The notes below the pieces were generated by a model that was not told the DNA's origin, did not search any database, and was given only the letters and a program-made list of their open reading frames with translations. A stretch of 35,647 bases of DNA from a virus. Below are positions 1 through 35,647 of this stretch, piece after piece. Location of the stretch: IMG/VR virus record IMGVR_UViG_3300048117_000190, positions 1 to 35,647 of that record; one strand, 5' to 3'. Both the position numbers and the translations under genes were made by a program. The number at the start of each line of letters is the position of its first letter. Position 1 is the first letter of the stretch.

Positions 1-2161
1 TATGGGTAATTATGTAACAACACCTGCTACAAGTGTGCAAGGTTTAGACGCAGAATTAACCGCTATTGCAGGACTTACTTCTGCTGCCGACAAAGGCATA
101 CAATTTACAGGAAGTGGTTCTGCAGGTGTTTACGATTTAACCGCAGCAGGTAAAGCCCTATTAGATGACGCAGACGCTGCAGCACAAAGAACAACATTAG
201 GATTAGGAACTGCTGCTACAACAGCTTCTACTGATTATGCTACTTCAGCACAAGGAACGAAAGCCGATAATGCGGCTGCAAAAGCATCAAATTTATCAGA
301 TTTAGCAAGTGCAAGTACAGCTAGAACTAATTTAGGATTAGGAACTGCCGCAACATTAGCAGCAGGTACATCAGCAACTAATGCTGTTCAATTAGATAGT
401 AATGCCAAGCTACCTGCCGTAGATGGTTCACAACTAACAAATTTACCAGCTTCAGGTGGTAGTGTTGACAAGACAGCTAAATATGCAATTACAGCAGGAC
501 AACCTGTGGGTCTTTACTCTGATGGCAAAGTAGGTCTTGCTAAAAATTGGGTAGATACAGCAAATCTTAGTCACACATCAGGAGCTACAACAGATAATTT
601 TGACCTTTATCCTAATAACGGAAACAATCCTCATATAGTTTATTCTGAACAATATGATAAATATATTGTAACTTTTAGAAGAGGCTCAAGTAGTTATTAT
701 GCTTCTTATAAAGTAGGTACAAAATCAGGTACTACTATTACATGGGGTTCAGAACAAGTGCTTGTATCAGAAGATATGGGGATAGTTAAATTACATAGAG
801 TTAAAGATTTTGAAGGTAATGAAATGTTTGTTATTGTTGGAAGTGGTGGCAGTAGTAATAGTGGATATTGTAGATATGGCACAGCAACATTTAATGGTTC
901 TGCCTTTGGCATTCAAAAATCTATGGGTAATATGAATAATAGTTATCTCCGTAACTATAATGGCAACAATCCATCTTTAGTGTCTGCTACTGGAGATTGG
1001 TCATATATAAGAGAAAATAGTCAAAGTGCTACAACAAAACCCGCAGGAACTTATGTTGCAGGATTTGGTGCTCTTAACGCAGAATATTATATACAAATGT
1101 ATAATTCTAGGTTTTTTATTAGACCAAATGGTTCTGCTAATGATAAATATAATTATCATGTTGTAGTAAATTCAATCAATGCAAGTCAATATAACTATCT
1201 TAGCTATCCAGCAGCACATAGTATTGTTGCTCACCCAACAGTTCCAAGTTTTTATTATGCAAGAAAATTTAATTGGGTTGATAATAAGGTAAGAGTTTGG
1301 AGGCTTTATTTTAACTCAAATTCTTATACAGGTTTAGGTACATCTTCTAATTTTGTTGATATATCTACAACAGACTCTGGTGGAACAACTATTAATACTG
1401 CAAATTGGGGATATAAAGATGACACAGCAATAGACCTTGTTATTACAGAAACAGGTGTTGGAAGATGTTTTATGGTTAGGGATAAAAAAATATATGCTCC
1501 AAAATTTAACCCTAATGACGCAAGTGCAGATGGTTTAAACTCTGGTGATATAACTGTTACAAGTGGTTCATTTAATGAAATAGTGCGTATAAATTCAAAC
1601 AGTTCTGAAAGTCATAAATTAGATATTTCTGCTCGTGTTGTGCAAGGCAAATTGTATATAATGCACATGTATTATGACAGCACACAATCATCTAATAGCG
1701 ATAAAGGTCGTATTTATTATGGTATTAGAAATTTAAGTGATGGAATATCATCAGCTGTTACATCAGAATTTAGCACCTATCATCAACTTTATGTTAGTTC
1801 TTATGAATATTCACAAATGGAAACTTGCGATAGTGGTGATAATGGTTCAGATATAGGTTGGGCTACTCAAAATAGAGATTACAACAATATTGGAGGTCAT
1901 GCTGGTGTTTGGGGTGCAATTAAATATGACATAAATGATAGTTATATTGGTATTGCTCAATCAAGTGTTAGTGCTAATGCAACTGTTACAATTAAATTAC
2001 AAGGAACAGAAGATGACAACCAAAGTGGATTAACTATTGCTCAAAAAATACAAGTAAAAAAAGATGATGGTATTATTTCATCATCAGCAACTGTAGATAC
2101 ATCAACTCATAAAGAAATAGGTATTGCTACATCAGCAAGTACATTTTTAATAAAAGAATAA
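1..2161 (+). CDS. Tail fibre / receptor-binding protein, C-terminal part (5' truncated by window edge)
   Basis: The reading frame is open to the left edge, so the ATG at position 2 is probably internal. Residues 1-155 are Ala/Thr-rich fibre sequence with two copies of a repeat ending LGLGTAAT (about 67-74 and 111-118), as in phage fibre shafts. Residues 160-640 are rich in Tyr, Asn, Ser and Gly with recurring beta-type segments, which suggests a propeller- or lectin-like host-binding head; this is inference. The last 70 residues (IGIAQSSVSANATVTIKLQG onward, ending STFLIKE) resemble the terminal domain of marine phage fibres. It is probably the distal part of the fibre gene begun at 33787, or a second fibre gene. 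It is followed after 10 nt by a strongly Shine-Dalgarno-led gene. Confidence 0.85.
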   Translation, partial: MGNYVTTPATSVQGLDAELTAIAGLTSAADKGIQFTGSGSAGVYDLTAAGKALLDDADAAAQRTTLGLGTAATTASTDYATSAQGTKADNAAAKASNLSDLASASTARTNLGLGTAATLAAGTSATNAVQLDSNAKLPAVDGSQLTNLPASGGSVDKTAKYAITAGQPVGLYSDGKVGLAKNWVDTANLSHTSGATTDNFDLYPNNGNNPHIVYSEQYDKYIVTFRRGSSSYYASYKVGTKSGTTITWGSEQVLVSEDMGIVKLHRVKDFEGNEMFVIVGSGGSSNSGYCRYGTATFNGSAFGIQKSMGNMNNSYLRNYNGNNPSLVSATGDWSYIRENSQSATTKPAGTYVAGFGALNAEYYIQMYNSRFFIRPNGSANDKYNYHVVVNSINASQYNYLSYPAAHSIVAHPTVPSFYYARKFNWVDNKVRVWRLYFNSNSYTGLGTSSNFVDISTTDSGGTTINTANWGYKDDTAIDLVITETGVGRCFMVRDKKIYAPKFNPNDASADGLNSGDITVTSGSFNEIVRINSNSSESHKLDISARVVQGKLYIMHMYYDSTQSSNSDKGRIYYGIRNLSDGISSAVTSEFSTYHQLYVSSYEYSQMETCDSGDNGSDIGWATQNRDYNNIGGHAGVWGAIKYDINDSYIGIAQSSVSANATVTIKLQGTEDDNQSGLTIAQKIQVKKDDGIISSSATVDTSTHKEIGIATSASTFLIKE

Positions 2162-2171
2162 GGAGGCAAAT

Positions 2172-2699
2172 ATGCCAAAAATTATAACTTGGAAAAAAGA
2201 TGATATAATAAACACAATAAATCAAAAAGTATTATTAAGTGGTGAAAAAGAAAGTATGACTGTTGAGGAATTTCAATCTAAATGGATAGGTAAACATGAT
2301 ACTCCACCAACTACAAATGAAAATGGAAATGCTGTTCAAGTAGATGCTCTTTATACAGACAATAGTGGTAATATGCACAGATGGACAGGAACAGAATGGA
2401 AAAAAATAGTAAATGATGAAGATGTTGAAATTAAAGAGCCACTTAAAGATGTTGCAATTTATTGTTATCCTGATGATTACACTATTACAATTAGTGATAA
2501 AGAAACTACTATAACTAATGGAAGTGATGAATTAATATTAACTATAAATGATGTTAATACATCAAATTCTAATTTATATTCTGTTGATAGTACACCAGAT
2601 ACTTTTTATCCTTATAAATGGAGATATACAGTAGATAATGGTTGGTCAGACCAATTAGATACATGGGTTGACCCATCTTTATTTGACGAAAGTAATTAA
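2172..2699 (+). CDS. Fibre-associated hypothetical protein
   Basis: This 175-aa protein is of unknown function. AGGAGG lies 6 nt before the ATG, one of the strongest ribosome sites in the window. Residues 57-77 contain a module (ALYTDNSGNMHRWTGTEWKK) like the LYxxxxxxxLYVWNGSAW module of the fibre encoded at 33787, so it probably belongs to the tail-fibre apparatus. The C-terminal half is Asp/Thr/Tyr-rich and likely beta-structured. It has no signal peptide or membrane segment. A fibre chaperone or adhesin tip is possible from position alone. Confidence 0.75.
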   Translation: MPKIITWKKDDIINTINQKVLLSGEKESMTVEEFQSKWIGKHDTPPTTNENGNAVQVDALYTDNSGNMHRWTGTEWKKIVNDEDVEIKEPLKDVAIYCYPDDYTITISDKETTITNGSDELILTINDVNTSNSNLYSVDSTPDTFYPYKWRYTVDNGWSDQLDTWVDPSLFDESN

Positions 2700-2701
2700 T
2701 A

Positions 2702-2869
2702 ATGCCTAAACCAACAACCGCAACTGTAAACCAAAAAATTGATGACCATGTTGACGCTTGTTCAACTAGATATGAGGCAATAGATAGACGATTATATAGA
2801 ATAGAAGCCATTATGATTGGTGCAAGTGCATCAACTATAGGCTTATTGTTAAAGATAGCGTTTACCTAA
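2702..2869 (+). CDS. XhlA/holin-like small membrane protein
   Basis: This 55-aa ORF starts 2 nt after the previous stop and ends 1 nt before the next start, so it fits a tight operon. Residues 9-36 are a charged helix with heptad spacing (KIDDHVDACSTRYEAIDRRL), and residues 37-54 are one membrane segment (AIMIGASASTIGLLLKIAF). Amphipathic helix plus C-terminal membrane helix is the layout of XhlA/hemolysin-type phage lysis accessory proteins. Since a 3-TM holin gene follows, it is probably part of the lysis set; a tail-anchored role is also possible. Confidence 0.65.
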   Translation: MPKPTTATVNQKIDDHVDACSTRYEAIDRRLYRIEAIMIGASASTIGLLLKIAFT

Positions 2870-2870
2870 G

Positions 2871-3281
2871 ATGTCCACAAAAATTGGTTTGCAAGGAGAA
2901 CTTTTAGCTAGTTCTGTTTTGTTAAGCTATGGGATTGAAAACGACTTAGTTAGCAAAGACAAATATGATATTGTTGCATGGTTTGACCAAAAACCAATGA
3001 GGGTACAAGTTAAGGCAACAGCTAAATGTTATAATGAAAATGATGGTAAGTCTTTAAGATACAATTTTCAAACTGCCTATGGTAGCGATAAAAGACCTTA
3101 TAATGATAATGAAGTTGATTTTTTAATTTTAGTAGCCTTAGATATAAGAATTGCACAATTCATATTACCAATAAACAATAAAACAAAAAAAATATATGAA
3201 AAACAAATGACTATTGAAAATGAAAGAAACACCTTTAATATAATAAAAAATACATTATTTAATAAATGTTTATGTAGTTAG
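2871..3281 (+). CDS. PD-(D/E)XK family nuclease
   Basis: The 136-aa protein has the core of a small PD-(D/E)XK nuclease: GE at residues 9-10 in the first helix, YDIVAW with D33, and QVKAT with Q46 and K48. This fits the PDDEXK_5-type layout (GE...A...L, D..V, QVK). Such proteins cut or resolve DNA; a role as a Holliday-junction or packaging-associated nuclease, or in host DNA degradation, is inference. The C-terminal third (residues 75-136) has a beta strand DFLILVALD and a Lys-rich tail. It sits unusually among fibre and lysis genes rather than in the replication block. Confidence 0.7.
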   Translation: MSTKIGLQGELLASSVLLSYGIENDLVSKDKYDIVAWFDQKPMRVQVKATAKCYNENDGKSLRYNFQTAYGSDKRPYNDNEVDFLILVALDIRIAQFILPINNKTKKIYEKQMTIENERNTFNIIKNTLFNKCLCS

Positions 3282-3287
3282 GTTGAT

Positions 3288-3566
3288 ATGTCAAAAGACC
3301 CAAGATTAACAAGAGCCGGAGTAAGCGGATTTAATAAAGCAAAACGCACTCCAAAACATAAAACAAAGAGCCATGTTGTTGTTGCTAAAGAAGGTGATAA
3401 AATAAAGACAATTCGTTTTGGTCAGCAGGGTGTAAGTGGTGCAGGTAAAAATCCTAAAACAACAAAACAAAAAGCAAGACGCAAAAGTTTTAAAGCTAGA
3501 CATGGTAAAAATATTGCTAAAGGTAAAATGTCAGCAGCTTATTGGTCGTCAAAAACTAAATGGTAG
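3288..3566 (+). CDS. Conserved basic small phage protein (DUF6321-like)
   Basis: The 92-aa protein is strongly basic and begins MSKDPRLTRAGVSGFNKAKR. With the central KTIRFGQQGVSG and the terminal SAAYWSSKTKW, this matches a small conserved protein I recall from many marine and cyanophage genomes (DUF6321-type). The family's role is not established to my knowledge. The charge (many Lys/Arg, Gly-poor C-terminal helix RRKSFKARHGKNIAKGK) suggests nucleic-acid or virion-DNA contact. It lies 6 nt after the nuclease gene. Confidence 0.7.
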   Translation: MSKDPRLTRAGVSGFNKAKRTPKHKTKSHVVVAKEGDKIKTIRFGQQGVSGAGKNPKTTKQKARRKSFKARHGKNIAKGKMSAAYWSSKTKW

Positions 3567-3575
3567 GAGAACTAA

Positions 3576-3713
3576 ATGTCATTATATAGAAACATAAATA
3601 AAAGAAAAAAAGCTGGAACAAGTCGTACTAAGAAAAAATCAACTATATCTGCTAAATCTTATGCAAATATGAAAGCTGGTTTTCCAAAGAAAAAACGCAA
3701 AAAGAAAAAATGA
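3576..3713 (+). CDS. Very basic 45-aa protein
   Basis: This short ORF has GGAGA upstream of its ATG and overlaps the next gene by ATGA, so it is probably translated in the operon. About 40% of residues are Lys/Arg, ending in a run of PKKKRKKKK. It is likely a DNA- or RNA-binding peptide by charge. No family recognised. Confidence 0.6.
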   Translation: MSLYRNINKRKKAGTSRTKKKSTISAKSYANMKAGFPKKKRKKKK

Positions 3714-4162
3714 TTAGTTTATTGGGTTCTTTATTAGGGTTTGGTACAGGCTTTATGCCAAAAGTTTTAGATTTTTTTCAAGCAAAACAAAACATGAAAC
3801 ATGAATTATTGCTTCAAGAAAATAAAATAAAGATGGCAAAAGAATTGTCTGCTTTAAAAATTAAAGAAGAAACTGTTAAATCAATAACCGAACAAACAAA
3901 AGCTGTTTACCAACATGACCAGCAGCTTTCTAAAGCAAACCCATCAAAGTTTATTGCCGCTTTATCAGCAAGTGTTAGACCTGTCATTACATATTGTATG
4001 TTTATAGTTTTTTGTGTTGTGACTATTGCACAAGTAATTGTTGGAATACAAGAAGGTGACGAACCATTAAAGGCAATTCAAGCTGCATGGTCAGATGAAA
4101 GTATGGCGTTGTTTAGTTGCATAATTAGTTTTTGGTTTGCTAATAGGCTTGTAAACAAGTAA
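3710..4162 (+). CDS. Holin of the 3-TM family
   Basis: The 150-aa protein matches the 3-TM holin family seen in gene transfer agents and many alphaproteobacterial phages (GTA_holin_3TM type). A hydrophobic N-terminus (LLGSLLGFGTGFMPKVLDFF) is followed by a long charged helix (residues 25-75), then VRPVITYCMFIVFCVVTIAQ (about 90-111) and a C-terminal segment ALFSCIISFWFANRL. Holins form lesions in the inner membrane and time lysis. It overlaps the upstream gene by 4 nt (ATGA). No endolysin gene was found beside it. Confidence 0.88.
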   Translation: MISLLGSLLGFGTGFMPKVLDFFQAKQNMKHELLLQENKIKMAKELSALKIKEETVKSITEQTKAVYQHDQQLSKANPSKFIAALSASVRPVITYCMFIVFCVVTIAQVIVGIQEGDEPLKAIQAAWSDESMALFSCIISFWFANRLVNK

Positions 4163-4191
4163 TATAGTGCAAACTATAATTAGAGGAAAAT

Positions 4192-4365
4192 ATGAATATA
4201 TTTACAAAATTATCAGTAGGCAGCTTTAGTGTTGGAATTACAATTTTATTGTCAGCATTTATATTAGTTGGTTGCAGTTCTTCAAGACTATTTTTGAACG
4301 CAGATGTTCCAAAAGGTCAAGATATAGAAATTACAATTACTACTGAAAAATCTGAAACAGATTAA
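4192..4365 (+). CDS. Small lipoprotein, candidate spanin component
   Basis: The 57-aa ORF has GAGGAAA before its ATG. It carries a signal sequence with a hydrophobic core (residues 13-26) and a lipobox LVGC with Cys28, giving a mature lipoprotein of about 30 residues ending in an acidic, Thr-rich tail. A tiny lipoprotein straight after a holin suggests an outer-membrane spanin-like (Rz1-like) part, but it lacks the Pro-rich stretch common in Rz1 and has no obvious inner-membrane partner. It is 3 nt from the next gene. Confidence 0.7.
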   Translation: MNIFTKLSVGSFSVGITILLSAFILVGCSSSRLFLNADVPKGQDIEITITTEKSETD

Positions 4366-4367
4366 AA

Positions 4368-4931
4368 ATGTCAACACCACAAGTAACGCACTTAAAAAAT
4401 GCGTTAAGTGATGACCAAATAAAACAAATACATTCTTTAATGAACAAGAAAAAAACATTAAATGGTGGTTTGTCCGGTGGTCAAAACAATGCTTATAGAA
4501 ATGTGCAAGTAAAATCATTTGGTGCAGATGATATTGATTTAAGTTTTGTTTCAGAAGTCATTAGTGATTTTGGTCAAACTGTAAATGAAAAATATTACAA
4601 TTTTGATATAAAAGGTTTTGCCGAGCCAATACAATTTTTGACTTATAATAAGGGTGGAAAGTATGACAACCACATGGACATTAATTGGTCAGACTTAAAT
4701 ACACATATTCCAAATAGAAAACTTACAATTATAACACAACTTAGTAACACAAAAGATTATTCCGGTGGTGACATAAAAGTGGAAGTTGATAAAGTTGATG
4801 ATTTTGTTATTCCTAGACAAAAAGGTGACATGATTTGTTTTCCTGCCTTTTTAATGCACAAAGTTTACCCTATTTTAAGTGGAACACGCCATAGCCTTGT
4901 TTCGTGGCTTTCAGGCAATAGTTGGAAATAA
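4368..4931 (+). CDS. 2-oxoglutarate/Fe(II)-dependent oxygenase (prolyl 4-hydroxylase-like)
   Basis: The 187-aa protein has the iron and co-substrate residues of 2OG-Fe(II) dioxygenases: H102-x-D104 (in DNHMDINW), H164 (FLMHKVYP) and R174 (GTRHSLVSW). GGDIKV (133-138) and KGDMICFPAF (152-161) are the usual strands between the motifs. The fold is that of prolyl-4-hydroxylase/PKHD enzymes, frequent in cyanophages and pelagiphages, which hydroxylate a protein or other substrate; the target here is unknown. It is the last gene of the plus-strand fibre/lysis run, so late expression is likely. Confidence 0.9.
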   Translation: MSTPQVTHLKNALSDDQIKQIHSLMNKKKTLNGGLSGGQNNAYRNVQVKSFGADDIDLSFVSEVISDFGQTVNEKYYNFDIKGFAEPIQFLTYNKGGKYDNHMDINWSDLNTHIPNRKLTIITQLSNTKDYSGGDIKVEVDKVDDFVIPRQKGDMICFPAFLMHKVYPILSGTRHSLVSWLSGNSWK

Positions 4932-4936
4932 AGGTG

Positions 4937-4961
4937 TTTTACTATATAAAAGTTTTTTTTT
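4937..4961 (+). terminator. Weak terminator-like hairpin with T9
   Basis: TTTTA-CTATA-TAAAA forms a 5-bp A/T stem followed by G and nine T residues between convergent genes ending at 4931 and 4977. The stem is weak, so this is only a probable plus-strand terminator. Confidence 0.4.
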
Positions 4962-4976
4962 CGTTTGTATAAGCGT

Positions 4977-5156
4977 TTATTTGATTAATTTATTAAAACA
5001 ATGGTCTTTAAATTCTGTAAAAGCACCATAATGAACAATTTGACCTTTCCCATTCACCACCCACCCATCACCATTCATATTAATTATTTTACCACAAGCC
5101 GCACAAGGCACATCTTTAATTTTAGTCTTTGTCCAAATATTTTTCTTTTTCTTCAT
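4977..5156 (-). CDS. Small Cys/His (zinc-ribbon-like) protein
   Basis: This 59-aa ORF starts at the ATG complementary to 5154-5156, overlapping the end of the DnaA-like gene by 35 nt. It contains CAAC (C18, C21) and a distal H42, H52 and C53, consistent with a small zinc site, and begins with a Lys-rich stretch. There is no clear Shine-Dalgarno sequence. It is the last gene of the minus recombination block. Function unknown; small zinc proteins of this type in phages often bind nucleic acid or a host protein. Confidence 0.6.
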   Translation of the reverse strand: MKKKKNIWTKTKIKDVPCAACGKIINMNGDGWVVNGKGQIVHYGAFTEFKDHCFNKLIK

Positions 5157-5418
5157 GGTAAAATTTTTCGTATTTTTTTATCTTATCACCATACCTAGTT
5201 TTAATTTTTTTTAAACCTTGAATTATAGTTGAGTGGTCTCGATTAAATATCAAACCAATTTTAGGAAAAGAATGATAAGAATGATTTTTGTATAATTCCC
5301 AACACAACCATCTAGGTTCAATTATTCTTGGGTTACGCCTTGATGATTTTATATCATTTAAAGTAACTTCATAATCAAAACATATTTTTTTTATAGTAGA
5401 ATTTAATGCTTTATTCAT
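5122..5418 (-). CDS. Stand-alone DnaA domain IV (Bac_DnaA_C) protein
   Basis: The 98-aa protein is essentially only the DNA-binding domain of the replication initiator DnaA: SSRRNPRIIEPRW (residues 25-37) followed by IGLIFNRDHSTIIQGLKKI (54-72), where N59, R60, D61, H62, S63 and T64 form the DnaA signature helix that reads the DnaA box. There is no AAA+ domain, so it can bind but not melt DNA by itself. A GTG at 5421 is possible, but the ATG at 5418 with GAGG upstream is better. It follows SSB and recombination genes, suggesting a role at the phage origin or in blocking or redirecting host DnaA. Confidence 0.85.
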   Translation of the reverse strand: MNKALNSTIKKICFDYEVTLNDIKSSRRNPRIIEPRWLCWELYKNHSYHSFPKIGLIFNRDHSTIIQGLKKIKTRYGDKIKKYEKFYHEEKEKYLDKD

Positions 5419-5581
5419 CACGCCTCATCTCTTGAATAGCATCCAAGCAATTTGTAATTAAATTAAAATAGCCATCAATGGTCATATTTTTTTCAAAACA
5501 ATCATTGTTAATACAAATTCTTAACAAGTCTTTTGTTGGAATAACATAAAATGCTGTATCTTTATTAATTGTAACTTTCAT
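5411..5581 (-). CDS. Small hypothetical protein
   Basis: The 56-aa ORF begins 4 nt after the SSB stop and overlaps the DnaA-like gene by 8 nt at its ATG, fitting the operon. It is mixed alpha/beta (KVTINKDTAFYVIPTKDLL) with an acidic/basic C-terminal helix. No family recognised. Confidence 0.6.
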   Translation of the reverse strand: MKVTINKDTAFYVIPTKDLLRICINNDCFEKNMTIDGYFNLITNCLDAIQEMRRDE

Positions 5582-5584
5582 TGC

Positions 5585-5992
5585 TTAAAAAGGTATATCA
5601 TCATCTATAACTGTATTGTTTTTTGGTGAAGGTGTTGATGCTTGACCACCATTGTTTTCACCTAACATAGTTAGTGTGCCATTGTAATTTTGTAATACAA
5701 TTTCGGTTGTATATTTTTCAACACCATCTTTGTCAGTATAACTTTTAGTTTGTAATTGACCCTCAAGATAAACTTTAGAACCTTTTTTTAAGTATTGTTC
5801 AGCAATTCTAACTAAACCTTCATTAAAAATTACTACTCTATGCCATTCGGTTTTTGTTTTTCTTTCACCTGATGACTTATCTTTCCAGCTTTCACTTGTT
5901 GCAACAGATAACTTGCCAATTTTTCCATCATTTACAATATCAGGGTCATTACCTAAATTACCTATAAGCATAACTTTGTTTAAACTACTCAT
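5585..5992 (-). CDS. ssb: Single-stranded DNA-binding protein (SSB)
   Basis: The 135-aa protein has the bacterial SSB OB-fold: N-terminal LNKVMLIGNLGNDPDI, then SGERKTKTEWHRVVIFN (about 41-57), AEQYLKKGSKVYLEGQLQTK (about 64-83) and ending with the acidic tip DDDIPF that recruits SSB partners. It coats single strands during replication and recombination. AGGAG precedes the ATG. It lies between a RecE-like exonuclease/recombination pair upstream and a DnaA-like protein downstream. Confidence 0.95.
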   Translation of the reverse strand: MSSLNKVMLIGNLGNDPDIVNDGKIGKLSVATSESWKDKSSGERKTKTEWHRVVIFNEGLVRIAEQYLKKGSKVYLEGQLQTKSYTDKDGVEKYTTEIVLQNYNGTLTMLGENNGGQASTPSPKNNTVIDDDIPF

Positions 5993-6000
5993 ATTTTCTC

Positions 6001-6621
6001 CTATTTATTATTAATTTTAAATTTACTAATTATGTGACTATGAATTTTTTGTTTGTCCGGTGTTGTAAAGCCGGAACTTTTTAATCTTACTTGCAAGTCA
6101 CCCCAAGCAATATCAAATTCATCTTGATTTTTTATGTTATCAATTTCAAACATAAAACCTTCTAATTTATTTTTGTGTTTTACTTCTTCTAAACCAACCG
6201 GTTCAGGTTCATGTATTGTTGTAGGCTTTTTAAATTCTTCAATATTTTCTTCTTCACTATAAATATCACCATAAACATCACAGGCTTTTAATATGACCCT
6301 ATCATGTCCTCTTTTTTCTGCCATAGATATAGGGTAAGGATTACGACAATTTTTACTATTTGCTTCACCAAAACTTTCAATTAAATTATCATCTTTTGTT
6401 ATAACTTTTGCTTTTATAACAATGTTATCTTGTATAACTATTGGTTGGTCATAATGAACATATAAACCTTGTTTAGCGGCTATCATTTGACAACCTTTAT
6501 TTGTTATAATGTATAAGTTTTTGTTTTGTGGTAATGTCCAAGTAATTTCACCAAACTTTTGTTGGTCAATATCACCTAACAATTTTTTTAATTTATTTGC
6601 TATTTCATTTCTATTACTCAT
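6001..6621 (-). CDS. Conserved recombination-block protein, possible annealase or cofactor
   Basis: The 206-aa protein sits between a RecE-like exonuclease and SSB, where phages usually keep a single-strand annealing protein. Residues 82-124 hold a motif I recall as conserved in phage proteins of this position: ESFGEA, then YPISMAEKRGHDRVILKACD, then GDIYSEEE. Residues 25-75 look like a small beta domain (ITWTLPQNKNLYIITNKGC). The C-terminal 50 residues are a separate helical part. The annealase role is inferred from context; it is not a clear RecT, Erf or Rad52 sequence by eye. AGGAGG precedes the ATG. Confidence 0.6.
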   Translation of the reverse strand: MSNRNEIANKLKKLLGDIDQQKFGEITWTLPQNKNLYIITNKGCQMIAAKQGLYVHYDQPIVIQDNIVIKAKVITKDDNLIESFGEANSKNCRNPYPISMAEKRGHDRVILKACDVYGDIYSEEENIEEFKKPTTIHEPEPVGLEEVKHKNKLEGFMFEIDNIKNQDEFDIAWGDLQVRLKSSGFTTPDKQKIHSHIISKFKINNK

Positions 6622-6630
6622 TAATACCTC

Positions 6631-6783
6631 CTATCTCCAACACTTGTAATGTATGCCTTCATCTTGATGCCGCCCACAAAAATGACAATATCCATCTTTG
6701 TCATAATGGTTCATTGTTTCATCATATTCATTTTGCATAGCCAAATATTCATCTTTTGTTATTTCTATTTGTTTTTCATTCAT
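6631..6783 (-). CDS. Small zinc-finger-like protein
   Basis: The 50-aa ORF overlaps the exonuclease stop by ATGA and has AGGAGG upstream, so it is translationally coupled. The N-terminal 28 residues are acidic and helical; the rest carries C33-x2-C36 (YCHFCGRH), H39, H45 and C48, a compact zinc-finger-like site. Position suggests an accessory of the exonuclease or a nucleic-acid binder. No family recognised. Confidence 0.7.
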   Translation of the reverse strand: MNEKQIEITKDEYLAMQNEYDETMNHYDKDGYCHFCGRHQDEGIHYKCWR

Positions 6784-7679
6784 ATCATGTCCTCCTCATA
6801 AGGATTTATATATTCAAAATTAAAATTACCAATATCAATAGTTGTTGGTATTGGTTGTTTATCTTCATTGTAAGTTTCTTCATAACCACCATAGTCATCT
6901 GTATCTAAACAATACCTTAATTTCTTTTTTGCATGATTTAAGGCAATGTTGCCTTCTTTTAGTGTCTTATATCCAAGCGTAAAAAAATTGCAAAGGTAAG
7001 GAAATGTTTTTTCAACACATGCAAATACAAATTCTTCAACTTCTTTACCGGTGATGTTTTGATAAGTCTCAATGTAATGTGCCGCTTGTATATGGTAATT
7101 ATAATCTTTTACAGATTTAGAAAAACTTTTTGGATTAACTGATTTTGTACTTTTAAAATCAACAATAATATCTTTGTTTTTATCTTTAATACCTTTTCTT
7201 ATAAGGTCAGGTCTAATTTTAACTTTTAACCCATATTCATCTTGGTAAGCAAATGACCATTCTTTTTTTGCCTCCATAGTATTAACATAATGACTAAGGC
7301 TATGATTAAACATAGACACTTTCATTCCTCGAATATCACCGGCAAATTTTTCGTGAATTAATATTTGACCTTCTTTTAGTGAACTTGCTAATTCTTTATA
7401 TTCTTTGTACCGGTTATCTAACTTTGTAAAAATAACATTTTCTTTATAAGTTTTTTCATCCTCCATAATAAAATGAAAAGCACTGCCAAGCCTTGTTGCC
7501 ATAGTATCAGCAAAATCTTCATCATTTTTTAATTTAGCTTCAATGGGTGTTAAATATGCAAATGATGATATTGTTGATGAACCATAAAAATCTTTTAAAA
7601 AACCATTATGGTATTCATCATTTGAACATTCATCTGGCTTTAAAATAAGTGGCAATTTTTTTAAATCTAAACTATCCAT
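6780..7679 (-). CDS. RecE/exodeoxyribonuclease VIII-like PD-(D/E)XK exonuclease
   Basis: The 299-aa protein resembles the PDDEXK exonucleases of phage recombination systems (DUF3799/RecE type). Motifs in order: LGSAFH with H69; KIRPDLI with D158; IVDFKST with D174 and K176; and YHIQAAHY with Q198 and Y202, followed by FVFACVEK. It resects double-strand ends to leave 3' single strands for annealing. It is the first gene of the minus recombination operon. There is no Shine-Dalgarno sequence, and a TATAAA box ends only 8 nt before the ATG, so the mRNA may be nearly leaderless. Confidence 0.85.
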   Translation of the reverse strand: MDSLDLKKLPLILKPDECSNDEYHNGFLKDFYGSSTISSFAYLTPIEAKLKNDEDFADTMATRLGSAFHFIMEDEKTYKENVIFTKLDNRYKEYKELASSLKEGQILIHEKFAGDIRGMKVSMFNHSLSHYVNTMEAKKEWSFAYQDEYGLKVKIRPDLIRKGIKDKNKDIIVDFKSTKSVNPKSFSKSVKDYNYHIQAAHYIETYQNITGKEVEEFVFACVEKTFPYLCNFFTLGYKTLKEGNIALNHAKKKLRYCLDTDDYGGYEETYNEDKQPIPTTIDIGNFNFEYINPYEEDMI

Positions 7680-7687
7680 ATATAATG

Positions 7688-7714
7688 TTTATAAGTGTTC
7701 GTAATTGTGGTCAA
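7688..7714 (-). promoter_or_regulatory. Promoter of minus recombination operon
   Basis: On the minus strand TTGACC (7709-7714) is followed after 15 nt by TATAAA (7688-7693). The predicted transcription start falls near 7681, two bases before the exonuclease ATG at 7679. The spacer is short for sigma70. Confidence 0.5.
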
Positions 7715-7749
7715 GTATTAATAAAAAAATAATAATATATGTATTTTAC

Positions 7750-7777
7750 TTGAACGAAAAAACAAAAGGTATATAAC
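7750..7777 (+). promoter_or_regulatory. Plus-strand promoter of tiny transcript
   Basis: TTGAAC (7750-7755), 16-nt spacer, TATAAC (7772-7777): a good sigma70-type match pointing away from the minus recombination promoter. The predicted start is about 7784, some 11 nt before a 30-codon ORF. Confidence 0.55.
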
Positions 7778-7794
7778 AAATTAAGAGGTTTGTT

Positions 7795-7887
7795 ATGAGT
7801 AAGATTTTTTTAGAAAAGTATTTTTTTAGTGTTGTTTATATTGTTATATTGGCAACACAAATAGGTTGCGTTTATACAATTATATGA
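7795..7887 (+). CDS. 30-aa hydrophobic membrane peptide
   Basis: This short ORF lies between a good promoter and a strong terminator, preceded by AAGAGG. It encodes a single membrane-spanning segment (FFSVVYIVILATQIGCVYTII) after a short charged N-terminus. No family recognised. In size and hydropathy it resembles small phage membrane peptides or type I toxin-like peptides, but nothing specific identifies it. The last 8 nt overlap the end of the opposing ORF 7880-8029. Confidence 0.45.
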   Translation: MSKIFLEKYFFSVVYIVILATQIGCVYTII

Positions 7888-8029
7888 TTAATTCATCATC
7901 AATTTCATTTGTAATTTTTCGCCTTTTTCTTTGTGAACAAGCGGCAATACAAAGGTCTAATGAATACCATTCCCTACCATGTATAACATGACTAAACACA
8001 ATAATAAAAATAATCATAAATGTGTTCAT
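7880..8029 (-). CDS. 49-aa protein with N-terminal membrane anchor
   Basis: The ORF begins with a hydrophobic segment (residues 3-15, TFMIIFIIVFSHV), followed by a short soluble part with a basic cluster (QRKRRK) and an acidic tail. There is no clear Shine-Dalgarno sequence. It could be the last gene of the minus secreted operon, but 130 nt separate it from its neighbour and a plus-strand terminator lies between. Function unknown. Confidence 0.4.
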   Translation of the reverse strand: MNTFMIIFIIVFSHVIHGREWYSLDLCIAACSQRKRRKITNEIDDELII

Positions 8030-8045
8030 CAATAACAGTTTTAAT

Positions 8046-8090
8046 TCGTTCTCCAAACGAGATAACCCCTAAGTGATTAGGGGTTATTTT
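8046..8090 (+). terminator. Strong intrinsic terminator with preceding hairpin
   Basis: ATAACCCCTAA (8062-8072) and TTAGGGGTTAT (8077-8087) form a perfect 11-bp stem with a 4-nt loop, running into TTTT on the plus strand. A second hairpin, TCGTT/AACGA with a 5-nt loop (8046-8060), sits directly before it. The minus strand lacks a T tract here, so termination acts on the plus-strand transcript from about 7784. Confidence 0.7.
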
Positions 8091-8159
8091 GGTAAAATCA
8101 TTTAAAAAAGCAACCTTGATATTAATTGCAAATCATGGGTGAAAAATGCACTATTTTTG

Positions 8160-8261
8160 TTAAAAACTTAGTTGAACCTGTATAGCAATAAACCCAACTA
8201 ACATTAATAATATTATTAAAAATGCTTTTAAACCATCTATGTCGTTATGTTCTTTTTTCAT
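8160..8261 (-). CDS. 33-aa membrane peptide
   Basis: The ORF starts within the stop of the upstream gene (ATGA), so it is probably coupled to it. After a charged start (KKEHNDIDG), residues 11-28 form a membrane helix (KAFLIILLMLVGFIAIQ). It is the last gene of the tightly coupled secreted/membrane operon. Function unknown. Confidence 0.55.
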   Translation of the reverse strand: MKKEHNDIDGLKAFLIILLMLVGFIAIQVQLSF

Positions 8262-8494
8262 TGTGCTAAAGGATTTTTGTTGTTGTCGGCAGCTTTTTCT
8301 AACTTGCCAACCTTTTCTTCTAAAATAGCTATTTGTGTTTCTAGTGGTGCTAAGTCAACACTTTCAAATTCTCTTGCTTCTATTTGGTCAACTCTTAACA
8401 TAAGCTGTCCATATCCATAAAAGCCTGAACCTATCCCACCAATAAGCCCAATAAGCATTACATAAGTTTGTGCCTTTTTTATTAAATCGTTCAT
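8258..8494 (-). CDS. 78-aa membrane-anchored coiled-coil protein
   Basis: One membrane segment near the N-terminus (residues 11-33, glycine-rich: VMLIGLIGGIGSGFYGYGQL) is followed by an acidic helix with heptad repeats (RVDQIEAREF... LETQIAILEEKVGKLEKA). The coiled coil would lie outside the inner membrane or in the cytoplasm, depending on topology. It overlaps the 618-aa gene by ATGA and has AGGAG upstream. The layout could suit an assembly partner or anchor for the secreted proteins of this operon; a spanin- or holin-like role is possible but not shown. Confidence 0.7.
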   Translation of the reverse strand: MNDLIKKAQTYVMLIGLIGGIGSGFYGYGQLMLRVDQIEAREFESVDLAPLETQIAILEEKVGKLEKAADNNKNPLAQ

Positions 8495-10347
8495 TCGTAT
8501 CTCCTATTTAATTGTTCTATTGTTGATTGACCACGCATTATATTATGTCTTGCGTTTGAAATGCCAATTAACGAACCCATAGCATTGTTGTTATCATATA
8601 AAATATTATTTGTATATATTTGGGTTGGTTGATAGAAATTTTGTCTATCCGGTAGCTTTATATAATATTGGTTAAAGTTAGGCACAAAACCCATAAGCCC
8701 TATAATGTCATCTTGTAAAGTTATTGAATATTCTCCTGTTTCATTTTGACTATTGATTTGTGCCTGTATTTCTTCTTTTTTATTTTCTATAAAATTTTGT
8801 TCTATTTGTTGTGCTTCACTAATAGACATGACTTGCGTTGTTAAAGTTTCAATTTGTGTTGTCAAATCTACGCTAGTTATCTCAACACTTGCTATTTGAG
8901 TTGCACCTAAACCTTGACCCATATCAATAGGTACAATGTTTATATTAGAAAGAATTGTATTTTGTTGTTGTGTTTCTTGTGTAGATTGATTGTTTATACC
9001 TGAACCATCAAAACTAACACTTGATGAAACAACTTGATTATTGGTTTGTTCTTGTTGGCTTGATGATGATACATTTTGATTTACAAATTCTACGCCTTGC
9101 CTATTAGTTTCTAATGATACTTCTATTGATTGATTATTGTTTTCTTCTTCTTCTTCATTTTCTTCAACAATTTCTATTTGTTCATTTTGTTCTTCTTCTT
9201 CAACCTCCTCAAGTTCTTCAATATCCTCCATTATTTCTTCTTCAAAAAATTCTTCTATAATTTCTAATTCAACAATATCTATGTTGTCACTTTCTATATC
9301 TATAATTGGTAATTCTGATATTGATGTAATTTCAAAACCTATATCTTCAAACTCTTCATCAATTAATAATATGTTTTCAATAGGCTCTATTAAAACATTA
9401 TTGTCTATAAATTCATCATTATCTTGGGGGGTGTCGAGAGTGTCGAGGTTTGTTATGAGGTCAACACTCTCTTGTTCATCAAAGTAATCATTTTCAACAC
9501 TTATTGTAAAGACATTGCCATAAATTAATTCATCTTGGTCAAACCCATAAATATCTGCATCATTATTTTCAATGCCATAAATGTTATCTAAAAAAGAATT
9601 TTCATTTAATACATCAACATTATTTGTATCTAAATCATAAATAGAACAATAAATACTTACATTGCTATTTTCTAAACAAGTTGAACTTAATGATGTAAAA
9701 CTTTCATCTACTTCTTCTTTTGTTGTAATAGCAAAACTTGTTCGTTCTAAAGATGTTTGGTTAGTGTCGTCATACCAAAGATATTCTACATAGTCAGTCA
9801 TGCTATATTGCAAACCAACACTAGCTGAATGTTGGTCTATGTTTACTTCTTCATATAAAAATTCTATTTCATTTGTTGTTTCATATAAAATTGCTTCAAA
9901 TGTACTTTTACGACCATTGGAATATTCACTTACATCATGCCACATAACAACAAAATATTGTGCCGCACCTTCACCTAATGTTTGATAGTAAGGTGATTGG
10001 TTACCGCTTGACCTTCTTATAAAATCTGAATGTAAGGGTTTAATACTTTGATTATATCCGGTAGATGGAAATTGCTCTGCAAGATAATTTCTACGCCTAG
10101 TAACATTTGAATTGAATGTATTAACACTATCAAAAGTCATAAACCCATTCATAGCTATTGATATGTTGTTATAAGTTTGGTCACCAAACATAAAATTAAA
10201 ACCTATTGGAACATTTGCCATGCCATCATCTTGTAAAGATAAACCTGTGCCACTTTGCGTTATGTCTATAATAGAATTATTTGATGTAATAAATTCGTTT
10301 GCATGAACTTCAAAAGAAAAAAATAGTAATAGAATTATTTTATACAT
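8491..10347 (-). CDS. Secreted NIDO-like, Glu-rich surface protein
   Basis: The 618-aa protein starts with a signal peptide (cleavage probably after VHA, residue 16). Residues 45-210 resemble the nidogen-like (NIDO) extracellular domain of bacterial surface proteins: IGFNFMFGDQTYNNISIAMN..., then YFVVMWHDV (131-139), TFEAILYE (149-156), IEFLYEE and ASVGLQ. C224 and C234 may form a disulphide. Residues 330-405 are extremely acidic (runs of Glu), and 420-465 are Ser/Gln/Asn-rich. The C-terminal 70 residues (MGFVPNFNQYYIKLPDRQNF and GISNARHNIM) look like a separate conserved module. It overlaps the 317-aa gene by 13 nt. Likely exported, acting in the periplasm or at the cell surface; function unknown. 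Confidence 0.8.
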   Translation of the reverse strand: MYKIILLLFFSFEVHANEFITSNNSIIDITQSGTGLSLQDDGMANVPIGFNFMFGDQTYNNISIAMNGFMTFDSVNTFNSNVTRRRNYLAEQFPSTGYNQSIKPLHSDFIRRSSGNQSPYYQTLGEGAAQYFVVMWHDVSEYSNGRKSTFEAILYETTNEIEFLYEEVNIDQHSASVGLQYSMTDYVEYLWYDDTNQTSLERTSFAITTKEEVDESFTSLSSTCLENSNVSIYCSIYDLDTNNVDVLNENSFLDNIYGIENNDADIYGFDQDELIYGNVFTISVENDYFDEQESVDLITNLDTLDTPQDNDEFIDNNVLIEPIENILLIDEEFEDIGFEITSISELPIIDIESDNIDIVELEIIEEFFEEEIMEDIEELEEVEEEEQNEQIEIVEENEEEEENNNQSIEVSLETNRQGVEFVNQNVSSSSQQEQTNNQVVSSSVSFDGSGINNQSTQETQQQNTILSNINIVPIDMGQGLGATQIASVEITSVDLTTQIETLTTQVMSISEAQQIEQNFIENKKEEIQAQINSQNETGEYSITLQDDIIGLMGFVPNFNQYYIKLPDRQNFYQPTQIYTNNILYDNNNAMGSLIGISNARHNIMRGQSTIEQLNRRYE

Positions 10348-11288
10348 AGTTTATGTTTTTTATATTTCTTACAAAAATTTGTCTTAGTGTAAGCCTTTAT
10401 TTCATAACCTTTTGTTTCATATTTATGTTTAATATCTTCATAGTCAGGTCTTTCTTTGGGATTATTTTCATAATAATTAATAGCATCAACACCAATTAAG
10501 CTTTTGCCATTAACCATGACCGGACAAGGTGTGCCGGCATTCATCATGCTAGAGAAAACATCTTTGTTACCCTTACACATTAATGATACTGCCGCCACTT
10601 TCATTCCCATATCATAAAGAGCCTTTGCATTTTTTAAAATAATACAATTTTTATCAACAATAGTTTTACCGGCACTAATACCAAATATTTGTGTTTGTAC
10701 TGCCGCACTTGCTCCGGTGGTACACAAGTCTTGTGAGTAACTTGACATTGCAGCATTTGGTGCAATAGCCGAAGCCGGAGGTGATTTAATAGTTTGTGTT
10801 GCCCTTTGCGTTGATGATGAAACTGATTGGTTAATATTTGTATTATTATTTACGCTTTTATTTTCAGAAAAATTTTGTGAAACATTTTTGTTTTCATTTA
10901 TATTTTTACTTGAAGATATGACATTGCTTTCTGAAACTTGATTAAGTTGTGATGTGCTAACATTATTTATATTTGATGTGTTCGTGACTACATTATTTAC
11001 ATTTTGATTTTGGGTAATATTAGATGTTATGTCTTGGGTTTGGGAAATAATAGAATTATTGGTTTGATTTATAGTGCTATCAGTCGTGGAATTTTGGGTA
11101 ATATTGCTTGTAGAATTATTTGTATTAGTTTGATTTATAACAGAAGAATTTGAAGATGATGATGAAATACTTTGAGTGGTATTATTAGTGATATTAGATG
11201 TCGTTGTTGTATCTTCTGCAAAAGCCAAAAACGATACACTAATAAGTGCAACAAATATAACTACTATTTCTTTTAATTTATAATTCAT
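10335..11288 (-). CDS. Secreted Asn/Ser/Thr-rich protein with C-terminal Cys domain
   Basis: A TTG at 11294 would extend this ORF, but the ATG at 11288 gives a normal signal peptide (hydrophobic residues 9-21, cleavage near AFA). Residues 28-165 are an almost pure Asn/Ser/Thr/Gln linker. The C-terminal 150 residues form a distinct domain starting SPPASAIAPNAAMSSYSQDL, with GMKVAAVSLMC and NAGTPCP, and six cysteines (189, 215, 238, 255, 306, 315) suited to disulphides. I recall similar C-terminal domains in other marine phages, without known function. First gene of the operon. There is no Shine-Dalgarno sequence, and TATTAT ends 9 nt before the ATG. Confidence 0.8.
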   Translation of the reverse strand: MNYKLKEIVVIFVALISVSFLAFAEDTTTTSNITNNTTQSISSSSSNSSVINQTNTNNSTSNITQNSTTDSTINQTNNSIISQTQDITSNITQNQNVNNVVTNTSNINNVSTSQLNQVSESNVISSSKNINENKNVSQNFSENKSVNNNTNINQSVSSSTQRATQTIKSPPASAIAPNAAMSSYSQDLCTTGASAAVQTQIFGISAGKTIVDKNCIILKNAKALYDMGMKVAAVSLMCKGNKDVFSSMMNAGTPCPVMVNGKSLIGVDAINYYENNPKERPDYEDIKHKYETKGYEIKAYTKTNFCKKYKKHKLCIK

Positions 11289-11297
11289 GTGCAAAGA

Positions 11298-11303
11298 ATA
11301 ATA
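11298..11303 (-). promoter_or_regulatory. Putative -10 box of secreted operon
   Basis: TATTAT on the minus strand lies 9 nt upstream of the ATG at 11288, placing transcription start a few bases from the start codon. No convincing -35 hexamer is present, so an activator may be needed. Confidence 0.35.
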
Positions 11304-11322
11304 GAATTTGTATTTTCATTAA

Positions 11323-11341
11323 AGGGTGTCACATGAACCCT
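11323..11341. promoter_or_regulatory. Imperfect dyad, operator candidate
   Basis: AGGGTGTCACATGAACCCT has matching outer arms AGGGT/ACCCT in the divergent intergenic region between the secreted operon and the plus-strand early genes. It could bind a regulator such as the HTH protein encoded at 12646; this is inference. Confidence 0.3.
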
Positions 11342-11376
11342 ATACATAGTCATTTTAATTCATGTAAAATAATGTG

Positions 11377-11403
11377 TTGACATAAGTTTGCAATAGATAT
11401 ATT
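11377..11403 (+). promoter_or_regulatory. Plus-strand early promoter
   Basis: A consensus TTGACA (11377-11382) is followed by TATATT at 11398-11403 (15-nt spacer) or TATTTT at 11400 (17-nt spacer). It would drive the plus-strand run from 11427. Confidence 0.6.
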
Positions 11404-11426
11404 TTGTAATAGTTAATGAGGAGAAC

Positions 11427-12116
11427 ATGATGAATAATTCAACAGCTAAATATGCTATTAGTAGTGGTGATAAAAATGGTTTTTACTGTTTGTATCTTCA
11501 ATGTTGGGATATTGGTTTTAATGGCAAAATATTTTATTGGCAGCATCAAAAAAATCTATCAACCAACAAAGAAAAAGCAATTAAAAAAGCAAGAGATTAT
11601 ATTGGAATTTCTGATTATGATTTTGATGTTAATTTTAATTTAGATGATTGGGGAACTAATGAGAAAGAAGAAAAATTTAATGGTAATCATAACGATAACG
11701 CTCATGTTATCTCTTACTATGAAAATAAAGAGTTTATTAAGCCAACAGATTTTTCTTTTAATGATGATAAGCAAACCTTTACAGGCAAAATTATTTTAAC
11801 TTATTGGAAAGAAAATCCTATAAATGAATATTATCCTGAAATTAATAAAATGTGGTTTTTAGATGATAGAGGTTTTGTTTTAAATCTTACAGTACCAAAA
11901 AAATTAGATGATAATATATTATCTACACATAATGATGGTGAGGTTTTACATAATTTTTTAGAAAACAAACACTACAAAGGTGTTAGATTTAGTTTTGATG
12001 CAATACTTAATGAAGATACATACACACAAGAATTTACATTAGAACATGAAAATTGTTCTCAAGATTTAAAATGTGCGTTTGTAAAAAGACCAACTAAAAT
12101 AAAAATGGAGAATTAA
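11427..12116 (+). CDS. Hypothetical protein, first gene of early plus operon
   Basis: GAGGAG precedes the ATG (a second ATG follows immediately). The 229-aa protein is rich in Asn, Asp, Lys and aromatic residues, with an N-terminal part GFYCLYLQCWDIGFNGKIFY (18-37) and a possible helix KEKAIKKARDYIG. It has no signal peptide or membrane segment. I do not recognise the family. Being first after a consensus promoter and next to an ADP-ribosyltransferase, it is a candidate early host-takeover protein. Confidence 0.75.
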   Translation: MMNNSTAKYAISSGDKNGFYCLYLQCWDIGFNGKIFYWQHQKNLSTNKEKAIKKARDYIGISDYDFDVNFNLDDWGTNEKEEKFNGNHNDNAHVISYYENKEFIKPTDFSFNDDKQTFTGKIILTYWKENPINEYYPEINKMWFLDDRGFVLNLTVPKKLDDNILSTHNDGEVLHNFLENKHYKGVRFSFDAILNEDTYTQEFTLEHENCSQDLKCAFVKRPTKIKMEN

Positions 12117-12117
12117 A

Positions 12118-12642
12118 ATGAACATGATGAATAATTACATTAGCTATACAACAGCAAAACCAAATAATCCTAAAACTAAATTACTTGATAAACTTTGGAA
12201 CTTGCACAGTGATGCCGAGTTTGGTGGACACACATTGTTTGTTGAATATTGTAATGCACATAAAATTAATTTTAAAGATTTTATAAAAATTTACAAGTTA
12301 CAAGAAAAAAGCAAACAAGATATTAGGGATTTTTTAGCATTTAAAAACGCAAAATCCATTACAGTTTGGAGAGCTGAAATAGACCATGATGAGGCTTATA
12401 GTCATGGTCATTCATGGACAGTTAATAAAAATGTCGCTAAGTTTTTTGCTAGTAGATGGAGTAACCCTCTTATATTAAGAGAGCTTCATTTAAAAAACCC
12501 TAATGTTAAAATATATGAAGCAACTATATCTGGTGATGATAATTTTTATTATTGCAATGATAGGAATGAGCATGAGATATTTTTAATTGACCCTAGTGTA
12601 GTTGAGTTTCGTGGAAGTGAAATATATGAAAGTAAGGAGTAA
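12118..12642 (+). CDS. Predicted mono-ADP-ribosyltransferase (R-S-E type)
   Basis: The 174-aa protein has the three motifs of R-S-E ADP-ribosyltransferases in order and spacing: R85 in ITVWRAE, the S-x-T strand HSWTVNKNVAKFFA with S99 and T101, and the catalytic E151-x-E153 in NEHEIFL. These enzymes transfer ADP-ribose from NAD to Arg residues or other acceptors; T4 Alt and ModA modify host RNA polymerase in this way. The N-terminal 75 residues are helical and may set target choice. Early position behind a promoter fits host takeover. The target is unknown, and overall similarity to named families was not tested. Confidence 0.7.
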   Translation: MNMMNNYISYTTAKPNNPKTKLLDKLWNLHSDAEFGGHTLFVEYCNAHKINFKDFIKIYKLQEKSKQDIRDFLAFKNAKSITVWRAEIDHDEAYSHGHSWTVNKNVAKFFASRWSNPLILRELHLKNPNVKIYEATISGDDNFYYCNDRNEHEIFLIDPSVVEFRGSEIYESKE

Positions 12643-12645
12643 AAA

Positions 12646-12897
12646 ATGCAAATATTATCATATTTAAAATCTATGGGTGAAACACCTTATAGTATTGCCA
12701 AGAAAGATAGATGGCGAGATTTAGGCACAGAAAGACAATGGTATAGATGGTGTAATGGTGAAAGCATACCAAGCCATAAAATAATGAAAATAATATTAGT
12801 TATGTCATCCGGTGCGGTTCAACCTAACGATTGGTTTGAAAACATTTGGAATGAAAACATTGTTACTATTTTGTCAAATGTGCATATAGATGACTAA
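12646..12897 (+). CDS. Cro/YdaS-like helix-turn-helix protein
   Basis: The 83-aa protein has an N-terminal helix (TPYSIAKKD) and a recognition-helix region RQWYRWCNGESIPSHKIMKI (31-50), followed by GAVQPNDWFENIW, much like the NG.SIPS...GAV...D..P tail of Cro/YdaS-type regulators. It probably binds an operator and regulates early or late phage promoters. TAAGGAG lies upstream, and it overlaps the next gene by 8 nt. As no integrase or CI-like repressor is seen, a lytic-cycle switch is more likely than lysogeny control. Confidence 0.65.
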   Translation: MQILSYLKSMGETPYSIAKKDRWRDLGTERQWYRWCNGESIPSHKIMKIILVMSSGAVQPNDWFENIWNENIVTILSNVHIDD

Positions 12898-13384
12898 AAA
12901 AACACACCTTTATGAGAATGATGAAGATAGAAATAATCAACAAAAGGTTATTGAATATGTCATGTATAAATGGAATTTTACCGCCCATGATATGCCGCTT
13001 GCTTATGAGTTTGATTTTGCTTGTATGAGAAATAAGAAAGTTGACGCAATGGTTGAGGTAAGATGCCGCAATATAGATGTCAACCAATTCGACACCATGA
13101 TTATGTCCAACAAAAAATATATGTGGGCTATACAAAATGGTGATGAAAGTCACATACCATTCTTATTTGTTGTGTGGTGGAAAAAATCTAAGACACTTGG
13201 CTATATTGATTTAAACAAAAGAAAAAAAGAATTAATTGACCCAATGAAAAATCCAAGAGGTTTGGTGCATAGACCGGAACTAGGATTACAACTAAAAGAT
13301 TACAGGAATGATTATCGAGATAGAGAAACATTAAGACATTTTAAGATAAAAGATTTTTGTATTATAACAAACAACTTTGGATAG
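12890..13384 (+). CDS. Putative PD-(D/E)XK-like nuclease
   Basis: The 164-aa protein has a weak PD-(D/E)XK pattern: YEFDFACMRNKKVDAMVEVR with D42 and E56-x-R58 in place of E-x-K, then a helix and the strand PFLFVVWWKK. The acidic pair fits a nuclease core, but Arg for Lys may mean an altered or inactive site. It lies directly before a DNA methyltransferase, so a repair or restriction-like nuclease is plausible. Its start overlaps the HTH gene by 8 nt. Confidence 0.45.
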   Translation: MTKKTHLYENDEDRNNQQKVIEYVMYKWNFTAHDMPLAYEFDFACMRNKKVDAMVEVRCRNIDVNQFDTMIMSNKKYMWAIQNGDESHIPFLFVVWWKKSKTLGYIDLNKRKKELIDPMKNPRGLVHRPELGLQLKDYRNDYRDRETLRHFKIKDFCIITNNFG

Positions 13385-13388
13385 AAAT

Positions 13389-14291
13389 ATGAATGTATTG
13401 AGTTTATTTGATGGAATGAGTTGTGGACAACTTGCATTGCATAGGGCCGGCATTAAATATGACAATTATTATGCTAGTGAAATAAAAAAATTTGCTATTG
13501 AATTAACAAAACATCATTATCCAAACACAATTCATGTAGGTGATGTTTGTAAGTTAAGTGCAAAAGATTTACCAAAGATAGATTTATTAATAGGTGGCAG
13601 CCCATGCCAAGATTTTTCAAATGCAAAAGTAAATGGAAAAGGTTTGGAAGGTGATAAATCAAGATTATTTTATGAATATTTAAGATTATTAAAAGATTGT
13701 AAGCCAAAATATTTTTTATTAGAAAATGTAAAAATGAAAAATAATAGCAAAAATCAATTAGATAATTATTTGGGTGTAGCAGGTGCTTTAATTAATTCTT
13801 CTTTAGTTAGTTATCAAACTAGGGCTAGATACTATTGGACTAATATTCCAAATGTTACTCAACCAAAAGATAAATTAATAAATTTTCAAGATTATAAAGA
13901 AACAAATAAAGATATATGTAAACAATATAAATTAAAAAAAACAAAATCAAGAATAGAAATGTGGAACAATGGTAATAAAGGAAACAATATAAAAAATTGT
14001 AAAAATATTACAAATTCAAAAAAGGTTGGCTGCCTTTTAAGGAAACAAGATAGAAGCCCAAATTCAGGTTTAATTGAGTTTGAAGATTTTTGTAGGTTTT
14101 TGACAAGAGAAGAACTTGAACAAGCACAAACTGTTCCTGTTGGTTACACTAAAACATTAAGTTTTAATCAAGCACAAGATGTTTTAGGTGATGGTTGGAC
14201 TATTGATGTAATTGCACACATATTTAAAAATATTAATAAAAAAGTAAATAAAGATATACATAAAGAATATTATCAGCAAATATTAATTTAG
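13389..14291 (+). CDS. DNA cytosine-C5 methyltransferase
   Basis: A TTG at 13377 is possible, but the ATG at 13389 gives the typical start MNVLSLFDGMSCG (motif I, SAM binding). Further motifs: GGSPCQDFS with catalytic Cys73 (IV), LLENVKM with E112 (VI), QTRARYYWTN (VIII), the target-recognition region (about 155-230), LTREELEQAQTVPVGYT (IX region) and LGDGWTIDVIAHIF (X). At 300 aa it is a complete small C5-MTase. It methylates cytosine at a specific site, probably shielding phage DNA from host restriction or altering host expression. The preceding gene may encode a nuclease, but no clear cognate restriction enzyme is present. Confidence 0.93.
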   Translation: MNVLSLFDGMSCGQLALHRAGIKYDNYYASEIKKFAIELTKHHYPNTIHVGDVCKLSAKDLPKIDLLIGGSPCQDFSNAKVNGKGLEGDKSRLFYEYLRLLKDCKPKYFLLENVKMKNNSKNQLDNYLGVAGALINSSLVSYQTRARYYWTNIPNVTQPKDKLINFQDYKETNKDICKQYKLKKTKSRIEMWNNGNKGNNIKNCKNITNSKKVGCLLRKQDRSPNSGLIEFEDFCRFLTREELEQAQTVPVGYTKTLSFNQAQDVLGDGWTIDVIAHIFKNINKKVNKDIHKEYYQQILI

Positions 14292-14301
14292 GGAGAAAAA
14301 A

Positions 14302-14679
14302 ATGGATAATGATTTACCTTATTACAATGTCATAAATAGTGAGATAGAATTGATACAACAAAGGGTTGGTATTCGTTCTTATAAAGATTTATTGGTATTA
14401 TTTCACGAACAATGGGGTAGAGAAAATAACTCAATTCCAATAGATTATGCCGAGAAAGTTTTAAAAATTAATATAAAACGACTAAAAAAAGACACAGAAA
14501 GTCACCAAAAATATATAAGTTTTGACAAAAAAACTATCATTTCACCCTTCATATCTAAATTTTTTGAACAAAATATGGGTAAAAAAATATCAAGAAAGAA
14601 ATGGAATGAAACAAGAAATAGTATGAAAAATCAACAATATAATAGTAAATTACAAGATATAATAAGTAAGGAAAAGTGA
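14302..14679 (+). CDS. Hypothetical protein
   Basis: The 125-aa protein has GGGAG before its ATG. It is predicted mostly helical and is basic in the second half (KKISRKKWNETRNSMKNQQ). The first half (IELIQQRVGIRSYKDLLVLF) could fold as a small DNA-binding helix bundle. No family recognised. It is followed by a palindrome and an AAAT repeat. Confidence 0.65.
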   Translation: MDNDLPYYNVINSEIELIQQRVGIRSYKDLLVLFHEQWGRENNSIPIDYAEKVLKINIKRLKKDTESHQKYISFDKKTIISPFISKFFEQNMGKKISRKKWNETRNSMKNQQYNSKLQDIISKEK

Positions 14680-14718
14680 ACGCATGCGTTTTTACATGAG
14701 TTCCCTAATAAATAAATG

Positions 14719-14741
14719 AAAATAAATAAATAAATAAATAA
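14719..14741. repeat. AAAT tetranucleotide microsatellite
   Basis: About 5.75 uninterrupted units of a 4-bp AAAT/ATAA repeat lie 5 nt before the ATG at 14747, replacing any Shine-Dalgarno sequence. It contains stop codons, so it is non-coding on the plus strand. Confidence 0.7.
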
Positions 14742-14746
14742 TCACC

Positions 14747-14974
14747 ATGATAAAGATAAAAGTTACAAAAAAGCATTTAGACAAGATTAAGGAAAAAGGG
14801 CTTAATCATGAAAACCTTTTAAGGGATGCCAATGAATATTTAAACAAACACCCTAACAAGTACAAGGATGCAAATAGATTTTTTCACAAATGGATAGACC
14901 GGACTAATGCAACTAAGCCACAACAAACAACAAGGCTGCAAGATATAATTAGGAGAATAAAAGAAAATGGATAA
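14747..14974 (+). CDS. Small protein like the C-terminus of phage replication-initiation proteins
   Basis: The 75-aa basic, helical protein has LLRDANEYLNKHPNKYKDANRFFHKWIDR (24-52), a pattern seen at the C-terminal end of phage replication proteins that bind a helicase loader or DNA (NP..YKD..RFF..WI). As a free-standing gene it would be only that module. It could instead be an independent small DNA-binding protein. It overlaps the next gene by 8 nt. Confidence 0.5.
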   Translation: MIKIKVTKKHLDKIKEKGLNHENLLRDANEYLNKHPNKYKDANRFFHKWIDRTNATKPQQTTRLQDIIRRIKENG

Positions 14975-15512
14975 TACAAAAGAAAGAAAACACGCTATAA
15001 TGGACACCTTAATTGGTGAGGGTATTGGATTGCATTATAGTTTTGGTAATAAGACTGAAAATGACATAGCAACTTATATTAGGGATATATCAAGTGTATT
15101 GAATGATATGATACCAACATTTAACGACACAGATGATTTACATGACTATCTTATGGATTTTAAGAACTATATCATCACACATCATGTTGGTGATAAAAGT
15201 GCAGATTTTATGCCTAATATAAACAGAATGATACAATTTGTAGAAGGCTATAATAAGATGAATAAATATGGTGAACGCTATGAAAGATGGGAACTACCTA
15301 AAGGCACACAATTTAATCCACCTAATGATACACTCTACTATGATGATGAACTAAAGGCACAATGGCAATCTATGTTCCCTTATGATGTTAATTTAGCACT
15401 AAAATCATTTGCACCATCTATTCACAATAATAAAAGAATATATGCTGAAGAAAAATATATTCGTGCATTAATAAAATTAGGATTTATATTTAGTCACAAC
15501 AAGGAGGTCTAA
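14967..15512 (+). CDS. Hypothetical protein
   Basis: This 181-aa protein is mainly helical and acidic, with ETENDIATYIRDISSVLNDM-like helices in the first half and an aromatic, Pro-rich middle (ERWELPKGTQFNPPNDTLYY). I do not recognise it. It is coupled upstream (8-nt overlap) and downstream (stop and start share one base), so it probably acts with the replication-like 75-aa protein and the DUF6456-like protein. Confidence 0.65.
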   Translation: MDNTKERKHAIMDTLIGEGIGLHYSFGNKTENDIATYIRDISSVLNDMIPTFNDTDDLHDYLMDFKNYIITHHVGDKSADFMPNINRMIQFVEGYNKMNKYGERYERWELPKGTQFNPPNDTLYYDDELKAQWQSMFPYDVNLALKSFAPSIHNNKRIYAEEKYIRALIKLGFIFSHNKEV

Positions 15513-15994
15513 TGGTTAAAGATATAAAACCAACTAAAGAACAAATAAAAAAACCTGAAAACATTTTTGTTTTAGAAGAAACTATAAAAGCCGGACAACT
15601 AAGATTAAGAAATAGAGGTTCAAGTGTTTACGATAGATATTATCAAAGGAAAGAAATTAACAACGAACAATTCCAAGCGGCATCAATGTATTATAAATCT
15701 TATTACATTGGGCATGAAAAAACATCTATCATTCCAAAATATAAAGAACGATTAGGTGGTGGGTCTATTCCAACTTTGACACCAAACGAACATCAGGAAC
15801 ATCATAGACAAATGTATGAAAAAGCAAGAAAGTCATTACCAAAGGATTTAAGAGGGTTTGTTGATGATGTAGTGTTATGGGATAGAAGTGTTAAAAATAG
15901 TGCTAAGAACTTAAATATAAGGGCTACAAGTGGGTTTGATATGTTCAAGGTATGTTTAACTATATTAAGTGATTTTTATTTAGATATTAATTAA
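15512..15994 (+). CDS. DUF6456-like protein, candidate transcription regulator
   Basis: The 160-aa protein resembles the DUF6456 domain found in alphaproteobacterial regulators and phages. An N-terminal region with YDRYYQRKEINNEQFQAASM (40-59) precedes a final helix set LPKDLRGFVDDVVLWDRSVK ... FDMFKVCLTILSDFY. In phages such proteins sit just before terminase genes, where late-gene activators are often found. AAGGAGG precedes the ATG. The regulator role is inference. Confidence 0.5.
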   Translation: MVKDIKPTKEQIKKPENIFVLEETIKAGQLRLRNRGSSVYDRYYQRKEINNEQFQAASMYYKSYYIGHEKTSIIPKYKERLGGGSIPTLTPNEHQEHHRQMYEKARKSLPKDLRGFVDDVVLWDRSVKNSAKNLNIRATSGFDMFKVCLTILSDFYLDIN

Positions 15995-16019
15995 TATTAA
16001 TTGAATTTAATATATTATT

Positions 16020-16049
16020 TTGACTAAATTAATTATTGTGTGTTATTTA
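16020..16049 (+). promoter_or_regulatory. Promoter candidate before small terminase gene
   Basis: TTGACT (16020-16025) with an 18-nt spacer to TATTTA (16044-16049). The rest of the 140-nt intergenic region is A/T-rich with no other evident feature. Confidence 0.35.
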
Positions 16050-16135
16050 TAAAACAATAAGTTATAAGATTTATTAATGTGAAAAGGTGCGTCCACACGA
16101 ACACCAACACAAATTTACGAAAAACAGGACAAAAA

Positions 16136-16516
16136 ATGTCAACAAAAGAACAAAATAAGAACATAACAGGAACAAAAAGAAAAGCCGGTAGACCCAAAGG
16201 AAGTGTTACTAATAAGCAACGAAAAGGTGCTTATGATATATTAAAGAGAAGTTTCGGTTATGCCTTAGAGGAAATGAGCAGCCGCAAAAACAAACCACAA
16301 TTACATGAACTTATTAATGACGCATTAACTAATGATATAAGAGATATAAGTAAGTTTGCTTTCTTATTCCCACAACAAAGCCAGCTTAATATAAAGGCAG
16401 ATAGTCTGGTTAAATCCATAGGTGTAGTTGCAGACCGCATAAAGAATTATAAACAAGATGAAATTAAAAAGGGTGATGTTATAGATGTCACCCCTGAAGA
16501 AATGGATGACGACTAA
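16136..16516 (+). CDS. Candidate small terminase subunit
   Basis: The frame can be extended to a GTG at 16079, but the ATG at 16136 with GGAC upstream is the likelier start (126 aa). It opens with a basic AT-hook-like KRKAGRPKGSVTNKQRKGA (14-32), then helices and an acidic C-terminus ending EEMDDD. A DNA-binding N-terminus with helical core one cassette upstream of TerL fits a small terminase, but there is no diagnostic motif and a minus-strand cassette separates it from TerL. Confidence 0.5.
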   Translation: MSTKEQNKNITGTKRKAGRPKGSVTNKQRKGAYDILKRSFGYALEEMSSRKNKPQLHELINDALTNDIRDISKFAFLFPQQSQLNIKADSLVKSIGVVADRIKNYKQDEIKKGDVIDVTPEEMDDD

Positions 16517-16702
16517 ATAGAATATAATTATATATGTTTATACACCCCCCCTTGTTTTTGTGCCGCACCCTAGCGGTAATAATGATTATACCCCTACCTA
16601 TACTAAAATTATTTTAAAAAATTTCCGACAAAATTTGTGTTTTATTCGTTAAGTGTATAGAAGATAGAAAATTATTTTTTATCGAAATATAAGGACAATA
16701 AA
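16517..16702. other. Intergenic region with C7 run
   Basis: No gene is evident. It contains a run of seven C (16544-16550), a small CCGC/GCGG hairpin just after it, and A/T-rich DNA with a poor promoter-like TATAGA before 16703. Confidence 0.5.
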
Positions 16703-16906
16703 ATGTTAAAAAAAGATTTAGTTAAAATATTTCAAAAAGGTCGTGATTTAATTACTAGCGGTGGATATATACAACAAACAGATGATGCTATATCTGATGA
16801 AGAAATGTTAGTTCTTGAAAAACATTTAAGTGAATTTTGGGTGTTCTTTGAAGAAGCAAATAAAAAGGACATTGAACTAGGATATTTAGACCCTAGCCAG
16901 ATATAA
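16703..16906 (+). CDS. Small acidic hypothetical protein
   Basis: The 67-aa protein is acidic and helical (SDEEMLVLEKHLSEFWVFFEEANKKDIELGYL), with AAGGAC before the ATG. No family recognised. It is the last plus-strand gene before a bidirectional terminator. A small adaptor or inhibitor is possible. Confidence 0.6.
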   Translation: MLKKDLVKIFQKGRDLITSGGYIQQTDDAISDEEMLVLEKHLSEFWVFFEEANKKDIELGYLDPSQI

Positions 16907-16930
16907 AAAAAGGGGGTTAAAAACCCCCTT
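16904..16930. terminator. Bidirectional terminator between convergent genes
   Basis: AAGGGGGTT and AACCCCCTT form a 9-bp stem with an AAA loop. On the minus strand it is followed by seven T, ideal for ending the minus cassette that stops at 16937. On the plus strand it follows the gene ending at 16906, with a weaker T-rich tail. Confidence 0.8.
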
Positions 16931-16936
16931 AATTTA

Positions 16937-17089
16937 TTATCTTGGTAAGCCATACCACTTACCACGCCACCGGTCTTGCTTTTCATCATAATAATCTTTC
17001 TCAATCCAAATCGAGTTTACTGCTCGTTGTGGTCTATGTGAAAATTTTTTGCTTTTTGCGGTTTTTGGTTTTATTTGTCTTTTTGACAT
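16937..17089 (-). CDS. 50-aa basic protein
   Basis: AGGAGT precedes the ATG, which lies 1 nt past the previous small ORF. The first 25 residues are Lys/Arg-rich (KRQIKPKTAKSKKFSHRPQR), then an aromatic segment with DRWRGKWYGLPR. Possibly RNA- or DNA-binding; no family recognised. Last gene of the minus cassette, ending right before the terminator. Confidence 0.65.
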   Translation of the reverse strand: MSKRQIKPKTAKSKKFSHRPQRAVNSIWIEKDYYDEKQDRWRGKWYGLPR

Positions 17090-17090
17090 A

Positions 17091-17165
17091 TTACACTCCT
17101 ATAAATTGTAAATAAGTGGCTATTGATATAGCCACTATAAGTATATATTCTAATTCATCATTCAT
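17091..17165 (-). CDS. 24-aa membrane peptide
   Basis: AGGAGAAATAA precedes the ATG, a strong ribosome site for so short an ORF. After NDELEY the peptide is one hydrophobic segment (ILIVAISIATYLQFIGV). It contains an 8-bp hairpin. It could be a leader peptide or a membrane effector. Confidence 0.5.
   Translation of the reverse strand: MNDELEYILIVAISIATYLQFIGV
17115..17136. repeat. Perfect 8-bp inverted repeat
   Basis: AGTGGCTA and TAGCCACT with a 6-nt loop, inside the 24-codon ORF. There is no T tract after it. Confidence 0.6.
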
Positions 17166-17174
17166 TTATTTCTC

Positions 17175-17540
17175 CTAAAAAGATGGGTCACGATATTTTT
17201 TTCTTTCGCCAAAAAATACACGATAACTTATATTGGTTTTATTCCATCTATTGGTTTTTTCGTTTCTAACAACTTGTAACCAATTTTTATTTTTATCTAA
17301 TTTAAAATATAAAACCTTACCTTCATTATTAGGTGAGTAAATATATTCTTGATTAGAATAATAGTTACTGTCTTTTGATGGCTTAGCAAAGTCCTCTTGA
17401 ATAGCTACCATATCTTTTTTATAATTTATAATGGTATAAGGGTAAACATCAGAACCAACATATACAGATGCACCACCACCTTGAAAAATATTTTCATTAA
17501 AGATGATTGATTTTGCTCTTTCTTCTTCATTATAAGTCAT
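17175..17540 (-). CDS. Hypothetical protein
   Basis: The 121-aa protein has GGAGG before the ATG and overlaps the preceding stop by 1 nt. It is probably a small beta-rich fold (GASVYVGSDVYPYTIINYKKDMVAIQED in short strands; GKVLYFKLDKN; ISYRVFFGERKKYRDPSF). Similar small proteins with YVGSDxYPxT occur in other phages as I recall, without known function. It is the second gene of the minus cassette. Confidence 0.7.
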   Translation of the reverse strand: MTYNEEERAKSIIFNENIFQGGGASVYVGSDVYPYTIINYKKDMVAIQEDFAKPSKDSNYYSNQEYIYSPNNEGKVLYFKLDKNKNWLQVVRNEKTNRWNKTNISYRVFFGERKKYRDPSF

Positions 17541-17737
17541 TATTTACCTCCTTTTAATTCTTGAATTTTATAACTTAGGGTTTGTAAATCCCAGTTATTC
17601 CAATCCATTTCACCTTGTGTGTTTCCATGAAATAATTTGAAAAGAACATCTCTCTCTTTTGTTGTTAATGCAAGTGTTAGGACATTAAATCCCTTGTGAG
17701 TTAGTTTGTATTCATTTTTTCTATTTTTAGTAGTCAT
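17540..17737 (-). CDS. Hypothetical protein, first gene of minus cassette
   Basis: GGAG lies 6 nt before the ATG at 17737, so I prefer this start (65 aa) over the ATG at 17749, which has none. It is basic at the N-terminus, then helical (NVLTLALTTKERDVLFKLF), with a Trp-rich segment MDWNNWDLQTLSYKIQEL. Perhaps a small DNA-binding or adaptor protein. No family recognised. Confidence 0.65.
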   Translation of the reverse strand: MTTKNRKNEYKLTHKGFNVLTLALTTKERDVLFKLFHGNTQGEMDWNNWDLQTLSYKIQELKGGK

Positions 17738-17760
17738 TTTAGTCTCCATAATTAATTAAC

Positions 17761-17788
17761 AATATAGACAAGGTACATCTATTGACAA
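17761..17788 (-). promoter_or_regulatory. Promoter of the minus cassette
   Basis: On the minus strand TTGTCA (17783-17788), 16-nt spacer, TATATT (17761-17766). The start would be near 17754, giving a short leader with a good Shine-Dalgarno sequence. Confidence 0.6.
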
Positions 17789-17800
17789 TATAAGTCAATA
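17780..17800. promoter_or_regulatory. Dyad over the -35 box, operator candidate
   Basis: TATTGAC (17780-17786) and GTCAATA (17794-17800) are 7-bp inverted arms around 7 nt, covering the -35 region of the minus cassette. A regulator bound here would block that promoter. Confidence 0.4.
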
Positions 17801-17846
17801 CAAAATATAAAAATTTTTTCAATTTTTTTTATTACTATATATGGTG

Positions 17847-17875
17847 TTGACAAACTCTCACAAATCACCAAATAT
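17847..17875 (+). promoter_or_regulatory. Late promoter candidate before terL
   Basis: A consensus TTGACA (17847-17852) with a poor -10, AAATAT (17870-17875, 17-nt spacer). A weak -10 with a perfect -35 would suit activator-dependent late transcription, which is inference. Confidence 0.4.
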
Positions 17876-17938
17876 GGTTAAATGGTGTTTGTTGTGCTAT
17901 TCTCCCCAATTAACAATAAAGAAGGAACACCAAAAAAA

Positions 17939-17977
17939 ATGGCGGCACAACAGTTATTACCTCTTGAGGTGGTGTAG
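17939..17977 (+). CDS. 12-codon leader ORF upstream of terL
   Basis: AAGGA lies 12 nt before the ATG. It encodes MAAQQLLPLEVV and ends at TAG, which lies inside the left arm of a long hairpin. Too short to be certain; a leader peptide or chance. Confidence 0.3.
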   Translation: MAAQQLLPLEVV

Positions 17978-18019
17978 GTAGGTTTTTCGAAAACTATCCA
18001 TTTTTGTCCTATCTACACC
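17971..18019 (+). promoter_or_regulatory. Long hairpin in the terL 5' leader
   Basis: GGTGTAGGTAGG (17971-17982) pairs with CCTATCTACACC (18008-18019), 12 bp with one G-U pair. The 25-nt loop holds the palindrome TTTTCGAAAA (17984-17993). Just before it, ACCTC-TT-GAGGT (17959-17970) is another small dyad. It ends 17 nt before the terL ATG. It could be translational control, a terminase recognition site or an operator. Confidence 0.55.
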
Positions 18020-18035
18020 TTTAAAAAGGAATTTA

Positions 18036-19439
18036 ATGTTAGCCGAACAATTAGAAGAAATTATAGAAGATTTAGCAGCAGACCCTGTAATGTTTGTTGA
18101 AACAATGTTGAATGTTAAGCCTGAAAAATGGCAAAAAGAATTTTTATACAATGTTCAAAACAATCCAAGAAATGCAGTTAAGTCAGGACATGGTGTTGGC
18201 AAAACTGCCGTTTTATCGTGGTTGATATTATGGTGGTTGCTTACAAGACACCCATGCAAAGTAATATGTACCGCAAACACAGCACACCAACTATCTGATG
18301 TACTATGGGCGGAAGTTAAAAAATGGGGTCGGCAATTACCGGAAGCATTTTATAATCAATTAGAAATGAAGAACGACAAAATCAACCTTGAAGGTGCAAG
18401 TGATAGCTATGCCGTTGCTCGTGTATCAAGGCGTGAAAATCCTGAAGCCCTACAAGGCTTTCATAGTGATAATTTACTTTTTATTATTGATGAAGCTAGT
18501 GGTGTTGACGATATGATATTTGAGGTTGGTGAAGGTTCTTTATCAACTCCCAATGCTAAAGTTGTTATGACCGGTAATCCAACACGAACAAGTGGTTATT
18601 TTTTTAATGCTTTTGCCGCTATGCGTGATAGATGGAAATTAATGACTGTTGCGTGTGCCGATAGTTCACAAGTATCAGCCGAATATATTGAGGATATGTC
18701 ACTTAAATATGGTGACGACTCAAATGTTTATAGGGTTAGGGTTCTTGGTGAATTTCCTAGAGCAGAAGATGATACTGTCATTCCATTATATATGGTGGAT
18801 AGTGCATTGCAAAGGGATGTCCAAGTTGACCCATATACACCGGTTGTTTGGGGTTTAGATGTTGCCGCCTTTGGTAGTGATAGAACGGCTTTATGTAAAA
18901 GGCGTGGCAATGAAATTATTGAACCTATTAAGTCTTGGCAAGGTAAGGACTTAATGGAAACAGTTGGTATTATTGTTCAAGAATACGAAACCTGCACTTT
19001 TAAGGATAGACCCACCGATATAATGGTTGATAGCATAGGCATTGGTAGTGGTGTTTGCTCAAGATTAACCGAACTTGAATTACCGGCAAGACCTATACAA
19101 GTAAGTGAAAGCCCAAGTATGCGTGATAAATATATGCGTTTGCGTGATGAATTATGGTTTAAGGCTAGAGAATGGTTTGAGGGTCGTGATGTTTACCTTG
19201 TGCAAGATGACAAGTTAATAGAAGAATTAATAGCCCCTCGTTTTAAATTTACCTCAAATGGTAAAATCAAAGTTGAGGCTAAAGACGAATTTAAGAAAAG
19301 ACTAGGTGGGCGTAGTTGTGATTTAGCAGATGCGTTTTGTTTAACATTTGCACAGCAAGCCTTCACCGCCTCTATTAGGGGAACACAACATAATTGGAAT
19401 AAGCCAATATCATATAAGGACAATTCATGGATAACATAA
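18036..19439 (+). CDS. terL: Terminase large subunit
   Basis: The 467-aa protein is the packaging motor: Walker A SGHGVGKT (50-57), Walker B LLFIIDE (147-153), coupling motif TGNP (179-182) and an RNase H-like nuclease with WGLDVAAFGSD (D275), DIMVDSIGIGSG (D332) and CDLADAF (D429, D432). It cuts concatemeric DNA and pumps it through the portal. Length and motifs look complete. AAAGGA precedes the ATG. It opens the packaging/virion run; the preceding 5' leader has a long hairpin. Confidence 0.97.
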   Translation: MLAEQLEEIIEDLAADPVMFVETMLNVKPEKWQKEFLYNVQNNPRNAVKSGHGVGKTAVLSWLILWWLLTRHPCKVICTANTAHQLSDVLWAEVKKWGRQLPEAFYNQLEMKNDKINLEGASDSYAVARVSRRENPEALQGFHSDNLLFIIDEASGVDDMIFEVGEGSLSTPNAKVVMTGNPTRTSGYFFNAFAAMRDRWKLMTVACADSSQVSAEYIEDMSLKYGDDSNVYRVRVLGEFPRAEDDTVIPLYMVDSALQRDVQVDPYTPVVWGLDVAAFGSDRTALCKRRGNEIIEPIKSWQGKDLMETVGIIVQEYETCTFKDRPTDIMVDSIGIGSGVCSRLTELELPARPIQVSESPSMRDKYMRLRDELWFKAREWFEGRDVYLVQDDKLIEELIAPRFKFTSNGKIKVEAKDEFKKRLGGRSCDLADAFCLTFAQQAFTASIRGTQHNWNKPISYKDNSWIT

Positions 19440-19684
19440 AAGATATTATATTTACGCCTGAACAAGACTTTGAGGCTGATAATCCTGTTACCCATGCTTT
19501 ATTAGTGCATTTAATTGATGAATTAGAAAAAATGAACCGACATTTAGACAGTTGGGAATTGTTGTCCGAAGTTTGTTTGGCAGCCGCAGCGTTTAGTTTT
19601 CATAGAAGTGGTGGCTCAAGTGAAGAGTTTGTTGAAAAAATACAAACTATTGATATTAAACCGGATGTATCGGAATTAAATTAG
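19427..19684 (+). CDS. Small helical hypothetical protein
   Basis: The 85-aa acidic protein overlaps the terL end by 13 nt, with AAGGA upstream. It has two helices (THALLVHLIDELEKMNRHL; WELLSEVCLAAAAFSFHR). No family recognised. Its place between terminase and portal suggests a packaging or head-assembly helper. Confidence 0.65.
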   Translation: MDNIKDIIFTPEQDFEADNPVTHALLVHLIDELEKMNRHLDSWELLSEVCLAAAAFSFHRSGGSSEEFVEKIQTIDIKPDVSELN

Positions 19685-19693
19685 GAGAAAATA

Positions 19694-19807
19694 ATGGAAA
19701 AAATACAAAACATCATTGACTACATAAAAGGTCATTCATGGGATTACATTGATGCAGCATTGGGCGGCATTATTGCAATTCTTTTATTAACAATACTTTT
19801 AGGATAA
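19694..19807 (+). CDS. 37-aa membrane protein
   Basis: AGGAGAAA precedes the ATG. An N-terminal polar helix (MEKIQNIIDYIKGHSWDYID) leads to a membrane helix (AALGGIIAILLLTILLG). Similar tiny hydrophobic ORFs lie beside portal genes in related phages as I recall. Function unknown. Confidence 0.6.
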   Translation: MEKIQNIIDYIKGHSWDYIDAALGGIIAILLLTILLG

Positions 19808-19811
19808 TACA

Positions 19812-19916
19812 ATGCAAAGAAGTCAAGTATTAGATATGGAAAGACAGACTAAGAAAGAAACAAAAAAGCCTGTTGAAACTAAGAAAAAACCTGCAAATAA
19901 AAAAACTGCTAAATAG
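19812..19916 (+). CDS. 34-aa Lys-rich peptide
   Basis: AGGAT upstream; 4 nt after the previous stop and 9 nt before the portal start. The sequence is Lys/Thr/Pro-rich (TKKETKKPVETKKKPANKK), so it is disordered and basic. Low information; could be chance. Confidence 0.45.
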   Translation: MQRSQVLDMERQTKKETKKPVETKKKPANKKTAK

Positions 19917-19925
19917 GATTTTTTA

Positions 19926-21941
19926 ATGGATAAGCTAGAATTTCAAGCCTTGTTGCGTAATGAAATAGAGAACGCACATGGCTATTATGATAATGAGTAC
20001 GGCATAGACAGAATTAAGGCTATGGATTACTATATGGGTGAAAAGTATGGTAACGAGCAAGAAGGTCGTTCTCAAGTTGTTACAACAGAGGTTGCCGACA
20101 CCATAGAATTTATCATGCCTAGCCTTATGCGTACTTTTACACAAACAGATGATTTTGTAAAATTTATGCCTCGCAATGAAGAAGATGTTGAGGGTGCAGA
20201 ACAAGCCACATCATACGCAAATTATGTTATAAATTGTCAAAATAATGGTTTTGTTGTTTTACATAATTTTTTTAAGGATGCGTTGTTACAAAAACTAGGC
20301 GTTGTAAAAGTTTATTATGATGAAACTGAAACAATGGAAGAGGAAACATATACTAATCTTTCAGATGATGAATTAACACTTTTATTGCAAGACGAAAGCG
20401 TTGAAGTTCTTGAACAAAGAACGGAAGAGCAAGAAGAATATCAAGTTGACGAAATGTCAATGGAAACTATGGATAGTTATGAAAGTAATGCTAGACATGA
20501 TGTTGTTATAAAAAGAAAAAGTTATGGTGGTATGATTAAAGTTGATAATATTCCACCAGAAGAATTTTTAGTTTCTAAAAGAGCATCATCTTTAGAAGAA
20601 GCTGATTTTGTAGCCCACCGCACAACCATGAAAGTAAGTGACCTTATACAAATGGGTTATGATAGAGATTTGGTTGAAAGATATGCCGGACATTCCGAAT
20701 TAGATTTTGGTGATGAAGTACAAAATAGATTTGAAGATGTTGAGACCGGTAGTGATACTGATACAAGTGATATGTCAATGCGTGATGTATTAGTTGTCGA
20801 AGCATACATAAAAGCTGATTATGATGGTGATGGTATTGCTGAATTACGCAGGGTTGTTACTATTGGCGAAGGTTCTGAAATAGTTGAAAATGAAGTTTTT
20901 GACCATATACCATTTGCTTGTTTATCTCCCATACTAATGCCGCATAGACTTATCGGCAGAAGTTTAGCTGAAATTGTTATGGACATACAATTAATTAAAT
21001 CAACTGTAATGCGACAATTATTAGATAATATATATCTTACTAATAATTCAAGAATTGCCGCTGTTGAGGGTCAAGTTAATATTGATGATTTGTTAAATTC
21101 AAGGGCAGGTGGTGTTGTTAGGGTAAGACAAGCAAATTCGTTACAACCATTGCAACCACAAATGATAGGTCAAAATGCTTATAGTTTGTTGCAATATCTT
21201 GATGAATTAAAAGAACAAAGAACAGGACTTTCAAAAGCCTCAATGGGTCTTGATGCAGATGCACTACAATCTACAACCGCAACCGCTGTTGCCGCTCAAG
21301 TTAATGCTGCACAAGGTAAAATTGAAATGATTGCGAGGGTTTTTGCCGAAACAGGCGTAAAACAATTATTTAGATTAATCCTAACTTTATGTTTACATCA
21401 TGGCAAAAAAGACCAAATGATAAGGTTAAATAATAAATTTGTGCCAATAGACCCTACAAATTGGAAGCATGAATATGATATTACAGTTAATGTTGGTTTA
21501 GGTAGCGGTCAAACAAACGAAAAACTAGCATTTTTAAATCAAATGGCACAAAAACAAGAACAAATATTACTTCAAATGGGTGCTGAAAACCCATTAGTTT
21601 CTTTAGAACAATATAGAAATACATTGGCAGAATTATCAGGGCTAGCCGGATTTAAAGATGCGTCAAGGTTTTTTAAAAATCCTGCCGATACGCCACCACA
21701 ACCACAACAACCACCACAACCAAGTGAAGCACAAATTAAAATGCAACTTGAACAACAAAAAATGGAAGCCGATATTCAATTACAAAAAGCAAAACAAGAC
21801 GCTGAATTACAATTAAAGCGTGAAGAATTGCAAATGAAAATGGAAATAAGAAAAGAAGAACTTAGGTATGAAGCTCAACTAAGAGGTTTTGAACAACAAG
21901 TTGGTGGACAACCATCAACAAATTTACCAAGAGTTGAGTAA
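19926..21941 (+). CDS. Portal protein
   Basis: The 671-aa protein has the form of podovirus portals. An N-terminal wing begins with a region including YDNEYGIDRIKAMDYYMGEK; IEFIMPSLMRTFTQTDDFVK follows (about 60-80); then GMIKVDNIPPEEFLVSKRAS, the DGDGIAELRRVVTIG segment and LIGRSLAEIVMDIQLIKSTV (about 338-357). The Gln/Pro-rich stretch and long coiled coil after about 588 are the barrel/tail extension. It forms the dodecameric ring through which DNA is packaged and ejected. It comes after terminase and is coupled to the next gene by a one-base overlap. Confidence 0.93.
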   Translation: MDKLEFQALLRNEIENAHGYYDNEYGIDRIKAMDYYMGEKYGNEQEGRSQVVTTEVADTIEFIMPSLMRTFTQTDDFVKFMPRNEEDVEGAEQATSYANYVINCQNNGFVVLHNFFKDALLQKLGVVKVYYDETETMEEETYTNLSDDELTLLLQDESVEVLEQRTEEQEEYQVDEMSMETMDSYESNARHDVVIKRKSYGGMIKVDNIPPEEFLVSKRASSLEEADFVAHRTTMKVSDLIQMGYDRDLVERYAGHSELDFGDEVQNRFEDVETGSDTDTSDMSMRDVLVVEAYIKADYDGDGIAELRRVVTIGEGSEIVENEVFDHIPFACLSPILMPHRLIGRSLAEIVMDIQLIKSTVMRQLLDNIYLTNNSRIAAVEGQVNIDDLLNSRAGGVVRVRQANSLQPLQPQMIGQNAYSLLQYLDELKEQRTGLSKASMGLDADALQSTTATAVAAQVNAAQGKIEMIARVFAETGVKQLFRLILTLCLHHGKKDQMIRLNNKFVPIDPTNWKHEYDITVNVGLGSGQTNEKLAFLNQMAQKQEQILLQMGAENPLVSLEQYRNTLAELSGLAGFKDASRFFKNPADTPPQPQQPPQPSEAQIKMQLEQQKMEADIQLQKAKQDAELQLKREELQMKMEIRKEELRYEAQLRGFEQQVGGQPSTNLPRVE

Positions 21942-24247
21942 TGTCAAATTTAGATGACGAAACATTAGCAATACTTAGTGGGTTAAACGCTGCACAACCA
22001 ACAACACAGCAAGTAGATTATTCAGGCTTTATGGATAATTTTCAACCTGTATTAAATCAACCTAATTATTTTGTGCCACAACAAGGTTTATTACAAAACA
22101 CACCTACATTAGACACATTGTCAGATTTAGATGTTATGCAACAAAGACCGCAATCTTTGTTAAATATGATTGACCAATACCCAACACTTGAAAGCGACTT
22201 TCAAAGAAGTTTTGCGGTTAATCCTGATACATTTAATATGAATGTTTATCAAAGGTTACCTTATGACCCTGCTTTTTGGGAGTCTTTTGTTAATCAAGGT
22301 GGCAGCACAACTGATGATGGTATTGATTTAACAGGTTTAGGTGCTGCAGGTTTAATTGGTGCAGGTGCAACAAGTTTACTTGGTGGTGAGAATGGTAGCG
22401 GTACAAATGGTGGTAGCTCAACTGTTACAGGCGGTAGTGGAAATGATGATGGTGATGGTGGAACAACAAATGGTGGTACATCTGTAATTACTATTGGTGG
22501 TAATACTATTTCATCAACAGGAGGAAGCACTAATGGTGGAAGTACAGATGGTGGTTCAACTACTGAAAAAATTACATTAAGTGGCACAGATACTTCTGAA
22601 GATAATAGTACACTAGATGGTAGTAATAATAATAATTTAATAACAGTTTCAAGCGTTATTGGCGGAACTGGTAATGATAATCTTGAAATAGATAATAGTG
22701 GAAGTAATGTTGTTAAAACATCAGCAAACACAAATACTTCTTTAGGTTCACTCATAAATAGTGTTGATACAACAAGCCAAGCAACTGCCACTAATGATAT
22801 TAATACACTTATAAATAGCAATGTGTTATCTAATAATGCTACATCACTTCTAACAAGCCTTATTGATAATGGTGTTCCAATAAAAACGGCAGTTGGTAAT
22901 GTTATCCAAGTTACAGCAGGAAATATAACAGATACATATACATCTACATCTAATCTAATAAATCCTGTAACGCTAGATACAGATTTAGGTTTAAATATTG
23001 GAACTGATATTGCAACAGGTGCAGATGCTTTTAAAAGCATTTTAGGCTTAGATGGCGATATAACTGGGGCTTATGATGCTTATGGTTTTGATGCAACAGG
23101 TTTTAGCCCAGACTTTAAAGTTGTTGATGTCGTAGAAAATGGAATTAAAATCGGTGAAAAAGTAGTTCAAAAAAACTTTTTTGACAAACAAATTGATAAA
23201 TTTGGTAATTTTATAAATAATCCAATTAATGAGGGTTTTGGTGCTGTTGGTTCAGGATTAAATGATGCTACAAGTTTTACAGGTGGTGAAGCCTTAGCAC
23301 TAGGCGGAGGTCTTTTATCAGCAATTGATGCAATAGAAGATGGCAATGTTTCTAATGTGTTTAATGCTGCCGCAGGAGTTGGTGCGTCAGGTCTTTTAGG
23401 TGGAGCAGCATACAATACTGCTATGATACCAGCAACCGCAACGGCAGCAGCAGTACCGGTTGGTGGAGCAGCTAGTGGCATACAAGGTCTTGCTACTAAT
23501 CCTGCAACAGCAATAATTGGAACAGCTTTATTTATAGCAAATCAACTTGATGCTCCGCCTTCAGGCAAAACAGGTTCTGGTGCTTTTGATTACAATACTT
23601 CAACAAATACTGAGTTTGGTATGGCAGGTGATAAGTTTAAACAAAGTCATGTTGACCAAGCATCGGCAATATCACAAGGTATTGGTACTGCTATTAATAC
23701 TATTGCAGATGGTTATGGTTTAAATGTTGAAGGCGACCATTTAGTTGAAACAGGAAGAGAAAGACCATTAAGTTTAAGTTTTGGTGACCAAGAAAGTGAA
23801 CAAACATCAGATAATAGATTAAATTATAGTGCTGAAACAGGAGATATTACAAACTCAACCGACACTATGAAAAGATTTTATTATACAGGAACAGACGGCA
23901 ATGATGGTACTGCATTAGCTGATAATGTTATAAAAGGAACAAGCCTGCTATCATTAAAAGCAATAGCAAATGGTGAAGATACTATTAATATGCAAGATTT
24001 TAGATTACCTGCTCGTTCTGAAAGTGATGTAAAAAATCAATATTTATTAATGGGTTTAGATGAAACAGCCGCAAATGCCTTAACATCTGCATCACAACAA
24101 GCAACCCCTGAAACTGCAGGTTTATTAGGAGGTATTCTTTATGCCAATACTTCAAATGAAGATTTATTTTTAACAGATACGGAAAAAACATCATTGTTAG
24201 AAAAAGGCTACACAGAAGAACAACTTGATGAAATATTATATGGATAA
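21941..24247 (+). CDS. Large Gly/Ser/Thr/Asn-rich virion-block protein
   Basis: The 768-aa protein is coupled to the portal gene. Residues 1-120 are Gln/Pro/Asn-rich, and 120-260 are low-complexity Gly/Ser/Thr/Asn. Residues about 449-540 contain glycine- and alanine-rich hydrophobic stretches (GEALALGGGLLSAIDAIEDG; TATAAAVPVGGAASGI; TNPATAIIGTALFIANQ) that could enter a membrane. The C-terminal 180 residues are a soluble part ending EKGYTEEQLDEILYG. Membrane-active glycine-rich regions fit an internal ejection or pilot protein, although portal-scaffold is an unusual place for it. Not recognised as a named family. Confidence 0.65.
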   Translation: MSNLDDETLAILSGLNAAQPTTQQVDYSGFMDNFQPVLNQPNYFVPQQGLLQNTPTLDTLSDLDVMQQRPQSLLNMIDQYPTLESDFQRSFAVNPDTFNMNVYQRLPYDPAFWESFVNQGGSTTDDGIDLTGLGAAGLIGAGATSLLGGENGSGTNGGSSTVTGGSGNDDGDGGTTNGGTSVITIGGNTISSTGGSTNGGSTDGGSTTEKITLSGTDTSEDNSTLDGSNNNNLITVSSVIGGTGNDNLEIDNSGSNVVKTSANTNTSLGSLINSVDTTSQATATNDINTLINSNVLSNNATSLLTSLIDNGVPIKTAVGNVIQVTAGNITDTYTSTSNLINPVTLDTDLGLNIGTDIATGADAFKSILGLDGDITGAYDAYGFDATGFSPDFKVVDVVENGIKIGEKVVQKNFFDKQIDKFGNFINNPINEGFGAVGSGLNDATSFTGGEALALGGGLLSAIDAIEDGNVSNVFNAAAGVGASGLLGGAAYNTAMIPATATAAAVPVGGAASGIQGLATNPATAIIGTALFIANQLDAPPSGKTGSGAFDYNTSTNTEFGMAGDKFKQSHVDQASAISQGIGTAINTIADGYGLNVEGDHLVETGRERPLSLSFGDQESEQTSDNRLNYSAETGDITNSTDTMKRFYYTGTDGNDGTALADNVIKGTSLLSLKAIANGEDTINMQDFRLPARSESDVKNQYLLMGLDETAANALTSASQQATPETAGLLGGILYANTSNEDLFLTDTEKTSLLEKGYTEEQLDEILYG

Positions 24248-24264
24248 TTAAAAAGGAAATAAAA

Positions 24265-24528
24265 ATGGATAACATGGATAAAATACAAAAAGAAATTGCT
24301 CGTGGTAAACAAGCACAAGCATTACTTGAAAACGAAATTCTAAAAGAGGCTTTTGATTATTTAGAAAAAGAATACCATACAGCATGGGAAAATAGTTCTA
24401 TTGAACAACAAAAACCTCGTGAAACAGTTTTTATGATGTTGAAAACTCTTAAAACAGTTAAGCAACACATAGAAAATGTCATTGCAACCGGTAAGATTGC
24501 AAATGACCAATTAACAAAAATCAACTAA
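24265..24528 (+). CDS. Conserved small head-region protein
   Basis: The 87-aa helical protein begins with KIQKEIARGKQAQALLENEILKEAF in its first half, and the second half includes PRETVFMMLKTLKTVKQHIENVIATGK. I recall this pattern (RG..A..LL.NE...EAF ... RE..) in many phage genomes next to scaffold or portal genes; function not established. AAGGAAA precedes the ATG. Confidence 0.75.
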   Translation: MDNMDKIQKEIARGKQAQALLENEILKEAFDYLEKEYHTAWENSSIEQQKPRETVFMMLKTLKTVKQHIENVIATGKIANDQLTKIN

Positions 24529-24561
24529 GACCAAGCATAACGCAGTCTAAAGGAGCAAAAA

Positions 24562-25626
24562 ATGACAGCCGACAACCCAACAGGGAACGAACCTATCAAC
24601 ATGGCGGAAGCCACAAGCCTACTACTTGACAGGCAGGAAACAGAAGATAATCCACAACCGAATCAAGAGGTACAACCAGAGGTAGAAGTTGACGAAACTG
24701 AAACCATTACAGATATAGATGAACCAACAAGTGAAGAACCTTATCAAGTTGAAGAACAAGATGAGCCACTTGAATCTGTTGAAGAAGATGTATCGGAAGA
24801 ATTAGATGAAACAATAGCCGAAGCCGAAGCTGAGGAATATGAGGAACAAGAATATATTACTGTTAAGATTAATGGTGAAGATAAAGATGTTACCCTTGAC
24901 GAATTAGCTGCAGGTTATAGCCGACAATCTGATTATACTAGAAAGACAACCGAACTTGCTAGCCAAAAAAAACAATTTGAACAGCAACAATCGGAACTTT
25001 TACAAGAGAGAGAAAATCTCCGCTTAGGTTTAGAGCAAGTAAACCAGCAACTATCTAGTGACATTCAAAATGAGCCAACAGAAGAACAATGGACAAGATT
25101 ATATGAAGATGACCCATTGGAATATGTTAGGCAAAAAGATGCGTGGCGAGACAAAAGAGAACACTTAGCAAGGGTTCAACAAACAAATCAAGAGTTGCAA
25201 TATAAACAACAAATTGAAGGTCAACAACAAATGCAAAAGGTTATAGCACAATCACAACAATACTTGAATGATGCTATACCGGAGTGGAAAGACCAGAAAA
25301 TTGCCGAAAGTGAAAAAAGGAAGATTGTAAATTATGCAAAAAATTTACCTGAAAGGGAAAGATTTACAGATGCAGAATTAAGTCAAGCTACCGACCATAG
25401 GGCAATATTAATGTTGAGAAAAGCAATGATGTTTGATGAATTACAAACTAAAAAACCTCTTATGCAAAAAAAATTACGCAAAGCACCAAAGATGGCAAAG
25501 TCTGGAAAGAAAATAACAACCTCTAATGACCTAAAAAAAGGAAAGGTTGATAAAGCCTTTAGTAAGTTAAGGTCAACAGGTAGCATGGATTCGGCTGTTG
25601 ATTATCTTTTACAAAAATCCACATAA
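24562..25626 (+). CDS. Capsid scaffolding protein
   Basis: The 354-aa protein precedes the capsid gene and has scaffold character: an acidic disordered N-terminus (about 25-95, Glu/Asp-rich), then VTLDELAAGYSRQSDYTRKT (about 109-128), a motif typical of podovirus scaffolds, a long coiled coil (about 130-235) and a basic C-terminus (about 295-354) that should bind capsid. It is expected to guide procapsid assembly. AAAGGAG precedes the ATG. Confidence 0.85.
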   Translation: MTADNPTGNEPINMAEATSLLLDRQETEDNPQPNQEVQPEVEVDETETITDIDEPTSEEPYQVEEQDEPLESVEEDVSEELDETIAEAEAEEYEEQEYITVKINGEDKDVTLDELAAGYSRQSDYTRKTTELASQKKQFEQQQSELLQERENLRLGLEQVNQQLSSDIQNEPTEEQWTRLYEDDPLEYVRQKDAWRDKREHLARVQQTNQELQYKQQIEGQQQMQKVIAQSQQYLNDAIPEWKDQKIAESEKRKIVNYAKNLPERERFTDAELSQATDHRAILMLRKAMMFDELQTKKPLMQKKLRKAPKMAKSGKKITTSNDLKKGKVDKAFSKLRSTGSMDSAVDYLLQKST

Positions 25627-25644
25627 CCTAAAAAGGAAAAAACT

Positions 25645-26589
25645 ATGGCAACATATAAAACCGCAAACGCAATCGGTGAAAGAGAAGATTTGTCAGATGT
25701 TATTACTCGTATAGACCCTGCAGAAACACCAATATTTTCTAATGGTAAAAAAGTAACTACATCAGGCGTATTTCACGAATGGCAAGTACAAGAACTAACA
25801 GCAGCTGCTGATGATAACTATGCCGCAGAAGGTGCAGACTATTCTTATGTCAATCCAACTGTAACAACAAGACTTGGCAACTATCATCAAATCTCAATCC
25901 AAGCCGCATCAGTATCAGGCACTTTAGATAGTGTTGATAAAGCAGGTAGGGATAAAGAGACCGCTTATGTCAAGGTTCTAAAAGGCTTAGAGCAACGCAG
26001 AGATATTGAAAAAGCATTATGTAAAAATGAAGCTCGTTCAGCATCAGACCCAAGAAAAGCTGGTAAAATTAGTTCTTATATAACTAATGTAAATCTAGTA
26101 TCACCATCTACAACACCAACCGGTGATGGTAGTGATGTTTCTGACAAAGCTGGCACAAACGCTGCACTTACTTTAGCTAAAATAGACGCTGCAATGAAAT
26201 TAGCATACACAGATGGTGGACAACCAGATATGTTAGTTGTTTCACCTGCTAACAAAGTCGCATTTAGTGACTTATCAGGTGGCTCAGTAGCAACTGCACA
26301 ACTTCAATATTCAGCACCAAAAGAAATTGCTATTATTGGAAGTGTGTCAATGTATCTAACAGACTTTGGTGAGTTATCTGTCACAATAGACAGACAAATG
26401 CCAAATGATACAGTATTCTTGCTAGATAGTGACCATTATTCAGTTGGTCATTTACCTAACAGATTATTTTCTGTTTCAGATGTAGCACCAACCGGTGATG
26501 CAACTAAGTTTGCAATAATATCAGAATGGACATTTGTTCCAACTGCACCAAAAGCTCATGCAATGGTGACTGATTTAAGTACATCTTAG
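25645..26589 (+). CDS. Major capsid protein (SU10/DUF5309-type)
   Basis: The 314-aa protein begins MATYKTANAIGEREDLSDVI and has the HK97-fold order seen in SU10-type capsids: TPIFSNGKKV, FHEWQVQELT, the GTLDSVDKAGRDKETAY loop, PDMLVVSPANKVAFSDL, ELSVTIDRQMPNDTVFLLD and the end EWTFVPTAPKAHAMVTDL. It builds the icosahedral head. AAAAGGAAA precedes the ATG. A GGGAGCTG/CAGCTCCC hairpin follows the gene, consistent with separate control of its abundant mRNA. Confidence 0.95.
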   Translation: MATYKTANAIGEREDLSDVITRIDPAETPIFSNGKKVTTSGVFHEWQVQELTAAADDNYAAEGADYSYVNPTVTTRLGNYHQISIQAASVSGTLDSVDKAGRDKETAYVKVLKGLEQRRDIEKALCKNEARSASDPRKAGKISSYITNVNLVSPSTTPTGDGSDVSDKAGTNAALTLAKIDAAMKLAYTDGGQPDMLVVSPANKVAFSDLSGGSVATAQLQYSAPKEIAIIGSVSMYLTDFGELSVTIDRQMPNDTVFLLDSDHYSVGHLPNRLFSVSDVAPTGDATKFAIISEWTFVPTAPKAHAMVTDLSTS

Positions 26590-26599
26590 TCTAATAAAT

Positions 26600-26625
26600 G
26601 GGAGCTGTCTTTAATGGCAGCTCCC
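26600..26625 (+). terminator. Hairpin after the capsid gene, possible attenuator
   Basis: GGGAGCTG (26600-26607) pairs with CAGCTCCC (26618-26625), 8 bp with a 10-nt loop. It is followed by TAAAATC, not a T run, so partial termination or 3'-end mRNA stabilisation is likelier than full termination. Confidence 0.5.
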
Positions 26626-26643
26626 TAAAATCAAGAGATAAAA

Positions 26644-26967
26644 ATGACAAAAAAAATTATTGGATATGACCCACATCAAAAGAAAACAACTTATTTTCAT
26701 GGTGGTAATGATGGTCAGCATTATGTTTCGGTAGAACAAGAAACAAAAGAAATAATTAAAAAAGCAAAAGACTTAGATATGGATTACAAACCATATAATC
26801 TTGTTGGAAGCCAAAACCACATGAGACAAATTGCAGAAATACCTGCAAATTTATATTATGATTTAATAGAAAAACTTGGAGAACCAAAGCACAACAAAAG
26901 GGCGTGGGCTAGATGGCTAAATGACCCTGACAACAAATTTTTTAGAACAGGCGGTGGTAATATATAA
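26644..26967 (+). CDS. Conserved small protein after capsid
   Basis: The 107-aa protein has HMRQIAEIPANLYYDLIEKL and a terminal WLNDPDNKFFRTGGGNI. This IAEIP...LNDPD..FRT pattern is one I recall as common directly after capsid genes in podoviruses, with no proven role. GGNDGQHYVSVEQETKEII forms the N-terminal part. It overlaps the adaptor gene start by one base. Confidence 0.8.
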   Translation: MTKKIIGYDPHQKKTTYFHGGNDGQHYVSVEQETKEIIKKAKDLDMDYKPYNLVGSQNHMRQIAEIPANLYYDLIEKLGEPKHNKRAWARWLNDPDNKFFRTGGGNI

Positions 26968-27593
26968 TGGCAATTACAACTTATTCAGAACTTAAAACAG
27001 CTATTGCTGATTTTTTAGCTAGAGATGATTTAACATCTCAAATTGATACATTTATTGATTTAGCAGAAAGTCGCATATCTCGTGAACTAGAAACAAGGTC
27101 ACAAGAAAATAGAACAACATTATCAGCAACACCTGACAATGCTTATATTTCTTTACCAACTGATTTAAGAACTATTAGAAATGTTAAAGTTATGAATAAT
27201 CCAAGAGTAACATTAAGATACTTAACACCATTGCAAGTAAAAATAGAACATTCTACTACCGGCACAGGATTACCAAGAGTTTATAGTGTTATTGGCGATA
27301 ATTTATTTTTAGCACCAATACCGGATAGTGCATATAATATAGAATTAACTTACAAATCAGGCGTTGCATCATTAAGTGATAGTAATACATCAAACACTAT
27401 TTTAACTAGATACCCTGACTTATATTTGTATGGTAGTTTATTTCATGCTTATACATATTTGCTTGATGAACAAAGAGCTGCACAATATGAACAACTTATA
27501 CAATTAACATTGCAACAAATTAGAATTGATGATGAAAAAGGAAGTTATGGTTCTGGTTTAGAAATGCGAAGTCTTTACAGTGAGATGACATAA
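26967..27593 (+). CDS. Head-tail adaptor (SU10 adaptor/tail tubular A-like)
   Basis: The 208-aa protein starts MAITTYSELKTAIADFLARD and has FIDLAESRISRELETR (about 31-46), then SLPTDLRTIRNV, GLPRVYSVIGDNLFLAPIPD, YKSGVASLSDSNTSN and YPDLYLYGSLFHAYTYL, in the order of the phage adaptor family (gp4/TtA-like). It should form the ring between portal and tail tube. It is coupled by overlapping stop/start to the tail protein that follows. Confidence 0.9.
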   Translation: MAITTYSELKTAIADFLARDDLTSQIDTFIDLAESRISRELETRSQENRTTLSATPDNAYISLPTDLRTIRNVKVMNNPRVTLRYLTPLQVKIEHSTTGTGLPRVYSVIGDNLFLAPIPDSAYNIELTYKSGVASLSDSNTSNTILTRYPDLYLYGSLFHAYTYLLDEQRAAQYEQLIQLTLQQIRIDDEKGSYGSGLEMRSLYSEMT

Positions 27594-29068
27594 TGATGAA
27601 TATGTCATTTGGTGAATGGCTACCAGACCAACCTGATAACGCAAGTGGTGTTACAGTTGCTAAAAATGTAATACCGGCTGCAAAAGGTTATAGAGGTTTG
27701 CAAGATTTATCGGCTTATAGCAATGCTGCAAGTGGTAGAATAAGAGGTTTATTTGCGGCAAAAGATAGTAGTGGTGACCCAAAAATATTTGCTGGTGATG
27801 CTAGCCAATTATATGAATTTACAAAATCAAATTCTAATTTAACAAACATATCTAAATCAGGTAATTACACAACACTTGATGATACAGATGTTTGGAAATT
27901 TATAGACTTTAGTGGTTTTGTTATTGGTGCATCAGGACACAACAATATATTACAAGTATATGATAATGGTACAAGTTCATTGTTTGCAGATATATCAGGT
28001 TCACCTGCCGCAAAACACATAGCGGTTGTTCGTGATTTTGTTTTTACCGGCAATGTAAAGTATGGCGGCACAACATATACAAATAGATTGTATTGGTCAT
28101 CATTGGCATCACATACCGGTTGGACTGCAGGAACAAATCAATCCGATATACAAGATATATTTGATATGGGTGAAATTACCGGCATTGTTGGTGGTGAATA
28201 TGCAACAATATTATGTGAAAAAGGCATTGTTATTGGTACTTATAGTGGAACGCCTTTAATATTTCAATTTGACAAAGTGCAAACAGGTTTTGGTTGTAAC
28301 TATCCTAATTCTGTTGCTAATGTTGGTTCAACTGTATTTTATTTATCAGATGATGGTTTTTATAAATTTGATGGTAGAACATCAACACCAATAGGTGCAG
28401 AAAAAGTTAATAGATTTTTCTTTGATGATTTTACAATTAGAAACAAAGGAAGAATGTCAACCGCTGTTGACCCAACAGAACAAATAGTTGTTTGGTCTTA
28501 TACATCAGGTTCATCTAACAATGATGAGCCGGATAGATTGTTAATATATAATTATGCTTTAGATAGATGGTCTTATGCAGAACTTGATTGTGAATTAATA
28601 TCTTCTTTTATGACTATTAATTATACCCTTGAAGAATTAAATTTTATAAGTACATCCTTAGATGGATTACCGGCATCATTAGATAGTGCTATTTATATTG
28701 GCGGTCAATTTATCTTTGGTGGTGCAAAAGACAAAAAAATACATACTTTTTCTGGCAACAATAAAGCGGCTTTAATAGAAACAGCTGATTTAGATACCGG
28801 TGGTGGTAAAACAAGCATTATAACAAATGTAATACCTTATGTTGAAATTGCACAAGGAACAACACCGGATATATCGGCACAAGTATCAACAAGAAATAGA
28901 CAAGTTGATAGTGATAGTTTTGGTAATTTATCATCTTTAAATGCAAATGGATATTGCAACATTAGGTCAAATCAAGGTAGGTATCATAAGGTAAGATTAA
29001 ATGTATCAGGCACTTGGAAATATATTCAAGGTGTGGAATTAGAGGCAAAGACAACAGGGAAAAGGTAA
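27593..29068 (+). CDS. Tail tube/DNA-stabilisation protein (gp10-like)
   Basis: The 491-aa protein resembles P22 gp10/tail tubular B-type proteins of marine podoviruses. It begins SFGEWLPDQPDNASGVTVAK, has VPAAKGYRGL-like VIPAAKGYRGLQ (27-38), repeated propeller-like strands (FIDFSGFVIGASG, HIAVVRDFVFTGN, RLYWSSLASHTGWTAG with Q...DIFDMGEITGIVGG), YLSDDGFYKFDG and DRWSYAELD. It plugs or extends the tail below the adaptor. Two ATG codons are present at the start; the first overlaps the adaptor stop. Confidence 0.88.
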   Translation: MMNMSFGEWLPDQPDNASGVTVAKNVIPAAKGYRGLQDLSAYSNAASGRIRGLFAAKDSSGDPKIFAGDASQLYEFTKSNSNLTNISKSGNYTTLDDTDVWKFIDFSGFVIGASGHNNILQVYDNGTSSLFADISGSPAAKHIAVVRDFVFTGNVKYGGTTYTNRLYWSSLASHTGWTAGTNQSDIQDIFDMGEITGIVGGEYATILCEKGIVIGTYSGTPLIFQFDKVQTGFGCNYPNSVANVGSTVFYLSDDGFYKFDGRTSTPIGAEKVNRFFFDDFTIRNKGRMSTAVDPTEQIVVWSYTSGSSNNDEPDRLLIYNYALDRWSYAELDCELISSFMTINYTLEELNFISTSLDGLPASLDSAIYIGGQFIFGGAKDKKIHTFSGNNKAALIETADLDTGGGKTSIITNVIPYVEIAQGTTPDISAQVSTRNRQVDSDSFGNLSSLNANGYCNIRSNQGRYHKVRLNVSGTWKYIQGVELEAKTTGKR

Positions 29069-29383
29069 ATGGCAGACAATCAATATAGAAAGTTACCACA
29101 AGCCGGTGGTGACCCTAGATTAGTTGCTGAAATAGTCAACAGAACAATAGATGGCGGATTAAATTCTACCGGTAGCGTTACCTTGCAAACCTCATCTTCT
29201 ACAACAACAGTAAATGATGCTCGTGCAAGTGAAAACAGCGTTGTTTTGTTTATGCCAAAATCAAGTAATGCCGCAAGTGAATTAACAAGTTTATTTGTAT
29301 CAACAAGAACAAATGGTTCTTTTACAATTACACATAATAGTAGTGGAACATCAAGACAATATGAATACATCATCATTGGATAA
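29069..29383 (+). CDS. Conserved tail-region protein
   Basis: The 104-aa protein begins directly after the stop of the gp10-like gene. It has MADNQYRKLPQAGGDPRLVAEI and a C-terminal half of short strands (SVVLFMPKSSNAASELTSLF; GSFTITHNSSGTSRQYEY). This KLP..G..P...A..VN pattern recurs after gp10-like genes in marine podoviruses as I recall; probably a small tail component. Confidence 0.75.
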   Translation: MADNQYRKLPQAGGDPRLVAEIVNRTIDGGLNSTGSVTLQTSSSTTTVNDARASENSVVLFMPKSSNAASELTSLFVSTRTNGSFTITHNSSGTSRQYEYIIIG

Positions 29384-29741
29384 AGAAGCGTGGCTAAAGT
29401 CACGAAAATATATTTTGGAAGCATTAGATAGAGGCATTGATACGCATACTGAAAAAGATATTTATTATGCAATTACAAGAAATGATGCACAACTTTGGAC
29501 AGGTCAAAAGTCAGCTTGTGTAACTGAAATAGTCACATACCCTAAATACAAAATGTTAAGATTTTGGTTAGGTGGTGGTGACTTAGAAGAACTAAAAGAA
29601 ATGGAAAAGCCAATTTGTGAGTGGGCTAAATCTATTGGTTGTAAAAAATCAATGATTATGGGTCGCAAAGGTTGGTCAAGAGTAAAAGATAAAGATAGAG
29701 CCTATGAAGAAGTAGGTACAATTTCAATAAGGAGTTTATAA
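29361..29741 (+). CDS. Conserved hypothetical protein of the tail region
   Basis: The frame opens at a TTG (29295), but the ATG at 29361 is likelier (126 aa) and overlaps the previous gene by 23 nt. It contains DIYYAITRNDAQLWTGQKSA, a middle LRFWLGGGDLEELKEMEKPI, and AKSIGCKKSMIMGRKGWSR. This GGDLEEL...GRKGW arrangement is shared with phage proteins that I recall as near GNAT-like T7 gp13; function not proven. It overlaps the next start by one base. Confidence 0.75.
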   Translation: MNTSSLDKEAWLKSRKYILEALDRGIDTHTEKDIYYAITRNDAQLWTGQKSACVTEIVTYPKYKMLRFWLGGGDLEELKEMEKPICEWAKSIGCKKSMIMGRKGWSRVKDKDRAYEEVGTISIRSL

Positions 29742-30499
29742 TGAGTATAGGTGGCGATAAAACAGGAACATCAGTTTCAACTACAAACCCCCCTGCGTAT
29801 GCAGCACCATTTTTAGCCTATGGAGCAAATGAAGCCCAAAGACTTTATGGTGAGGGCGGAGGTTTAAACTATTTTCCAGAAAATACTGTTGCAGGTTTTA
29901 GCCCTGAACAACAAATGGCTATGAATTTGCAAACTAATAGGGCATTGTCAGGTTCACCATTACAAAGACAAGGGCAAGATTTAGCATTAAATACACTTCA
30001 AGGTAATTTTTTAAACGCAAACACAAATCCTTATTTTCAAAGAGCCGTTGTTGACCCTGTAACGGATAGGGTACAAGGCACTTTTTCACAAGCAGGTAGA
30101 TTGGGGTCAGCTTACAATCAAAACGCCCTTACAAACGCCCTTAGTGATGTCTATTATAAAAATTATGAAAACGAAAGAAGCAGACAAAATGCTATGTTGT
30201 CTAATGTACCTGCTCTTGCTAACCAAGATTATACTGATTATTCAAACTTAGCTAAAGTTGGTCAAGTAAGACAACAACAAGCACAAAGAGATATTTTAGC
30301 TAATATGGATAGATTTAATTTCCTTCAATCAGCACCTGCACAAAACTTAAATCAATTCTTAGGTCAAGTTGGAACTGCTGCAGGAAATTATGGTTCAAAA
30401 AGTTCACCTTATCAATACAATCCATTTAACCAAGCGTTAGGAACTATTGGTAGTATTGTTGGTATTGGAACAGGCATTAAAGGATTTATGGGAAATTAA
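29741..30499 (+). CDS. Internal virion/ejection protein candidate
   Basis: The 252-aa protein has FSPEQQMAMNLQTNRALSG, then NPYFQRAVVDPVTDRVQGTF, a helix-rich centre with SAYNQNALTNALSDVY, many Gln/Asn and a glycine-rich hydrophobic C-terminus (LGTIGSIVGIGTGIKGFMGN). Proteins of this type lie between the tail tube and large ejection proteins in podoviruses and are thought to enter the host envelope with DNA. Role inferred from position and composition. Confidence 0.7.
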   Translation: MSIGGDKTGTSVSTTNPPAYAAPFLAYGANEAQRLYGEGGGLNYFPENTVAGFSPEQQMAMNLQTNRALSGSPLQRQGQDLALNTLQGNFLNANTNPYFQRAVVDPVTDRVQGTFSQAGRLGSAYNQNALTNALSDVYYKNYENERSRQNAMLSNVPALANQDYTDYSNLAKVGQVRQQQAQRDILANMDRFNFLQSAPAQNLNQFLGQVGTAAGNYGSKSSPYQYNPFNQALGTIGSIVGIGTGIKGFMGN

Positions 30500-30500
30500 A

Positions 30501-31685
30501 ATGACAAGACAAGAAATATTAAATTCAAATCTACCCCCACAAGAAAAACAAAAAAGATTAAATATGCTTGACCAAATATCGGCAAGTACAGCAAATGCGT
30601 CATTGGGTGGTCTTTTACAAAGTTCAATGCAAAATATGGGTAATAACCCTCTTGGCATTACGCCAAGACCAATGTTACCACAAACGCCAACACCACCTGC
30701 TAATGTGGACACTTTATCATTAAGAAACCTACCTGCTTCACCAAATGTAGATTTAAGAACAACACCTAGACAAGGTGTGCAACCACCAACTATTGCTCAA
30801 CAAATCCAACCACCTAGAACTGCTAACAAAGGAATATTTAATAGGCTTGAAAGAGCATATACAGAAGCAGCACCAATGTTAGCAATGGCACAAGAATTTA
30901 ATAGAATGGGTGCGGCTAGACCAATGGGTTCAAATGTTCAAGCAGACCCAATGGGTGCTTATAGAAAAGCAAAATATGGCAACGAACAAAACAAAAAAAC
31001 ATCAGACATGATAAATGCTAAAGCAATGTTCCCAAATAGCCAAAACCCTTTACAAGAATATTATAAATATAAGTCAAGTTTAGAACCTGATGTTTTTGGT
31101 CAAGAGCTTATGGGTTCTACTTATAAAAAACTAGCCGAAAGAAAAGATACGGCTTCATCTGCTTTGTTTAACCTAGAGAATATTCAGGCTTTACTTGATG
31201 GTGGCGTACAAACAGGAGCATGGGAGTCATATAAATTAGATGCTAAAAGAATAGCACAAGCATTAGGTTTTCGTGTTGATGATGATGATATTGCAAGTCA
31301 AGAAGCATTTGTTTCTTTTTCAACAAAAACAATATTACCATTAGTTAAAGATTTAGGTGTAAATCCAACAGATAAAGACCTTGAATTTGTAAAAGAAGGA
31401 ACTCCAACACTTGAAAAAACAGAAACTGGTAATAGAATTATGTTAGAGGCATTGCTTGTTTCACAAAAAAGAATTGTTGAAGAACATAAAATAAAAACAC
31501 AAATATTAGCTGAGTTTGGTACTAATATTGGGCTTGCTAGATTAGAACAAGAATTTCAAAGAAGAACAAGTTTAGATATTGAACAAAATCCTGATACATC
31601 AATATGGAACGCAGGTGCAAGATTACAAGAAAAATATAGAAATTTCAAAAAAACTAAAGCAAATAGGTTCGCTGCAGATGACTAA
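30501..31685 (+). CDS. Internal virion protein
   Basis: The ATG at 30501 (GGAAA upstream) is preferred to an earlier alternative start at 30447; the protein is 394 aa. After MTRQEILNSNLPPQEKQKRL it has a Pro/Gln/Asn-rich linker (about 55-105). From residue 105 it is helical, with FNRLERAYTEAAPMLAMAQE, then LVKDLGVNPTDKDLEFVKEG, a motif I recall in podovirus internal proteins. A role in the ejection core is inferred. The end overlaps the next gene by 8 nt. Confidence 0.75.
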   Translation: MTRQEILNSNLPPQEKQKRLNMLDQISASTANASLGGLLQSSMQNMGNNPLGITPRPMLPQTPTPPANVDTLSLRNLPASPNVDLRTTPRQGVQPPTIAQQIQPPRTANKGIFNRLERAYTEAAPMLAMAQEFNRMGAARPMGSNVQADPMGAYRKAKYGNEQNKKTSDMINAKAMFPNSQNPLQEYYKYKSSLEPDVFGQELMGSTYKKLAERKDTASSALFNLENIQALLDGGVQTGAWESYKLDAKRIAQALGFRVDDDDIASQEAFVSFSTKTILPLVKDLGVNPTDKDLEFVKEGTPTLEKTETGNRIMLEALLVSQKRIVEEHKIKTQILAEFGTNIGLARLEQEFQRRTSLDIEQNPDTSIWNAGARLQEKYRNFKKTKANRFAADD

Positions 31686-33777
31686 AAAAACAGTTACAGA
31701 CAAAGAAACAAATAGAAAATATATAATTAATACAAACCAAGATATAAATGATGATATAATAAATGAAGTTATGGAACAATATTTAGCAACAGGAAACGCA
31801 CCAAAAGGGTTTCTTATAAAACCTGCAACACCAACAATCACTAGAAACGATAAAGAGTATCAAGCAATCATACCAAAAAAATATCAACCATTTCAACCTA
31901 TATTTCCTGTCATGGATGAAATAGTAGGCGGTGTAAGAGGTGCATTAAATAAAGATTTATCAATAGGTGATGCAATAAAATTAGAAAAAGATACTTATAA
32001 ACAAGCATACGAAGATAATTTTGCTGGTTCATTAGGTAAGGAAATTTTATCAAGTGGTGGACTTGTTGGTATTGGAAGAAGAGCATTCCCTAAACTTATT
32101 GAACCATTTGTGCCTTCTACACAAGCGTTTACAAAGAAAAATTTTGGTCAAGGTGCAGGTTATGGTTTATTTTCAGGTGATGTTGCAGTTGACAATGAAC
32201 AACCATTTGGGATTGATTTAAAACAAACTTTAATTAATAAAGGTATAAGTGGAGGGGGTGGTGCTGTTTTAAATCCTGTTACACAATTTGGAACAAATGC
32301 AATTTTAAATCTTGTAAAATATCCATTTAAAGCCCTAGCCACAGGAGCAAGTGATAAACTTTCAAAAATAAATGCTAGAAAAATTATTACAAATGCTTTA
32401 GCAGAAGGTGATAGTACGCCAAAAGAAGTTGTTGAAAAAATAATTAAAACAGCTGACCCTAATTTTACTATTGCAGATGTTAATGGTATTCCTAGTTTGC
32501 GTGAACTTTTAGCAGCTGCAGTAATAAAAGGTGGCACAAAATCAAGAAATGATGCTTTAAAATTTTTAAATGAAAGAAATGATGGTTCTATTGGAAGAAT
32601 TGATGACGAACTAAAAGCTATATTTGGTGATAAGGCAGGTTTTTTTCAATCTATGGAAAGTCTAAAAGCATCAAGAAGTGAAACCGCTGATAGATTATAT
32701 ACACTTGCTTTTAAAAGAGGCAAAAAAATTCCTGTTGACGCTGAACTTGAAAGTCTTATGAACACAAAATTTTTTAAACAAGCATACGAAAAAGCTAAAG
32801 AAATTGCTGATGCAAGAAAAATACCAATTAAAAATTTTAGCATTAAGAATGGCGTTTTAGTTGATGAAAAAACAGGAAATATTGTAAAAAACATTGATAC
32901 AGAGTTTTTACATTTTATAAAATTAGGAATGGATGATAATTTAAGTTTTGGTGGTAATAAAGATGGTGGAATTGGAACAACTTTAAATAGAGATTTATTG
33001 CAACTAAAAAATGAATTTGTTAATTGGCTTGATGGCAAAAATGGATTGTACAAAAGAGCAAGAAGCAAATTTGCAGGTGACACCGCTGTTGCTGATGCAA
33101 TGGAATTAGGCAACAATGTATTTAAACAAAACCCTGAAGAACTTAAAAGTATTATAAAATTCTATAATCCAAGTGAATTAGAGGCTTTTAGACTTGGTTT
33201 TATTTCATCTATACAAGAAAGATTAGATAAGACTATTGGTGGTGTAGATGGCGGCAAAGGTGCAAATGCAGCATGGAATTTAATTAAAACTGGAAGAAAT
33301 AGAGAACTATTAGAATTGTCATTTGGCGATAATAAAAAAGGCTTTCAAAGATTTTTTAATAAACTAAAAAATGAAAACGCATTTAAAGATACCAGTAATA
33401 GAATTTCAGTTAAATCAAACACAGCTACTGATACAGCTATGACAGAAACAATAGAAGGCGTTAATGAAATTTTAAAACCAAAAAATGTTACCACCCTTTT
33501 AAAAGATTTGTTTGTGGGTGGTGAACCGGTATTTGATATGAGAAACCAAAAAGTTTCACAAGAAATAACAAGAATATTAACCACAAGTGGCAAAAAAGAA
33601 TTATTACAAATTCAAAAAGAATTAGAAATGGGAACACCAATAGGGCAAGTTAGAGAAAAATATTTACCGGCTCTTGTAAATTTAATACAAAGTCAAGCTG
33701 GTATGGCAGGCGTTAGAGTTTTTGAAAATGAACCAAATATAAAAAGACAACAACCAATTAGAGGTCTTTTGCAGTAG
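31678..33777 (+). CDS. Large internal virion/ejection protein
   Basis: The longer frame begins at 31579, but the ATG at 31678 leaves an 8-nt overlap and is preferred (699 aa). Near residue 60 it has the early motif PKKYQPFQPIFPVMDEIVGG, then a glycine-rich hydrophobic stretch (GKEILSSGGLVGIGRRAF; GISGGGGAVLNPVTQFGTNA), and long Lys/Glu-rich helices to the end. Large helical proteins with membrane-active stretches located before the fibre are typical ejection proteins of podoviruses. No peptidase or transglycosylase motif seen. Confidence 0.75.
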   Translation: MTKKTVTDKETNRKYIINTNQDINDDIINEVMEQYLATGNAPKGFLIKPATPTITRNDKEYQAIIPKKYQPFQPIFPVMDEIVGGVRGALNKDLSIGDAIKLEKDTYKQAYEDNFAGSLGKEILSSGGLVGIGRRAFPKLIEPFVPSTQAFTKKNFGQGAGYGLFSGDVAVDNEQPFGIDLKQTLINKGISGGGGAVLNPVTQFGTNAILNLVKYPFKALATGASDKLSKINARKIITNALAEGDSTPKEVVEKIIKTADPNFTIADVNGIPSLRELLAAAVIKGGTKSRNDALKFLNERNDGSIGRIDDELKAIFGDKAGFFQSMESLKASRSETADRLYTLAFKRGKKIPVDAELESLMNTKFFKQAYEKAKEIADARKIPIKNFSIKNGVLVDEKTGNIVKNIDTEFLHFIKLGMDDNLSFGGNKDGGIGTTLNRDLLQLKNEFVNWLDGKNGLYKRARSKFAGDTAVADAMELGNNVFKQNPEELKSIIKFYNPSELEAFRLGFISSIQERLDKTIGGVDGGKGANAAWNLIKTGRNRELLELSFGDNKKGFQRFFNKLKNENAFKDTSNRISVKSNTATDTAMTETIEGVNEILKPKNVTTLLKDLFVGGEPVFDMRNQKVSQEITRILTTSGKKELLQIQKELEMGTPIGQVREKYLPALVNLIQSQAGMAGVRVFENEPNIKRQQPIRGLLQ

Positions 33778-33786
33778 GAGTAAAAA

Positions 33787-35647
33787 ATGAGCAAAACAAA
33801 CATTACCACATGGTCAGCAACAGCTTCATCTAATACTGATATAAACAGTATAGATATTAGTGAAGGTTGCTCACCAAGTAACATAAATAACGCAATGCGT
33901 GAAATAATGAAACAAGTTGCTGACATTAATTTAGGCACACAAGCATTATCAACAATAAAAATAGACAACCTTCATCTTGATGGAAATACCATTGTTACTT
34001 TAGATACTAATGGTGACCTAAACCTTACTCCTAATGGCACAGGGTCGGTTGTTATTGCTAAAGTTGACATTAATGGTGGAACAATAGACGGAACACCTAT
34101 TGGTGGTGCTAGTGCAAGCACAGGAGCTTTTACAACATTAGCCGCAAGTTCAACAGCAAATTTAGGTTCTTCTGTAACAATATCAGGTGGTAATATAGAT
34201 GGCGTTATAGGTGCAAATACTCCTGCGGCTATTACAGGCACAGTTATTACTGCTAGTACAAATTTTGCAGGCAATCTTACAGGCAATGTTACAGGAACAG
34301 TAGATGGTGTCGTAGGTGGTACAACTCCTGCAGCAGTTACAGGAACGACAATAACTGCCAATACTAAGTTTGTTGGTGCAATAGATGGTAATGTTACAGC
34401 AACAAGTGGTACATCAACATTTAATAATGTGACTATAAATGGCACACTTGATATGGACAGTACAACATCTCAAACAATTACAGGACTTGCCACGCCCTCT
34501 GGTTCTACAGATGCAGCTACAAAAGGCTATGTTGACACCGAAGTATCAGGATTAGTTGACTCCGCACCTGCAGCATTAAACACATTAAATGAATTAGCCG
34601 CAGCATTAGGTGATGACGCTAGTTTCTCAACTACAATTACAAATTCAATAGCCGCTAAATTACCACTTGCAGGTGGTACTATGACAGGCGATATAGACGC
34701 TAATTCCAATACTGTTAGTGGATTAAAAGCTCCATCAAGTGCAAATGACGCTACAACAAAAACTTATGTAGATACTGCAGACGCACTAAAACTTAATTTA
34801 AGTGGTGGTACATTGTCTGGCAACCTTGCTATGGGTGATAACAAAGTTACAGGTCTTGCTGCACCAACCGCAGATAATGACGCTGCTAGAAAAAAATATG
34901 TAGATGATATAGCAGGTTCAGGTACTGCTGCCGCAACATCAGCTTCGGCTGCCGCAACTTCTGCAACTGCATCAGCAACTTCTGCTACCGCTAGTGCAAG
35001 TTCTGCTACGGCTTCGGCTGCAAGTGCTACTTCTGCCGCTTCATCATTAGATAGTTTTACAGATATATATTTGGGTCAAAAGTCATCAGCACCTACTGTT
35101 GACAATGATGGTGACGCTTTAGTAACAGGTGCTTTATATTGGAATACATCAAGCAATGATTTATATGTATGGAATGGTTCTGCATGGGAGCAAGGTGCAT
35201 TTAGTACAGGTGGTGTATTATCAAATGTTGTAGAAGATACAACTCCACAATTAGGTGGTGATTTAGACGCACAAGGAAAAGATATTGAAGATGTTGGTAT
35301 TGTATCAGCAGATGGTATTGCAGGTATTTATGGAGCAACAGGCTCACCAGTAACATATACTGTAACAGTAGCATCAAAAACTGCAGCACACCCTTATAAT
35401 GGTGATGGTAGTTCTAGTGCATATTTCTTAAATGGTATTGAAAGCCCTGCATTACAATTACAAGGTGTTGATGGTACAACTGCAAACACAGAATATTTTT
35501 ACAAGTTTGACCAAGCACATAGTTCTAATAGTGGACACCCACTAAGATTTTATAAAGACGCTGCAAAAGCTGAGGCTTACACATCAGGCGTAACAACAAA
35601 TGGTACTGCAGGTAGTTCAGGTGCATTTACAACGATTGCGGTTGATG
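33787..35647 (+). CDS. Tail fibre protein, N-terminal part (runs off window)
   Basis: AGGAGTAAAAA precedes the ATG. At least 620 residues are present with no stop. The first 50 carry EGCSPSNINNAMREIMKQ, the usual virion-attachment start of marine phage fibres. About 60-225 is beta-repeat with ANTPAAITGT-type units. Three copies of TGLxxPxxxxDAATKxYVD follow (about 230-375), then an Ala/Ser/Thr coiled stretch (about 376-420) and the module LYWNTSSNDLYVWNGSAW. It binds the tail and displays the receptor-binding end; the distal part is probably the fragment at the window start. Confidence 0.9.
   Translation, partial: MSKTNITTWSATASSNTDINSIDISEGCSPSNINNAMREIMKQVADINLGTQALSTIKIDNLHLDGNTIVTLDTNGDLNLTPNGTGSVVIAKVDINGGTIDGTPIGGASASTGAFTTLAASSTANLGSSVTISGGNIDGVIGANTPAAITGTVITASTNFAGNLTGNVTGTVDGVVGGTTPAAVTGTTITANTKFVGAIDGNVTATSGTSTFNNVTINGTLDMDSTTSQTITGLATPSGSTDAATKGYVDTEVSGLVDSAPAALNTLNELAAALGDDASFSTTITNSIAAKLPLAGGTMTGDIDANSNTVSGLKAPSSANDATTKTYVDTADALKLNLSGGTLSGNLAMGDNKVTGLAAPTADNDAARKKYVDDIAGSGTAAATSASAAATSATASATSATASASSATASAASATSAASSLDSFTDIYLGQKSSAPTVDNDGDALVTGALYWNTSSNDLYVWNGSAWEQGAFSTGGVLSNVVEDTTPQLGGDLDAQGKDIEDVGIVSADGIAGIYGATGSPVTYTVTVASKTAAHPYNGDGSSSAYFLNGIESPALQLQGVDGTTANTEYFYKFDQAHSSNSGHPLRFYKDAAKAEAYTSGVTTNGTAGSSGAFTTIAVD

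Follow-up and report, generated by a model that had tools for sequence, protein, structure and literature searches.

The genes P1, P2, and P3 form an obligately linked phage module with a fixed order and a conserved core, to which P4 is a clade-specific addition, and, judging from their sequences, the three core products probably constitute one exported, inner-membrane-anchored complex that spans the periplasm. The window, i.e. the whole analysed stretch of 35,647 nucleotides, is a linear IMG/VR record of an SU10-like podovirus with strong matches to the SU10 portal, capsid, and adaptor families. Among annotated phage records, Phage C72C1 is its nearest capsid relative, and HTVC106P and Methylophilales phage Venkman are among the more distant ones. 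The record begins and ends inside tail-fibre-like genes (1-2161 and 33787-35647), which suggests that a nearly complete genome was interrupted in a repetitive fibre region. Further genes of the window comprise, first, a 2OG-Fe(II) oxygenase gene (4368-4931, +), then a DNA methyltransferase gene (13389-14291, +) and two PD-(D/E)XK nuclease-like genes (2871-3281, + and 12890-13384, +).

The cassette occupies the minus strand. P1 (10335-11288, -; ATG start) encodes an exported protein of 317 aa composed of a signal peptide, an Asn/Ser/Thr-rich stalk, and a C-terminal four-cysteine domain; P2 (8491-10347, -) encodes an exported protein of 618 aa, in which a signal peptide is followed by a beta-sandwich head, an acidic linker, and a conserved tail; P3 (8258-8494, -) specifies a single-pass membrane protein of 78 aa, and P4 (8160-8261, -) a single-pass membrane peptide of 33 aa. 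Four overlapping minus-strand genes had been proposed in the initial annotation, and their coordinates as well as the overlaps of 13 nt (P1/P2), 4 nt (P2/P3), and 4 nt (P3/P4) were verified. Its statement that the block lies away from replication genes has to be corrected, as an exonuclease VIII-like gene and then an SSB gene adjoin it 3' on the same strand. P1 to P4 are real genes, since comparison with relatives yielded pN below pS for all four alike, i.e. purifying selection, and the exact 13-nt P1/P2 overlap is kept in relatives whose P2 identity is just 33-53%. At the DNA level, a search with the whole cassette gave no match among phage records, and scans for promoters and terminators returned results at chance level.

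Linkage of the core genes emerged from independent seeds. In IMG/VR scans that each covered the best 80 of several hundred matches, and are hence biased toward close relatives, wherever the contig left room, the P2-tail seed had P1 on its upstream side in 39/39 loci and P3 on its downstream side in 64/64, and the P3 seed was accompanied by P2 in 53/53 and by P1 in 27/27. The first P3 profile had been built from cassette-context genes picked by their NPL ending, yet the linkage reappears in the scan seeded with P3. With P1 as seed, all 132 loci among the matches listed had a P3-like gene within 4.7 kb and 104 of them matched the P2 tail profile; about half of the others were inspected, and there a P2-like exported protein occupies the same place. 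Conversely, the P3 profile matched 283 times inside cassettes and six times elsewhere among the matches listed, five of the six lying near the start of a locus. The P1-domain profile matched more than 592 IMG/VR stretches, and dereplication at 85% P1-domain identity left at least 60 distinct cassettes. Thus, the claim that these genes act as one functional unit is strongly supported by co-occurrence from the independent P2 and P3 seeds, and the possibility, also raised in the initial annotation, that homologues occur scattered singly was checked with the opposite result, as they are nearly always found together. Of the proposed four-gene make-up, the P1-P2-P3 core holds, whereas P4 does not extend beyond its clade.

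The module is spread over several phage lineages, as it is carried by pelagiphages, roseophages, one T7-like, and one T4-like marine phage. A tblastn search with P1 matched 11 phage records (six pelagiphages, two roseophages, and three environmental ones); in those examined closely, a P2-like and then a P3-like gene follow P1, with the exception of MW202481, which had no clear P3 by eye. In this record (L004; 5908-6266 and 6236-7342), P1 is unannotated and its match covers two small opposite-strand ORFs and part of a 'transport protein tonB', the latter being the P2-like gene. The cassette is optional, as two phages with related capsids, C72C1 and HTVC106P, gave no P1 match. Among bacteria and archaea, P1 was detected in just 24 contigs across 85,000 species, nearly all of them from metagenome-assembled or single-cell genomes, a rarity consistent with a phage module.

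Both large proteins carry signal peptides with AxA-type cleavage sites and have no lipobox, as read from their sequences. That of P1 (11217-11288, -) spans approximately residues 1-24, with a hydrophobic segment at residues 5-23 and cleavage between SFLAFA and EDTT. It is followed by a low-complexity stalk (10794-11213, -; residues 26-165; 64% N/S/T), which is predicted to be disordered and varies greatly in length among homologues, and by a conserved domain of about 110 residues (10434-10775, -; residues ~172-285) with four invariant cysteines at positions 189, 215, 238, and 255. PHROGs assigned P1 only to a family without assigned function and returned nothing convincing for P2, Pfam searches of P1, P2, P3, P4, and the P2 family gave no convincing match, and Foldseek with P1 retrieved solely unnamed phage proteins.

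P2 consists of three parts with different conservation. Its head (9775-10296, -; residues 18-191) is a beta-sandwich modelled by AlphaFold2 with pLDDT values of mostly 80-93, and the P2 profile aligned with residues 1-175 of PDB 8gl6 chain D, a gliding-adhesin homologue named 'RemA' (E 2.7e-13). The linker (8824-9774, -; residues 192-508, ~317 residues) is predicted to be disordered and is composed of 25% Asp/Glu and 1% Lys/Arg, and the C-terminal module (8494-8823, -; residues 509-618) is conserved, with the motif F-x-x-Y...F/W-Y...I-Y...D-N. Unrelated beta domains, RemA-like and carbohydrate-binding-like, replace one another as heads: in several pelagiphages, the head is replaced by a different domain annotated 'carbohydrate binding', while the layout of linker and tail is retained. 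The AlphaFold2 models had a mean pLDDT of 47 and were uninformative on contacts. Foldseek with P2 found nothing significant in the PDB, and among viral models it matched proteins of uncultured phages and of Synechococcus phage S-SRM01, which offered no useful function. A NIDO domain (PF06119), initially read from the sequence of the head, was discarded, as 0/20 records exceeded the cut-off and P2 had no Pfam match.

P3 combines one membrane segment with a coiled coil, and close to its C-terminus Asn-Pro-Leu is invariant. Its charge bias indicated an N-in orientation in 22/37 proteins and N-out in 7/37, with ties in 8/37, and the P3 of the window is predicted to be N-in/C-out. Its membrane segment is only weakly hydrophobic, with a Kyte-Doolittle maximum of 1.18 at residue 11, under the usual cut (relatives, 1.2-2.3), which counts against a function as anchor; that of P4 is clear (2.58). 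P4 and the conserved 58-aa ORF (7880-8056, -; TTG start, one hydrophobic segment, Cys pair) occur only in close relatives, where the latter directly follows P4; its membership in the unit is uncertain. Recombination occurs within the cassette and P3 is swapped independently of P1 and P2, as is evident from locus L019, which shares 88% identity with the window in P2 but only 48% in P3, and from L014 with the reverse pattern (53% and 97%). Furthermore, in some loci a small membrane protein (phrog_10198) is inserted between P2 and P3, and in L071, L073, L067, and L088 three extra small proteins, exported where read, occupy this position. A by-eye reading of the extra secreted proteins of L071 and L073 as pilin and chaperone was unsupported by profiles.

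The envelope location suggested in the initial annotation follows from the two signal peptides and the membrane anchor. As neither exported protein bears an outer-membrane targeting signal and their partner would be an inner-membrane anchor, we consider it very probable that the complex resides in the periplasm, where the P2 tail and the NPL end of P3 would suit conserved docking and the swapped heads would suit variable targets in the outer envelope. P3 may be inserted N-in/C-out in the inner membrane and, by its coiled coil and NPL end, could hold the conserved tail of P2, P1, or both. From there, the acidic linker of P2, 300 residues in length, might reach through the peptidoglycan, so that the variable head would bind either a glycan or a protein in the cell wall or outer membrane, and a disulphide-stabilised P1 might stand alongside. 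Such a complex could assist at the lysis stage by weakening or tethering the outer layers, or by timing their failure, thereby acting like a spanin without being one.

A role in the envelope at the lysis stage is our leading reading, although it is a committed guess and unproven. It is favoured because lysis genes recur near the cassette, and the neighbourhood thus points first to a function that was absent from the four suggested in the initial annotation. A lysis gene was located within 1.5 kb in 10 of 42 dereplicated loci, every one of them co-directional, where roughly 7% would be expected by our own estimate of one lysis locus in a 45-kb genome; the lysis neighbourhood is hence an enrichment over this rough figure, not a rule. 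For instance, the P1-P2-P3 cassette of L054 and L095 is followed by a small gene (which encodes a lipoprotein in L095), then by the gene of an Rz-like spanin (phrog_739, E 1e-7 to 1e-11), and finally by that of a GH24 endolysin (PF00959, E 8e-50). An M15 endolysin directly follows P3 in HTVC023P, an amidase lies ~0.9 kb upstream of P1 in HTVC033P, a holin of the GTA_holin_3TM type directly precedes P1 in Mosig, and in MW202481 a holin-like gene and an endolysin are located just downstream of the cassette. In T7, the lysis genes sit between tail genes and terminase, which is also where the cassette is placed in AP013540.

Several observations argue against this role. Most dereplicated loci (32/42) have no lysis gene recognised within 1.5 kb by the few profiles used, and in several phages a canonical spanin and endolysin lie beside the cassette, which therefore is not the sole spanin there. 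In the window, the cassette is ~4 kb from, and convergent with, a holin-like gene on the opposite strand (3710-4162, +; phrog_6637), whose relative in Mosig passes the GTA_holin_3TM cut-off. This gene is followed by a 57-aa lipoprotein-like gene (4192-4365, +), and no endolysin was recognised among the window ORFs scanned. Furthermore, the exonuclease and SSB genes following the window cassette would suggest early or middle expression. Published transcriptome work on pelagiphages used HTVC022P and HTVC027P (PMC12753301), both of which are absent from the P1 tblastn matches, so that it provides no timing for the cassette.

This position among DNA-metabolism genes, being compatible with early expression, would also fit superinfection exclusion or receptor masking, in which the P2 head, held by P3, would bind the phage's own receptor or a surface glycan from the periplasmic side and thereby block entry by relatives or keep released progeny off debris. 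We regard this as rather unlikely, though it is the strongest competitor to a lysis-stage role. Heads swapped between unrelated beta domains are as expected when host surface structures are tracked, and the optional occurrence of the cassette in phages with related capsids is likewise in keeping with exclusion. However, the unit has neither lipobox nor barrel to target it to the outer membrane, exclusion does not predict the recurrent lysis neighbourhood, and the exclusion systems known to us use far less than two large exported proteins.

The similarity of the P2 head to the N-terminus of a gliding-adhesin homologue and the long N/S/T-rich stalk of P1 would instead be explained by surface adhesion, with stalk and head displayed outside so that infected cells or debris stick to neighbours, a 'sibling capture' rationale already proposed for the phage-borne curli of pelagiphages (PMC9599517). 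This appears doubtful and clearly less probable than exclusion, as no route across the outer membrane is encoded (CsgG in 0/20 records, no lipobox) and P3 anchors at the inner membrane. A virion component such as a head or tail decoration would account for cassettes placed directly after large late genes (L235, L256) or before the terminase gene (HTVC202P, Baldr, and S28C10), but it is highly improbable, since two signal peptides and a membrane anchor are unexpected for virions assembled in the cytoplasm, no convincing structural-family match was obtained, and phages with related capsids do without a P1 match. Least probable of all is nutrient or ion capture at the envelope by the acidic linker and a substrate-binding head, as apart from the acidity of P2 no transporter, binding-protein, or enzyme family was matched and no partner transporter gene is present.

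The unit stays intact across unrelated phage lineages despite its head swaps and must therefore have a specific task at the host envelope. Pelagiphages rank among the most abundant marine phages, and to our knowledge, hardly any work has addressed how they get through or remodel the envelopes of SAR11 and comparable hosts. With HTVC023P, HTVC033P, HTVC202P, HTVC115P, Mosig, Baldr, CRP-207, and CRP-810, cultured carriers are at hand in which the function is testable now. The cassette also exposes likely misannotations: in two roseophages, the products labelled 'putative lysozyme' (CRP-207 gp73, L005) and 'lysozyme' (CRP-810 gp51, L006) have the membrane segment, coiled coil, and NPL end of P3, and these labels are probably wrong. 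Whether the module represents a hitherto overlooked class of envelope machine that is widespread among the phages of the ocean is in our judgement evenly balanced. Such a machine would combine an inner-membrane anchor, a linker protein that crosses the periplasm and has exchangeable ligand-binding heads, and a cysteine-containing stalk protein; podoviral, T7-like, and T4-like phages would inherit it as one unit, and its target would be the outer envelope of infected cells.

The closest known systems include two-component spanins (lambda Rz/Rz1; phrog_739). P3 has the i-spanin layout of a small N-in protein with an N-terminal membrane segment and a periplasmic coiled coil, the proposed bridge likewise extends from inner to outer membrane and often lies beside endolysin and holin genes, and P3 proteins showed weak similarity to Rz-like spanin profiles in 12/24 members (best E 6.8e-5). 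In contrast to spanins, the cassette has two large exported proteins and no outer-membrane lipoprotein partner, as P1, P2, and P4 are without lipobox; in L095, the lipoprotein-like gene is a separate one, partnered with the equally separate Rz-like gene. P3 as the spanin of its phage was rejected, as distinct Rz-like spanin genes lie downstream of it in L054, L085, and L095; should P1-P2-P3 nonetheless prove to be a spanin relative, its novelty would shrink. The Mu releasin gp25 (DUF2730, PF10805) is likewise small, is encoded near lysis genes, and has an N-terminal membrane segment of weak hydrophobicity (PMC9239132), and the P3 of AP013540 is annotated DUF2730. However, P3 is predicted from charge to be N-in/C-out, opposite to the N-out/C-in releasins, and the DUF2730 assignment, taken from one public annotation, was dropped, as 0/20 records reached the curated PF10805 cut-off.

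The RemA/RemZ gliding adhesins of Flavobacterium (8gl6 chain D) share with P2 an N-terminal region of 175 residues homologous to its head, but no other part of the chain aligned convincingly; the alignment stops at residue 175, and the P2 tail is a conserved module of its own rather than a type IX secretion C-terminal domain. The curli or type VIII secretion system of pelagiphages (PMC9599517) likewise includes an Asn-rich protein of marine phage origin that is exported, yet the cassette has other gene content, P1 has no curlin match, and CsgG was found in 0/20 records with positive controls. Also close are HTVC033P gp45 and BAQ94057 of AP013540, both annotated 'putative carbohydrate binding domain', which are P2 homologues in the same gene order that differ from the window P2 in the head domain and share the layout of linker and tail. 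Thus, spanins, DUF2730 releasins, NIDO proteins, curli, and type IX adhesins each depart from the module in at least one defining feature. No published description of the P1-P2-P3 set was found in a literature search whose coverage excluded most subscription journals, and the initial impression that no known system has this make-up was borne out by every profile library and literature search made. As the unit is coherent and widespread and matches none of the families tested, we regard P1-P2-P3 as new in kind.

What the first reader, a model, noticed from the sequence alone, without database searches (positions are those of the whole stretch)
12118..12642. Predicted phage ADP-ribosyltransferase
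R85, S99-x-T101 and E151-x-E153 fit the R-S-E ART layout, with the motifs in canonical order. Phage ARTs such as T4 Alt, ModA and ModB reprogram host transcription or translation, and some can link RNA to proteins. This one is small, early and fused to an unfamiliar N-terminal helical region.
Basis: partly seen in the sequence, partly recalled or inferred. Interest (0 to 1): 0.7.

Follow-up and report, generated by a model that had tools for sequence, protein, structure and literature searches.

The report
Unannotated phage ADP-ribosyltransferase, likely host-directed
This small viral gene most likely encodes an enzyme that sticks ADP-ribose from NAD onto other molecules in the infected bacterium; it belongs to a widespread phage protein family that the family libraries searched still list as 'unknown function'.

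Summary
Window 12118-12642 (+) is an intact 174-aa ORF with a ribosome-binding site, and R85, S99-x-T101 and E151-x-E153 lie where stated. The motif alone is weak evidence: 7.6% of shuffles of the protein carry it. Homologues settle the point. In 53 non-redundant relatives R85, S99, E151 and E153 are invariant, with only four other invariant columns; T101 is T or S. Eleven annotated-phage relatives found by ordinary tblastn agree. A model from a 50-sequence alignment has a confident C-terminal core (pLDDT about 90). The solved structures listed for it are almost without exception ADP-ribosyltransferase (ART) folds (TreX, PltC, pertussis and cholera catalytic subunits, ParT, Arr-2, PARP; Z 4.8-6.4), although plain Foldseek E-values are not significant. 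The family is phrog_4776/phrog_25265, 'unknown function', with no Pfam, NCBIfam or PADLOC model. Its N-terminal helical region is not foreign: it is a shortened form of the family's own N-terminus. The gene lies in an accessory cassette with a C5 methyltransferase (Mom in a relative) and shows intragenic recombination. Best reading: a stand-alone, probably early-expressed R-S-E mono-ART acting on a host macromolecule. Target, activity and timing are untested.

The parts
12118..12642 (+). Predicted R-S-E ADP-ribosyltransferase, 174 aa (phrog_4776 family)
12107..12110 (+). GGAG ribosome-binding site, 7 nt before the ATG
   Evidence: read from sequence
12118..12345 (+). N-terminal helical region (residues 1-76), a shortened, fast-diverging form of the family's N-terminus
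12355..12639 (+). Predicted ART catalytic core (residues 80-174), pLDDT about 90 over most of it
12370..12372 (+). R85 codon, predicted NAD-binding arginine, invariant
12412..12420 (+). S99-W100-T101 codons, predicted S-x-T/S motif, invariant (T/S at 101)
12436..12456 (+). A107, F110 and R113, further invariant residues of the family signature
12568..12576 (+). E151-x-E153 codons, predicted catalytic E-x-E, invariant
11377..11405 (+). Promoter-like TTGACA-17-TATTTT in the divergent gap before the rightward operon (such sites are not more frequent in the region than in shuffles)
11427..12116 (+). Upstream gene, 229 aa, unknown (weak phrog_3628)
12646..12897 (+). Downstream 83-aa protein, unknown, next to the ART also in L001, L002 and L005
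12890..13384 (+). Phage PDDEXK_14 putative nuclease (PF24579, E 8e-19)
13389..14291 (+). C5 DNA methyltransferase (phrog_116; PF00145); replaced by a Mom DNA-modification gene in relative L002

Best explanation
The gene encodes a stand-alone NAD-dependent mono-ADP-ribosyltransferase of the R-S-E type. R85 and the S99-x-T101 motif would hold NAD, E153 would promote loss of nicotinamide, and E151 of the E-x-E motif would orient the acceptor, most likely an arginine. The N-terminal helical region probably helps choose the target. It would be made from the phage's accessory, probably early, operon and act on a host macromolecule, to redirect host functions or disable a defence. Basis by step: ORF and invariant residues, shown; ART-type fold, supported by prediction; NAD-dependent transferase activity, inferred (about 0.85); macromolecular host target, inferred (about 0.65); arginine acceptor, inferred from E-x-E (about 0.5); takeover versus counter-defence not separable here.
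For: Invariant R/S-x-[TS]/E-x-E in 53 diverse relatives and in 11 phage proteins found by tblastn. Confident predicted core from a 50-sequence alignment, against pLDDT 38 with only four close sequences. Essentially every listed solved structure aligned to the core is an ART-fold protein, with TreX, PltC, pertussis S1, cholera/LT A1, ParT, Arr-2 and PARP among them. Pairwise dN/dS below 1 in the core for all pairs (0.23-0.57), so the protein is maintained. The gene lies in an operon with a C5 methyltransferase and a PDDEXK protein; in L002 the methyltransferase is replaced by Mom, as expected of a host-interaction cassette. No Macro or ADP-ribosylglycohydrolase gene in the window record. Phage ARTs of known activity modify host macromolecules (PMC9503650, PMC10468400).
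Against: No significant sequence or profile match to any characterised ART: none in Pfam, NCBIfam or the PDB, and hhalign to ModA/ModB is not significant. Foldseek against the PDB is not significant (best E 0.13), and the VIA Z-scores of 4.8-6.4 are in a range the tool calls common. No activity, expression or target data. Host unknown.
Confidence: 0.65

Rival explanations
1. It is an R-S-E ART used as a specific counter-defence enzyme: it ADP-ribosylates one host immune protein and inactivates it, as AcrIF11 does to a CRISPR subunit. (A narrower version of the best explanation.)
For: It sits beside DNA-modification genes that vary between relatives (C5 methyltransferase or Mom), L080 also has the ART near a Mom gene, and the gene is mosaic and exchanged between phages. 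AcrIF11 shows that phage ARTs can do this (PMC12421852).
Against: A Mom or C5 methyltransferase gene is not a family-wide companion: Mom in 1 of 33 records and C5 methyltransferase over cut-off in 5 of 33. AcrIF11 uses a different active-site signature. No target is known.
Confidence: 0.25
2. It is an NAD-consuming enzyme (NADase or NAD phosphorylase) that arrests the cell or excludes other phages, not a transferase to a macromolecule.
For: Some ART-fold proteins among the structural matches act on NAD itself (MbcT, Tse6).
Against: The RES-type NAD phosphorylases replace the conserved S and E by Y and N (PMC9503650); here S99 and E153 are invariant, and E-x-E is the transferase arrangement.
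Confidence: 0.1
3. It is the toxin of a toxin-antitoxin pair carried by the phage.
For: ART toxins are common in such pairs, and an 83-aa protein of unknown function follows the gene in L001, L002 and L005.
Against: That partner is missing next to the ART in L003/L004, no neighbour recurs across the family, and Macro or ADP-ribosylglycohydrolase genes occur in only 1 and 2 of 33 records, far from the ART in those large genomes.
Confidence: 0.08
4. It is not an enzyme: the fold match is a common arrangement and the conserved residues are structural.
For: Foldseek is not significant and no sequence family links it to an ART.
Against: The four predicted active-site residues are among only eight invariant columns, and the structural list is almost uniformly ART-fold.
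Confidence: 0.1

Closest known systems
phrog_4776 / phrog_25265 (phage proteins of unknown function, e.g. Mycobacterium phage LeBron gp117)
   Same: Same family: all 50 aligned members match phrog_4776 and 39 match phrog_25265; same invariant residues
   Different: Many members have about 150 residues before the core; this one has about 76, and lacks the conserved ERPYR stretch
T4 ModA and ModB
   Same: Small phage mono-ARTs with R ... S ... E-x-E in the same order
   Different: No significant profile similarity (E 0.15); no T4-like context
R-S-E ART toxins and effectors with solved structures (TreX, PltC, pertussis and cholera catalytic subunits)
   Same: Best structural matches to the core, Z 5-6.4, 80-97 residues
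   Different: About 13-18% identity; no secretion or delivery parts; a phage protein
AcrIF11
   Same: Phage-encoded ART whose sequence did not reveal its function (PMC12421852)
   Different: Active-site signature H-F-H-D rather than R-S-E

Membership tests
ADP-ribosyltransferase superfamily, R-S-E clade | ART fold (split beta core binding NAD) | tested here: met
   Core pLDDT about 90; VIA list of 50 entries almost all ART-fold, Z 4.8-6.4. Caveat: Foldseek E not significant, and the tool warns that Z under 8 can be a common arrangement
ADP-ribosyltransferase superfamily, R-S-E clade | Conserved Arg in the first strand | tested here: met
   R85 53/53, in predicted strand 81-88
ADP-ribosyltransferase superfamily, R-S-E clade | S-x-T/S motif | tested here: met
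   S99 53/53, T101 51 T + 2 S; search pattern included SW[TS], but tblastn-found relatives agree
ADP-ribosyltransferase superfamily, R-S-E clade | Catalytic Glu in an [EQ]-x-E motif | tested here: met
   E151 and E153 53/53, and 11/11 in tblastn-found relatives
ADP-ribosyltransferase superfamily, R-S-E clade | NAD-dependent ADP-ribosyl transfer | not testable with these tools
   Needs biochemistry
T4 Mod family | Significant sequence or profile similarity to ModA/ModB | tested here: inconclusive
   hhalign E 0.15, only 18 columns, though aligned on the S-x-T motif; the Mod side had two sequences, and a control protein scored alike
T4 Alt/VIP2 family | Match to the known ART family models in Pfam | tested here: inconclusive
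   No Pfam match at E up to 10; Alt itself was not compared
RES-type NAD phosphorylase | Conserved S and E replaced by Y and N (PMC9503650) | tested here: not met
   S99 and E153 invariant
AcrIF11 | H-F-H-D active-site signature (PMC12421852) | tested here: not met
   R-S-E residues instead
ART toxin-antitoxin system | Adjacent conserved antitoxin or ADP-ribose eraser | tested here: inconclusive
   No Macro or ADP_ribosyl_GH match in the window; 1/33 and 2/33 in the records searched, many of them fragments

The most novel reading that the evidence does not exclude
phrog_4776 is an unrecognised family of phage R-S-E ARTs, present in about a hundred sequenced mycobacteriophages and in many uncultured phages, in which a variable N-terminal helical region selects different host immune or regulatory targets while phages exchange the catalytic segment by recombination.
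Probability: 0.25. Interest if true: 0.65.

Novelty: new member of a known kind. Interest (0 to 1): 0.42.

Why it matters
It gives a testable enzymatic function to a phage protein family labelled 'unknown function' in PHROGs and 'hypothetical protein' in nearly every record seen, including many genetically tractable Mycobacterium smegmatis phages. Phage ARTs are known tools for reprogramming or disarming the host, and the literature survey used here reports them in only about 3% of siphoviruses and podoviruses (PMC9503650); whether that survey counted this family could not be checked.

Tried and rejected
Pfam, NCBIfam, PADLOC and PDB sequence searches gave no relevant match. A first structure prediction with four close homologues failed (pLDDT 38) and was replaced by one with 50 sequences. 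T4 ModA.3 was used as a negative control for hhalign and scored like ModA/ModB, so the ModA/ModB comparison carries no weight. A scan of genome contigs with the whole protein found nothing; with the distant alignment it gave four loci in bacterial or MAG contigs, not examined in depth for prophage origin. Literature searches found no paper naming this family. The BFVD structural matches are mostly uncharacterised viral proteins. A toxin-antitoxin reading was considered and ranked low for want of a recurring partner.

Full report
Observation. The ORF at 12118-12642 (+) is intact, starts with ATG after a GGAG site, and encodes 174 residues with R85, S99-W-T101 and E151-H-E153 as reported. The motif layout alone is weak: it appears in 7.6% of 5,000 shuffles of the same protein.

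Family. P0001 matches phrog_4776 (E 5e-8) over residues 78-163 and no Pfam, NCBIfam or PADLOC model. Close viral relatives were found first, then LeBron gp117, a Lysinibacillus phage protein and a faecal phage protein. An alignment of these reached 59 viral loci. In 53 non-redundant sequences R85, S99, W100, A107, F110, R113, E151 and E153 are 53/53, and T101 is 51 T + 2 S. In the 50-row alignment the same eight columns are the only invariant ones. All 53 carry the SW[TS] search pattern, which biases S99/W100 but not R85, E151 or E153. Eleven relatives in phage records, found by tblastn and not by pattern, keep all the key residues; three of these were also among the 53. tblastn with LeBron gp117 finds 110 phage records, 103 of them Mycobacterium phages, and nearly all listed ones are annotated hypothetical.

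Fold. With four sequences the prediction failed. With 50 it gave mean pLDDT 76, about 90 through most of the core from residue 80 on, 52-61 over residues 1-60. Foldseek against the PDB is not significant (best E 0.13). The VIA second look lists 50 entries, Z 4.8-6.4, and these are almost all ART-fold proteins: TreX, PltC, pertussis S1, KptA, Arr-2, ParT, MbcT, Tse6, cholera and LT A1, PARPs. That these are ART-fold proteins is general knowledge of the named entries. The tool warns that Z below 8 can mean only a common arrangement; the uniformity of the list, together with the invariant R, S and E residues, is what carries the argument. The aligned ranges with cholera A1 (model 79 to chain 1) put R85 near its catalytic Arg7; this is a rough inference from range ends and from general knowledge of that enzyme, not a residue-level alignment.

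N-terminus. Many relatives have about 150 residues before the core, with conserved stretches such as ERPYR and W-x-D-x-EN. This protein keeps a remnant of the second (W27, D32, E34) and lacks the first.

Mosaic gene. Against L003, the core is 91% identical in DNA (dS 0.17) and the N-terminal part 60% (dS 0.84); against L002, which shares downstream synteny, the core is 87% (dS 0.39) and the N-terminal part 74% (dS 0.63). Informative sites switch in blocks: nt 1-70 L002-like, roughly 300-480 L003-like, 481-522 L002-like; permutation p = 0.0004 for a single best break. This indicates recombination within the gene between phage lineages. Pairwise dN/dS is below 1 throughout.

Context. The gene is second in a rightward run after a divergent gap holding TTGACA-17-TATTTT at 11377, although such sites are no more frequent than in shuffles. 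Downstream come an 83-aa protein, a PDDEXK_14 protein (PF24579, E 8e-19) and a C5 methyltransferase. In L002 the methyltransferase position is held by a Mom gene (PF25680, E 1e-36), and L080 also has a Mom gene downstream of its ART gene. L003 and L004 have different neighbours, including a resolvase (Pfam match for L003). No neighbour recurs across the family. Macro and ADP_ribosyl_GH genes are absent from the window and present in 1 and 2 of 33 records respectively; many records are fragments. The host is unknown; the closest terminase in the phage collection is from Phage C72C1, 57% identity.

Interpretation. The best reading is an R-S-E mono-ART used on a host macromolecule. Known phage ARTs of this clade do this (T4 Alt, ModA, ModB; PMC9503650, PMC10468400). 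E-x-E suggests arginine as acceptor, from general knowledge of the clade. Counter-defence is a serious variant of the same idea. NAD hydrolysis, a toxin-antitoxin role and a non-enzymatic role are less likely. Membership of the T4 Mod family was not shown: hhalign gave E 0.15, no better than a control protein.

Novelty. Phage ARTs are well known, so this is a new member of a known kind. What is new in the material searched is the assignment of an ART role to phrog_4776. The 2022 survey of viral NAD systems assigns viral ARTs to 16 families; its supplementary tables could not be read here, so prior recognition is not excluded.

Noticed in passing
window 12118-12642 vs L002, L003: The ART gene is a mosaic: blocks alternate between L002-like and L003-like sequence, with the catalytic segment (about nt 300-480) L003-like.
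   Followed up: yes
window 13389-14291 and L002:5034-5678: A C5 DNA methyltransferase in the window is replaced at the same position by a Mom DNA-modification gene in a relative.
   Followed up: partly
window 12890-13384: PDDEXK_14 putative phage nuclease directly upstream of the methyltransferase, kept with the 83-aa gene and the ART in L001, L002 and (partial contig) L005.
   Followed up: partly
window 8491-11294 (-): Two leftward proteins (618 and 319 aa) with low-complexity stretches rich in S, N, Q, T or E just left of the ART operon; relatives of both lie beside the ART in L002.
   Followed up: no
window 4368-4931: 2OG-Fe(II) oxygenase (PF13640, E 1e-11).
   Followed up: no
L018 (Lysinibacillus phage LysYB1): The homologue is annotated 'mRNA catabolic process', a label not supported by Pfam here.
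   Followed up: no
PDB 9k3a chain B, residues 1418-1608: A cyanophage A4 pre-ejectosome protein aligns to the ART core at Z 5.4, so that ejection protein may hold an ART-like domain.
   Followed up: no
G012 and G013 (records of L033, L034): Two large phage genomes carry both an ART of this family and an ADP-ribosylglycohydrolase, tens of kilobases apart.
   Followed up: no
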